From: Hesseltinella vesiculosa
Taxonomy: Eukaryota; Mucoromycota; Mucoromycetes; Mucorales; Cunninghamellaceae
Direction of reading: 5' to 3'
Length of the DNA: 64,000 bases
NCBI GenBank assembly: GCA_002104935.1
Contig: MCGT01000013.1
Span: 558,001-622,000 of the forward strand
The position numbers were made by a program, and so were the translations under genes. The notes under the pieces are model-generated. The model did no database searches and had not been told where the DNA came from. It saw only the letters and a list, made by a program, of their open reading frames with translations. Shown here in pieces: positions 1 to 64,000 of the stretch (within the stretch, counting starts at the first letter, position 1; each line of letters begins with the position of its first letter).

Positions 1-58
1 TGGCGTGCATGAAGAGTTTATTAAAAAAAAAGGAAGGGATATAATGGATGGCGTGGGA

Positions 59-934
59 TCAAGGTATACCATTAGAGTGAGAGTCTGTATCTAACATGTC
101 AGTATCGTCGGCGTTATCATCTTCTTGAGCAATGTCGTCAACGGGGGTCCAGGTTTCTTCAGGCAAGTCGTTACTGATGAGGAAGAAGTTATCCATCTGC
201 TGCTCATCAGCCTCAGCTGGAGGTTGCTCTGAAAAATCTTCCCAATGTGAGGTGACCACTACCACCTAAAAAAAAAAGGTGAGCTCTTCATTTCCCCAAG
301 GCTGGGTTAGATGTGCTTGCCTTTTCAACTGCATTTAAGTATTTTATAAAGGAGCGATAATGTTTGGTAGGATTGGTGATCAGTTCGCAGAGGCGTTGAA
401 TGGTAAAAGGAGTGCTGGAGAGGTATTGATAAAAAAGACGTGAGTTTCGACGAGGTGGTCTGCAAAAATACCACCCTAGCTTTTACCCTTTACGCTGATC
501 CAGCATAGCAACGATGTTTTGTTTGCATGTGACAATGGGTTCAATGCTACTATCCCCAATGTGCTTTTCCATGATCTCACATTGCTAAGAAGATAAAGTG
601 GAAGTAAACAGTTAACATGAGTCAAACTGTAAGAAGGGACGAGACAGTGAGACAATACCATGACGAAAGCAGCTTGAAGGAGAATTTTGATCGAAGCCCA
701 ATCAGAGGTGATGTCATTAGTCTCGGCAATGGCAAGGAGAAGGGGATCGTATTCTAAATCTTCAAGCTGGCTAGTGAATTCGTATGGATCTTGCCGAGGA
801 GGGACATCTTGGCCAGCAAGATCGACCTGATTGTCCAGAGGCATGCTTTCTGAAATGGTGGAAGGATCCTCGATGGCGTCTATGTGATTTTCATCCACAG
901 CACCAGGCAAGACAGTTTGTTCGGTATCGATCAT
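59..934 (-). CDS. Serine/threonine protein phosphatase 4 regulatory subunit 2 (PPP4R2/Psy4-like)
   Basis: Four exons (934-659, 584-487, 459-321, 265-59) sum to 720 nt, giving 239 residues with consistent phase. The family signature is in exon 3: PFTIQRLCELITNP, then a Y..F.KYLNAVEK stretch leading into VVVVTSHW. The first 90 residues and the C-terminal tail are acidic and low in complexity, as is usual for this family. PPP4R2 proteins hold the PP4 catalytic subunit with its R3 partner and act in DNA-damage recovery and spliceosome or SMN-related assembly. That role is inferred from the family. The third intron starts with GC, not GT (AAAAG|GCAAGC at 320-315), and ends in TTTTTTAG. The start ATG is the first in frame after the A-rich 5' region. 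Confidence in the family is good; the exact role in this fungus is unknown. Confidence 0.82.
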
Positions 935-1295
935 ACGTGTTTTGAAGAAAAAAAAAAAAAAAAAAAGACAAAATCAGCGCTTTTTTTTCCAACTCGTCTC
1001 TTGTGTAACCGATTTCCGTTTTCATTTTATTTTGGAAACGCTGTGTAGCAAGCTTCCACCCCCCCCCCCAACTCTTTGGTTATCACAGAAGCGCGCAGAA
1101 ACAATGAGGAAGCAAAAGCTCCTCATTCACATCACTGGTAGATTGATTTGCACGGTAACTCAGTAGGAATCTTTCACTCTTGCCTTTTTTGTTCAAGGTG
1201 AAAAAAAGCCCCAGTGCTGCAGTTGAAAAAATGAGCAGCCTAATGAATTATTTTTTTTCCCTCTTGTCTCCTCTTTTACCTTGGCACCATTCACC
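935..1295. promoter_or_regulatory. Divergent intergenic region with long A and C runs
   Basis: This 361-base stretch lies between the start of the PPP4R2 gene (minus) and the start of the next gene (plus), so it must hold both promoters. It contains a 20-base A run near 947-966 and a 9-base C run near 1060. No coding sequence is supported. Confidence 0.4.
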
Positions 1296-2934
1296 ATGAC
1301 AACAATGACATTGTCATCGCAAAGCAGACATTTCATTCTACTTGGCACCTTTTTAATATTTCTACTGACCATATCTTATCATCAATACACAACCACAAGA
1401 GCCGAATTTCCTCTTTCTTTGGACGACTATCCATTCACTCCCCCTGCTCCTGCCCCATCCACTCCCGTTACTGCAGATCTCCATGACCAGCCATGCGATA
1501 AAGCCAATGTTCTTTGGTTGTAGGTTCTCCAACTAGTCTCTGCCAGGACCGATAGCTGTCTTTGTTACTGACACTCTTTTTTCTTTGACAGAGCATCCGA
1601 CCGCACGCATTGGAATGGCTGGGACACAAAGTCTTTCTTCTTACAACCTAATGGCAACTACACAGCCAACAACATGACCGTGCCTGAACAAACCAGTTTG
1701 TGTGTCATTGTGCTGGTAAGGCTATTCTTACTCTGCTATACGTCCATAACACTTTCTTCTGATAAGCTCGGCCCTGTACCTGCGGTGTCGAAAATCAAGG
1801 TGGAGGATCACTATGCACCTTCCGATATCCTTACCATGACGGCTGTAGGCAATGAATACAGCATCCCCGTCACTCTCCAACCCTATCCCAAACAGAACAA
1901 TGCCTACTTTGCCAACGTCCATCTCCGCCACCCTGATACCTACGTCCTCCACACCGTCACCGAATATCGATCCTATTTTTGGGTCACCCCCATCGCCCAC
2001 AACTACCAACCTTACCCCTTCCTGTCTGAAAACCATGTCACAGTTCTTCCCACCACCCCCTCTATCGCTTCACCTCGACGTCAAGCCTGCACCTCACCCT
2101 CTGTCTCCGGAAGCTGGTTCAACAACTCGAATGTGTACGAATTCACTCCCGACCATTGTGATCTGCAGCTCTCCCGCCAGGATGGTTTACGCTGCCTTCA
2201 CCGAAAAACCATCCACGTCTGGGGTGACGCCAACCTTCGAAGGTAAGACAAAACCTCTCTCCTCGACAACTCACTTATCGAATTGTAGATCTCTAAAAGT
2301 CATGGCGGATCCTCAATGGTGCACCACCTACTCGACCATCCTCGGATTAGAAGAAGACGACCCATCCATTTGCATTTGCAATGATGACATGGACGACCCT
2401 GACCATGTGCTGTATCCTTGGGCGGCCAACCATAACATCCCCCTGACCCTGGGCGACAATAAGATCTACTACAACTCCATCAACGCCATTTCTTCACAAG
2501 ACTGGCGATCAGAAATGAACCAGCGTGTCCAAGGCGAAATTCCTCCTGCCGACATCGTGATCCTTGGTGTTGGTAATGACGACGTTGCCTCGTCGCGGCT
2601 CAAGCCCAATCAGTTTGCCCAGTCCTTCACCAGCCTACTCAGCTACTTGATCGATCATGTCTACCCAACCCAAACCATCATCGTCCGTACCCCGCAATTC
2701 TTCGGCAGTGGCGAGCACTACTGGACGGCATGGAACGCTGGCCGCAGCCGAGCGTTTACCAATGTCATCCGAACCACCATTCAAGATTGGCAACACCCTC
2801 GCATCCGCCTATGGGACACCCATCAGTTTGGATTGGAATACAACACCTGTCGCTACCAAGGCACTCTTTATACCAAGCGCAATGCCATTGACGTGGAAAA
2901 TAGCCTCTTGTACAGCCTGATTTGCTCTCCATGA
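1296..2934 (+). CDS. Type II membrane protein with SGNH/NXPE-like luminal domain
   Basis: Four exons are likely, with introns near 1519-1591, 1714-1767 and 2243-2288. The first real ATG is at 1296; the open frame before it starts at a TTG. Residues about 12-30 form one hydrophobic segment (FILLGTFLIFLLTISY) after a short N-terminus, which fits a signal anchor. The luminal part has a GDANLRRSLK motif, resembling the GDS block of SGNH or PC-esterase/NXPE-type proteins, a later ILGVGNDD block, and a WDTHQFG motif near the C-terminus that could supply the Asp and His of a catalytic triad. This fits a Golgi carbohydrate acyl-esterase or transferase, but that is inference from motif order. The canonical GDS serine is an alanine here (GDANLR), so it may be inactive or use another residue. 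The second intron acceptor is uncertain. Confidence 0.55.
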
Positions 2935-4095
2935 TTTTCCCCGCCCTCTCCTAGAAATCCTACTCCACATCCTCCCTTTTTCACTCGTCACCTTTGCATC
3001 CTTTGTCGTGAATAAAAAAAAGTTCATTTTGGCTTTTTTTTTAGCCGTAGCACACGCGCTCATCTGGGCAGACGTGTGTGATGGGCTTATCAATGTCGTC
3101 TTATGTAGCCCTTTCTCATGACATACAAAGCGTGATCGTCACAGAAAATAGCTGCCCTTGCTAAAAAGAGGGGGGGAAAGAGAAGTGTCTCCTCGCTCAG
3201 CACCAAGGCATCCTAGAGATCTGTCATTTCAGCTGTCGTCATCTCTCATGTGGGACTAACTGTGTACCAAGTTTGAAGCGATCGGTGGGGGTTAGCTTTT
3301 CCATCAACTTTTGGCAAGTTGGCCCATGGGGGGGGGGTTCCTCGGGAACGGTGGCTTTCATGAAAAAATGAAAAAAAAAAAATGCTGCACAGTTTCTGAG
3401 CCAAATGGATCGACATGAAATGGTTACAGTATATCATGAATAATGATGATTATGAATAAATCAGGTTAATTGACCAAGGTTGCCCCAGCCAACTTACCAT
3501 CATGTTCGTTTTGACTCCTCTCCCAGCCAAAAGTGAAAAAAAAAACCAAGGTATTCGATCTCGCGCTACTGACGCTCTTTATATAAATGTTTATAGGATG
3601 GTAAGTATCGCTGGGCAACAACACAACCCTCTTAGGTACACTGTCGCAGAACAAAGGCAACCAGCATAGTTTCAGACCAGATGGACCCAAAGTTGGTCGG
3701 GCTTGGGCGCGGTGCAAAAAAGAAGAATGGAAAAGCGGGAAGAAAAAGGAGACCCAAAATAAACGGGTAGCGAAAAACAGGCCAAATCAGACCTTGCCTA
3801 ACTGACACCAATAATTGCAAGCAGCTGGCAATACCAACACGATGATGATACATAAGCCTCCCGCATACCGTGGGGGTGCAGAGGTAGAGCCTGCCTGCGG
3901 GGTTCCACACCAAAAATCTAATCTCAGCCATCGCATCTATCTATGAACATCGGTTGCTTTTATTTTGTTTTGGTCTAAATATTATAATACAGGGTGGGGA
4001 ATGGATGCTTTTAAGAAAAGATGATGAAAGAAGGACAAGGGTTTGTTGGTCAACAGACAAAGCCAAGGCTCTAGGATTTTTTTTTTTTTGTGCTT
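2935..4095. other. Convergent intergenic region, no gene seen
   Basis: About 1.16 kb lies between the stop of the membrane-protein gene and the stop of the amino-acid transporter on the other strand. It should carry both 3' UTRs. Open frames here are short and lack family motifs or splice logic. A G run near 3329 and several A/T runs are present. I see no RNA gene that I can support. Confidence 0.5.
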
Positions 4096-5557
4096 CTATG
4101 CCGTGCAGAGCGACACAGTGGAAGGAGTGGCAGGGACCAACCAGCTTTCCACATTGACAACAATGGTATAAATGGCCATGGCAACGCCAAAGACAATCAG
4201 GATCACGTCCACCAGCTTTTGAAATTTGGTCTTGGCGATTTTCATATGGAAAAGGCCGGGGAAGACGAAGCAGAGAGGCATGCAAGCCACAGAGCCAACC
4301 AGAGCAACAAATTTACCCAGACCATCGGCGCCCACACCGAAACTGACAGCGGCACAAATCACAGGGATGATGGTACGCACCAGGTTCTTGAGCCACTTCC
4401 ATTTCAGGCTGGTCTGTCCTCGGTGATGAGGCTTGAACAGACCTTCTTCAATGATGGTCAAGGGAGGGTAAAGCATGAAAGGCGAAGTTAAGATCATGGC
4501 AATGGCATAGACCAATTGAACAGTGGTAGATAGAGGGGTTTGGGGCAAACTGTAGACGATGTTGGATTGGATCTGGTCACCAAAAGCGGCATAACCAAAG
4601 GCACCGATGAAGGTGAACACAACAATGCAAATGATCGTACCAACGGTCACCACCCCCTTGAACTTGGCGGGATCCTTCATGCCTTCTTTCACAGGCACAA
4701 CCATGCCAATGCCCTGTGGAAAAAAAAAACAATCAGGATCCATTTTTTTTTGTCGCCCGGTCGTGTGTTTTTACCTCGAAACTGAAAACAGCTGTGCCGA
4801 TCATCAATGCAAAGTCATTGCTGTTGACCATGACCATGTTGGGGCCCATGCCCCCTTGATCGTGGATTTGATGGGCGGAGAAATAGATGACACAGATGAG
4901 ACCGAAAAGAATGAAAATGTCGGCGACAATAGCACACCAGCCAATGCGGCCAATTTTTCGCACCCAGCACAATGGAGCAATGACAGCCAAGAAGATCCAG
5001 ATATAATAATGGGCAGCAATGGGGTCAAAGCAATGGTTCAACTTTTTGATCACCTGGAAAAAAAATGATCAGAAAAAAAGAGAAGGGGTCAGTTGGAGCT
5101 TGTTGGGCAAGAGAGCCGGGCGGAGGTTTACCAGATCGACATTGCTGGAAATGAAAATCATGTAAGAGGCGACAAAGCCCATTTGAGAGATGCACAGGAA
5201 GAATTGAATGATATATTTAGCCCAGCGATTCATCAAAACCTCGGCGACGTGGCCATAGCTACCACCAACAGTTTCATGAGCATCAACCAGACGGCGAAAG
5301 GAGATGAGACAGACGACCCCAATGATCACCATCAAAACGATCGACAACACCAGGCCACCACTAGCAAACGACCCAGGCAAAAAAATGACACCGGTACCAA
5401 TAAAGGCTTTGAGAAGCATAAACAATGCCTTGCTAGGAGAGGAGGTGGCTTCGGACACATGGTCAACGCTGCTTGTCCGATCATCGTAACCATCTTCCAT
5501 ATGCTGGACGGCGCCTTCCTTGAATTTTTCTGCCACTTGGGTCTTTTCCATGTCCAT
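4096..5557 (-). CDS. AAAP-family (AVT3/PAT-like) amino-acid transporter
   Basis: Three exons (5557-5132, 5053-4775, 4713-4096) give 440 residues. After a 50-residue polar N-terminus come about 11 hydrophobic segments. The opening KALFMLLKAFIGTGVIFLP is typical of the AAAP transporters of the PAT/AVT3 branch; later blocks include FSFEGIGMVVPVKEGMKDP and TIIEEGLF. In yeast, Avt3 and Avt4 export neutral and basic amino acids from the vacuole; a vacuolar exporter is the likely role here, by inference. The coding start is the first ATG (5557); the open frame itself begins with an upstream TTG. A second ATG lies two codons on. Introns are short, and both end after T-rich tracts. It shares a 450-bp divergent upstream region with MLH3. 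Confidence 0.88.
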
Positions 5558-6010
5558 GTTTGTCAAGGTGAAGAGAGGGAAATAAATAAAAAAAAAAGGG
5601 AAAAGGAATTCAAGGAACGGAAAGAAAGCAAAACAAAAGAGTGGGGTAGGTGAGCATACTTATACAAATTTTTTTTGACATCGGGGTCAAGATCTGGAGG
5701 AGCAAATTAAAGTTGGAGCCAAGGTTTTGATCCAGACAACCGTGAGAAAGGTGGGAAACCAAATTCCTTTTTCAGTAGTAAGGAAGGTTATGATTTCTGC
5801 AAAACAAAAAAAAAGAATGAAATCTTTTAGACTTTTGACAGCCCTTTCTTGCATTTGAACTCTGATCAAACGTTGAAAGGCAGAGCCAAAAAATAATACA
5901 ATAATAAACATATGAAAAGGAAGAAAATATTTTTAAAGGCCCGCTTCCCCTTTTTTGTTCCCTGTTTCTCTTTTTTTTTTTTCTCTGGCGCTTATTGATT
6001 GATCAATGGC
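5558..6010. promoter_or_regulatory. Divergent promoter region, transporter and MLH3
   Basis: This 453-base A/T-rich stretch separates two divergently transcribed genes. It holds a purine-rich block just upstream of the transporter and a T run near 5970. No coding sequence is supported, and I see no specific operator. Confidence 0.4.
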
Positions 6011-8763
6011 ATGCAATTGGCAGTTTTAAATCAAGAAACGATCAAGCAATTGAGAGGGTAATATAGATGGTCATCATCCCATGACAGATGAAGAATAACT
6101 CATGCATTCTGTTTAGATCGTTCCAAATAACAACCATGGAGCTCTGCATTGACGAGCTCGTGAAGAACTGCAAGTCCCAAAAAAAGAACAACCAAAAAAA
6201 AAAAAGCTCAGCTTCTAATACGTCATACAAATTGATCAACCGAGTTTTCCCTATTTGAATAGCTCTGGACTCGGGGGCCACTCATATCGAAGTCTGGGTC
6301 GACCGCCCAAGCCTCAAGCTGAAGATCATCGACAACGGCCATGGCATTCCACCTGCCATGTTGAATCAGCTTGCCCAACCTTATGGTAACATGAACGATA
6401 GATCCGTCATTCGCCTAATCTGATCTATCTTTTAAAGTCACCTCAAAGTGTCACGCTTTGGCAGACCTTGCTTCCGTTGCTACTTTTGGTTATCACGGAC
6501 AAAGTGGGTCGTTTTTTTTTTTTTTTGGAAGTGCATGCTGACTTTTAATTCCCTAGCCTTGGCTGCTTTGGCATCCATGTCCATTTTGCAAGTGACGTCA
6601 AGGTACCACCTATGCCAAGAGACGTGGACTGCCATTTGGAAGGTAGGTATTTCTTTTTCAAAGAGGGTACTTATCGTTTTCCTTTAGGATGGTCAGCTTG
6701 TTCAGTACACTAAAATGGATGAACCTCACGCTGTCGGCACAACAATATGGATCCCTGCGCTCTTTTACAAGGTAAACCAACCACCCCAGTTTGTTCTGTC
6801 GCTCATCTACCTTTTTTGGACTTTTTTTCCTAGTTACCGGTGCGACGCAAGCATCAGCAGCCTACGCTTGACAGTATCAAACAGGTCCTGGTGCGCTTGG
6901 CCTTGCCATTCCCTCATGTGAGCTTCGCCTTGATGGATATGACTCGCAACATAAAATACTTTGAAACCAAAAAGGTAAGAACCAAAAACAAGGTTACAGA
7001 AACCATAACCTTTTTTTAATGTTTATCCAAAGTTTGAAGCAATGTCTCAACAATTCCAAAGCTTATTCGGGCTTGTCCAGGTAATCCCAAGTCCTTGGAA
7101 CTTTTTTTTTTCATTGTGCAAAGGTCGTTCGAAGATGCAAGATATCTTATCATTGTGTTCTATTCTAGGAAGGCTGGTCGTTTTCAACTCACGAGCAAGC
7201 CTTTCAGGTCCAAGGCTTTTTTGGGAAAAGCCCTCAGGTTGGTTCCTCGGCGGGGATCGGCTGCGGGCAGAGAAAAAAAATGAAACTCATCTCTTTTTAT
7301 TCTTTATCCGTGGGGTAAAGCCTCATCAATTCATTTGTATGGAATTTGCTCATGTCGGTTTTTCATTATGCTTTACTAATTCGGAACTTCTTTGCGTTTA
7401 ATTAGATGTCAATCACCACTTGATACCCAGCCATCATGAACTGCCAAAAGCCTTGCTGTTGACGTTGCACCGATGGATCCCCTTTGCCAAGACCCACCTC
7501 AGCTTCTTGGTCACCATTCATTGGTCTATGCTACCCACTCCTGCTATTTCAGACATCCTCGGTCATCCTGTAAGCCTCGATGAAACGACCAAAAAAAGTT
7601 ACATGACTCACTGGTCTTTTTTTTTTTTTTTTTTTTCGTGGTTGTCGTTTGCTCCTGTCGACACTCAGCTGTACAGCAGCCTCGTGGCTTTACTGGAGAA
7701 ATTGGTTGGCCAGCATTTTGAAGGCATACATCCATCAGCAACAACCGACCAACTTGAACCTGGTGGATCAAAGTTGCTTGCCGACAAGAAAAAGAAGAAC
7801 ACCGACCCTATGCTCCTGTCCTGGCTGACGCCTCCACCTCTGCGTTCCTCGGGTCTACCATTGCGCATCCAACGCACTGATTTACCGATGCTACAGGTCA
7901 TTGCCCAGTGGGACCAGAAATGGATCGTGTGCCAGATGCGCCACCGTGCCTTGCTGTTGCTGGATCAACACGCTATACACGAACGTATCCAGCTGGAAGA
8001 CATGCTGGACCAGCCCATGGATGTGTCCTCCGCCCTCGAGCCCCCACTTTACTTGGACATGGCCGACCATGCCATGGCCGCTGTTTTGCCCTGGCAAGCA
8101 GCTCTGCACCAATGGGGCGTGCATATCGAACAAGCCCAGTCTGGGGGGCGATCGCAGGACCCTGGCTCCCTCCTACCTGCAACATCGCCCCATTTTGCCC
8201 CTGGCCACTCGACGCAGTCACTCCATTTCTCTCAACGAAAATCGCGACTCTCTTGCATCAAGGTCACCCGGCTGCCGCCACTTATCCTCATGCGCTGTGT
8301 CCAAGCTCCACATACTTTGCAGCAGCTCCTCCTCGACCTTGCTCAGACCCTCGCTTCAGTAAAGACCCCTTCGCATCATCGCCCTACATGCTTGATTGAT
8401 CTGTACAAGTCCATCGCATGTCATAGTGAGTCGACGAAAAAAAAAAAGAGAAAATGGGCAAAGTGGAGCAAATTGTGCCTTTGACAACCTCTCTCTTATT
8501 GGTTTAGGTGCCATCAAATTCAACGAAGTGCTGTCGTTGGAGCAGTGCCAAACATTGGTACAGGCGCTGTCTTTATGCCGTTTCCCTTTTCAATGTGCTC
8601 ATGGCAGGTAGGTTGGCATCCACACGAACTACATAAAAGAAGGGCTCTGACAGCTTTTTGTCTCTCACTTGAAGACCGTCAGCGGTGCCTTTGATGACGC
8701 TTGGGCTACGTTTGCAACTCTTAAGAAGACAACGTCGAAAAATACACTGGGAGCAACTAAATA
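6011..8763 (+). CDS. MLH3: MutL homolog MLH3-like DNA mismatch repair/meiotic endonuclease
   Basis: Many small exons. The first three (6011-6057, 6117-6169, 6263 on) join in phase to give the MLH3-type N-terminus, with ELVKNSLDSGAT (ATPase Glu and Asn present) and IDNGHGIP. Then come [12 protein letters not shown], a divergent GYHGQTLAALA block, LVQYTK...VGTTIWI, LFYKLPVRRK and a beta-rich ATPase/transducer region. The C-terminal half, open from about 7665, has [12 protein letters not shown], which fits the endonuclease motif DQHAxxExxxxE, then ACHSAIKFN and [12 protein letters not shown]1-MLH3 makes meiotic crossover nicks; the role is inferred from the family. The linker between the halves is short. 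The second intron uses a GC donor (AACT|GCAAGT at 6170). After CAHGR a GTAGGT donor follows, but no acceptor restores the expected Pro-Ser-rich C-terminal frame, so the 3' end (8763) is a guess and the gene may be broken there. Confidence 0.78.
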
Positions 8764-8881
8764 AACTTCTATAGTTAAAAATGTAATATGAACAATGTAT
8801 TTTTTTTTTTCATTTCTTGTCATTTTTAAAAAATGGGGGCAATACGGATACATGAAGAAATAAGAGAGGGGGGGGGGGGAT

Positions 8882-11503
8882 CTAACGGTATTGGGGTTTC
8901 ATCCTTGAGAAAGCAAACACACCCAGGATGGCAACCCCCAGAAAAGTGATGGCAGCTGGCAGCAAGAGCTCTTGAGGGATTCCGGCAATTTCGAAATCAT
9001 TAGAGTTGGAGCGGGGTCGGCGAGTTTTGGCGGCTGGTGCGTCTTCCTCGTCGGCCTGGTGATCGACGACAATGGACGCATCCAAGGTAGGCTGGCCTAA
9101 TTTTTCTTCGTGCATGTGGATCGGCAGGGGGGTGGTGGTGCGCGAGGTGGTCGGGAGGGTGGACCCATTGGGTACAGGTGAGGCGATGGCAGCGGCAGCT
9201 TGGCGATCAACCACAAAAAGCTTAACTCTATCTTGGTTCATCTTGCGTGCCAACTGGAGCGCATCTCGGACATCTGCATCGGAGGTCATCAGCACCTGGT
9301 CTTCTTCATCATCGACATAGGAGATAGTCAGCCAGTCGGAGGAGCCATCGTCGTCTTCGTGGGTCCACTCAAGGTGGTCATGGATCATTTTAGGACGGAC
9401 AGCGTCGAGGACTTGTTCAAATGTGGGCTCAGTGATCAAAAACCGATGGCTCTGGCCATTGGGTAACTTGTATTTGAACACCATACGACTCTCCTCTTCC
9501 TTGTTATGTAAAACCGTCGAGGCAGCATGTGTGGCGGTCAGGGGTTGCGATGAAACTGAATGGGCATCGTCATGCGGATCGTGGTGGTGATGTTGCCGTT
9601 CGTGTGCGATCATGCTGGCAGATTCGTTAGGAGTCACTTCCTGCAGATCCTGCAATGGTTCTTCAGGTGAGATGGCATGTTTGGCTCGAGTGACGTCGGT
9701 GATACCGGACAGGGTCGTGGATTGCAGATGGCCAGACATTTGATCTGATATTTGGGATTCGGTCTCAGTAGCTTCATGGCCAAAATTATCCCAGAAACGT
9801 GACCACATGGGACCTGTGCAGAATAAAAAGTTGAGTGATGTATTTCTATTTGGTCAATAGCAGCTTGCCTTCATTATCATTGCCTTGGATGCTGTTGATC
9901 TATTCCAAGAAAGACGTCATGAGTCGTGCCAGAAAAAAAAAGAGGAGGCCAGTTACCTGTTCCAGAGCCGCATAGGTCAGCTTCAAGACATCAACGATGC
10001 CCACCAAGAAACCATCATCAACCACAGGTAGGTTCAAGAAATGCCCATCATGCATACGTCGGAGAGCTTCCATGATAGTTGTCTGTGAGGTAGCCGTGTC
10101 GGGGTTGGGGGTCATGACACGTACCACTGAGCAGTTGTCTGGCGTCAAACCAGCTGCAATCACACGCAGCACAATATCCTTGCTATGAAAGAAATAGCAT
10201 CAAAGTTCAGAAAGCCTCCTAAACCCCGTCCGCCAACACACACAAATGATCCAGAGCTTACGTGGTAAAGATACCTGCAAGGCCTTCGCGGTCAGTAACC
10301 AGCACAGCGGTGGTATGGTGTTCCTTCATCAGTCGAGCCACTTCGCGTACGTTGGCTTTGATATTGACTTGCGCTGGGTCGGTGCCATCCATCACCGAGG
10401 TCAAGTCAGGACAAGACATTTGATCACGTAAGGCTTCCATATATTGCACCAATTGGATTGGACCGTTGCTCCATTCTCGTTCGACGCCCTGCAGCGCATC
10501 GTATAATTTTTGAGACGAGCCAAAGGCACGTTCCATCTTGCCTAAAGCTTCATAAAAGCACTTTGTGATATCCAACAGACCAAAAATGTCTCCTTCATCA
10601 TTGCACACAGGCTAGAAAAAAAAGTTACAAAGAGCCTCGCCTTTTGGTTTTTGCGCACCGACCCATGATGTCATGCCACCTCTTTTTTTTTTATGGTCAC
10701 TTACCAAATGACGGAAACCACGGGATACCATCAGATTCAAAGCATCCGTTGCACTAGTGTCAGCAGTGACACACATAGGCTGTTTTGTCATAATGTCAGC
10801 CACGGTGGTTGTCCTAATAGGAAATAAAAATAAAAAATAGACAAAAAGGTTCAGGGTCACGTTCTTACTCTAAATCTCTTCCGGTCACTTCCCTCGTTTG
10901 AAACATTCTCACTCGAAACTTTATCCCTTGATTTCCCTTTTTTTTTTTTCTCTCTTTACCTTGGGTCCAAATCGCCAGCAACCACTCGGTAAGCAAGGTC
11001 TTTTGCCTTCAGAGGCGCAACCGGCGTCAGTCATCTCCTTATTTTCTTCGTTTTCAGCACTTACGGTAAAGATGCCGCTGAGGTGATCATTTTCATCCAC
11101 CACAAGGACACTGTCGCCACGTTTGGCAGCCATCAGTTGGGACGCCTCAATCACCAGCAAATTCTCCTTGACGGTCAAGGCTTGCGAAGGTCGTAGCGAA
11201 GACACGGTGCCAGGAATCTTGCGATTGTTATGGCGAATACGGCTGGAACTTTGACGTTTCTTGGAAAGCTCTTGTTCTAGTTTGCGTCGAATAGCCTAAT
11301 AAAATAAAACGTAAATGGCGGTTAACATTTAGCTTTGCTTTGTCATGGATCTAACAAAAACGAGCTGGGTACTGCTCTCGACTTATCTTTACCTCATCCT
11401 TTTTCGATTGACGTTGGCGGCTACCAATGCTGGCGGTTTCCAAAGTATCAACACGAGAAGTGGCGACAGAAGGTAGTCTTGACCGATGTTGCCTTGTGGT
11501 CAT
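8882..11503 (-). CDS. CBS-domain/PB1-domain membrane protein (Mug70-like)
   Basis: About seven exons. The N-terminus (MTTRQHRSRLPSVATSR) is basic and leads into a KKRQ-rich stretch. It is followed by four CBS motifs as two Bateman pairs: ALTVKENLLVIEASQLMAAKR...SVLVVDE, then VADIMTKQPMCVTADTSATDAL, then NIKANVREVARLMKEHHTTAVLVTD...GIFTT, then VMTPNPDTATSQTTIMEALRRM...FLNLPVVD. The last large exon (9812-8882) carries a PB1 domain (VFKYKLPNGQSHRF...WLTISYVDDEEDQVLMTSD) and ends in one hydrophobic segment (LLPAAITFLGVAILGVFAF), so the protein is tail-anchored. The order matches the fungal CBS/PB1 family typified by fission yeast Mug70. CBS pairs usually bind adenosine nucleotides and PB1 mediates pairing; the pathway is unknown. 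Confidence 0.85.
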
Positions 11504-11772
11504 GTTGATAAAGGGTGAAAAACAAAATAAAAGAAGGGAGCGAGAGAAAAAAGCCGAAAACAAAGGAAAGGACACAAGACGCCCTTGCCCCCCTTTTTTT
11601 TCTTTCGTTGATTTCAATGTCCGCGCTGCATTTCTTTTTTTGGCGGGGCAGCTCTACACAAAGTGATGCGGCCACACAGTGGCTTGGGACTGGTTGACAG
11701 GCAGCATGTTTTTTTTTCTTGCTTGGAAATCTGTTCCTCTTTTTGTTCTTTTTTTTTTTTTAGCCATTCATC

Positions 11773-12444
11773 ATGTTATCTATTGGGCGACAACGGCTAT
11801 CGCAATCCGTGTTGTGTCATTCCTCACGCTTGGCCACACAGCAGCCTCGACGATGGAACAGCAGTGATAATACCAACGGCCAGAACGATTCATCCGACAC
11901 CCCCCTCAGCGTCCAGAGCCTGTTGAATGTCTTGGATGCAAACAAAGACAGCCAGCCTGCAAAGACTCCTGTAGAAGGCATTGCCAGCATCCTGCAGGAA
12001 TCGACCTTGAAGCATCAACAGCGGCAGCAAGCCACTGACTCCAACGGTTACGATTTGACTACCTTGACCGACCAATTGCACAACATGTCGCAAGCTCCTT
12101 TCCAGCTTCATGTCAATGCCTCCTTCAATAATACCATCGTCACCTTGACCCGTCCAAATGGCTCTCCCTTGGTCTCGGCCTCTGGAGGCTCGGCCGGTTT
12201 CAAAAAGGCCCAACGTAGTGGCTACGAAGCTGCACACCAAGCTGCCACCCAATTGCTTGACAAAATGAACGCCAAAAACTTGCAAGTCCCCAATGTCCAC
12301 ATCATCTTGAAGGGCTTTGGGCCCGGCCGTGATGCTGCTTTCAAGGCCTTGGTGGCTGGTGCCAACTGGAATGTCCGTCGCATCACGGATGCCACCCCTA
12401 TTCCTTTTGGTGGCTGCCGACCAAAGAAAGCTCGTCGTCTCTAA
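11773..12444 (+). CDS. Mitochondrial small ribosomal subunit protein uS11m
   Basis: Single exon, 223 residues. The first 30 residues are basic and Ser-rich without acidic residues, as in a mitochondrial presequence. The C-terminal 120 residues are uS11: FQLHVNASFNNTIVTLTRP, ASGGSAGFKKAQRSGYEAA, VHIILKGFGPGRDAAFKAL, and the near-terminal PFGGCRPKKARRL. It binds 16S-like rRNA in the platform of the mitochondrial small subunit. The yeast counterpart is Mrps18. A 40-odd residue low-complexity part separates presequence and core. The gene is divergent from the Mug70-like gene, with about 270 bp between the two starts. Confidence 0.93.
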   Translation: MLSIGRQRLSQSVLCHSSRLATQQPRRWNSSDNTNGQNDSSDTPLSVQSLLNVLDANKDSQPAKTPVEGIASILQESTLKHQQRQQATDSNGYDLTTLTDQLHNMSQAPFQLHVNASFNNTIVTLTRPNGSPLVSASGGSAGFKKAQRSGYEAAHQAATQLLDKMNAKNLQVPNVHIILKGFGPGRDAAFKALVAGANWNVRRITDATPIPFGGCRPKKARRL

Positions 12445-13865
12445 ATCTCTTCCTCTCTCTCCATCCATTCCAAAAAAAAAAAAAAAAACCTTGTTTTGCA
12501 TGCTCCTTCCTTCTCGCCTTCTCTTGTACATTTACTTTTTTTTAGAATTTATAAAAAAAAAATCAATAAGAATGATGCATGTGGTTAGTGCAGAGGCACA
12601 ACCAGAATCAGGCGGAACTGCAACGGACCCGGCTTTCTTAACGGCCGAGCCGATTCAGAGTTTTCACTGGCTTCACCTTTTTACATGTACTCTATGCCGA
12701 CACGCTTGTCTCCAACCCACGTCCTAGTTTACGCTCGAGTCAGATGGCTGCCCATTTGTTTCAGCAGGTGATTTTTGACGAAATCGGACTTGCTGGGCAT
12801 GCGTGGCTGTGTCGGTTGCCTTTGTGTGCTGACTGAGCATAAACTTTCAAAAGGATGTAGCGGAAGAAATGTGAAGATAAAAAGTGAGAACTAGACCTGC
12901 CAGTTCGGTTGGATGAAGAAGAAAAGAAGCAGGACATTCAACGGCTGGCAATGGCGGACGTTGAAACAAGCGGCCTCAGTTTGTATTTTTTCTTTTTTTT
13001 TTTTGGCTGGGGGATGGGAGGTTCCAACACGTAAACGATTGAAGGCTGGCTGGGCGACTGTCACCAATCGACTAGATTTTTTTCAGGATTCATAGGGTTA
13101 GTAAGAAGCTGCTTCTGCAGAAAATTTCACGTTGCTTCGTTCAGCCAAAAATGATTTATAGCATCTTGACTTTTTTAAGAGACCAAAGGGGACCCCCTTG
13201 GCGAGCTGACCAAACGAGTAGTGTTCATCGAAAATCCAACCTCCACCGATTCACTCCAAAATTGGGTGTACATGATGAGATAGGATCATCGTTGCAAGTA
13301 AACGAGTAAACCCTTTGTCTACAACAGGATGCCAAGCTAGAAGCACTGCAAATCATGGCTCTCCAGGCTATTATAGCGGGATGGCCCAACGTTCTTGGTA
13401 GCCTAAGTTTTGCACCATCGACGTCTAGAGCGCTGTGCATTTGTCCAGTCATGCTTCTCGTTATTTACTAATTTTATGCCAAATTTCGCATCAATAGGAT
13501 CAAGTGTCGTCCTTTCTTATCATGCAATCGTTGCAGCGGCCGTTGAGCTGAATGACGGAGATCAAGCTTATGGAAATACTCAGGTTCCTCATGCGCCTAC
13601 AATCTCGATGGCTGGTTTCTCTGTGATCATGTCTTCCCGAAAGAGTGCGCACATGGCGCTACAGCAAGATGACATTGAAGTGGATCAAGCAACAGACGTG
13701 TTCCAAAAAAAAAAAAAAAAAAGATCCATATTTCCATTGTCAGCGAAGGTGTGCGCGGGGGGTGGGGAAGAGCGCTATTCGGGTGACCAAAAAAAAAAAA
13801 TAAAAACCAACCTCCGGCTGTGTTTTCCTTTTCCTTTGCATTTCTCACCTGCTTACATTCACATC
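12445..13865. other. Gene-poor region upstream of EF-P-like gene
   Basis: About 1.4 kb contains no intact gene that I can support. It includes the uS11m 3' UTR, several A/T runs (12472-12488, 13706-13722) and, at about 13330-13700, coding-like text without a complete frame that is annotated separately as a possible relic. Confidence 0.45.
13329..13704 (+). pseudogene. Possible relic of a cation-diffusion-facilitator-like gene
   Basis: Two pieces of plus-strand reading frame look loosely like a CDF-type transporter: DAKLEALQIMALQAIIAG, preceded by a splice-like ACAG, and then APTISMAGFSVIMSSRK followed by ALQQDDIEVDQATD. In fungal CDF proteins a K..LE.L segment and an AL.QDH..D motif occur in this order. 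The frame here has no start, no aspartate pair that I can line up with confidence, and ends in an A run. This is weak resemblance by eye; it could be chance. Confidence 0.2.
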
Positions 13866-14799
13866 ATGTTTCGACAATCGATTCTCGTCTCACAACAAGT
13901 GCGCCATGCCTACCGACACCCATCAGCGCCCAGGTATGCCATGGATTCACTGTGTAAACGCCATTACAAACTAAGCGCTGGCGCTGTGAAAAAGGGCCAG
14001 ATCGTCGAGTTCAAGGACAAAGTTTGGCGAGTGCTGAATCGAGATCAATCCTCGTCTGGCCGTGGAAGTGCTGTGATCAAAGTAGGTGCATCTTCAAAAC
14101 ACGAGATATATGACATTCTCGCCATGCCATTTTCCCGAAGACTAATTCCCCACTATTTTATTTTTGGACCTACCAGGTTGAATTGCAAGATATCAAGACG
14201 ATGGCAAAAGCCCAAGAACGTTTCCGATCCAACGATAACCTTGAAGGTACATGACAGTGACAATCACGGTTTCTACGAGGCTTGTCTGACTTTTTTTTTT
14301 TTTTTGATTTTCTCTCTCTGTGCTGTTTTTTTTTCACCAAAGTGTTGAACATGCAGGAAGACACGTACCAATATCTCTACACTGACGGCGAGCAGGTGCA
14401 CGTGCTTCACCCCGAAACCTTTGACGAGCTCGTCCTAACTGTAAACATGTGTGATGGTGGCGAACGAGCACTTGCCATGCTTGAAGGTAAAGCGGAAACA
14501 GAGGAGTGATGCTCGACGGTGCTGATTTTTTTATTCTGACAGACAACATGCTGGTAAGCGTGAGTCTGCTGACGACCTCGGACGAAGCAAGCAAGCCTGT
14601 CACATTCAAGCTTCCTCAAAACCACCTGTACACGGTGGCCTCGGTCATTGAACGCGCTGGTCAAGCGGCTAAGGGCACAGTGTTCAAGGCGGCCACGCTA
14701 TCCAACGGAGCCAAGTTGCAAGTGCCCGAGTTTGTCCATGAAGGGGACCGCATTTGGGTAGACATTGAAAACCTGCGATACATGAAACGTGAATTATAA
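13866..14799 (+). CDS. Mitochondrial elongation factor P (EF-P)-like protein
   Basis: Four exons with introns near 14083-14176, 14248-14340 and 14488-14541. The N-terminus (MFRQSILVSQQVRHAYRHP) is basic and looks like a mitochondrial targeting sequence. Domain I, a KOW-like SH3 barrel, reads GAVKKGQIVEFKDKVWRVL, then the loop SSGRGSA, then VIKVELQDI. Two OB-like domains follow (YQYLYTDGEQVHVLHPETF and the last 90 residues ending FVHEGDRIWVDIENL). EF-P relieves ribosome stalling at proline runs; the mitochondrial role is inferred. The loop that in many bacteria carries a modified lysine has arginine here. Upstream reading frame before 13866 is not part of the gene. Confidence 0.85.
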
Positions 14800-14939
14800 A
14801 GGACATAGAATAAGTTAATATCTAGCTATTATTACAGTCATTTAATTGGGGTGTCAGAAAAGTAGTCTACAAGAAGGTTGGAAAAAAAGAAAAAAAGCGC
14901 AGCTTTATAATTGGAAAAAGGAGGATGGGGAGGGAGAGT

Positions 14940-16908
14940 TTAGACGGTGCTCTTTTCGATTTGATATTCTTGGGTGGCATTGTGGTGCTGGTATTCGGCG
15001 AATTGTTCGTCGGTGCGACCAATGGCATCATCTTCGACATCAAAGGTATCATTCTTGCGATGGCAGATGTACATGAGGATGGAGCAGACAAAGGCGCAGA
15101 CAGCAATGCCGGTGTACACCCAGGTCATCTTGGGATCGTAGGTGACAGGCACCAGGGCAAAGCTGAGGATACTGGCAAAACAGTTGCTGAACAAGAACAA
15201 GGCCATGACGATGGACTTCATGGATTGAGGAGCCTTCTTGTAAGCATATTCCAGACCGGTGATGGAGGCGAAAATTTCGGATAAACCAATGAACACATAA
15301 GCGGGAATGATGTAAGCGGCGGAGATCCAATTTTGGCCGGTGGGTTGGTCGTAGTAGGGAGCTGTGTTGTAAACCATGGATTGGATACCAGCCGAGTAGG
15401 CCATGGCAACAGAAGCAAAGAAGAAACCAATGGACATACGGGTGATGGGACCCAAGGGGAAACCAATGCGACGGAGCACAGGGTAGCCAATTTGGTCCAT
15501 GATGGGAATGAAGATAATCAAGACGATAGGATCTATGAGAAAGCCAAAAAAAAAAAAAAGTGAGCGGCATGCTAAAAATGGGGGGGGCTGTCTCTCATGC
15601 GCTTACCGATGTTTTGCATGATGTCATTGGGCACATTGCCGGTCAACATGGTACTGGCCATGGACACCAAGTTGTTGGTCATTTGAGAATAACACAGCCA
15701 GTAGAAGGGGAACCAACAGAAGACAATACAGGCACGGAGGGCACGACGGAGTTCATCGACAAACACATCATCCCAGGTAGCCTTGGACACCATGTGGGGG
15801 TAGTTTTGCACCAAGTTCGAGGGCTTGCAGGCTTCCAAACCACCCTTGACCTTGAACATCGACATCCAGAACAAACGACCAGCTTCGACAAAGACAGAGC
15901 CACGAGGAGGAGTTTGCACATATTTCTTGCGGCCCAAGATCACAACGATGACGCAGGGAACGAACATGCAGGTACTAAGAGGAAAAAACAAAATCGAGGT
16001 CAGCAACTGCTTGCTTTTTTTTGGGGGGGGAGGTTGTCAAGATAAACGTACGGCAAGAGATAGGCGGGCCAGAAACCAATGTTCTTTTCCATTTCGGTGG
16101 TGGCAATGGCAGACAAGGAGCCGACGTTGATGGAGAAGTAGAACAAGCTATTGAGAAGAAAATGAGTGAGAAGGTGTACGCAATGAAATGGGCAGATGAG
16201 ATCATTTACCTGAAAAGACGTTGGTAGGTAGCTTGAGGAGTGACAATGACACGCTTGCCATTCGTTTGGGTCTTGACGTAAGCGGACTTGGCACTGTATT
16301 GTTCGGCCACAAGAGGAGAGACGTTGGATTTGATACCACCGGTACCCAAACCAATGATGATGATGGCGACAATGAAACCAGGGAAACTAGCACCGCTTGC
16401 CATGGCGCTGGGGATGGACGTGAGGGTCAAGATCAACAGACCGACGAGGTAAATGAGGGCAAAGTACACAATGGTCTTGTACTTGCCCAGGAATTGATCG
16501 GCAATGACAGCGCCGATGATTGGGGTGATGTAACACCAAAAGGTGAAGAAGGTAGTCAGGGCAGTGGCGGTTTGATGACCCTTGCCAATGGCACCAGGTT
16601 GTTCAGCAGGATCTAATGAAAAAAAAAAATGAGTCTGGTATTTTCTTGGCTGATCATTTTGACTTACAGGAGGGAGGGTTGGGATATTGGACATAGTTTT
16701 GGAAAGGACCCGACAGACCATAATAGGTGAAGCGTTCACAGAATTCGATCAAAACGACGAGGTAAGCTGAAGTAGGGACGGCGTCCGAGACTTCAGGCAG
16801 CTCTTTCCAGTCTTCTTCAGTGGGCGCGGGGTATTGATTAACCTCAAAGGTTTCTTCATGGGCTTGGTTGAAGGAACCAGCCTTGACTTCGGTCTTTTCC
16901 GTATCCAT
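14940..16908 (-). CDS. PTR2: PTR2/POT-family proton-coupled peptide transporter
   Basis: Five or six exons. The N-terminal cytosolic part (about 50 residues) ends in a PTR motif with EFCERFTYYG, matching the ExxERF signature that couples proton and peptide transport. It is followed by FFTFWCYITPIIGAVIADQFLGKY, the second PTR signature, and GLGTGGIKSNVSPLVAEQY. The C-terminal half has FIPIMDQIGYPVLRRIGFPLGP and the EIFASITGLEYAYKKAP segment typical of eukaryotic POT proteins. About 12 hydrophobic segments can be counted. The product should import di- and tripeptides at the plasma membrane. The start is the first ATG (16908); the exon continues for 80 residues and is followed by an intron with an A/T run. 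The acidic C-terminal tail ends in EKSTV. Confidence 0.92.
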
Positions 16909-18882
16909 TAAATTAAATAGTGCCCTGAAAAGAAGCGAAAGAAAAAAAAAGTAAAATGGAAGAAGAAGAAGGAAAATTTTTTTTTCGGTCGGTCTTTTTT
17001 GCTTTTTAAAACCTAACCTCGAGGATCTGTGGAAAGCTTTTACCCGCACCAATCGCGGACAATGGCCCTGTCGGTCCTAATCAAGTTAATTGAGGACATT
17101 GCGTCAACACTTCCTTTCTATAGCTTGTCTCATATTCATCACTTTTCTTCTCGTTTGCTATTAGCTCTTTTCACACCTTTTTTTTGACAGCCTGAGAAGC
17201 CTGGGAAACTAGCGTGCGAAAAAAGGACCCTGTCTGAACCTTGCTCTTCAGAAAAGAAGAAAAAAATCGATAAAGTTTTCTCACGAGCATAAAAATATAT
17301 AATTTAGGACTAACAAAAAAAAACCGGAAACGGTAATTTCAAAAGATGGAAAGCAGGTGGTCGAAAAGCCGATGATGCAAAATCACTGGTCCAAAACGCG
17401 GAGTCTACCATGTCCGACGTATCTGCCTCAAATGAGCACCAAGCGGATGTTCGTGGCTCTCCCCTTTTTGGATCGTTTCAAGGGCCGAAAAGGCACTTCC
17501 CCATTCTTGGGTCTTCTTCATGATCGTCTGTCGTGATGTCGTTTTTTTGAGTTTGAACTTGCATTACATACAAATATGGTAATTTCAAAACTTTAAATCC
17601 CAAGCAACATTCTCAAAATTCTCAGTTTGACCAGCAAAAGAAAAATAAACAAAACGAGTAAAAAAAAAAAAAAAAAAAGGTTGATCGACATCTAACCTGA
17701 AACCTTGTGAAGATGGTCAGGAACAAGGAAACGAATGGAAAAAATTGTGCTTTGGTTTTTGCTGAAGCTTCCTCGACAGCCAATCACGGCCAAATGGACA
17801 AGAATTGCGCCTTCAGCATCTCTCCAAAAACGAAAAACATCACGTTCACTCAACTGTCCCACGGGTGCAGCTGAAAGAGGTGTTTAAATCTTAAAAAGTG
17901 GCCCCGACACCCGCTCTGTTTCAATTCCACTGAGGGCTGTCAATACGTCAGCGCTCATGATGGATTGAGAACGGGCCAGGCATCTGTACTGGCCGGTGCA
18001 CGTTCTGGAGTATAACTCAATGATTCTATGACTTGAGAAAAATGCACCAAGAAAATTAAAAAAAAATAACAAGCAGCGGCTGCCGACTCCTTCGAGTCCA
18101 TTCCTTGCTAGACAAGCCGGCCAATAGGAACGGTGTAAACAAGAGTATCGTCATGATGAATAGACTTTTGCAGTAATTCGCTGAGCCTTGCAAAAAATAG
18201 TTGCTATCCATCTCCGTAAACATGCGCATTAGCATTATGTTCACTCATAAAGTACCCTGGCAAGAATGGTATGGTCCCTGGGTGTTTTTTTCTTTTGCCC
18301 TGCCTCATTGACCTCGACCAGAAAAGGCAGGGCAGCGGCAGTTGAAAATGAATAAGTAAGCTGGCAATGGATCGTGCCTGGTCAGCGTGTCGGATTTCTC
18401 TACATGTCAAGCTCATTCCTCTGAAGATGTCCAGATTTTTGGTAGCAAAATGCTTGGCCAATCAAAAGCACTCACTCTCCAACCAAAGAGTGCAAAACCA
18501 TTGAAAGGAAGCGAAAGACGTAGTGGAGGCTACTTTGTTTGATCATAGATGTTACGAAAAAAAAATCCAATCGGTTGACAATGGAGGCTCTGTGGGAAAT
18601 AGGGAGCTGCAGTGCGAGTTTGTCCTCGAAAGAAGACGTCGGCATGGCAACGGACGACAAAATCGACGGCAAAAAACAACCTCGTTCCTCTTTTCTTTTC
18701 TTAGACACTGTTCATGGTTATTGTCTATTTTATCGACCCCCTTAAAAAATAGGAGCTTCCCGCTGAAAAAAAAACAATACTTGACGGCCACTGCTGCGCG
18801 AATCAGTGCGTCATGAGCGCAAGAATGTGCCCAAAATAAGAAATGATTGGTCGCTCATGCGCCTGGCAACTACAGAGAAACC

Positions 18883-18913
<31 letters not shown>

Positions 18914-19085
18914 GTGGTGGGCCTGCCTGGTGTCATGCACCCCTCACTCTCAAAAAAAAAACGCACTTTGTCATACTGAATAGAGAAAACTTGAGCAAAC
19001 ACTTTAATAAGGCTGGGAGTAAATGATAGTAGGAAATTAAGCGGGAGAATAAATGCAGGAGTCAAAAGATGGATGGGAGCGACAT
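16909..19085. other. 2.2-kb gene-free region upstream of PTR2
   Basis: No frame here has an ATG start, splice logic and family resemblance together. Short minus-strand frames around 17884-18461 look faintly coding at their ends but are not linked by usable splice sites. The left 400 bases should hold the PTR2 promoter; the right edge holds the 3' UTR of the repeat-protein gene. Long homopolymers are common, the longest being 29 A at 18883-18911. Confidence 0.45.
18883..18911. repeat. Poly(A) tract of 29 bases
   Basis: An uninterrupted run of 29 A on the plus strand, the longest homopolymer in the window. It has no retrotransposon body, or target duplication that I can see, next to it. It may be a microsatellite of the kind scattered through the introns and spacers of this genome. 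Confidence 0.9.
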
Positions 19086-20468
19086 TCAAGGGTACTCGCC
19101 GGGAATGATGCGTTTGCAGCCATATGTCGAGATGCCAATATTGCAGTCTCTTTTTTCTTTGCAGCACCGGATGCAAAAAGTCGAAGAATCAGGCTCGACA
19201 AGATTGACAAAGTATCTCATGCCATTGCAGGAGCCTAGAGGCAAGTCGCGGTGGTCATACTGACCACCACCCTGGGATGTGTCCAAGTCGTATATGGACG
19301 GGTTGATTCCACCCGTGATTTGCGAGTACGTTTCGGTTGTGTAGAAGTGTGCTGACGTGATAAAGCCTTGAGGCAGGATCTGCGAATGTGGGGCCAGAGA
19401 GGTGTCAGTGCAAAATGGCATCCCGTCATTCTCCGTCTCGGCGACGCCCATGCCTGGGCTAGGCGGCAGGTAAATGCAATAAGACTGCTCCGATTCCAAG
19501 ATGATGGGCACACCTCCGTGGCCGCTGGGATCTGCTTCGGGCAGGTCGATATCAGTGGTGGTGGTGGTGACAGTTTCGGTAGGCTGCTCTACTTCAGGTT
19601 CGATTGCGACGGTTGTGGTAGTTTTTGGGGACGTTGGCAGGGAAACAGCAGGAGCTTGAATGGGGGGAGAGGCGGGGAGGTCCACAGGAGGAGGTGATGA
19701 GATGATTTGAACGCCATCTGAATAGGTGGGTAGGCTGACAGGATAGCCAGTGTCCACTGAAGGAGGCGACGAAACAACTTGAACGCCATCTGAATAGGTG
19801 GGTGAGCTGACAGGGTAGCCAGTGTCCACTGAAGGAGGCGACGAAACAACTTGAACGCCATCTGAATAGGTGGGTGAGCTGACAGGGTAGCCAGTGTCCA
19901 CTGAAGGAGGCGACGAAACAACTTGAACGCCATCTGAATAGGTGGGTGAGCTGACAGGGTAGCCAGTGTCCACTGAAGGAGGCGACGAAACAATTTGAAC
20001 GCCATCTGAATAGGTGGGTGAGCTGACAGGGTAGCCAGTGTCCACTGAAGGAGGTGAGGATACGATTTGAACGTCATCGACTGAATAGGTGGGTGAAGTG
20101 ATAGTTAAATCGATATCAGGGCCCACTGGAGGAGGCGATGAAACAACTTGAATGTCATCGGTTGAATATGTGGGTGAACTGACAGGCAGGCCGCCGCCAG
20201 AATTCAATGGTATTGGGTAGAGCGTACCATAAGGCACAACTCCTCCAGAGCCATAGGGTACTTCGTTTATATTGTCTGATCCAGAAGGGTCACCGACTTC
20301 TTCAGAGTCGGTGAGCAGCATGCCTGGTCCAGGCATAGGTCCATTATGCATCAGAGGCATAGGCGGTGGCATCATGATCTGACGAGGAGCATGCAGTCGT
20401 GTGGGTGCTGCTAGCGCATGGTGGCCCAAATAAATGAGCAGTACAATATATTCAATTGTCGCCTTCAT
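19086..20468 (-). CDS. Secreted cell-surface protein with 24-residue tandem repeats and Cys-rich C-terminal module
   Basis: Single exon, 460 residues. It begins with a signal peptide (IEYIVLLIYLGHHALA, cleavage near AAP). A Pro/Gly/Ser-rich part follows, and then five nearly identical 24-residue repeats of the form VVSSPPSVDTGYP plus VSSPTYSDGVQ, with two degenerate copies before them. After a TTT-rich linker (TVTTTTTDIDL) comes a conserved-looking C-terminal module of about 135 residues: SYCIYLPPSPG, ENDGMPFC, ITSAHFYTTETYSQITG, GGGQYD, VEPDSSTFCIRCC, DCNIGISTYGC, ending IIPGEYP. The eight or so cysteines suggest a disulfide-bonded domain. I recall similar FCxRCC modules in other fungal secreted proteins, but no function is known to me. 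It is likely cell-wall associated or secreted. Confidence 0.75.
   Translation of the reverse strand: MKATIEYIVLLIYLGHHALAAPTRLHAPRQIMMPPPMPLMHNGPMPGPGMLLTDSEEVGDPSGSDNINEVPYGSGGVVPYGTLYPIPLNSGGGLPVSSPTYSTDDIQVVSSPPPVGPDIDLTITSPTYSVDDVQIVSSPPSVDTGYPVSSPTYSDGVQIVSSPPSVDTGYPVSSPTYSDGVQVVSSPPSVDTGYPVSSPTYSDGVQVVSSPPSVDTGYPVSSPTYSDGVQVVSSPPSVDTGYPVSLPTYSDGVQIISSPPPVDLPASPPIQAPAVSLPTSPKTTTTVAIEPEVEQPTETVTTTTTDIDLPEADPSGHGGVPIILESEQSYCIYLPPSPGMGVAETENDGMPFCTDTSLAPHSQILPQGFITSAHFYTTETYSQITGGINPSIYDLDTSQGGGQYDHRDLPLGSCNGMRYFVNLVEPDSSTFCIRCCKEKRDCNIGISTYGCKRIIPGEYP
19693..20095 (-). repeat. 72-bp in-frame tandem repeat
   Basis: The unit is 72 bp (24 codons). Five copies are nearly identical at DNA level and two more on the 20100 side are degenerate. 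The near identity, including silent positions, points to recent expansion or gene conversion. Copy number is likely to vary among strains. A second minus-strand frame is also open through the array; this follows from the 72-bp period and is not evidence of a second gene. Confidence 0.9.
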
Positions 20469-21241
20469 AAATCGATAAATTTTTTAATAAAGAAGGAAAA
20501 ACAAGAGGTGCAATGAGGAAGAAAAAAGGAAAATGAAAAGACCTTTTTCGTTCCAAGTTAAAAAAAAAAAAATTCACGCTCCATTTTCTCGGCTTCGATG
20601 CATCCCCGACCATCACTTGAAACCTCCCTTCTCTTGACTCCTTGATCAGGCACCTCCTTTTTTTTTCTTCATAGCATACCTGTGGGTTGATCTCCTACAA
20701 CTTTTTGTTCACTCCTGATAATTCTTTTATTCAGACGCTTCTTTGCACCCAAATGGGGATTCAATAAAAAAAAGAGTGGGCACAGTGAAAATGTGGTCGA
20801 GGGAAACGACAAAAATGGAACCTCCAACTGTCTTTCCATGTCGTTGGTTAGACTCAAATGGTCTATCACAAGAGAACCAAATAACAAGATCCTGTCATCT
20901 GCCTTCTCCCTCTTTATTTTTTTTTTTTTTTGAAGTGTATCTGGACGCACCGGCCGTTCTTTCATATCTGTCAACTCCATACCTGCACTCTTTCTTGTTC
21001 TCATTGGGAGCCATTTTTATTGACAAGTTGAAAGGAAAAATAAATTCCCAACGCCACCATCTGTACATTTTAGTAAAATCTATGTTCAAGCTCGTTCGCC
21101 AGAAGCAGAAAATACTGAGGAATTAGCAGCAAAATCGGCGTTCGAGACCTTCCGGTAAGACTGGTCATCCCATATAAGGCCGCGATCAGAAATGACCGCC
21201 CGGAATTTTTTTTTTTATTTGGGCTTAAGCAGATAGGAGAC
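20469..21241. other. Intergenic region, no gene seen
   Basis: Lies upstream of the repeat-protein gene and downstream of the LysM gene, both on the minus strand. It holds A/T runs (20560-20572, 20917-20931) and no supported frame. The segment next to 20468 should be the promoter. Confidence 0.45.
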
Positions 21242-22708
21242 TCAGTATGACAGCAGTTGGCAGTCACCGCCTTCATAAATGTCGACTTTGGAGACCTTGT
21301 GGTTGCTGTTGAGGGAGGTGTAATGCTTTTTGAAGTTGACAAACCAGTCAATATGATTGCCACCAAAGCTCCAGCTCTTGTCATCGACAAGGAGACAGCC
21401 ATTATGTTTCTTGGAACTACCAGGTAGAGTCCAGCCATCGAGGGCAGGCACGTAGATTTTGGTGTTGCGCTTGATGTCATTGGCGGCAACGGTGTTGTAA
21501 GGATCGAGCGAGGTACCGTAGGCGGTAAGGCCAAATGGCTCGCTCTTGGCGTTGAGTTCCAAGAAGCAGGCATAGTTCTTGCAAGCACAGCTACCGAGAT
21601 TGACGACGGTAGACTTGCTTACCACGCCACTGCCTTCCATGACGAGGGCATCGGCAAAGGATTCGGCGACGCGTGCAATAGTGCTGCCGCCACAGGTCTT
21701 GATGGCCACTTTTTTACCCGACGTGTAGTCTTCGGGGTGAGCGGTCCAGTAATAGGTGAACTCGACGTTCTTCTTCAACACTTTCTTCTTGTCGGACGAG
21801 GAGCCTCCTTCCAAAGTTGGCTTGGGCTTCTTGGCTGCCGTTTTGGTTGCGGCGGTAGACTTGGACTTGGGAGACGAAGTGGTAGTGGTAGGCTTGGGTT
21901 TGGGGGACGAGGTGGAAGAGGCTGGCGCATTGGTGGTGGTTGGCTTGGCAGGGACCTTTTGATCATGGCCGGAGTGCTTGGCAATAGCGTGGATGATCTT
22001 GGTTGAGTGGTTTTTGGCCACAGTGGAGGAAGCAGCAGCAACGGTGGTTGTGGTGGCAGTAGCTTTCTTTTCCGAGGCAGCCTGGACCGAGCCTGGCTTG
22101 ACACAGTAAGTGCGGCCTAGGAAAAGGTTGTCACAAGCACCGCGGTTCACGTCGCTGTTGAGATCATAAAATTGACCCAGCGACAGATCGTAGGTCTGGG
22201 CCACCGATCGACAGGTGTCGCCCGTGATAACTAAGCCAAAACATGAGCGACAACTCCCTCGCCTTTTTTTTTACTTGCCTTTGTGTAATTGGCCACAACC
22301 ACCGGTCGAACCGCTTTTGCTCACGCAGTACTTTTTGCCAGGCTTCAAATTGGTACATTGGCTATTCACCTGCGTATTCCAATCGAAAAATTCAGCCAAA
22401 TGGATACCATACTTATCAACAATATCAGAGCAAACGTCACCCGGTTGCACTAGCAAAAATGAGGAATGAGTCACGACCTTGGTCTTTTTTTTTTTTCCAA
22501 AAACCATGGAATCATGGGCTGGTCTAGGCTTACCAGTGTGATATTTCTGACAGTCTTCACCGTAGCGTGCGCGAAGGTTAACCCACTGAGCTTCACCTTC
22601 AAAAGCCAAATCATATGGCTCAAGGCCACGGCTGGTCAAGGTACCATGCACAGGCAAAAAATTGGACTGGAGCAGCACTGCCGCAAGAGTGCAAATGGCC
22701 ACGCGCAT
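21242..22708 (-). CDS. Secreted LysM protein with C-terminal 3D/DPBB-like domain
   Basis: Three or more exons. A signal peptide (MRVAICTLAAVLLQSNFLPVHG) is followed by a short Cys-containing part, then two LysM-like repeats (VQPGDVCSDIVDKYGIHL...KYCVS and ITGDTCRSVAQTYDLSL...TYCVK), each with cysteines as in fungal LysM effectors. A Thr/Lys/Pro-rich linker of about 100 residues leads to a C-terminal domain with LTAYGTSLDP, TKIYVPALDGWTLPG and GNHIDWFV, resembling the 3D domain of MltA/RlpA double-psi barrels. LysM binds chitin or peptidoglycan; a role at the cell wall or as wall-remodelling enzyme is inferred. A two-LysM plus 3D combination is unusual in fungi as far as I know. The linker frame is open on both strands because of its composition. 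Confidence 0.75.
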
Positions 22709-23168
22709 TTTCGATAGATAACGAAAAAAAAAAAAAAAAGTAAAAAGAGAGGAAGGGGGGGGTGTTTAAAAGGGAGCTGAATAAAAAATAAAAATAAAAA
22801 ACGAAAGAAAAAGAGCTGGGAGGTCCTGTCCTGAGTGATAGTGGTTTTTTATGTCGTTTCCTCTTGTTCTTTTCCAATCAACGGCAGATTCCTTTGAGAA
22901 ACAAGTGATGTTCTCTTTTTTCTGTAGAGCCAAAAGTTCCAAGGTGGACCGGAGCATCCCAGTTTTCCATTCAATTTCGCGGAAGGCTCAGGCTGTGTAA
23001 CCCTGCCGTTTTGTTTTTTCATTCTTTTTCATTCTTTTTTTTATTATTATTATTATTATTTCTAGAGGCATGGTCATACAAAAAAAAAAGAGGGGCTGGT
23101 AAGAAAATACCATGGGGAATAGGAGAGAAGAAGCATAGAAACAAGAGGACATACACGAAAAAAAAAAA
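22709..23168. other. Intergenic region, no gene seen
   Basis: Promoter side of the LysM gene and 3' end of the monooxygenase gene. It contains A/T runs and a short TTA triplet array (about 23040-23059). No supported frame. Confidence 0.45.
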
Positions 23169-26100
23169 TCAGAGGGAATAGGCGTCAGCCACCAAGGACG
23201 CGGCACTGGACATATCACAATGAGGGCGTAAAAAGGCATCAAAATAGCTATCCAGCCGGTCCATGTCTGAGTCTTGCCGCAATCGAATGCGTGCTGCAAT
23301 GTATCCATCGGGCCGTAAAACGATGAGGGTGGGTGCGCCGGGTGAGGATTTGGATGGCATGGCACTGAAGGCAGTGTGGCATTGCTGGTCGTGGTCGACA
23401 TAGACCTTGTCAAGACCAAAAGGAAAGGCGGCCTGGATCATGGTGGGCGCGGTGGTCAAGAGGCAGCGGGTGATTTCGGGTTTGGAAGACGAAGTGATGT
23501 AAGCAAAGGAGAACAGCGGTGGAAGGTCGTCGGGTGGGGCGTCGACTGCGAGGACGGGGTCGTGGTGGAGCGAGGGTGGCAAGGGGCTGATCTGACTGAG
23601 ACGATGATTCTGCTCGTCCAGACTGGCTCGGCGCCAGGACAGGCTGGTGGGGGATGTTGGTGGAGAGCTCGGGGTGGTGGATATGGACGTGCGGGGGATG
23701 GAGAACGACGAACGATGAGAGAGCACAGAATAGGACGACAGCGACGTGCGCGGGTTGCTATTGGGTGAAGTGGCAAGGCTGGACGACAAGCCGATCGACA
23801 GGGACGAGCTGTTTTGGCAGCTGGGGTCGGCGACGGTGGACGCTGTGCCGGCAGAGAGAGAGGCGGCAGGCAATGTATAGAACGGAAGGGCCAATGGCCG
23901 GTGCTGCTGCTGATGGTTGGTTTCATACCGGTGAATGAATGAGTTGCTGCTGTCGAGGTAGCGCCGGATTTTCGACAGGTTGCTAAGTGTATTGTCATGG
24001 AGGAGGCTGCCACAGAAGACCAGGACGGTGAAGGAAACAGGAAGCCGGTCGGAGGGATGGGAGCTGGCCTGATCGGCCTTGATCTTGTCCAGCAGATAAA
24101 AATAGGTGGGTCGGATCACCCGCCAGCGGTCCGAGGCTTGATGCTGTGAAGAAAGTGGGGTATGAACAGCAGGCAAGGTCGTGGTGCTGAGGATGGGTAG
24201 GGGTGGGGTAGGCGACGTACGCAGCCCCTTTTTTTTGGTGCTGCTGGTGAGCTTCCCAAACGAAAACAGAGGCTTGGTGATGGCAGGTAGATGACGTTTG
24301 ACGTTGGAGAGCGAGACAGAGCCCAGGTCGTTGGGCGGTGGCGGCGTGGCGGGTGAAGAGGGGGGGATGGTCGGGCTGCTGGCTTTTTTTGGTCGGCTGT
24401 TGGGAAAGAGAGAAGACTGGGCGAGCAAGATCTGGATCATGGTATAAGGTTTGAGTTTTGGATTGGCTGCCAAGGAGCCAACGGCGCCGGGGGCTGCGGC
24501 GGTGGCCAAAGAGACGGCAGAGGGCGTAGGTAGGAGCATCTGAGTGGCGGTGGTGACGGTGTGAGAGGAAGCTGTGGACAAGGCCAGGGAATAGTTGCTG
24601 GGGTTATCCAAGTTGATGATGTTGGCTTGGAAAGGTGTGTCTGCCATCAACGTTTTCCGGTCATGCGAGTGGGTCGAGGCGCAGTTGCTGTTGCTTGTGG
24701 TATTGCTGATCGATGGTGAAGAAGGTGAAGAGGCGATCAGGGCCATGAATGCACTGCTTGCCGTCAGACCGTCATTCCATTTCGAAGCAGATTCGTCGTC
24801 AAAGGTGTCCATGAGAAGAGGCGAGGCACGCTTTTGTAGATGCAAATAGAGTTTCCAGCCGAGATTGTGTGCCTGCTCCAAGGCAAGATTACATGACAGG
24901 ATGCCAGGTGGGACCAAGGCTTGGGCAGCACCGCCCACAAAAAAGAACCGTCTGTCATGACTGAACTTGCCAGAGGTGTCATTCTCAGCTAATGAGATCG
25001 AAGAGAATAAGAAAAAAAATTGTATTTAAGGTTTTCGTTCTTTTTTTACCTTTCCAGCCAAAGAAGGTGTGGGTCTTTTTGAAATCGATATGGTATGGCT
25101 CCAGTAGTGCTTGGATATGTCGCTGAGCAACGGAGATGGGTACAGGTTCATTGACGGCCAGTCCACTCCACTGGGTTTGATGCTCGAGCATAAAATAGCG
25201 TCGTTTGCCATGACCTGTGATGGAAAAAGGTAAGCTCCAATGTAAGCCAAGGCATCTTTGTGTTACCATCGAAGCAATTGGTACGCCCTCGTGAATTTCC
25301 CTTTCTCTCTCCTGACTGTTTTCCCATTCAAACTCTAAAATAAAAAATGGCTTACCGACAGTGAAAAGGGCAAACGGACCTTTGCGGACAATGGACATTT
25401 TCTTTCCAGGGAAATTGCAATTGGCAACGGTAGCTTCGAGAGAATAAAACATGCCAGGCACCACCTGCTTTTGGCTGTGCTCCATATCTACAATGGAAAA
25501 AAAAAGTGAGTAAGCAGTAAGCAAAAGACCAAAAAAAAAAAAAAAGAACGCTGATCGCATGGACAAACAGGGGGTGGGGGGCATACCAAGGTGTTGCCGC
25601 ACAAAACTGTGTTTTCCATCGGCGGCAATGAGGAAGCGTGAAGACCAAGGCAAATGTGTTCCTTGTGATTGGATGGTGGCATGGATGATCTTCTCTTGGT
25701 GGTCTAACGCTGTCAAGGGGGTATTGTCCAAATTTGTTAATTCATGTTGATATTCAACCTGGACGCCGGCATTCGCAAGGGCAACAAGAAGGGCTTCGCA
25801 GAGGGAGCGGCTGTCGTAAGAGATGGACGCGTTGGCTTCGGACGTCATGTCGGTTTCCCATACTTGATGCTGTGGAGGCGAGGCTGCACTGTCGCGACTG
25901 CCTCGGTTGAACACTTCGAATTTCCAGTGGCGATGGCCGTCTTTGAGCATGGATTCGGACACACCCAATGTGGTCAATAACTGCACACTTCGTGGCGACC
26001 ATAAAAAAGATCTGTTTTTGGATTCTTGTGCGCTCTTCATCTTGTCTAATTACGCAAAATGCAGTGTCTAGGTAAATTTGTTCCAAAACTGGCAACTTCC

Positions 26101-26345
26101 CCACAAAAAGGGGAGTGGCCCACGTCCCCCTGTTTTTTTTCCCCGCACAGTTTTGTGATGTCTTTACCAATGATGCGTACACTCATGCCCATCTTGGTCA
26201 GGAGTAAAGCTGTATACAGACCCACTGGACCTAATCAACATGAGGAAGATTCACGGGTGAGCGTGTACACGGATCAAAAAAAATGCTGATTAAGCTTACC
26301 AGCACCAACGATGAGGACATCTGAATCACACAAGTCTGCCATCAT
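23169..26345 (-). CDS. FAD-dependent aromatic monooxygenase-like protein, aberrant
   Basis: About seven exons. The start is at 26345 (a second ATG follows directly). Exons 1-3 join to give DVLIVGAGPVGLYTALLL...GMSVRIIDK, the dinucleotide-binding GxGxxG motif, and FLIAADGKHSFVRQHLG gives the DG motif of phenol-hydroxylase-type enzymes. The GD motif region reads RFFFVGGAAQALVPPGILSCNLALEQAHNLGWKL: the Asp of GD is Gly, the next His is Gln, and the usual GQGMN is lost. The C-terminal exon then has a 250-residue Ser/Pro-rich insertion and ends in a thioredoxin-like fold (FPFGLDKVYVDHDQQ...LIVLRPDGYIAARIRL) typical of this family. It may have lost hydroxylase activity or bind FAD differently. Family call is good; function is uncertain. 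Confidence 0.7.
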
Positions 26346-26859
26346 GTATGAGCGTGTTTAACTTGGTACGGTTTATTGTGAGTAACAAAAAGAGCCAGAT
26401 ATCTATGGTGAAACGGGGAAGTGATGCAAGGAAACAAGAAGAAAAGTGGTGCAAGAAGAGAAAGAAAGAAAAACTGGTGCGGGGTTCTATTTTTCCAAAA
26501 AAAAAAAAAAAAAAAAAGGCAGACTGCGTCATGTGACACCTAGGGAGCAGGCGTGTACGACCAGTCATCGTCATCTTTGATCCGTCGCACAGCGAGGCGT
26601 TTTTGTTGACAAAAAAAAAAACTCGGAAATCTAACTGTTCATAGGTGCATGAAGAACTTTGCACGAAATTGGAACAAACCCAAAGGTGTCATGACATTTG
26701 ACATCAGAAAAAAAAGGACGATTGGACCTTGCCAGATGAGTGCAGGATCAAGCTTTTATTCTGCAGTGTGAACCAATTGCGATTTTTTTTTTTTTTTTGG
26801 GGGGGGGCACTGAAAGCCGTTGGGTACTGAAAACCGCTGGGCACAGACCACCCTTAGAA
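26346..26859. other. Intergenic region, no gene seen
   Basis: Between the monooxygenase start and the elongase stop, both minus strand. It contains a 20-base A run near 26499-26518 and T and G runs near 26780. No supported frame. Confidence 0.45.
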
Positions 26860-27846
26860 CTAATCTAATTGAGCCATGGATTTTCTTCGGAGGCGGGTGA
26901 CAGGCGCCGTAGGTTTTTGATCGTAGGTGATAGCAATGGATGCGATGGTGATGTTAATGCAGGCAGATAACAGAACACTACTAGACTGAGGACAATGAAC
27001 ACGTTGATAGGCTGTCAGAAACAAACCAGCTGCTGTCTGGACAGACTCTGTCATGATCACAAGCACCTTCAATGTCGTCTATCAAAAAAGAAAAAAAAAT
27101 GAGCGACTCCTTTGGCTCTTTTCTTCTTCTTTTACCTGGACGTGGGGCCCACATGACAGAGACAAGCAAAAGTAATAGGCGTACCGAGCAACCAACACAA
27201 GGCTCATGATGATGATGGCAGCCCTAATCCGCATTTGGAAAAAAGATGGTCAGGGGCACTTTCAAGGCTGGCTGAAAAATCAATGCTCACCCTCCAAATA
27301 TACTTTGGTCGTCTAGCCAAGACCAGAGAATCAAAGGTGCAAACATATGCTGATACCAATGCAAAAACTGAATGGGTTTCTAAGGATGTCACATTGTCAA
27401 GAAAGTAAACCCAACCTGAAATAGCCGAATCCTGGCACTTTTTCCCGCCTTACCTTTCTTAGCACAAGCACCAAAGTGTCCAGAAAAGTGCAGTAGCGTA
27501 ATAAATAGCAGGCAAAAATACCATAGAAAAATCGGCCTCGGAGTTGGTAGGGATGGCAGTGGTAATCAAAAAAAGAGATGTCAAGGTGGTGGTACATGGT
27601 CCAAGCTCCAGTGGTCCATACGCAAAAGTGGGTAAGCAGCATAGAACCATTATAGATCACAATAAAAGGATGGCCTCGGTCAATGCGACGCCGCTCAGCC
27701 ATGATCCAGCGCACATAGATCACTCCTCCAAAGTAAAGGAGCCACGACCCGTACAGGACCCACATGTTCGACAGAGGTGTTCGACCGTAAATCCATTTGA
27801 ATTCGTCCGCCCTCGTTGGCAATAGCTGATACCAATCCCAACTCAT
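26860..27846 (-). CDS. ELO-family very-long-chain fatty acid elongase-like protein
   Basis: About four exons. Exon 1 (from the ATG at 27846) has MSWDWYQLLP, several hydrophobic helices, and LRYCTFLDTLVLVLRK, which aligns with the conserved F.DT.F..LRK segment of ELO condensing enzymes. The next exon continues KPIQFLHWYQHMFAPLILWSW, giving the histidine box as HWYQH instead of HxxHH. The last exons read LVLVARYAYYFCLSLSCG and TTLKVLVIMTESVQTAAG. ELO proteins condense malonyl-CoA with acyl-CoA in the ER membrane. The upstream TTTCTTGCAG before the ATG looks like an acceptor, so a 5' UTR intron is likely. The 26860 end has an RLRRKSMAQLD tail. The altered histidine box makes activity uncertain. 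Confidence 0.8.
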
Positions 27847-28256
27847 TGCTTTTTTCAGTTGGACCTGCAAGAAAGAAAGAGGAGTTGCTTAAATAAAAAA
27901 AAAAAAATAAAGGCAAACGGGAAGATTTTCGGGTGGAAAAAGACGTCATAACGATCAAAGCGTTTGCGCGTGGCTCTCTAAAAATAAATATCGAGCGAAG
28001 AAAAATAAAATAGTCAAGGTGGTGAGTATGATTTCCTTTTTATTTGCTCAGCGACAAACGTGACAATGGCAAGGTAAAGAAAAATGAATAAACCACAGAG
28101 AAGAGAGAGAAGGGGGGGGAAGGGTGTATCAAGAAAAAAAAAGAGAAAACTATAAGTGCTAATGTGTATCGTAACCAAAAAAAAAAAAAAAAAAAGAGGG
28201 AGAGCATGGGGCAACAAGGGGAAATACTAGTAAAAAAGAAGAGAGGAGCGAGTCGT
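27847..28256. other. Intergenic region, elongase 5' side and Rab1 3' UTR
   Basis: Contains a likely 5' UTR acceptor of the elongase gene (near 27866) and the 3' UTR of the Rab gene, with A runs at 27894-27907 and 28178-28195. No supported protein frame. Confidence 0.4.
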
Positions 28257-29026
28257 TTAACAACAGCCACCAGCTTGCTTGGGTTGAACAGAGGCACCTT
28301 GACCGACCTTGACGGTGGACTTTGGCTGTTGCTGTTGCATGGTGGTGCCCATTCTATCCTTGATTTGCTTGGCCATGGTCAAGAAAGCTTGTTCGACGTT
28401 GGTGGCATCCTTGGCTGAGGTTTCCAACAAGGGAATGGACAACGAGTCGGCCAGTTCCTTGGCTTGTTCGGTATCCACCACCTTTTTATCTGTCAAGTCG
28501 CTCTTGTTGCCGACCAACAGTTTGTTGACACCTTCGGCAGCATAACGTTCAATTTCGCTGAGCCATTGCTTGACGTTGTTGAAGGAGTCTTGGTCAGTGA
28601 CATCATACACCACAATGATACCATGGGCACCGCGATAGTAAGATGAAGTGATGGTGCGGAATCGTTCTTGACCAGCAGTGTCCCACTATCCACAGCAATA
28701 AAAAAAAATATATAGTAAGTCTCCCACGTCATCTCTCTTTCCTTTTCCATAAACTAGTAAGCAGCCCCCCTCCCCCCACAAAACTCCAATCTTACAATTT
28801 GCAACTTGACAGTCTTGCCTTCCAATTCAATAGTTCTGATTTTCTACAGGTAATAAAACGGTCAGGAAAGTCATGGAAACACTTTTTTATGGCCTACAAA
28901 GTCGACACCAATAGTTGAAATGTAGCTTTCCGTGTAAGTGTCGTCAGCAAAACGGAGCAACAGACAAGACTTGCCTACGCCAGAGTCACCGATGAGAAGA
29001 AGCTTGAAGAGATAATCGCTATTCAT
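28257..29026 (-). CDS. YPT1: Rab1/Ypt1 small GTPase
   Basis: Four or so exons. N-terminus [20 protein letters not shown] is the P-loop; then [23 protein letters not shown], the switch I and RabF1 region; [20 protein letters not shown] (switch II); VGNKSDL and ETSAK (guanine-binding motifs); and a C-terminal GGCC for double geranylgeranylation. All G motifs are intact. Rab1/Ypt1 controls ER-to-Golgi traffic and autophagy initiation; the identity is inferred from the very close match to the Rab1 class. Introns lie between GVDF and KIRT and between LQI and WDTA. It is divergent from the globin gene. Confidence 0.95.
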
Positions 29027-29610
29027 GATAAACAAAAAATGACTAGGTTATCATCTGTTTTTTTTTCTATCCCTGCTTGTCGCTTTTTTTTCCATCCATG
29101 ACCTTCTGTATTCATCATCTAAAGCTTTCTATAATCTCTTTACGCATTGTCCCTTCTCCATTTGCATCATCTCTTTAAAGCACTTACTATTCAGGATTCA
29201 TTGTGGGTTACTAAAGAATTATGAAAGCAAAAGAGGATAAGAAAAAAAGAGGCGGGGAACCTTGAAAAGGTTGATGGCACTCACACTGCCATGTGATTTG
29301 TTCTCCGCCAACTGCCCATTTCATCTGCAAAATTCAGCAGTCTCTACGCGGCCATTCAATTCGCTTTGTGTCTTCCAGGCATCGGATTTTTGCCAAGTCC
29401 GCCTGCCTCAAGGTAAAATGACCAAGTTTTGGGTTTTTTGGTTTCTCTCTTTCTTTCCTTTTCCCCTGCCTCCTTTGCTCCATCACCATTGTCCCTTTTT
29501 TTTATCGAATTCTTTTATCATTTACTCAGGGTCATTGTACAATTGATTTGAGCACATTCTGCTTTTCCCAGCTTCAACTTTGTTTTTTTTCTGTATTACC
29601 GTTGTCGAGG
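29027..29610. promoter_or_regulatory. Divergent promoter, Rab1 and globin
   Basis: 584 bp between the Rab1 start and the globin start. It is pyrimidine-rich on the plus strand, typical of promoter-proximal DNA in this window. No TATA box or operator could be assigned with confidence. Confidence 0.4.
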
Positions 29611-30291
29611 ATGTCAGCCTATGACCCATTGTCTGAGAAGGGCAAGGCCATGCCGCCGCCTATGCCTGATGGGCATGATATTGACCTTGTCAGAACAAGT
29701 TGGCAAGATGTCTTGGACCAACCTCGGGAGTCGGAAACTGTATCGTCTGCACAAGTCTTTGGCTTGGCTTTTTATGACGCCCTGTTCAAGCTGAATCCGG
29801 CGGCCCGGACATTATTTGGGACAGATGTTGTCCGTCAATCGAAGATGCTGACGTATGTGATTGCGTACATTGCACGAGCGCCCATTATAGTACCACCGTC
29901 TCTACGCCATGGGTCTTGTCACTCTATCCGGGAAATCAATGCTAAAAACCATCCACGGAACGTGTCCCCTGACAGCACACAGCCTCCTACCAACCTACAA
30001 GACAATGAAGCCACCCCTGATCTGGATTCCTCATGGCTGATCGACTCCTTGCGAGAACTTGGGCAAAGACATTATTTTTACAATGTCCACCCTCAGGACT
30101 TGCTCGATGTATGGCCATCCATCGATGCAGCTTTGAAAGCCACCCTGAAAGACAAGTATACCCCTGTTATTGCTGGTGCCTGGAGAAAAACCGTCGACCA
30201 TGTCACCTATCATCTTACCTTTGGCATCAACACCCAAAGAAAGATCAGCGAAAATAAAAGGCGTCGCACCATTAGCTGTTGTACTCAATAA
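29611..30291 (+). CDS. Single-domain globin with an insertion
   Basis: Single exon, 226 residues. Helix A reads DLVRTSWQDVL; then VFGLAFYDALFKLNPAARTLFGTD, the B-C-D region with the CD-corner Phe; then VRQSKMLTYVIAYIA. After this E region come about 50 residues that match nothing (VPPSLRHGS...DLDSS), then LRELGQRHYFYNV with the likely proximal (F8) His in RH, and LKDKYTPVIAGAWRKTVDHVTYHL for helices G and H. It lacks the FAD/NAD domain of flavohaemoglobin. Its job could be NO or oxygen handling; the insertion near the E-F hinge makes heme binding worth testing. Start at 29611 is the ATG before SAYDPL. Confidence 0.75.
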   Translation: MSAYDPLSEKGKAMPPPMPDGHDIDLVRTSWQDVLDQPRESETVSSAQVFGLAFYDALFKLNPAARTLFGTDVVRQSKMLTYVIAYIARAPIIVPPSLRHGSCHSIREINAKNHPRNVSPDSTQPPTNLQDNEATPDLDSSWLIDSLRELGQRHYFYNVHPQDLLDVWPSIDAALKATLKDKYTPVIAGAWRKTVDHVTYHLTFGINTQRKISENKRRRTISCCTQ

Positions 30292-30481
30292 TAAGAATCC
30301 CCAATAAAAGGTCTCAATAGAAGAAAAAAAATTTGCAAGGTCTTGACATCTTGTGTGCTGCGTGAAACAACAGCGCAAGAGGGAGTGGCTCTGGTCGCGG
30401 TTTGAATCGGACATTGAGCCCAGCAGTGCATTGTTGTCAAGGGGAACCGACTTGAAACCCCTTCTTTTTCAAGTTCCTTTT

Positions 30482-31359
30482 ATGCTTTCCAATTTATTCA
30501 CGCCCACCAAGATCCCATTTTCTGACAAGAATGACTATTTCAAACAAGGTACCATTGCTTTACGAGCTTATTGGCTGCAACATGAGCACACTGAGGACAT
30601 GGAAATCATTCAGCAAGAAGCGCAGAACTTGACTTCGTAAGGTCTTTTTTTTTTCCATGGATCCTGATTTTATTTTTATTTTTTTTTTTAGATCCATCAG
30701 CCAGACACCCATCTTTTGTGAATTGTCCAGCTGCGTCAAACACAATCACTACCAGCCTCTTGCTTTTCCAAATCTGGTAGCCTTTGAACTGCACGATGAA
30801 ACCTACCATCGCCACATTTGCTCAGAATGCCATCGAACATTTCCCAGCGATCGCTGGCTCCGGCTGCACTGCGATGAACTTCATAACGTCATTAACAAGA
30901 TCAAGCGGGAACGTGGTGAAAAAACAGCAAGTCATTCCCCCCCCCCCAAAAAAAAAAAAGTAGACAGGTACTGACTCTCTGCCATAGTTTGCATGTTTTG
31001 TTGAGACATGTGATAAGCATTTTATCACGCCGAAAATGCGACGTCTGCATTTGATTGACAAGCACCAATACCCGAAATTCTTCCCTTTCCGCATTGTGGT
31101 TACCGGTACCCGCTCCTACGAAGAACGGCAGGAGCGCATTCGTCTGCACCATGCTCAAAAAACAGGCGGCTCTCCCTCCTCAGCTGATGCCACGCACAAT
31201 CCTCCACCCTCCAAAGATACAATGGATGTGGATGACCTGACGGATCGGCTGTCCAAAATCAAGATCCCGTCTTCCATCTCGTTTGGTCGAGGCAAAGCCG
31301 TTGCCTGGCATGGCCGTTCCCGATCCCGCTTGGCCAACATGGATACCCATCCCTTGTAG
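30482..31359 (+). CDS. C2H2 zinc-finger protein, ZNF511-like
   Basis: Three exons (30482-30639, about 30693-30919, about 30980-31359). Fingers: CELSSCVKHNHYQPLAF, then ELHDETYHRHICSECHRTF...HCDELH, then FACFVETCDKHFITPKMRRLHLIDKHQYP, a spacing typical of the ZNF511 family. The tail has SISFGRGKAVAW. The second intron again begins with GC (AAAACA|GCAAGT), carries a C run and an A run, and ends CCATAG; using it gives an unbroken frame into the third finger. ZNF511-type proteins are nuclear and poorly characterised; a precise role is not known. Confidence 0.8.
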
Positions 31360-31404
31360 ATACCTTCAAATAATAAAAAATGGAGCAAAGGATTGTCTTT
31401 ACTT

Positions 31405-32470
31405 CTAGATGCGTTGACGTTGATCTTCAACCACACGGATGATTTGGCGCATGGCGGCTTGGTCGCCGTAGCCCGAGCGACGGTCCAGCCAGAATCGGCC
31501 AGGGCTAGACTTTGGATGGGCGGCTAGGTAGGGTTTGGAGCACGTCCAGGTAAGCAAGGAGCGGGTGGAAGGCCGCAAGTCTTTCAATTGCAGGGTGGTT
31601 TGACGGGTCCGAGCAAACACGTCCATGGTGTCTATGGTGATGGTGGTGGCCGGCGTGATGGGGACCGTGGTATCCAGAATGCTTTGTTTTGGTGAATGCA
31701 GATGAATGTTGCTAATGAAAGGAGACAGCAGGTAATGAAGCGTTCCAGTAGACACGGCGCTGGCACCAAGAGCTGTATAGAGAATTTGCAGGACCACAAA
31801 TCGAGTTGTAGATTCTGAGTTGGTCAGTCAATAGTGCTTTTCTTCTTCCCCCCCCCTGTGCCCCTTTTTTTATTTATTTATTTACCGGCTAAAAACATGG
31901 ACTCTTGAATGCCGGCGGCTTGCACTAGAAGAAAAGAATGATAAAGATGCCGTCAAGCGGTTGACCGACTTTACCTGCAGGTGATTCCCATAGCAGCATC
32001 AGTGCAGGCGTAGCAATGGACGAGATCTATAACAAGGATTCAAAAAGTCAACTCTCTACCATTTTTTTTTCTCTTGATCTTACACCCAGTGTCGACACTG
32101 AAAACACTTTTGCAAGTTTTACAAGAACAGCATTGGGTGTAGTATAAATGAGTTGAAGTGCTGGTGGAACCATGTCACTTTGTGTTAAAATCAATGGAAA
32201 AGAGAAGTCCCACCAGTGTCCAAGCGGAAGTAGGCACCTGGCCGTTTTCCATCTCCGCTCTCGCCTTCCTTGGGCCCCTCATCGGTGTCGGTGATGGTGG
32301 CACCTTTTTTTTTTATTGTTTGATTTTCCACCTTGCTGGTTTTCCGCAAATCCTCCAATGTGTCTTCCTCGGAGAACGCTCGGAGATCATTTTCTTCCCA
32401 TTGTTCAAAAATAGTCCTTTGGAAGTCATGCGGCAAAAACGCAGTGCCAATGGCTGGGTGTAGGTGTGCG
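31405..32470 (-). CDS. TMEM70/TMEM186-like mitochondrial inner-membrane protein
   Basis: Reconstructed from small exons. One exon ends RLDT and joins in phase (ACTG|CA) to LQLIYTTPNAVLVKLAKVFSVSTLG, then ISSIATPALMLLWESPAVQAAG and ESTTRFVVLQILYTALGASAVSTGTLHYLLSPFISNIHL, followed by ITIDTMDVFARTRQTTLQLKDL. The LIYTTP lead, two hydrophobic segments, and the D...R....L core match the TMEM70/186/223 group, which assists respiratory-chain or ATP-synthase assembly. The N-terminus is unresolved: the upstream frame from 32436 lacks an ATG, and a splice acceptor (ATTTTCAG) near 32470 suggests a further 5' exon that I could not place. The convergent gene ZNF511 stops only 45 bp away. Confidence 0.6.
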
Positions 32471-32833
32471 CTGCTGAAAATGAGAGAATCTCCACTTTGC
32501 TTGTTTTTTTCCTTTTTTACTCGCTTTTGGTTTCACATTTTTTCTAAAAAAAAATTACAGGCGAATCCAGGGGAGCGACAGACGTCAAGGTCGTTAAGGT
32601 TTTTTGTTTATGCAGAAAATATAAATTGGTAATGGATAAAAAAAAAAAAAAAGTGGTATGATTATTTGACTAAGAAGCAAGGAAAATGACGATGCAAAAT
32701 AAAGAGGGTGGAAATAAAAATAATAAAAAGTGGGGAATGAGAAACGATGACAGGGACGTGGAAGAAATGGAAAAAGGGTATGGACCAATCTGCTTCACTG
32801 GCGCAATAAATAAAAAAGGGCGCAAGGGGTTTA
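32471..32833. other. Intergenic region, 5' side of TMEM70-like gene and 3' UTR of G-gamma
   Basis: Contains AT-rich sequence and an A run at 32638-32652. The missing first exon of the TMEM70-like gene may lie here. No complete frame is supported. Confidence 0.35.
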
Positions 32834-33122
32834 TCACATGACTGTACAGCACTTCCATTTCTTGCGTAAAGGAACAAAATGATCGTTTTCTGCTGGGCCC
32901 CAGATCGAAGGTATCAGCGGGTCCTTGGTGGATTGGCAGTATTTGATCAAGCTAAAAGAAAGCATGAGCTGAGGCATTTTTATCAAATGGGACTCCTTAC
33001 GATTGCGAAGCCTGGCTAACAGGTAAGCGAGTTGTCTCCAACTGGGCTTTTAGATTTTGATTTTGCTGCAATACCCTACGCAACTTCATTTCAGCAAGCT
33101 CGTCTCTCGTGCGACGCATCAT
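32834..33122 (-). CDS. Heterotrimeric G-protein gamma subunit
   Basis: Two exons (33122-33001 and 32951-32834) give 79 residues. MMRRTRDELAEMKLRRVLQQ begins an amphipathic helix that pairs with G-beta. The second exon gives LIKYCQSTKDPLIPSIWGP, the fungal G-gamma signature, and the protein ends KWKCCTVM: a CAAX box (CTVM) for prenylation with an upstream Cys for possible palmitoylation. It should act at the plasma membrane in pheromone or nutrient signalling, by family knowledge. It is too small to stand out as a single frame: the first exon is embedded in a longer open frame and the second has none. Either of two adjacent ATGs could start it. Confidence 0.92.
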
Positions 33123-33362
33123 GGACAATAAGTGAGGAAGAGAAGAACAAAACAAAAAAATAAAAAAATAAAAAATAAGCGCTTTTTTTTTTTTTCTTTT
33201 CGTGACCAGTGTCACCCAAGATCCAAATTTAGCATGGTTCCAGTGGCAACTCCCCACTCGGGTGTCAAGTCTCAATGTGATCAATAGAAAAAGAAAGAAA
33301 AAAAAAAAAGTGGCATGTTCATGTTTAATGATCCTGACCCCATGGATTTGGAGGCTAGGAGA

Positions 33363-34927
33363 TCAAACGGCCTTGGGCTTTCTGCCTCGGCGTGGTTTTA
33401 AGCTGGGTGGACTAGGCTTGGGCAAGGTGGGGGTGGTCTGAATGAGTTGATGCCAAGCTCCAGGCAGCCGATCGGCACCTTCAGCGTCGAGTTCGTGACG
33501 GACATACATGGCAAAGGACGAGGACCAGGTATACTTATTGGCCAGGCAATCTTGCAATACAGCATAAGCTTTGGCATCATGGTAGGGTATATTTGTGACA
33601 GGATCTCGATAAAAAGCTTGTTTGCCTGTGATGGGGCACAAGGTTGGTTTCACAGGTCGCACCGGCCGATTCGCCCATGAACGGAGTGTGGGTATCAAAT
33701 CCAGTTGATCCAAGTCGCGGTCAGACAAGCCATCCGTAACAGGCAAGGGCGGCGCTGATGGGGCTTGGCCGTCCTGGGCACCGTCTGGAAAGAAAGTGAT
33801 CAGGTTGCGTGCTTGCATGAGCCTGACGGTGCTATGCTGGGAAAACGGTGCTGCCAGTTGGGCGGGGTCCGGCACCTCGGTAGCTGCGTTGTTGCCTTGG
33901 TCGTCGTCAGCTATCAGGATTGCTTTGCGTGCGCCAGACCGTTCGGTGCCTTCGACAAACGACCGGTAGCGTACCACGGGGCCCTGAAGCACTCGTTTGA
34001 CCTTGACTTTGGCTCTGGACTGCCGCTCCTCTTCCAGTTGCTGCCATTGCTCCAGGGACGCCTTGTTTTCTTCCTCGGTCACTTTGGCTTCTTCAAGAAG
34101 CTCTTCTTGTGTGAGATGCTGCACCTGACGCCGCTCTCGTTTCGGCTGTCGGGCCTAAAAGGGAAGAAAAGGGGAAGGTTGATCCTTGTTTTGCCTTTTT
34201 CTTTTTTCTTACCTTGCGTTCATTGTCTTGTCGGATTTGAGCTTGGACTTGGATGCGATTCAACAGTGTCTGTGTACGTAGCGATTGTCGGCCACCATAA
34301 TCCTCAGACGTCTCCCGTTTTGGTTTGCGCTTGAATTTGGGTTTGGCTGGCTTCTCGATACTGGTGCCAGAGGCTGGTGAAATTTTTACTGCGGGCGTCG
34401 TGGTGGCCACATGTTTCAGCGGGGCTCGTTTGGTCTACATGAAAGAATGAGACCATTCCTCTTTGCCTGTCGTATTGCGTTTTTCCTGGTCATCCTACCA
34501 CTCGCTCTTCCTTGCGTAATAGCCGTTCTTCCTCGGCTGCTAGATTTTCTTGTTCTTGCTCGCCTTCCGAGGCATCCATGTCGAAATCAGAATCGACGGT
34601 GTCGGGGCCTTCCTCGTCTACAGAAAAAAAACAAGCGCAAGATGAGTCTGGTTTGAAGGAAGGGTGTAGGTACCTACCGAGATCGGTAAAGGCCTCGTCA
34701 TCTGATTCATTCAAGTCAAACAGGTCCTCCATCTCTGTTTCCTTGTCGATCAAGGCACGCATCCTTTGAAGAAAAGAAAAAAAAATCGTGTCAGTACCAT
34801 TTAACTGTACGCCTTCCTAATAAATGGATGCAACAGGCTAGACGTAGAATGCATTTACAATCCATGTTCACATTCCATACCTGCTACCAGCATTGGATCG
34901 GCGCTCTCGTTCAACTGCAAAGGACAT
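33363..34927 (-). CDS. VPS72: VPS72/YL1, SWR1-complex histone H2A.Z chaperone
   Basis: Several exons, the first only 47 nt (34927-34881). The N-terminus MSFAVERERRSNAGSRMRALI and the acidic DLNESDDEAFTDL region form the H2A.Z-binding part of YL1. A basic middle (KPKFKRKPKRETSEDYGGRQSLRTQTLL) follows. The C-terminal YL1_C domain reads CPITGKQAFYRDPVTNIPYHDAKAYAVLQ. The order matches YL1/Swc2, the subunit that delivers H2A.Z-H2B to SWR1/p400 remodellers. The tail RRGRKPKAV is AT-hook-like. It lies directly left of the Fanzor locus and its promoter borders that island. Confidence 0.92.
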
Positions 34928-35875
34928 GATCAAAAAAAAAAATGAAACTAAAAAGAGTGAAAAAAAAAAAATTGGAAAAATGTCACTGGCGGCGTGCGTA
35001 AGTCGAAATAAAAATTATGGTGTTTCCACGCAAACTGTCGCATTCTAAAAGTCGCATGTCAATCAAAATATTACATGGCCAACACTGAAAAAAAGTGGAG
35101 TACGATCAGAGGGCGTTTTTTTCCTATTCGTGCTCCCAAGATAGTTCTTGGATCACAATGTTTGAATCATTAGTGGTTTTAACCAAGACTATTAGTTAAT
35201 ACAAACGTACACGATGGCTATGATTCAGCTAGTCTGATCACAGAGATTCGAGCAGATATCGGAATGTGAAATTCTGACTTTTCTTTTTTTTCAAGATCAA
35301 TGGATTGACGTAAAACTACGCATGGGTAAATAACGTGTTGAGTGGTGATGATACTAAAAAAAAATAGATCGATTGGTAGAGATCTCCTAGCTAATATTTA
35401 GCAGGTTAGTTTTGATGTGTCTCAAAACTTCAGCTAAAAAATGCCATTTTTTCAGATGACTCCCAGGCGAACTGATCAAATATCAACTTCAAATTCGTCA
35501 AAAATCGATTCACATCAAATTTTGCACATGGAGGGGTAATAATGGTACACACCTCTCAGGCATGGAAGTGATGGGCTAGGGATTGTCGACATGCAATTTA
35601 AGCATAAATTATAAAAATCTCAGGCATATCGAAAGCTCAGGCCTACTGCTTTATCAGTTTGTGTTCCGTGCAACGAATCGCAACGATTATTGCCCAAATA
35701 CAGGATATATAAGTTTTAAATAGTAAAAGAAAATGCTCTTAGGTCAATTTACTAATATTCAACGAATCAAAAATAGAAAGGAAGAATGGGACGCAGTTGC
35801 AGAGTGGGGAAATGGCGGAGTGAAAATATAACCTTTTTTTTGTTTCTTTCTTCTCGTTTTCCTTCATCACGAAAA
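34928..35875. other. AT-rich region left of the Fanzor gene
   Basis: About 950 bp without a supported frame. Its composition is clearly more AT-rich than the flanking genes, with fewer pure homopolymers than other spacers. It should include the VPS72 promoter at its left end. The rest may be element sequence belonging to the Fanzor insertion, with its left end unknown. A short string GGTTAGTTT at about 35403 recurs inverted near 39393, but a 9-base match can be chance. Confidence 0.45.
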
Positions 35876-38800
35876 ATGGCCCGTACCAAGCAGGGTAGAA
35901 AAAGAAGAAAAAATACGCCCGAGGTGGAGTCGGATAGAACTCAGTTAGTGCCAATTGAAGAAGAAGCTGGCCCTTCTACGTCACGTATGACCAAGCATGA
36001 TACATATGAATTGTCTTTTCGATGGCGCCGTTAACTAATCGCTTTTCTCATCAGGCCCTGTCAAGAGACAAAGACGAAACAAAACAAGGAATGTAACAAA
36101 AAGAAGACAGAATGCTGATGAAAAAGCAGCAAAGCGTACGGGGAGAGATGAGCGTAGCCTTGCCATCGATCGACAGCGTCGATCTCGACGACCCTGCCCA
36201 ACTTGTATAAGGAATGGAAACATAGAATCGTCATTGACCCATTCAAGATCATCAAGTCGCCTATGTCCCTACCGCATACCCTCTCAACGTGCACAAGGGA
36301 ACCAATTGCTTGGTGGAAAGAAGACCAAGACACTCACGATAAAGCATGGACTGTGCCCATTATTGAAATCGCTACGCAATGCCGAGAAAGAAATTTTTTT
36401 GGATGGCCTTCAAGCAGTTGTTGATTTTAATCGTCGTGTGTTGATTTGCAGTCACCTGTTTATCCTGGATTACTTCAACTCCCGCCTCACCAATGGCCTG
36501 GATATCCCTCTAGTGTTCCTGGACTATCGGTTTGTCAATGGTGTGTTTCAGCTTGTCATTGGCCGATCTTGGTCGAACAACTCACTCTTTACTGAAGAGG
36601 TCCGTCAACACATTGAAGAATCGTTTGCCACATTTCTGATTCAGCATCCTAATGTCCACTGTCCACTGGTCCCGTCTACTGTGCGAGGGAAACGCCCTAT
36701 TGGCTTTTCCAAGATTTTAACTTCCACGGCCCGCACGTACGCCTCCAGCATGGTGAATCATGTGGTCGAGGGTTTCGACCAAGCCTACATTGGTTATTTG
36801 CAAGCTCGCCTTGCTCGTTCTATTCCAGTAAATAACTCAAAAAAACCTCCACCATTAACAGCTCACCCTTTTTTTTTTTCAATCGGAACTTAATCGCTTT
36901 CAAGTTGGAGCCCTTGCGGATTTCGTGTTTGACACGTGTGCACAAAACCAAGACTTTGAACCAGTTTGGCCGACGATCAATGTTGAAGATTCTATCGACC
37001 ATGCTATGGTGGATGCCAAGGTCGACACTGCTTTGAACGAATTGATAGACGATACTTGGGACAGATGGACACAACTCGCCATTCGTATTGAACAAGAAGG
37101 ACCCTTGCCACAGCAAGACGCGGATGAGGACAACCAAGACGACGAGGACAACCAAGAAGAGGATGACAACCTCTCGGTCAGCACAGCCACAGCCATGTCC
37201 ATCGACACTATCTCAACCCTTGGCATCTCGCGCCTTGATGTTGCTACTGGCCCTTATACCTTGCCTCCGCTAGCTGATCCATCTCTCTCAACTGACAACG
37301 CTATTCGTAGCCAGGCTCCTCCATCTGTGTCTATTACAACGACAACGATCACCCGGTATCCGCACCTGTTTATCAAGATTCTATTTGATGTCTTGTGCAG
37401 CTTGGAGCGCCTAAATGAAGATCAACACACGGCACCAGCGCCACAAGCCTCCGTTCATTGGAATTGGACACATCACCAGCTCTCAGGAATGCATGACTGG
37501 AGTTATCTGAACCATCACCAGCGGTCAAAACTCGTCCGTGGTATATCCAAATCCATCAACAACAACACTCCAGTGGACATTGAACGACTGCCTCGTGTCT
37601 TTTCTCAGCAATCCCGCCAACAAGTGACCACGCTTGTGGCCGAAACGCAACGAGCTCTTGCTGCTGGCACATTCTCATCCGAAGCATACCTTGTGTCACC
37701 AAAAGTGCGTCTTTTCTCGGTCCTTCCCACACCGTCTCTCACCCGAAAATTCATTCAAGTCTCCCACGATTCTCTTGGTGAAATCATGCGCCATTTCGGA
37801 TTAGAACACTACGCCGTACCTCAAGCGATTCGCCCAGTTGCTGGGCAAGTGCATGACAATTTCAAGATCCTGAACTTGAAAAGGATCCATAGTGGGTAAG
37901 TGGGAAACAAAGAGATAAAAAAAAAGGTGAGGGCATTGCCGGAAAAAGATATCTCACTTTTCATTTTCTAGTCGCGGAATCTTCCTCAATCAGCTGTATA
38001 CTGATGGCTATTCCGTTTGTGTTCCATTCAAAAAGATGTCTGGTGCATCGATCGGTCAACCACTTCGACTGACCGACATTAGCCCTGTGGCCATGCAGCA
38101 AATGGACGTTTGGGGTATAGATCCTGGCGTCACCGACATCTTTGTAGCATCAAACTCCTCCGATCCCCGTGCTTACCTCTCCCCAGCGGACCTTCCAGGT
38201 GAACCATTGCTAGCCACACCGCCGAACCCAAGGCATCAGATCCGCCGCTTTTCCAGTGCTGAATATTACGTCAAAGCTGGCTATCGAAAAACCGTCGCAA
38301 ATATCAAAGCCTGGAAGCAGCAGCACGGCATCACTGAAATTGAGTCGTCCTTTGGATCGCCAAAAACAACAGTGCGCCAAAACATCACTGCCTACATCAC
38401 TGAAAAGCTACGCCATTTGGATCGCTTGCTCTTATTTTATGGCCAAGACATTCAGCAGCTCCGTTTCTTGAACTACAGGGGCGCGCAGCTCGTTAACCAC
38501 GACCTGGTCAAGATATTTGTCGACGGTGGTCGCAAGTACGGATCCCATGCCTCCAACTACAACAGCCACGACACATACATGAGCCGGCTAAATGAAGATG
38601 GCAGTTTTAAGAGTCGTCGGCGTCAGCATGCCCATCCCTCCCCTCTTCAGCCAAGGCAATGTCAAAATCAAAACCAACAAAAAAAAAAACTGACTTCTTT
38701 TTTATTCAGCGAGACAAGAAATGGAAAGTGGCGTCCTCTGCCTTTCCAACCATCCACCCAGATACCCCTTCTGTGCATTGGTGATGGAAGATTTGGCAGG

Positions 38801-39181
38801 CGACGCTTCAACAAAAAGCCACTTGGTCTTGCAAACCGCTTCAAGAAAGTAGTTCGATTGGCCCAGCGGCAATTCCCCATTTTGATGGTCGATGCAGACG
38901 AAGCCTTTTCGTCCAAAGTTTGCAGCAAATGTGGGAAGAAGACTTTGGCCAACGTGACGGTGGATGGTGGCGAATCGAAGTTGCATGCAGTGCAATGTTG
39001 CGAAACATGTAGCACTGTGTGGCAACGAGATTGCAACGCCTCCCGAAACATCCATGCGCTCTCCCATTTTGCTGCTCTTGGTGTGAAGCCTCTTGTTTTC
39101 ACCCCCCAAGACCAAGATCAAGCCGACCCTTCCACAACCTCGCCACCAGACGCGCAACCGAACCAACCAACCCCCACTTAA
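35876..39181 (+). CDS. Fanzor (TnpB-like RuvC nuclease, OMEGA family), apparently intact
   Basis: Four exons (35876-35984, 36055-36827, 36862-37895, 37972-39181) sum to a phase-consistent 1041 residues. The N-terminal 90 residues are basic (KQGRKRRKN, KRQRRNKTR, RRQRRSRRP), which suggests nuclear import, with a small CPTC...CPYR cluster. The middle is Fanzor-like: RGIFLNQLYTDGYSVCVPF, then WGIDPGVTDIFVAS with the first RuvC Asp (GAT at 38119). The end has VDADEAFSSKVCSKCGKKT, CCETCSTVWQRDCNASRNI: a four-Cys zinc finger and the last RuvC Asp in WQRDCNASRN. This matches the TnpB/Fanzor domain order; the family cuts DNA guided by an RNA made from the 3' end of the element. The 36828-36861 intron is only 34 nt but is the choice that keeps frame. 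No transposase is nearby. Confidence 0.85.
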
Positions 39182-39300
39182 TCCAGGTATCAAAAACCTG
39201 TACGACGTATAAGCTGTAAGTCAAAAAAAAGCAACTGTGCAGTAATCTGATCAGACTTCGCATCCACTCAGGCAAAATGACCTGTTAGTTCTTTGAACGT
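39040..39300 (+). ncRNA. Candidate guide (omega/fRNA) region at the Fanzor 3' end
   Basis: In TnpB and Fanzor systems the guide RNA overlaps the 3' end of the coding region and runs past it, ending in the guide at the element border. Here the tail after the stop (39181) holds a small hairpin, CAGGT at 39184-39188 pairing with ACCTG at 39196-39200 around a 7-base loop. Nothing else proves transcription. The range is a search window, not a mapped RNA. Confidence 0.2.
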
Positions 39301-39584
39301 CTTGTCTGGCTGTAAGTAGCAAAAAAGAAGATGCCAAATTCAATTTTTCTAAGGGTGAGTGGAAAAAAATAAAAAGATGCCTAGCTTTTGCTAAACTAAC
39401 CACTTCATTTTCCTTTTTCGTAGCTGACTTTTTTTCTTGCTTTGCGACTTTTTTTTTTGGAAACACAGTATGGTTTAATGGATATCATGTATGGTAGAGG
39501 TGGAAGAGGTGGACATGGAAGGTGTCATGAGAATAGGTGGGGTAGAAAACGATGGTGTGATGGAATAGCAGTAGAATTTTTTTT
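39182..39584. other. Spacer right of the Fanzor gene
   Basis: About 400 bp between the Fanzor stop and the convergent stop of the Afi1-like gene. It contains the hairpin noted above, AT-rich DNA and short A/T runs. No supported frame. Confidence 0.45.
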
Positions 39585-42168
39585 TCATGACACAGTGGTC
39601 ACCGATTGCAAACGTTCAAACGTCATTTTGTGGTATCTTGACAAGCCTTGGACAAAACGATGACCAGTCTATTAAAAAAAGTGTGTGTGTGTTTGTGAGT
39701 GAGCAACATGCAGGTAAAATAGGAGACCCGGCGCTTACAGGGTTGCGATTCAGTCGTTGGAAAAGCTCCACTGTGTACTGACGGACAATGTTGGAGGAAT
39801 GGAAAAGCCCGACAGCAAGCGGACTTAGGCCACCATGATGTTGTGGGAGATACGAGAGAAACTGGCAGAAATAAAAGAATAAGGACCCATTGAAAAAGGG
39901 AGGAGGTCAATGTTATTACCTCGATAATTTGACGCTCCGTCACCACATTGTTCAACAGGGCTTCATAAATGACCAGGACTTCTTTCTCTGGGAGATTGCG
40001 TAGTAGCTTCAGTTTCGACACTTGACGGAACACATCCAAATATTGGAGGCTAGATTGCAATTGTCTTTGGGCAAAATCCTATAAAACCAGGGTGAGCAGG
40101 TGAGCTACGTTTACCACCCTTCCAGTACCTTTTGAAAATACTTGTACGAGAGCGATTGACGCCAGCCTTCGAATCGACCAGCATTGGCCACTAGTTCACG
40201 CTGCTTGCTTGCCTCGTCCGCGAACACATAGCCTGTGCCCAACAGGCCAGAAGGATCCGTCTCGTTGTCATGACGCCAGGCCAACTTGGTTTCCTGGTAT
40301 ACATTTTCCTCGTACAGACTAGCAAGGCGTACAAATCGATACACATAATCTTGGAATTTCGCCCGGATGGCTGTTTCCCCGTAATGGCTTTGAATCGCAC
40401 CAAGAACCTTTTTTTTTTTAAAAAAAAAAAAAAAAACAAGATGGGATGAGCCTCTTTCGTTGACCAGGATGACTCGGGCCATACCTCGCTCATGAATTCC
40501 GTATCGTAATCTTTGATAGACTTGTCTTCAGAACGCGTGGTAGAGCCTGTGCCGGAGCCTGTGGCGCGGCTGATGGAGCGGGCAGCAAAGCCGTCCTCAA
40601 AGTAAGCGAGCGATGTCTTGCGGTTGCCAGTCGAATTGACCTGGATATCCTTGCTGACCGTGATCTTGCCGGTGTCGATATTACAGAGGATATCCCACCA
40701 AGCAGTGTGTTCTTCATAAGTGGGATTTGTCACCCCAGCAATAAACCCAGGACTAAAAAGGAAGGCGGCGTCAACCAACACCGCTTCTCCAAGGCGGCTT
40801 GCCTCCTTTTCTCACACTCCAGCCAGGTCTTACCATTTCAAAAGATCATCGACGGTGGTCAAGTTTGTGTAAGGGAATGCACGTTCAGTAAAGCCGCGCA
40901 AGACGGTACCACAACCGCTTCCCAGAGCACAAGCTGCAAGCACATAGTTGGCCACTTCTCCGGAAGGATGGCCGTAGCCCAAAAAGACGATGCGCTTCTG
41001 AGTCAGCAAGCCATTCAACAAGATCATGATCGGATGGGTCAGAGGTCCCGGTGAATCCAGATGAGGGTGGTGAGGGTTGGGGCTGCCGGACTGGTGCTGA
41101 GGTGAAAAAGTCGAGATCAGTTTGATCAAAGAAAACTAGGCGAGGCGCGAGAATAGGTAAGTGATTGTTTCCCATTTGATCAAAGCTGATAAAACCTACA
41201 TCGCCCACTTCTTCATTGTTCATGGTCAAAGGCACGCGGATAGGAAGCTTGATGCCATCATACATGATTTTTGTTTCGTAAAAGTGGCGATCCTTCCCAC
41301 CCAGCGACGTCAGCAGTTTCTGCTGGCCCGAGGTCAAGTCAATCACAGTGCCACGGCGCAAGAAATTCTTTTGGTCAAAGGTCTGCTCAGGTGCGGTGTC
41401 GTCTGCAGGCGATTCGGGCTCGATCTGGAACATTTCTTCAAACATGGACTTGTCATCGGTGGCACGAAGGACCTGGCGCTCGTGCCAGCTCAACACAGGC
41501 ATCTTGCTGAGATCCATGGTATTGACGGCTTCAAAGAGGGACACCAGCACGTCCTTGGAGGGATTTTGGAAATACTTTTCCATCGCCAGCAATAGAGCAG
41601 GCTACCATAAAGTGAGTGGACCATCTACACATCAGCCGTCCGTCTTACCTTGTAAATGTGAAGAAATCGATGTTGGGTACAGATGGCCATGGCTTTCACA
41701 TGAGCACCTCTAGACCACACCAGAAAAAGAGCGAAAAGAACGTGAGATGACAGGGTTGAGGATGGCTACGCTGTTACCTTCGAGCTGATGCATCATGTAT
41801 TGTTCGTACAAGGTTGAGGACATAGAGCAAAGGCTTGTCTTGGTCGGATCGTTCGACTTGTTCTTGATTGTTCATATCAGGAATCATTTGATTCAGGCAA
41901 AAGATCGTCCAATCTTCGGACCGAAGATGGGCCCCATCAGGTAGCATGAGCTCGGACAGGACGCTACGATGACGAGGGACAAACAAACAAAATAAAAAAG
42001 GTGTGAGTTGGGTTGTGTTTATGCAAGTGGGTGGGATGGGAGGAGACGAAGATTGGATTACTGTTCATCGGTGCCAGTTTCTTTCGGGTATTGGTACGTC
42101 AGAGATGCACCCTTATCAATGTCGAATTCTGCTAGAAGAATATACTGCACATGTTCCAATGTGTCCAT
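39585..42168 (-). CDS. Afi1/SPA-type DENN-domain protein (polarity axis, Arf-linked)
   Basis: About eight exons. The start [23 protein letters not shown] is the characteristic Afi1/Mesa N-terminus. It is followed by [17 protein letters not shown] text ([19 protein letters not shown]), [21 protein letters not shown], and the DENN-like core [63 protein letters not shown] (the central DENN phrase). The last exons give [23 protein letters not shown] and [20 protein letters not shown]. Afi1 anchors Arf3 at polarity sites in yeast; the SPA domain stabilises the polarity axis. The stop is the TGA at 39587-39585. Role is inferred from the family. Confidence 0.85.
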
Positions 42169-42910
42169 AGTGAAAACAAGCCAACAGAAAAAAAAAGGAG
42201 AAGGCAGAAACGTGGGGGAAGAAAGGCACAGAAAGAGAACGGGAAATCGAGATTTCAGGCTCCGGCTAATTGTCTACCTTTTCCCTTGCAGCCTTTGGGT
42301 GTCACAATGTTGATCTCCACTTTTGAGATATCCCATCGAGCATATTTGCTTACTGCATGAACGGTTCTCCATTGGCAGGGTCTTTACAAGAGGGTTTCAT
42401 TTTGAATATGTATTAATTTTCATCTTACAATTTCCAGAAAATATTATGAATAAGCAGAAAAACAAAAAAAGCTGCATGACCATGTCCCAAGGACGGGTTG
42501 CCCGGAAATTTTAGCTTCCTCTCTGCTGCAGTATCTCCCAGGAACCCTTTATTTTCTCCTTGGGCTGTGTCAAAAAAAAAAACCCCCTTGGAAATCTATT
42601 TTTGAGACGCCATGCCTGGCCGAGAAGGAAACAAGAATAGAAATAGAAGTCCAGAGCACGTTATCGAAAAATATTGCGTCAATTTGACACAACCCTAGAA
42701 AGTAAAATAGTACCAAACCTTATCCTCCTCTTCTATGCCTTCAAGCAAAGGCCGTGCGATCTTTGAAAGGTTCTTGCATTTTTTATTGCCCTCTTTCTTT
42801 TTTCCTACTCGCTTTTGCCCTTTTTTGTCTCTCTCTCTCTCTCTCAAATACTGCAAAACAGTGCCAATCCATCATCGTATTTTTTTTATCATTTTTACTC
42901 GTCACTTGAG
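42169..42910. promoter_or_regulatory. Divergent region between Afi1-like and NoxR genes
   Basis: 742 bp with A/T runs, one CT-repeat run near 42829-42844, and no supported frame. It must hold both promoters. No specific binding site is claimed. Confidence 0.4.
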
Positions 42911-44657
42911 ATGGAAAGAAAAGTAAAAAGTCAAATGCACACCCAGAGCGCTCAGTCAAACTCACCTCCGCCCTGTCTTTTTTTTAAAAAAAGCGAGACA
43001 TCCGCCGATGGCAAATCGCTAGCCTGGCCATTGACAATAACCAGTACCAAAAAGCTCTTGAAAGCTACTCGGTAAATCCTACCTTTTATACGTGCAGTAA
43101 GCTGACACCTCATATAGGAATGCTGCCCTTCTTCTAAACAACACTTTAATATGGGCATGATCTATGCCGCCCTGGGTCGTCACCGACAAGCTGTAAGCTC
43201 AGAAAAAAAAAAAAAAAAAAAAGAGGCTGACTCTCTCTCGATAAAAAAAAAATAAAATAAGCTGGAAGCGTATGCCAAGGCGATAGAAATCGACACTTAC
43301 TTTGCTGTTGGCTACTTTCAAGCTGGAGTATGTCATTTCCAACTGACAAACTTTGCTCAAGCTCGTGCGTGCTTCGACTCAGCCTACCATGTAAACACCA
43401 CTGCATCTCGTTGTTTGTTGCATGCTCACCGTTTTCTTTCCACTTTTTGCATAGTGCTTGCGCGGTAACAAGATGATCAACTATCGTCAACTGGGTTTGC
43501 AGTTTGTGCTTTACGCATGTGAAATCCTGTACAACCGTGGGGTCTGCCTCCTCTACATGGACAATGAAATGGAAGGCGTGATTGATTTCTTCGAAGCCCA
43601 GCGACTCAAAGTCCATCGCCAGCACATCACCATCGACCTGGCCGTCCAGACCCGCTCACAGAAGCTTGGCATCTATTCCGTTCCACCGGCCGTCGTCTTC
43701 CGCTTGACCGACACCCAGCGTCAGCTGCTCGAAGACACCGATCTCACCACCACGTTTTACAAAATGTACGACAAGTTCATGCTGGCTTCCGCCGGCACAG
43801 CCAAAAACCCAGCCATCCCGGAAGGTTGCTCAGCTTACGTGGCTCTGCCCACCGACAATAACGCGTCTTCTGCTCCTCGACGTCAGCCAGCCAATCGCCC
43901 GCACCATTCACAGCCGTCGCCCATCAGCAAAAAGCGCAGAACCTCCAAAACCTACCTACGCTCATCGTCTTGCGTGGCTGCTGACATCCTTCCAAAGCCC
44001 TCTTTCTCCTCTTCCTCCTCTTCCTCCATTTCACCAACAAGAAACACATCCTTAAAGCCTGCTCATACACCGCTTATCCAACGTCCTCTGCCTCGAACTC
44101 GGTCCCTGCCTTCTCTCCAGAAACAACCTCTCCCGCCTGCCATCCAAGTAGGCCCCTTTCCTTCCTCATCAGAAAAACATGAGCTGTCCTCGTCTGCATC
44201 ACCAAACACCCCTGCCTTGATCCACAGTGCTTCATCCACTTCCACCCTTGGCTCCCCTCTTGCTTTGGCTTTAGCGCCTGACCCCCACCCTACAGCTACC
44301 TACCACCTTGCCGATGTACCTGCAGCCGCCGACCATAAGCTTCAAGCTCCTGACCCTGCTGCCCTCTCTTCCTCCAAGGTCAAGGTCAAACTTCACCACC
44401 AAGACAGCCGTGTGCTCATGCTCCCAGCCAACCTGTCTTTTTGTGCCCTCCTGGACAAAATCTATGAAAAACTCGACGTACCTGCCTCGGCAACCTTGGC
44501 TCTAAAATACCGAAACAAAGAAGGTGCCATCGTACCACTGGACCCTCCAACCCAAACCTGGTGCCTTGCCAGGCTTTTGGAAGATACCATCCAACGCAGC
44601 AACTCTCCCTTGGGAAAAGTGGAGTTATGGTGCAACCTTGTTAATCAACAACAATAA
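42911..44657 (+). CDS. NoxR/p67phox-like NADPH oxidase regulator
   Basis: Five or so exons. Exon 1 codes only MERK, spliced in phase to RDIRRWQIASLAIDNNQYQKALESYS. Then come TPR-like helices: CPSSKQHFNMGMIYAALGRHRQALEAYAKAIEIDTYFAVGYFQAGVCHF, and CLRGNKMINYRQLGLQFVLYACEILYNRGVC, the phrase that marks p67phox/NoxR. The activation-domain region LGIYSVPPAVVFRLTD follows. A Ser/Pro-rich linker of about 170 residues leads to a C-terminal PB1 domain (KVKVKLHHQDSRVLMLPA...LALKYRNKEGAIVPL). NoxR binds Rac-GTP and activates Nox enzymes that make superoxide for hyphal growth and development. The first exon is only 12 nt of coding and would be missed by a simple frame search. Confidence 0.88.
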
Positions 44658-45646
44658 TTAAATCATGCTTGTTGGGCTCCAAAAAATCCACCCCAGCCAT
44701 TTTCCAACCTTTGAGACTTTGATGACAAGCAAGAATCAGTGGCTTCATCTCTTTTGTCTGACCATCGTTGGGACAAAAATATGGGAGATTTCTTTTCCTC
44801 TAAATGACAAGCAGAGACAAGTTGCAAAGTGCTTGAACGGCTTCCCTTCCAGCCTCGGTCTCATATCACCCATGTTAACTTCTCACCCTTCTCTCGCACT
44901 TCGAAACAGGAAGCAACAGCTTTCTTTTTAAGCCGGGAAAGACTTTTTTTTTCATTTGATCAATATAAAAATGAGGTTGCTATTCTTATGGAGCATAAGA
45001 AAGCAGGCGGAAAAAATTGGGGTTAGCTCCCTTTGCGTACCGCAGCCACGGAAATCTTTAGTAAAAGGCGAAAGATTTATACGTAAATGATCACAGTACA
45101 GGAGCAACGAGGAAAAAAAAGAAAAGAGTAGCCAGTATTCGCACCTCTTTTATAGTTTTTTTCTGGTCCAAAAAAAATTTTCTCGGAGTGTGACCGGTCC
45201 CGAGTCAGTTTTTTTCCTTAAAAAACAAAGGAGCCCCATGAAATCGAATCCAACACCGCAGAAAAAAACAGTCCTTGCAAAATCCAGGGGAAATAATTTA
45301 AACGCCTGGCGAAAATGGCTCGAAATTTGGCTGGGCAACTTAAACCAATTGACCAGCTAAGACTGGTCGTTCCCTGAGATGCACGATCTTTAGTCATACT
45401 TGTCTGATTTTTTGAACACCTGCCAATTCAGCGGCCGCCATCTCAAAAATGATTGCAGTTGGGCGAGCCATGGATACTTTTTAGAAGCGATGAGGAAAGA
45501 AACGTAGAGACAGCTTTGGGCAAGGACATAAAGCACGTTCGGGCATCCAACACCAGATGATGCACATGTTACGGTGGAATCAAGTGGCCACATGGGCTTA
45601 GCGAGGGCACATCGTGCATAACAACAAGCATAAAACCATATTATTT
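44658..45646. other. Convergent intergenic region, no gene seen
   Basis: 989 bp between the stops of NoxR and the HIRIP3-like gene. Short frames here lack motifs and splice logic. Both 3' UTRs should lie here. Nothing repeated or structured was noticed. Confidence 0.5.
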
Positions 45647-47112
45647 TTATTCGCTATCGGATTGATCGCCTAGGAAAGCGACATCCAAACCACCAGAAGC
45701 TTCACTGGCATCGCTGGCGTCTTCGTCGCTATTGTCGTCATCACTGGTGCTTTTTCCATCGCCGTCATTGTCGCTGTCTTCGTCTTTATCACTGGTGAAT
45801 ACAGGAGCTGGTCGAGGCTGTGTGCTTGTCTGGGCCCGACGACTTCGTCGGCCACCACTAATAATGTTTTCCGTACTGAGACTATCCAGCTCGCTTCTCA
45901 GCTCTCGAGCGTCCTTGACAGCTTTACATTTCTCCAAGGTGGGACGGCCTGGACGAGGAAAAAAAAAAAAAAAGTCGAGCTGTCTGCTTTGTGATGTCAC
46001 ACCCAATGGTCGATTACCTTCAACACCCAGGTCCTCCAATATGCTCTTCAGCTTGTCTATTTGGGCCTTTGCAGATCGGCAATCGGCGAGCTCGACGTTC
46101 CACCGCTTGACGACGCCACACTTGGAGATGTAAGACTTCAGTCGCTTGATCGTTTCTTCAGACTTGCCGGTCACTTTGATAGGCTAGAACGCGGCAAGGG
46201 TTATTTTAAGATGCCAGTAGGAGCGAAAGATGAAGAAGGGGGGGAGGTTACCTCGGCCGACGTTTTTTTACTGGCAGATGTCTTCTTGGCAGAGGAGGTT
46301 TCCTTCTTTTTCTTCTTTGGAGGGGCTTCTGACTCCAGGTCGCTGTCATCCGAGCTCTTATTGTCATCATCGTCGGAAGTGTCGTTTTCATTGGGAGAGA
46401 CATCACCGCCTTGGCCTTCACCAGCGGATTCATCGTCATCCGAGTCTTGCAAAGCTGCACGGGCCCTGGATCGCTTCTTCGACTTTGGTACAACTTCTTC
46501 TTCGTCTTGTTCGGATTCGTCCACATCCACTCTGGCTTTGCCTTGCATAGCTTTTTCTCGGTCACTTTCTGACTGGTCACCTGTGTCCTCTTCACTACCG
46601 CCTTCCAGATTTGCCTAGCGTGCAAAAATGAACCAATTCAAAAAAAAAAAAAAGTATGAGCCCCAGTCAGCCATCCCTTGTGTGTGTGTCGGCAATGTCT
46701 TACAAACGTTTCGTCAATGAGCTTGTTCACGCGCTTCTTCAGCGGCTTCAAGGTGTCTTTATCGAGGCCCTAAAAGAGATTTGGCATGAGAAGTGATCTT
46801 TGATCCGTCATGATGCACTTTCTTTGTACTCACCAGCTCTTGTTCTAGTTTCTGGCGGATCATGGAAGGGGTAACGACACTATCAAAAAAAAGGATTGAG
46901 CAAGAGCTCATCCGACAGAATATGCTCTCTGCCAGCGATTCAACACCAAAACTTACTCTGGATCGCTGTTCTTCAAAACCCTGATAAAATGAAAGCTGGT
47001 GAGCATTGGCGGCATAGTCAAAGACCGCCAAGTCCACAAGTGCTTACGTCTTCAATACTTTTAAGAAGTTTGGAGAATCGATCAATTCTGTCATCTGCAA
47101 AGGATCACTCAT
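45647..47112 (-). CDS. HIRIP3/CHZ-domain histone chaperone-like protein
   Basis: About seven exons. MSDPLQMTELID begins a short first exon; exons 2-4 give VLKNSDPE, VVTPSMIRQKLEQEL and GLDKDTLKPLKKRVNKLIDETF, which together look like a DEK_C-type helix bundle. A long acidic Ser/Asp-rich stretch with KKKKKE patches follows. Then EETIKRLKSYISKCGVVKRWNVELAD, KLKSILEDLGVEGRPTLEKCKAVKDARELRSEL is the HIRIP3 core, close to the CHZ motif that binds H2A.Z/H2A-H2B. The tail is acidic (SDNDGDGKSTSDDD). It should be a nuclear histone chaperone; the HIRA link is known from animal homologs and inferred here. Confidence 0.85.
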
Positions 47113-47262
47113 GTCTATGAAAATCAGTTGAAAATGTTTAAAGGGAGAAAAAGGCACGTCGACGCGGTCCAAGTCTTTTTTTTTTTTAAAAAAAAAAAAG
47201 GTGAGTGACTTTCCCGCCAGCTTTTTTTTTTTTTTCCATTTTCACATATTCATATTATAGTC
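47113..47262. promoter_or_regulatory. 150-bp divergent promoter, HIRIP3-like and CENP-O
   Basis: Only about 150 bp separates the two start codons, so one promoter must drive both genes. It contains an almost perfect T9-A11 inverted run at 47176-47198 and a second T run just upstream of the CENP-O start. Confidence 0.6.
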
Positions 47263-48501
47263 ATGAGCTTGCAAGATAATCCATTGTAAGTATGATACAG
47301 CAATGTTAAGATGCTCAACTACTTGTATACTTTTGTTGATAATAGCGTGGACAGACGCATTATAATGGCTGATCGAGTGGCCCAGCTTCAAAGCCAAGGT
47401 AAAAAAAAAAAAAAAAAAAAAAGCATCCAATGCTTCCACGCGCTTACTTGAACTTGACGCTTTCAGTGGATAACCTCAAGGAAAAGGAAAATACAATTCG
47501 ACACAAACTTGCTCAAGAAAAGATCTCATACCTAGTCACCACAAAATTTGCCAATGCCATTCAAGGTAATGTTTCTTTTCATTGCCTAGCCATTGCTGAG
47601 GCTCATGAACCACCTCTTTTTAGATCCTCAACGACAAAAAGCTGTCGACATGAAAGATTTGCAACAAAACGTATGTGAATTTGCTTCGCTGGATGTAGAC
47701 CAAAATAGAGGAGACGCTGATACTTTACGTTATCGTTGATAGTTGGTGCGGCAACTGGTCATGGCAACAGAGGCTCGACATGCGCAAGAACTGGTCGCCA
47801 CGTACCGTTTGGCCGGCCAAACTGCGTTTAACTTCCACAATAAGTACGATGGCATCCGTCTGGAAACGTTTTTCCAAGGAAAATACTACGAGCCCTACTA
47901 TATCTTTTTCATCAACAATACTCGACGTCGTTTGAAGCAGCATACTTTACCCTCGTTTATTCCGGTAGAGCGACTAGCCAGGCAGTTCTTGTCATGGGAC
48001 AATGATGTACGCAAGAGAGAGAGGACCCGACTGTTTTAAGCTAATTCTCGACTTTTTTTTTTCTATGGTAGACCCTGCTGCGCATTCTGCAAGACCTGCT
48101 GTTGGCCTTTGTGGCTCGACGCGAAGAATTCAACCTCCTACGTCAAAAAACCAAGGACATTGCGGGCATTGAGTTCTCTTTGGAAGATGCTGCCTATACG
48201 ATTTCGGAAATCACCGTGCCCACAGCCGAAGATGAAACGTAACTGGTTTTTTTTTTATCACCTGGTCCTGATCCTCTCTTTTTCTAGCATGCTCTCCATC
48301 AGGTTAAAGTACGATAGCCTTGCATCATTGCAACCCAAAGTCACCGCTCGTTTGTACGCGGTGAACAGTGGGAAACCCGCTCGTTATACCCGGCTCTCCT
48401 TTTGCCAAGACGATGACAACCCATTCTACCGAGATCCTCTTCACCTCGCTGTACGCAAATGCATTGAGATAGCCAACAAAAGCCCTGCTGGTCATCGTTG
48501 A
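47263..48501 (+). CDS. Kinetochore protein CENP-O/Mcm21-like
   Basis: About seven exons. The N-terminus joins in phase across two introns: MSLQDNPF, VDRRIIMADRVAQLQSQ, then VDNLKEKENTIRHKLAQEKISYL, a coiled coil. The core is ATYRLAGQTAFNFHNKYDGIRLETFFQGKYYEPYYIFF, then LKQHTLPSFIPVERLA and DTLLRILQDLLLAFVARREEF, the hallmark phrases of CENP-O (yeast Mcm21). The C-terminal part has LSIRLKYDSLASLQPKVTARLYAV. CENP-O works in the COMA/CENP-OPQUR complex of the inner kinetochore. Presence in this fungus fits a constitutive kinetochore network. Confidence 0.85.
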
Positions 48502-48543
48502 AATAAACCAGACGATCAGAGATGTCAAAACGAGAGTGTCCAT

Positions 48544-51500
48544 TTAATTTGAAGCTGGTAAGAAAGGATTCACAATGAAGATTTTGATGGTGGTAGGAAG
48601 GCTGTCCAGGGAGACTTCGATGGACACTTTGAGGCGGCCAAAGGTCATGAACTGCTGAGTGCCGGTCGAGGCGTCGTGAGGACAGGTCAGCAAGGACGTG
48701 TTTTCATCTTGCTGGGAAGCAGCGGTCAGAGGTGGCGAGGCGAGAGGCACGCCGGGCATATCCCTGTTTGTTGAGCGCCAGTGATCGATGGTCTTGCCGT
48801 TCATCACTTCGTCCTGAAGCCAGTCAACCGCAATAAACCCAGGTCCATAGGTAAAGCGGCGGATGGGCATGGCATCGGCATACACACGGGCTTCCAGGCC
48901 ATACTCAGGCACAAGCAAGTCAAAGGCGCGGTCACCCACTTGCAGCACAATGGCGTCGTACACCAGCGGTTTGTCCGTCGTAGCTGCCAAGCGGCTCAGG
49001 TACATAGACAGGTACAGATGGCTACTTTGATCCTGGGCATCCTTGGCCGAGTTCTTCTTCCAGTTGCAGTGCAAGGCCACGGATTCCATTGTTTTTTTGT
49101 TGTAGCCGCATTGGTCTAGTGGGCAAGTAAGAAGAGCATTGGTTAAAACAGCTCGAGCTTTTTTTTTCTGAAATAAATGTACCTTTTTCCAACAAGGCAG
49201 ATTCCAAGAGACGATGAACCATGACATCGGCATAACGACGGATAGGCGACGTGAAATGGGTGTACATGGGGACATTGAGAGCGTAGTGAAGGTATTCATC
49301 GTCGTTCTCAAAGGTGCCGGTGCAGAAATACTTTGCTCGGCGCATGGGCTTGATGGCCAAGATACGTAGGACAGCACGCACGTCGTCAGAGGGAATGGCA
49401 TCAAACGAAGCCTGCAAGGACCCCGAGCTGCTATCGTCAATCGTATAGCCTAGCTCGCTGGCAGTCTTGATGAATTCAGCCTGTGCGAGGAAAAAAAAAA
49501 AAAAAAAAAAACGTTGAAATGGTGATCAGCGGTGGACAAACAGCGTCAGCTTACCATGCGTCGCTCGACTGGGTGTTCATGGCGACGCAGTAGAGCTTCT
49601 TCCGGGTAAGTGTCACATATTTTCTCGGCAACGCTCATGTTGGCACGCAGCATGAATTCTTCAATCAGGCGGTTGGCTTCCTTGAGTTGATACACCCACA
49701 CTTTGATTGGTTGGCCTTCGTCATCCAGCGTAAAGGACAGCTTGATGGAGTTCATGGACAAGGCTCCGTTTTCAAACCGGCGTTTGCGCATGTGGACGGA
49801 GAGTTTGTGCAAGGCAAGAATGTCTTTTTCAATAGCACTGACCAACGATCGATCTGACACCTTGGCCTCAGCTGGGAGGCCATGGCCATCAATGACTTGC
49901 TGGGCATCATCGTACGCCAGCTTGGCGCAAGATCTAAACAACACAAAAGAGGAGAAATAAGTCTCCAATTTTTTTTTTCTTCAAAGAGCGTAAATAGGAA
50001 ACAGCGCTTACTTGATGATGGTGCGGCCAAACCAGGTGTCAATGATATTGCCTTTGTCGTCCATTTTCCAGATGACGGAGAAAGCGAGGCGTTCGACATC
50101 GGGATTCAGACTGCACAGCTGCTCGCATAGCAAGGATGGTAGCATAGGAATGACCCGGTCGACAAGGTACGTACTGGTGGCACGCTGACGGGCCTCGGCA
50201 TCCAACTTTGTATTGCGGTTGACAAAGTAGGAGACGTCGGCGATATGCACGCCCACTTCAAACTGATGGTCGTCCAGTGCAATGATGTGCAGCGCGTCGT
50301 CAAGGTCCTTTGCGGTAGCTGGATCGATGCTGAAGACACGATAGTCGCGCAGGTCACGGCGGTGCTTGTATTGCTTGTTGGGGATTTCCCAGGGTGTCGT
50401 GGGCAGGCAGCTCAGGGCATTTTTGCTGAAACCGGCATCCAAGATGTTGTTATCGGCAAGGATGCAGGCTTCATCGACCTTGACATCGCCTATCTTTCCC
50501 ACATGGCTAACCACCCGACCAAAGGGATACTGCGTGTCAATCGGCCAACGAACAAGTTTGACCTAGAGTGTTAAAAAAAAAAAAAAAAAAAGGAAGGTCA
50601 GCGTTTCCGTTACGGCTTCATTTTTGACCACACTTGCTGAATAAATGTCTTGAGCAAACGATGCAGGATCGGCTAAAAAGTCTTCAGGTGCTTTTTTCAG
50701 ATGGACAGCCACCAAAGGGACGCGCTTGTCGGTTGGCTTGAACCAGACAAATGGAGTTGCATTGTCATTGCCCTCACCAGGTCGATTGCGAAGCAATGTA
50801 CTAGAAGATGCAAGTAAGAGAAAGGTCAATACCGAGGCAACGTCACGGTTGGACGCTTTTACCCAGTGTACTGCTGATCTTCCAGTCGCTCAAGAATACC
50901 GACGACCTTGCCGGCGTATTTTGGTTTTCGATCATCCTCATCTTTCGTTGGCTGATCGCTGGCGGCTAGGTCCTCTTGATTGAAGGCATCGATTTCCAAG
51001 GCAAGGTCGGTTGAGAGGGATGAATCACCGTTGACGGGGGTGACGGCTGGATCAGCTAGGGTAGGCTCCGGTGCCTTGTTGTTGCTGTTTGACTTTTCTT
51101 GGTGATCCTTTTCCTTGGCCAGCTTCAGTCCCCAGATCTTATCCACTTCGACAAGCTTGACCACAACCATATCACTTTCGAGAGCACGGTTGCGATCGCG
51201 GCTACCAAAGATATAGATATCATGGGCCAAAGCGTCGGAGGTGACATAGCTATCGTTTCGGTTTCGTTTGTTGATGCGCAGCACGCCGCTATAAAACGAA
51301 CCATCCTCGAGTCCCTTTTGGAGCACTTCCGGCGCAAGGTACCGGTCATATCTAGCCCTGCGTTTGCCGCCAGGTCGGATCACATCATCTGGATGTATGT
51401 AGCCTATATCCATCGACAAAAAAGGTCAATGTGGTTTTTCAAAAAGGCAATTTCTTTACCTTTTTCTTGGTCAGCCTTGGGCTTTTTGTCTTGCTTGATC

Positions 51501-52447
51501 TTCTTTTCAGCTGCTGTCTTTCCCTTGTCTTCAGCCAAAGGCTTCTTTTCCTTCTTTGCTTCTTTGGCATCTGTAAAATGTAAGAGGGTGATGTTAGCAT
51601 GCGATTTCTTTTTTTTTTTCTAGGTGATGCCCTGACGTGCCTTTGGACTTTTTGTTGGATAAATCAGGTTGGGGTGGCTGTGCTTTGATGTTTTTATCTA
51701 CTTTTTTTTTAAAAAACAAGCGGGTGAGCAAGTGCTGTGGCGGAAGCATTGCCTTTTTTTCTTACCTTTTTTCTGGAGCGTATCTGGTCTTGTCTTTTTC
51801 AAAGGAAGTGCAGCGTCGTTGATGGCTGCGGTAGTTTGGGAGGCGGGAGATTCGAGCTGCTTCTTCTTGGCGCGGTCACGGCGTTTTTTACTTTTGCTGA
51901 CGGGGGGCAAAGGCGAGGGAGGAGAAGCCAAAGGTGCCGCAGTGCCGTCGGTGGCGATCGTGGGAACAGCACCTGAAGCAGGTGGCGGTTGATTGGTTTC
52001 CTCAGCGGCAGTGGCAGCAGTAGCTTTTTTACGGTCTCTGCGTTTCTTGGCTGTCTTTGTCGTCACAGCGGTGGGCGTGTCGTTGGACTGCGGCAAGATG
52101 GTGCTGTCATCCTTGGGCTGATGACGTTCGGATGGCATCATCGTCTTACTGTTGGCTGGCTTGGTTTTTGGAGAAACGGCAGTTTCTGGTAGGGCATGGG
52201 GCGTAGGCAATGGTTCTTCGGCAGCCAGATGATTGTGTTTGGCAGGAACAAAGTGAGAATCCAAGTAAGCATTGCCGAAAGTTGGCTTGGCGACGTTGCG
52301 GAATCGAGTAGGTCCATTAGCCATCAGATCTGTGAAAGTAATCTCTTCGACTTCCTGCTCCATGACCTTTCGTTGACCAGAGAGTGAGAAGGAAGGCATG
52401 GGTTTTCTGGATGCATTGGTGTTATCAGCCAAGGCTGGTCGATCCAT
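48544..52447 (-). CDS. DIS3L2-like 3'-5' exoribonuclease (RNB family)
   Basis: About ten exons. The first exon is a long low-complexity part (MDRPALADNTNA...KKRRDRAKKKQ), then two more Lys-rich exons, then the cold-shock region YIHPDDVIRPGGKRRARYDRYL, FYSGVLRINKRNRNDSYVT, FGSRDRNRALESDMVVV. The RNB domain follows: RVFSIDPATAKDLDDALHI with all four catalytic Asp present, VGVHIADVSYFV, and HFTSPIRRYADVMVHRLL near the end. Intact Asp residues separate it from yeast SSD1, which lost activity. DIS3L2 degrades uridylated RNAs in the cytoplasm; this is inferred. The stop (48544) is 42 bp from the stop of the convergent CENP-O gene. Confidence 0.9.
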
Positions 52448-52967
52448 GTTCTATACAACAAGATGTGTAAGTGATCAGTCATCAGAGTAGATGGTTCATG
52501 AGCAGTGTTACATACGGTGTCGTTTTTATGTTGGGCGCTTCTTTTTCTTCCCATGCGGTCGTCAAGGATACAACAAGCGTTTAGAGAAAAGAAAAAATGA
52601 AAAAATAAGGGGGGAGGAAAAACCTGCGACACCATCTGTCTCCGGTCGGGGAATCAACCTCGGCTTGCCTTTTTCTTTTTTTTTTTTTTTTTTCTCAAGA
52701 AAGTGGGTCAGGGGGAATCCTTGCCATGCAGAAACTTGACACGTGACACCTGAGCCTTTGGTGTTTGCACAAAGGCCATCATAGGAGGCACCAACAAGGC
52801 GTAAAGGCGGCAGCTGAAAAAAAAAAAAAAAAAAAAAAAGGCATTTTCAAAGGAGCGTCTCGCTTTTTTTTAATATTTTTTTCCCTTCTTTTCCCTCTCA
52901 GTTTCTTTTTCGTCTGCCACCCCCCCTTATTTGTGTTCTTTGTTCTCTGCATTACAGCACTGTCGCC
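52448..52967. promoter_or_regulatory. Divergent region between DIS3L2 and C78 peptidase
   Basis: 520 bp with T and A runs (52678-52693, 52817-52838) and no supported frame. Upstream of 52968 is a CCCCCC run followed by TTTGTTC-rich DNA. Both promoters must lie here. Confidence 0.4.
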
Positions 52968-54545
52968 ATGGCCTCTTCTGATTATCTATCCAGTGCAAGT
53001 ACTGCTTTTACCCAAAAAGGTAACTTCCCACTCTGCTCATCCGTCTCAATAAAGAGGAAATAACAAAACGATGAAAAATGATCTTGCCTCTTTCTCACAT
53101 TTCCCTTTGCCTTGTTCCAACTAGATCCACAGTCTCCAGCCTTGGCTGATCCTGTCCAAGACGCATCCCAACTTCTTTCAAAGGTAAATCTATTCGCTTG
53201 GACACTTTTATTCTTACCATGCTCACCCCCCCCCCACTTTTTGCGGTCGTAGCGAAAACATCACCAAGTCGACATGGTGATGGATGATCAAGATACCAAA
53301 CGCACAATGACCAATGCCTATGCTCGCAATCGATTCAACAGCGATCCTACTATTTGGACACAAGTCCAACCCATGAAGGAATCTAGCCGCACTCCTGGTA
53401 CTATCCCTTTTAGACACGCAAAAAAAAAAGGGGGGGGGGCAAAAGGCTTTGTCGCTCAACTGTTCTTTCCCATTAGGAGTGATACCTCGTTTAGAACCTC
53501 ATTTTACCCGCCTGAACAAAAAGGGAAAGACAGTATCGGCCTATTTGTGTAGCGCCATGACGGACCATATCTCCACTGGTCTAGGAGATCTTGGTTGGGG
53601 CTGTGGCTACCGCAACACACAGATGCTCATGACCTTTTTACAACGTGCACAACAAGGCGGTGACCGGCTGCTCCCTCAAGTGTGTGATATCCAGGGTATT
53701 CAAACGCTATTAGAAAGAGCATGGCAAGAAGGTAAGCTCCTCTTCAAACCTTCACATCGGCTGACCTCCTTGAACCTCCAGGATTCGATCCACAAGGGGC
53801 AAAGCAGCTGCAACAGCATGTGTACAAGACAAGAAAATGGATTGGCACCACCGAAGTCTACAGTTTATTGGCATACCTGGGCATTCGCTCCACCATTCTG
53901 GATTTCCATCAACCCACGGGTCTCCACCACGATGCTCTGTTTGATTGGATTCAGTTCTACTTTGAATCCGGTGCCAAAAAATCCCACAAGCCAAAGACCG
54001 TCTACATGACCGACCGTCCTCCCTTGTACTTACAACATGCTGGTCATAGTCGCACCGTCATTGGTATCGAAATTCTCAAGGATGACAAACGCAACCTAAT
54101 CATGTTTGACCCTGGTCGTCGCATGCTGCGCTCCTACCGCCAAAAAGACCCTGACCAGCGGCCATCCACCTCCACCGCCACCAGCCTACCCTCGCCCAAC
54201 TCCACCACTTCAGAACTAGATGACGACGGAAGCAACCATGAGGAGGACGATGTCGACGAAGTCAGCACCCCCAAAGACTCCGATCCACCTTCCAGCCTAG
54301 CTTCACGATTCCTTTCCAGCATTACCCAACATACCAACCTGCCTGCAAACTTGCTGCGCCCCTTTCGTGTGGATGCCAAGACCATTGCTAAAAACAAACA
54401 ATACCAAGTGCTTGTCCTCGGTGAAGTGATTGATGAACGGCCCTCGGGTGGCAATGCCAAATGGGATGAAACGGGTGGTTTCTTGCTGAGTGATGAAGAA
54501 CGAGACCAAAGGAAACGGGTCACCAGTATCAGCATGACCTTGTAA
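52968..54545 (+). CDS. Peptidase C78 (ZUFSP/Mug105-like deubiquitinase)
   Basis: About five exons. The N-terminus (MASSDYLSSASTAFTQKD...) has no zinc fingers. The catalytic domain has GDLGWGCGYRNTQMLMTFL with the nucleophile Cys, then TTEVYSLLAYLGIRSTILDF, PLYLQHAGHSRTVIGI with the His, and IMFDPGRRMLR with the Asp. An acidic insertion of about 60 residues (SELDDDGSNHEEDDVDEV) splits the domain before the C-terminal QYQVLVLGEV. Fission yeast Mug105 is a zinc-finger-less C78 DUB, and this fits that type; the ubiquitin-chain specificity is unknown. The 5' exons are small and end in long C runs. Confidence 0.85.
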
Positions 54546-54887
54546 TCTCCACGCCTGTGACCTTTTTTTTTTTTTTTGGTTGCTTTTTATTCACTCCCCC
54601 TCCCAACCTCATCATAATATTTTTTTTTTTGATCTGTATGCCCCCTCTCCCACTTTTTTTCTCAACAAGTACAGTAAAAATTCCTCCACTTTTTCAGTTT
54701 GGGACCAAAAACAATGCCGATGACTCTGGGTTGAATTTCCCGGCCAATCAAAAGCGGCGTTGGCACGAAAAAAAAGAAACCAGCGAAACAAGCTTTTTTT
54801 TGCATGGGATTCTCATTTTTTTTTTTTTTTCACTATTTTATAGCTTTCCCTTTTTTATTCTTTCTTCGTCTACATTTTACATTTAGT
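54546..54887. promoter_or_regulatory. Spacer upstream of SSC1
   Basis: 342 bp between the C78 stop and the Hsp70 start. It contains several T runs and a CCAAT-type box (GGCCAATCAAAAG near 54740). No perfect heat-shock element could be recognised. Confidence 0.4.
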
Positions 54888-57302
54888 ATGTATCGAATGA
54901 GCCGTTCTCAGTTGCAATGGTCAAACAGAAAGACCCTGCAAAAAGTAAACATGCAACCATCAAGGAAAAGAAAAAAAGGTTCTCACGTCTTTTTATTTAC
55001 TCGATGTGTCCCAGACTGTCCAGCGTCTGCCATGGATCGTCGGTCAACGTTATGAAAGGTAAACAATGCAACATTCAATCGATGGATCTCACCATCTTTT
55101 TCTATTGAGAACATAGCCAAAAGGTGCAAGGACAAGTGATTGGGATCGATTTGGGAACCACCAACAGTTGCGTGTCTGTCATGGAAGGCAAGACCCCAAA
55201 AGTGATTGAAAACTCGGAAGGCGGTCGCACCACACCCTCCGTTGTGGCCTTTACAAAGGATGGGGAACGATTGGTGGGTGTGCCAGCAAAACGCCAGGCC
55301 GTGGTCAATCCCGAGAACACCCTGTTTGCCACCAAACGGTTGATTGGCCGCAAGTTCACAGACCCCGAAGTGCAACGAGATGTCAAGGAAGTGCCGTACA
55401 AGATTGTTGCCCATACCAATGGTGATGCCTGGGTTGAATCACGTGGTGAAAAATACTCTCCTGCTCAAATCGGTGCCTTTGTGGTGGGAAAGATGAAGGA
55501 AACGGCCGAAAGCTACCTTGGTAAAAAGGTCAAGAACGCCGGTAAGCAAAAAGTCAAACGAGGGAAGTTGGATGGGCACTCATCCGTGAAACAGTGGTGA
55601 CGGTGCCTGCCTATTTCAATGATTCTCAGCGACAAGCAACCAAGGATGCTGGCACCATTGCTGGTTTGAATGTATTACGCGTCATCAATGAACCCACCGC
55701 CGCTGCCTTGGCCTATGGGATTGATCGAGGCACAAGCGGAGACAAGCAGGTGGCGGTCTACGACTTGGGCGGCGGCACGTTTGATATCTCTATCCTGGAA
55801 ATCCAGTCGGGTGTGTTTGAAGTCAAATCCACCAATGGGGATACGCATCTGGGTGGTGAAGATTTCGATATCAACCTTGTGCGTTGGATGGTCAATGAAT
55901 TCAAGAAAGACGTAAGCACAGACACCGTTCTGCCAAGGAATGGCTCACCCTTTTTTCTTTAGTCTGGGATTGATTTGAGTGGCGATCGGATGGCTGTCCA
56001 GCGGATTCGTGAAGCAGCAGAAAAAGCCAAGATCGAATTGTCTTCGACAGTGCAGGCAAGTGCCATTTTTTAAAAAAAAAAAAAAAAAAAACACTGACGC
56101 CCCTTTCTCTTCTTAGACCGAAATCAACCTTCCGTTTATTACTGCGGATGCCACTGGCCCCAAACATTTGAACACCAAACTGTCGCGAAGCAAGTTTGAA
56201 GAAATGGTCAAACCCCTGGTGGACCGCACAGTCGAGCCCTGTCGCAAGGCGCTGAAGGACGCCGGGTGCAAGTCCACCGACATTGGCGAAGTGATCCTCG
56301 TTGGCGGTATGTCGCGCATGCCCAAGGTGCAGTCGCTTGTCAAGGAAATCTTTGGTCGTGACCCCACCAAGAGCGTCAACCCTGATGAAGCCGTGGCGAT
56401 GGGCGCCGCCATCCAAGGAGGCGTCTTGTCCGGCAGTGTGACAGACCTGCTTCTGCTGGATGTCACACCCCTGTCACTCGGCATTGAAACGTTGGGTGGC
56501 GTCTTTACCCGGCTGATCAACCGCAACACAACAATCCCCACCAAGAAATCGCAAGTCTTCTCCACTGCTGCCGACGGTCAAAATGCCGTCGACATCAAGG
56601 TGTACCAGGGCGAACGCGAACTGGTCAAGGACAACAAACTGCTGGGCAACTTCCAACTGACAGGCATTCCTCCTGCACCCCGTGGTGTTCCTCAGATCGC
56701 CGTTGAATTTGACATTGATGCCGATGGCATTGTCAATGTCAGTGCCAAAGACAAGGCCACCGGCAAGGATCAATCCATGACCATTGCTGCCTCGTCGGGC
56801 CTGTCGGAAAGCGAAATCGAAGCCATGGTCAAGCAGGCCGAAGAAAATGCCGAAGCCGATCGTCGCCATCGTGACACCATTGAAATGGCCAACCGTGCTG
56901 ACTCGGTGGCCTCGGATACGGAAAAAGCCCTTGACGACTTCAAGGACCAATTGGACAATGCCGAGGCCGAAAAGCTGCGTAGCCAAATCCAATCACTGCG
57001 CGAACAGGTCACGCTTGCCCAAGGCGGTGACACCTCTTCGTCCCCTGATGATATCAAAGCCAAGATCGATGAATTGCAGCAATCCAGTCTCAAGCTCTTT
57101 GAAATGGTGTACAAACAGGTAGCACTAAAAAAAAAAAAAAGGAAGGACCATCTTGACCTTGTTCTTTTTTCTATAGCGTGCGGCTCAGCAAAACGATGGT
57201 GGGGCTGCCTCCGGCGATACTGGTTCTTCAGGATCCTCGTCCTCTGGTAATACTACAGAAGGAGAATATCGTGACGTGAATGACAAGGACGATAAGAAAT
57301 AA
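54888..57302 (+). CDS. SSC1: Mitochondrial Hsp70 (Ssc1/mortalin)
   Basis: About seven exons. [19 protein letters not shown] is a basic presequence; exon 2 gives [15 protein letters not shown]. Then [21 protein letters not shown] is the phosphate-1 motif, followed by [49 protein letters not shown] and [16 protein letters not shown]. The substrate-binding domain has [21 protein letters not shown] and [19 protein letters not shown]. The C-terminus ends [13 protein letters not shown]. The order and presequence match the matrix Hsp70 that powers protein import with Tim44 and folds imported proteins. Several introns have A runs. Confidence 0.96.
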
Positions 57303-57439
57303 AAAAATGCTATAGCCTTTTGATGTCTTTTTCACCTTGGAGACTTCTGGACTTGACATGTGAAATGCAAAAAAATGGGCAACCCCCGCCTTTTCTTTTT
57401 TTTTTGTATTTTTTTTTTTTTTTTTTTACCCAGACCAAC

Positions 57440-58320
57440 ATGGCCGATCGATCTAAACGCCTGCTACCACCATGGCTTCTACGACTGTTGGGCATCACAA
57501 CCTTTGCCTCGCTACTCTTTGGCGTGTATGTGTATCTAACTCGGTCCAAAAGAAATATCACCCAAGGCCCATCACAGGTAGATTGATTAGGAGCATCAGC
57601 TTAACACTGATCCACCTCTCTTCTTTCCATCGGCTTTCTTCTTCTTGATAGGCTGGCCCAGCTCAAAAGAAACCAAAGATGAAACGTCGCAGAGTGACCT
57701 TGTCATTGAAGAATGTAAGCAAAGGATATGCTCTCAAATTGGGCTGGTTGTCATTGAAAACGGGAGGTGAAACTCAGTGCGACTGGGGGGACAATGCAAA
57801 AAAAGGAGGGCCCAAGGCAAAACAAAAGGGTAAAAATAGAAAGACAACTGATCTTTTTTTTTTATGTCGACCTTGGCACTAGACTGTTCTTTGGAACCCT
57901 TCGACGGACCTTGACAATGGCCTGTACGCATTCAAGCCCGAGGCCCTTGGCTTTCTCAAGGCCCTGGTGCAGCATCATGAGGTTTACCTTGTGATTCAGG
58001 TCAACAACAACGAAGAACAACAACAAATCCAACACCTCTTGCAACAAAATCACCTCCAGGGCTTTGACGAGCGCAAGATCCTGTTCTGTCAAAAAGAACA
58101 AGGCAAGATCCACTTGGTGCGACACCTCGAGGCTCAAATCCATATTGAAGGCGGCTGGGAACAAGATGATGGCGAGGAAATTGTACGCCAACTGAAACCT
58201 TTTGTACCCAAAATCATTTGGGTTCAGAAACATCAACGACAAGTAGCCCTCGGCGCAAGCGTAGAATCGGTCCAAAACGTCACAGATACCTCTTTTTCCA
58301 AAGACCTGCTTTCTCAATAA
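57440..58320 (+). CDS. PEX22: Peroxisome assembly protein PEX22-like
   Basis: Three exons. MADRSKRLLPPWLLRLLGITTFASLLFGVYVYL gives an N-terminal membrane anchor. Basic KKPKMKRRRVTLSLKN follows, then TVLWNPSTDLDNGLYAF, VYLVIQVNNNEEQQQIQ, KILFCQKEQGKIHLVRHLEAQIHIEGGW and IIWVQKHQ, the pattern of PEX22. PEX22 anchors PEX4, the ubiquitin conjugase that recycles the PTS1 receptor, at the peroxisome. It follows the Ssc1 stop by only 137 bp on the same strand. Exon 3 starts after a T-rich intron near 57893. Confidence 0.8.
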
Positions 58321-58645
58321 AAAACATGCGATCACTCTGCAGAAACAAAAAAAGTGTCAGGTGAGTGCTTCAATGCCAAGATTTCCATCCTATCAACACA
58401 TCTAGGGATGCACGACGAAATTGCCAAATGGAGTTTAAGTTTACCATTCGTTCTGTGGCAAATAGATGAGCAAGAATCATCGGGTCTTTTGAGCCGTTTT
58501 TTTCTAATAAAAACCTGTCGTCTTCCCCTTCCTTCCTTTCTTCTTTTTCCTTGTGTTTCAAAAACCTTTTTTTTTCACCTCCTCACATACACATAACCCT
58601 GTTTTATACTGTACTTTTTTTTTCTCTTGTATCATATAAAAAATC
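58321..58645. promoter_or_regulatory. Upstream region of the aspartic protease
   Basis: 325 bp with T runs and a TATA-like ATCATATAAAAAA just 15 bp before the ATG (58631-58645). No gene is seen. Confidence 0.4.
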
Positions 58646-60227
58646 ATGCATATTTGGACGAGTTTTTTGCTGACTGGGCTGGTGGCCAGTGTCGTTCAAG
58701 GTGCTGAGGACAGCATTATCCGAGCACCTATTTATAGAACAACAAGCACAGCAAACTGGCTGAAGAAACGAATGATAGCTAAACGAGACGGCACTGCTCC
58801 ATTGTATAACGACCAAGGATCCCAGTATTTAATTACTGTTGGCATCGGTTCCCCCGCTCAGAACTTCACCGTAGCCCTGGACACTGGCAGGTAAAGCAAA
58901 GAAAAAAAACCGGCATTCATTTTGTGGGGAAAATACTTCAACTTTTTTTTTCTTCTTCCGCTCCTTAGTGCTGATTTATGGGTCCCTTCCTCAAGCTGTC
59001 CTACCAGTGCATGTCCTTTTGATCGATTCAGCTCTGGGAACTCATCTACATTCCAAGATCTTGGTGTCAACTTCACTATTCAATATGGTAAGCAGACCTT
59101 CTTTTCATTGTTTGACGCGTGCTTATCATGAATCTATTTTTTTTTTCGTTGACATGGAATAAATAGGCATTGGCAAAGCCGCTGGATCGTATGCTCAAGA
59201 CACTGTGACCATCGGTGGGATTGCCGTACCCAAACAACAGTTCGGCCTGGCCACTTCTAGTCAAGATATCTTAACCAACCCCAACTCTGTCTCCTCCCCA
59301 GGCGGCAGTGGCTCCGGCAGCGTCAACTCGGACGGTATCTTGGGCATGGGCTATCCCTTGCTGACGGCCGAAGCAAGCGCCTCGGGAAAGAGCTACAACC
59401 CTGTGATCTTCAACATGGTCCAACAAAAATTAATCAGCCAGTCCCTTTTCTCTATCTACATGAACACCGTCTCCTCCGAAGGCTGGGCGGGTGAAGTCCT
59501 GTTCGGTGGCATCGATTCCTCCAAATATACCGGCAACTTGGTCTACTTACCTGTGGTGACCTTGTCGTCCAGTGGCCTGTCTTCCGGTAACTATTACTAC
59601 TGGATGGTCTATGGCCAAAGCATTTCTGTCACCGGCGGCAACAGCGACGTCACCGTCAACTTCAACTCTACCTCGTCGTCTTCGTCCGCCATCAACAAGG
59701 CCTTGATTCTCGATACAGGCACCACCCTCACCTACCTACCCACCGCCATCACGCAACAACTGATGAACGCCTTGACCACCAAATACAAATATGATTCTTC
59801 CAGCGGGGTCTTTGTTGTTGACTGCAGCCTTCAACAATCCAACGCCTCCTTTGTTTTGGCCATGTCCAACACTGCTTCACCCTCGGCCAATCCTGTCACG
59901 CTCACCGTCCCTGTCAAAAGCCTGGTCATTCCCGTGACCAGCAGCCAATGCATGTTTGGTGTTGCCCCTATGGATTCCTCGTCCTCCTCCGCCAATTCCA
60001 TCGGCTCCACCATGTACCTGATCGGTGACTCCTTCTTGCGCAGCGCCTACATGGTCTTTGACATCGGCAACAACCGCGTTGGCCTGGCAGCTGCCAATGG
60101 TGTTGGTGGTGCCGTCAATGGGGTCACCGCCTCGTCCTCTTCAGCCTCCTCCTTCCAAGCTCCTCCTGCCATTACCACAGCGCTTATTGGTGGTCTGGCC
60201 CTGCTGTTCAGTGCTTTGTTCTGTTAA
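58646..60227 (+). CDS. GPI-anchored aspartic protease (pepsin/yapsin-like)
   Basis: Three exons. Signal peptide MHIWTSFLLTGLVASVVQG, then a short pro-region rich in basic residues (LKKRMIAKRD). The two active-site motifs are FTVALDTGSADLWVPSS and KALILDTGTTLTYLP; a CPTSACPF disulfide loop follows the first. Ser-rich segments (VNFNSTSSSSS, MDSSSSSANSIG) lie in the C-lobe, which keeps LIGDSFLRSAYMVFDIGNNRVGLA. The last 25 residues are hydrophobic (TTALIGGLALLFSALFC) after a Ser-rich spacer, fitting a GPI signal. It should act at the cell surface or wall. Introns are near 58892-58967 and 59087-59165. Confidence 0.93.
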
Positions 60228-61084
60228 GAAATAAAAAAAAAAGCAGGCGGCCTTTTTTTTTATTCCCTCCTTTGCTTCTTGAACGCCACCGCCTGTGAAA
60301 CGATCATGCGTGCAACAGTTTCATGGCTGTCACTTTTTAATGATATTTAGGATGTCAGGATTGACGTCATCTTCCTCCACAAGAAAAATTCCTTTCATAT
60401 TTTTTAACCAATTCTCGAGGACACGTGTTGCGTTGCCATGGCAACCAAAAACGAGTTTGGTGGCCAAGCCCAGGCTGTATCGATCATCGCATTTTTTTGG
60501 CAACGGCCATCCTTTCCTTGTCTCGGACTTTTACAAATTCTATCCATCTTCTTCATCTTCAGTCGGATGGAGACCGCAGAAAGTGGGAAAAGAAAAAAAG
60601 GAGTGGGTGGCGGTAGGTTTGGCTGACCGTCGTCTTTTTTTTTGGGGGGGGGGAGAGAAAAGACAGAAAAAAAGAACCTTGTTTTTTTGGAGATCTTAAA
60701 ATGAGTCTGTGCATTGTTTTTTCATGCCATGTCAACTATATCTCTTTTTGTTCTCTCAGTTGTGCAAAAGACCATGTCTTTTAGGGCGTGTGATGAAAAG
60801 GAACATGAAAAGGAGAAAGAACTTTGCCCCTAAACAAGGCGATTTTTGCAACTCATCACCACATGATCCACCACGAGTTATTTTTACCAACCAATCAAGC
60901 GGTCGCTCGCCCCTGTTTTGCGCAACCTTCTCCCTAAAAATTTCTCTTTTTCGCTGAGTCACCGTCGTTTTTTTTGTTTTTCTCTTTTTCTCCTTTTGTT
61001 TTTTTTTCACATCATTCTATTTTTTTCCGTTTCCCCCATTTTTTTTTTTTTTTGTGTGTCCTTGGAACTGGGAAAATAAAAAAA
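60228..61084. other. Intergenic region with promoter-like right end
   Basis: About 860 bp without a supported frame. The last 200 bp before 61085 are strongly pyrimidine-rich and hold a CCAATCA box (ACCAACCAATCAAGCGG near 60886-60902). A G run near 60645 and T runs are present. The left end is the protease 3' UTR. Confidence 0.45.
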
Positions 61085-61811
61085 ATGGAAAATCAATACT
61101 CAGAACTTTTTCTTATGCAGCGACTCGCATCGATCAGTCGCCATAAAATCTATCCTAATCATCCTTCTAAAGTGGAAATGCCCTTGTTTAAAACTTTTCA
61201 TATCACAAGGTAAACCATCCCATGCCTTTTCCCTTCGCTTCATTGTTTTTCCCTTTCCCTTCTTTTCTCTTTTTCGTCTCGCATTTTTTTTAATTTATTT
61301 TTTTAATTCTAATGGATTGTCATCATGGCAAATCTGTAGGTTATGGAATCGAGCTAGAGAATACGAAACTTATTTAAATCAACAACAGTCCAGCTGGTGG
61401 TTCATGCAAGAAAGTTATTTACCGCACTTGGATTCATCCCTGGTCCTCGGCTGGCTGGATGAAGGTCCATTATCCACCGCTGTCGATCTCACCGCTCCTC
61501 CTGAAGACCATGTTCCTTTGGCCAACGAGCCAGATGACAGTTTGGAAGAACGCCGACGACGACACCAAACTTCGTTATTATCGCATACCCCTGTCTTCAC
61601 CGACCCACCAGCGGACCTTCCACCAACCCCTGTCACTCCCATTCAAGAGCCCTCCCGACCCGACCCTCTTCCATCCACGCTCTTGCCTCTCGACCGTAAA
61701 CGGAAACGTCAACCTGACTCGGACACTTCTCTTCCCGAACGAAAACGCAAATTCGACCCATCCACCCCCTCCTCCGTTTTGCTCTCGCCTCCCCCGCTCG
61801 TCAAAGTCTAA
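61085..61811 (+). CDS. Unrecognised basic Pro-rich protein
   Basis: Two exons join in phase (ATCACAAG|G near 61210 and 61340): MENQYSELFLMQRLASISRHK, then HITRLWNRAREYETYLNQQQ. The middle reads WWFMQESYLPHLDSSLVLGWLDEGPLSTAV. The C-terminal half is Pro-rich and ends with two KRKRQ/ERKRK basic clusters, as in a nuclear protein. I do not recognise a family. Single ATG start at 61085 after a TTTTTT-rich leader, and the gene is followed by a normal 3' region, so it looks real. Confidence 0.55.
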
Positions 61812-62043
61812 AAAGTTCTTTTTTATTTTCCTTTTCCCTTTTGCACACACATTCTTTTCTATTTACTTTTCCTCATGTTTGCATATACCCTTTTGGCATG
61901 ATTTCCCTCTTTTATACACCATTTTTGCACGACAAGAAAAAAAAAAATAGCACCCACTCATTCCTTTGAAGATTCCTCTCTTTCACCTGTACCATTCGCA
62001 GTAAATAAATAAATAAAAACTCATTTTATTCATCTGAAAAAGG

Positions 62044-63222
62044 TTACATCTTGGCGCTAATATGCGATCCGCCATCCAACACCAATACAGCACCTTTTGG
62101 ACATGAAAACAAAGGTGAGTTGGCGTTTATTTTTTCTGACGATGTCACGCTTACCGTTGACAAAAGAACCAGCTCGGGACGACAAGAATAAGCAAGCGCC
62201 AGCAATATCATCAGGACGGCCAATACGACGCACAGGAATTCCCGCCACAATCTTCTCACCGTCGCGACGCAGCGTTTCGGCCATCATCTTGGATTCAAAG
62301 GGCCAGGGGCAATGGCATTGACAACAATATGATCAGGACCAAGTCGGCTGGCCAAGTGGCGGGTCAAGTGATGCAGAGCTGCCTTGGATGCCGCGTAGGC
62401 ATAGGTTTCCAAGTTGGGCACGATCAGGCCATTGATGCTGCCGATATTGATCACCCGAGAAGGCTCCTCCGCGGATGCCTTGGCACGAAGCAACGGCAAA
62501 CAGCTAAATAATAAAAACGTCAAACAACGACCGTATTGGATGGCTTCCTTACGCTTGGGTCAACGTGAACACACGATTCACATTCAAATTCATCACCTTT
62601 TCAAATGCCTTGCTTGGGTATTTGTCCACCGGTGCAGCCCAGTTGGCACCTACTCGTCAAACACAAGATCAGTACCAAAGAAAAAAAAAAGTGCGCATCA
62701 TTACCAGAATTATTGACCAGGATGTCCAAGTCTACAACAAAGCCAGGTGAGAACGGTGGCCTAGGATGGTTTTTTCCTTACGGTCTTCCTTTTCCGATAA
62801 CTTTTGGATAATGCTTTGGATGTCTTCTTCCTTTTGCAAATCACCTGGGATGGAATCACATGTCCCGGGTCCCATGGCAGTCAACTCGCTAGCCACCTAT
62901 TGTTTTTCGCAACGTCAGTCTCGCAAAGCCAGTGAGCTTGTTTACCTTTGCGCACACTTCTGCACTTCGAGAAGATATATACACCTTGGCACCTGAAGCA
63001 ACAAATCCCTACAGAACACAACCCCATCAGCTTGCGCTAAACGATTCCTTTTTTTTGCTTTTTACAGTGGCGATCATCAAGCCTGTGCAGAAGAAGAAGA
63101 AAAAAAAAAAAAAAAGTGAGTTGTCATGGCAACATCTTTGTGGTCTACCTACCAATGCCTCGACCCCCACCCGTCACAAGAACAACTTTATCCTTGACAT
63201 TGAACAGCGTCTTGACATCCAT
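62044..63222 (-). CDS. Short-chain dehydrogenase/reductase
   Basis: About seven exons. MDVKTLFNVKDKVVLVTGGGRGIG is the cofactor motif (TGxxxGIG), with a VLVTGGG start. NNSGANWAAP gives the NNAG-like block; RVINIGSINGL gives the catalytic Ser; YAYAASKAALHHLTRHLA gives the YxxxK Tyr and Lys. The C-terminus (IPVRRIGRPDDIAGACLFLSSRAGSFVNG, then VLVLDGG) is typical of classical SDR enzymes related to RhlG/FabG. The substrate cannot be told from sequence. The first intron holds a 20-base A run (63090-63115). Confidence 0.85.
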
Positions 63223-63703
63223 TAGTTAAGTCAGTAAGCAACGGTAAAATAGAACAGAAAAAGGAGTGAGGAGAAGCACCCCCCTTATATTCTTGCCCAG
63301 CACTCTCCGCAATTCTCATTATTCATCGCAACCGTGTGGGAAAGCCGTGCTTTTGTTGGTCTGCATGATTTCTGCTGTCATCCAAACTTGTTCATTTGCC
63401 GTCATCTGCCTTTTTCCCAGGACCAACTTTTTTGATCAAACTGACTGGCTGATGGCTGCTGGGTTGGCGATCACTGGACGTAGATCGACACCATAAAACA
63501 TGCTGGTGTCCAAGCAGAGGATGGATACTTGTGGTGAGCTTGTTTACAGCATTCTTGACCGCCTCTGTCTATGTTTCAAAAAGAAAAGAAAAAACGGATC
63601 TGCTCATGAGTGCCTTTTTTTTTTTGAGTGCTTTTTTTTTCTCCTCTTTTCCACTGCTTATTTTTTTTTTTTTTTGTGTTTCTTAAAAAAAACATACTTC
63701 ATC
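63223..63703. promoter_or_regulatory. Divergent region between SDR and COX23
   Basis: 480 bp containing several T runs and no supported frame apart from short ones. It must hold both promoters. No element could be named. Confidence 0.4.
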
Positions 63704-64000
63704 ATGCCATTAACAAAACCGCCTCCACCTCCACCAAAACCAACATTTGATGAATTCTCCACACCTGCCGATTTTGAAGAAAAATTCAGAAAGAAAGAGA
63801 CCACAAAGTATATGAATCCCTGCGCCTCGGAAGAGAAGCAAAGTATGAAATGCCTGGACGTCAACAACTATGACAAGAGCAAATGCGAATACTTTTTCCT
63901 TCAATACCGCGAATGCAAAAAGAAATGGGTAAACATCAAGTGAACCAACACCAGAGCTCGTCCTCATTTTCTTTTTAAATTCTTAGCAAGAAGAACGACG
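63704..64000 (+). CDS. COX23/CHCHD7-like twin CX9C protein, cut by window edge
   Basis: ATG at 63704. After a Pro-rich start (MPLTKPPPPPPKPTFDEF) come two CX9C motifs: CASEEKQSMKC and CEYFFLQYREC, the CHCH fold of Cox23/CHCHD7. The donor after KKKW (AAATGG|GTAAAC near 63929) and an acceptor TTCTTAG just before 63988 add QEER, and the gene continues beyond the window. It is a mitochondrial intermembrane-space protein involved in copper handling for cytochrome oxidase, imported by Mia40. Without the splice the frame would end early at 63943. Confidence 0.85.

Follow-up and report, generated by a model that had tools for sequence, protein, structure and literature searches.

Does the large gene at 35876-39181 in a 64,000-nucleotide stretch of the Hesseltinella vesiculosa genome (Mucorales, Cunninghamellaceae; contig MCGT01000013.1; hereafter the window) encode a working RNA-guided nuclease, and how did it come to lie there? 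The original prediction, made from the letters of this stretch, described an apparently intact Fanzor gene between VPS72 and an Afi1-like gene. Domain matches agree with it on the neighbours: the left one has YL1/VPS72 domains and the right one an Afi1 domain. The family assignment also holds. The intactness of the gene does not. Comparison with other copies in the same genome makes it very probable that the locus is one copy of a non-autonomous DNA transposon with a Fanzor1 gene, and that this copy was inactivated recently. Its nature as a repeated transposon was beyond the reach of a single-sequence reading, and such a reading can make a dead splice site look like an intact gene.

Family assignment and catalytic motifs

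The predicted Fanzor identity was borne out by two lines of evidence. The protein matches PF07282 (TNB/OrfB zinc-ribbon) with 37.3 bits against a Pfam cut-off of 26.3, a score obtained on the reading in which intron 4 is kept as coding. In addition, a profile built from six relatives (P0001-P0006) finds SpuFz1 (PDB 8gkh) with an E-value of 6.9e-10 over the whole chain; the match consists of two stretches in the correct order, with i-Evalues of 4.3e-6 for the first and 0.84 for the second. A single-sequence search of the PDB gave a best E-value of only 0.19, to the TnpB-like protein L79, and a structure model of P0001 from seven sequences was poor, with a mean pLDDT of 41. A second homologue search (alignment A1) gained only P0007 and P0008.

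The catalytic set is present in the TnpB/Fanzor order originally described, running from GIDPG through four cysteines to RDCNASRN. In the numbering of the five-exon protein, the RuvC-I aspartate is D681 of GIDPG (codon 38120-38122), the zinc finger consists of Cys 930, 933, 956 and 959 (CSKC at 930, CETC at 956), and the RuvC-III aspartate is D966 of RDCNASRN (39029-39031). The expected place of the canonical RuvC-II glutamate is occupied by GDG (GDGRFG, exon 5), and a relocated glutamate, E923, stands six residues ahead of the first CxxC (E-x6-CxxC; C930). A DPG motif together with a relocated glutamate are marks of Fanzors in the available part of PMC10711439, where the search pattern has 12-18 residues between the CxxC pairs, shorter than the 22 of the window protein. 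DPG is invariant across the six relatives in alignment A1, and addition of the 416-aa fragment P0008 leaves an alignment with only four invariant columns listed. Because of the PF07282 match, the catalytic set and the six-relative profile match to SpuFz1, assignment of the window protein to the Fanzors, type 1, is well supported at the level of sequence.

A gene model with five exons

Comparison of copies and the NCBI model of one of them divide the window gene into five exons, not four (Table 1); the protein of this model has 1015 aa. In the NCBI protein P0001 (copy L017, contig C36), the exon 2/3, 3/4 and 4/5 junctions are identical to those of the five-exon model. Because the NCBI model of this sister copy begins about 150 codons downstream of 35876, the start codon at 35876 is less certain. 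Measured across copies, with L021 left out for its misaligned rows, the introns of the family span 44-90 nt. The earlier model of four exons joined in phase into 1041 residues was not confirmed; it needs a 34-nt intron at 36828-36861 and intron 4 as exon; intron 4 had been read as coding because its 54 nt hold no stop. A GT at 38622 was considered as the intron 4 donor and dropped, as the frame fails. The AT-rich island ascribed to the locus is real upstream, where GC is 37.8% at 35001-36000, but does not extend over the gene body, with 45.6-49.7% across 36001-39000. By eye, the 3' untranslated region (39182-39468) holds intron-like GTAAGT/GTGAGT..AG pairs, as does the region downstream of the L051 gene.

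Table 1. Features of the Fanzor element and its gene, in window coordinates
Feature	Position	Strand	Remarks
Left TA of target-site duplication	35016..35017	.	
Whole element, Fanzor-carrying, Tc1/mariner-like ends	35018..39468	+	about 4.45 kb; from copies and ends
Left terminal inverted repeat, TGGTGTTTCC	35018..35027	+	
Junction of 44-nt deletion in window copy	35059..35061	.	from comparison with 11 other loci
Fanzor coding region	35876-39181	+	start 35876 and stop 39181 confirmed
Exon 1	35876..35984	+	start codon uncertain
Intron 1	35985..36054	+	intact, GTATGA..CATCAG
Exon 2	36055..36827	+	
Intron 2	36828..36885	+	CG acceptor at 36884-36885 instead of AG
Branch-point-like TTAAC inside intron 2	36855-36859		read by eye
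Exon 3	36886..37895	+	as in the gene model of the family
Intron 3	37896..37971	+	intact, GTAAGT..TTCTAG
Exon 4	37972..38655	+	includes RuvC-I GIDPG, 38114-38128
Intron 4	38656..38709	+	GC donor in window; 54 nt, stop-free
Exon 5	38710..39181	+	GDGRFG, relocated Glu 38900-38902, zinc finger, RuvC-III Asp 39029-39031, stop
Conserved right end, place of guide-RNA scaffold by SpuFz1 analogy	39400..39468	+	
Right terminal inverted repeat, GGAAACACAG	39459..39468	-	
Right TA of target-site duplication	39469..39470	.	
Putative guide segment	39471..39487	+	conditional on a guide RNA passing the right end as in SpuFz1

Splice-site damage in the window copy

The original statement that no stop or missing motif was found was not confirmed, and the other copies do not support an intact gene. 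The acceptor of intron 2 is AG in all 13 of the other copies compared and CG in the window; the 13 comprise 12 copies aligned over intron 2 and L027, which was checked apart, and exclude C3:258194-259278 and L021, the latter being without coverage of this acceptor. By this comparison, the intron 2 acceptor is lost in the window copy. The donor of the same intron is GTAAGT in 11 of the 12 aligned copies, and GTAAAT in L013 and the window. At intron 4, the donor is GT in 10 of the 12 other aligned copies and AT in L020; L015 and the window have GC. A further loss in the window copy is a deletion of 44 nt near its left end; every one of the 11 other loci compared has this segment.

The next AG downstream of the lost acceptor lies at 36904 and shifts the frame. 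Retention of intron 2 would yield a predicted 315 residues and use of the 36904 acceptor 337, and RuvC is absent from both. We infer from these alternatives that the product of the window copy is probably a stub of 315-337 aa without RuvC, and that the copy is probably dead. The caution in the original prediction that nothing shows activity was justified.

Two readings would keep the gene alive. In the first, the spliceosome uses an in-frame AG at 36861, excising a 34-nt intron and leaving an insertion of eight residues in a functional protein. Such an intron is GT..AG, in frame and stop-free, and by hand arithmetic it yields the 1041 residues originally proposed. It would, however, be shorter than any in the measured family range of 44-90 nt, and its AG directly follows TTAAC, the best branch-point-like motif by eye. 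It would also make a T run coding, though the length of this run varies among copies, and the NCBI model of the sister copy does without such an intron. Splicing of this kind is very unlikely. In the second reading, the copy is intact and CG at the acceptor arose through an error in sequencing or assembly, as a single assembly and a single base decide the matter. Private differences are nevertheless normal in the window copy, with 19 substitutions in exons besides the 44-nt deletion, and the donor of intron 4 likewise departs from the usual sequence, with GC. An error is also very unlikely.

Other copies and selection on the family

The genome has eight other copies that cover the coding region, 97-98% identical, and many partial copies besides. 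The five-exon frame is open in three of the eight (L015, L016 and L017), and the remaining five carry stops or frameshifts. Among the open copies, L015 has a GC donor at intron 4, and L017 is without a left-end match; its protein P0001 reads GKDPG, with Lys replacing Ile beside the RuvC-I aspartate.

The variable sites in nine copies (the window and L010-L017) divide into 72 nonsynonymous and 72 synonymous, a per-site ratio of 0.31 (p 4.9e-12 against neutrality), and the pooled pairwise dN/dS is 0.27. The 19 exon substitutions private to the window, relative to the eight copies, comprise 8 nonsynonymous and 11 synonymous changes (p 0.0013). These counts show purifying selection on the Fanzor family, as far as sequence can. 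With dN/dS near 0.3, it is probable that selection maintained a working protein in the lineage leading to the window copy until a short time ago. Comparison with the more distant L019, L020 and L022 gives a weaker signal (dN/dS of 0.44-0.55), from rows that are partly misaligned. Purifying selection, with dN/dS about 0.2-0.3, would also be expected if the gene, lying between VPS72 and Afi1, had been domesticated by the host, but the transposon ends with their TA duplication, the many dispersed copies and the decay of the window copy make this reading very improbable.

Among the more divergent loci, L019 (C33), L020 (C64) and L022 (C56) form a subfamily of mostly 92-95% identity that stops resembling the window at 38798, right after GDGRFG; a matching zinc-finger and RuvC-III part is therefore unseen in these three. 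A six-frame search of the whole genome gives 46 PF07282 matches, and exon 4 finds matches of widely differing identity genome-wide, which together point to several Fanzor families in the genome. In one of these (L051), RuvC-I and the zinc finger are separated by a long insert of low complexity.

Transposon ends and target-site duplication

The aligned copies begin, on the left, with TA followed by CAGTGTTTCC and finish, on the right, with GGAAACACAG followed by TA; these aligned ends with their TA therefore delimit the element given in Table 1. In the other copies, the left terminal inverted repeat is mostly CAGTGTTTCC or CAGTGTTTTC, and in the window it is TGGTGTTTCC. Read by eye, eight of the nine other loci whose left end can be recognised have TA there, and C11 has AA; this count leaves out C13 and C23, in which no end is visible. 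The right TA is present in eight of nine other copies, with CT in L014. As a 12-base pattern, the end is not commoner in the genome than its reversed control (35 matches against 33), and by eye 15 of the 35 lie where a copy or a right-end match ends. The ends are convincing because they are placed where the alignment between copies stops. Within the 5' region, 35308-35801 is absent from L015 and L016, and most of this segment is also found apart from the gene, at C85:362095-362590.

A candidate transposase

No DDE_3 match lies inside the element (35018-39468) among the matches listed, in a genome that has 164 of them, and because of this the element appears, as far as seen, to be non-autonomous. 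A Tc1/mariner-like DDE element at C54:18272 (L059) has a left end that resembles that of the window element and is likewise preceded by TA; the two align with a score of 51, and none of 500 shuffles scored above 39. It differs from the window element in its cargo, as it encodes a transposase whose halves match HTH families and DDE_3, and no Fanzor is found at the locus among the matches listed. The transposase of this copy holds an in-frame stop, and a right end was looked for and not found. We regard the link between this transposase and the Fanzor element as suggestive.

Two further arrangements of transposase genes were observed. At C5:204259-208963 (L067, L007), a left end like that of C54 and a transposase fragment lie upstream of another Fanzor, seemingly as one element, for which no right end was found with up to two mismatches allowed. 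Inverted pairs of a Tc1-like transposase gene occur at C1:937916-944687, C27:123255-129770 and C18:180312-189562, and are possibly palindromic elements.

The right end and a proposed mechanism

The right-end stretch recurs at six further loci, where it is 79-87% identical, and no Fanzor lies within 10 kb of these six among the matches listed. The guide RNA of SpuFz1 consists of a 75-nt right-end scaffold and 14-15 nt of flank, according to the available part of PMC10432273. By analogy, the right end of the window element at about 39400-39468 would supply the scaffold and the adjoining flank the guide. The recurrence at the six loci is in favour of this placement. Against it, predicted folding of the 3' region is not better than that of shuffled sequences (z -0.09 for 39182-39471 and z -1.40 for 39060-39350), and no Rfam family matched it.

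In the mechanism we propose, intact copies would encode a large RuvC nuclease guided by an RNA that is read from the right end and runs about 15 nt into the flank. The nuclease would cut the empty insertion site, and repair would copy the element back; PMC10432273, as far as its text is available, proposes this as a role of Fanzor proteins. Movement of the element itself would depend on a Tc1/mariner-type DDE transposase made elsewhere. The window copy would be a passive passenger at most, and its right end could still give guide RNA to the proteins of other copies.

Relation to known systems

Fanzors are an established and tested kind of RNA-guided DNA-cutting enzyme. Fanzor1 in TA-flanked Mariner-like elements and Fanzor1 in Mucorales are both already published (PMC3627910, available in part). 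The Mariner-type Fanzor1 elements described there (Bao and Jurka 2013) resemble the window element in carrying Fanzor1 alone, with Mariner-like ends and TA flanks, and differ from it in coming from other hosts. The same portion of that paper includes Fanzors of Rhizopus, Phycomyces and Mucor, and its Mucorales elements ROr-4, PBl-3 and MCi-4 have MuDR-like ends and 9-bp duplications rather than TA; one unclassified Mucorales family is also not made up of TA elements. Hesseltinella is absent from the Fanzor literature among the matches listed, including the available parts of PMC10711439 and PMC10432273.

The best solved relative by profile is SpuFz1 (Fanzor1, 8gkh), from Spizellomyces punctatus. 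Going by the portion of PMC10432273 at hand, it too belongs to an inverted-repeat element with many full and partial copies, and it too has end-region loci without a Fanzor, termed 'ghosts', to which the right-end matches found here may correspond. SpuFz1 is a single ORF in a locus of roughly 2.1 kb, in contrast to the five exons in 4.45 kb of the window element, and its guide RNA has been sequenced, whereas that of the window element is inferred. Other Fanzors, for example P0003 and P0005 of H. vesiculosa and P0006 of Cunninghamella blakesleeana, have the domain order and catalytic residues of the window protein at 32-40% identity to P0001, and P0003 and P0005 carry a long low-complexity insert from RuvC-I to the zinc finger. 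A single fungal genome offers several families of Fanzor, open and broken copies that are nearly identical, loci that match the right end alone, and a candidate transposase whose element has a similar end. Such a genome would make the use of a Fanzor to its transposon testable within one strain.

A 76-bp segment beyond the right end

Past the right end, window positions 39488-39563 form a 76-bp segment identical to C35:70170-70245, its sole other match in a search of the genome. The segment begins 17 bases beyond the right-end TA, and SpuFz1, according to a source available in part, cuts the non-target strand after bases 16-17 and the target strand after bases 20-21. Were the segment filler from repair after a Fanzor cut at the empty site, it would be a trace that natural RNA-guided cutting left in a fungal genome, an origin that we consider very unlikely. 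The right flanks of nine other copies, used as queries in a search in which 40 of 258 candidates were scored, gave no match starting 14-21 bases past an end among the 57 matches listed, and no clean empty site. Because these nine copies gave no second case, the placement of the 76-bp segment may well be chance. One flank match (C56:512443) begins at base 13; it belongs to a repeat, and in the other members of that repeat the match runs from about base 1. The right flanks of L010 and L012 are the ends of other repeats.
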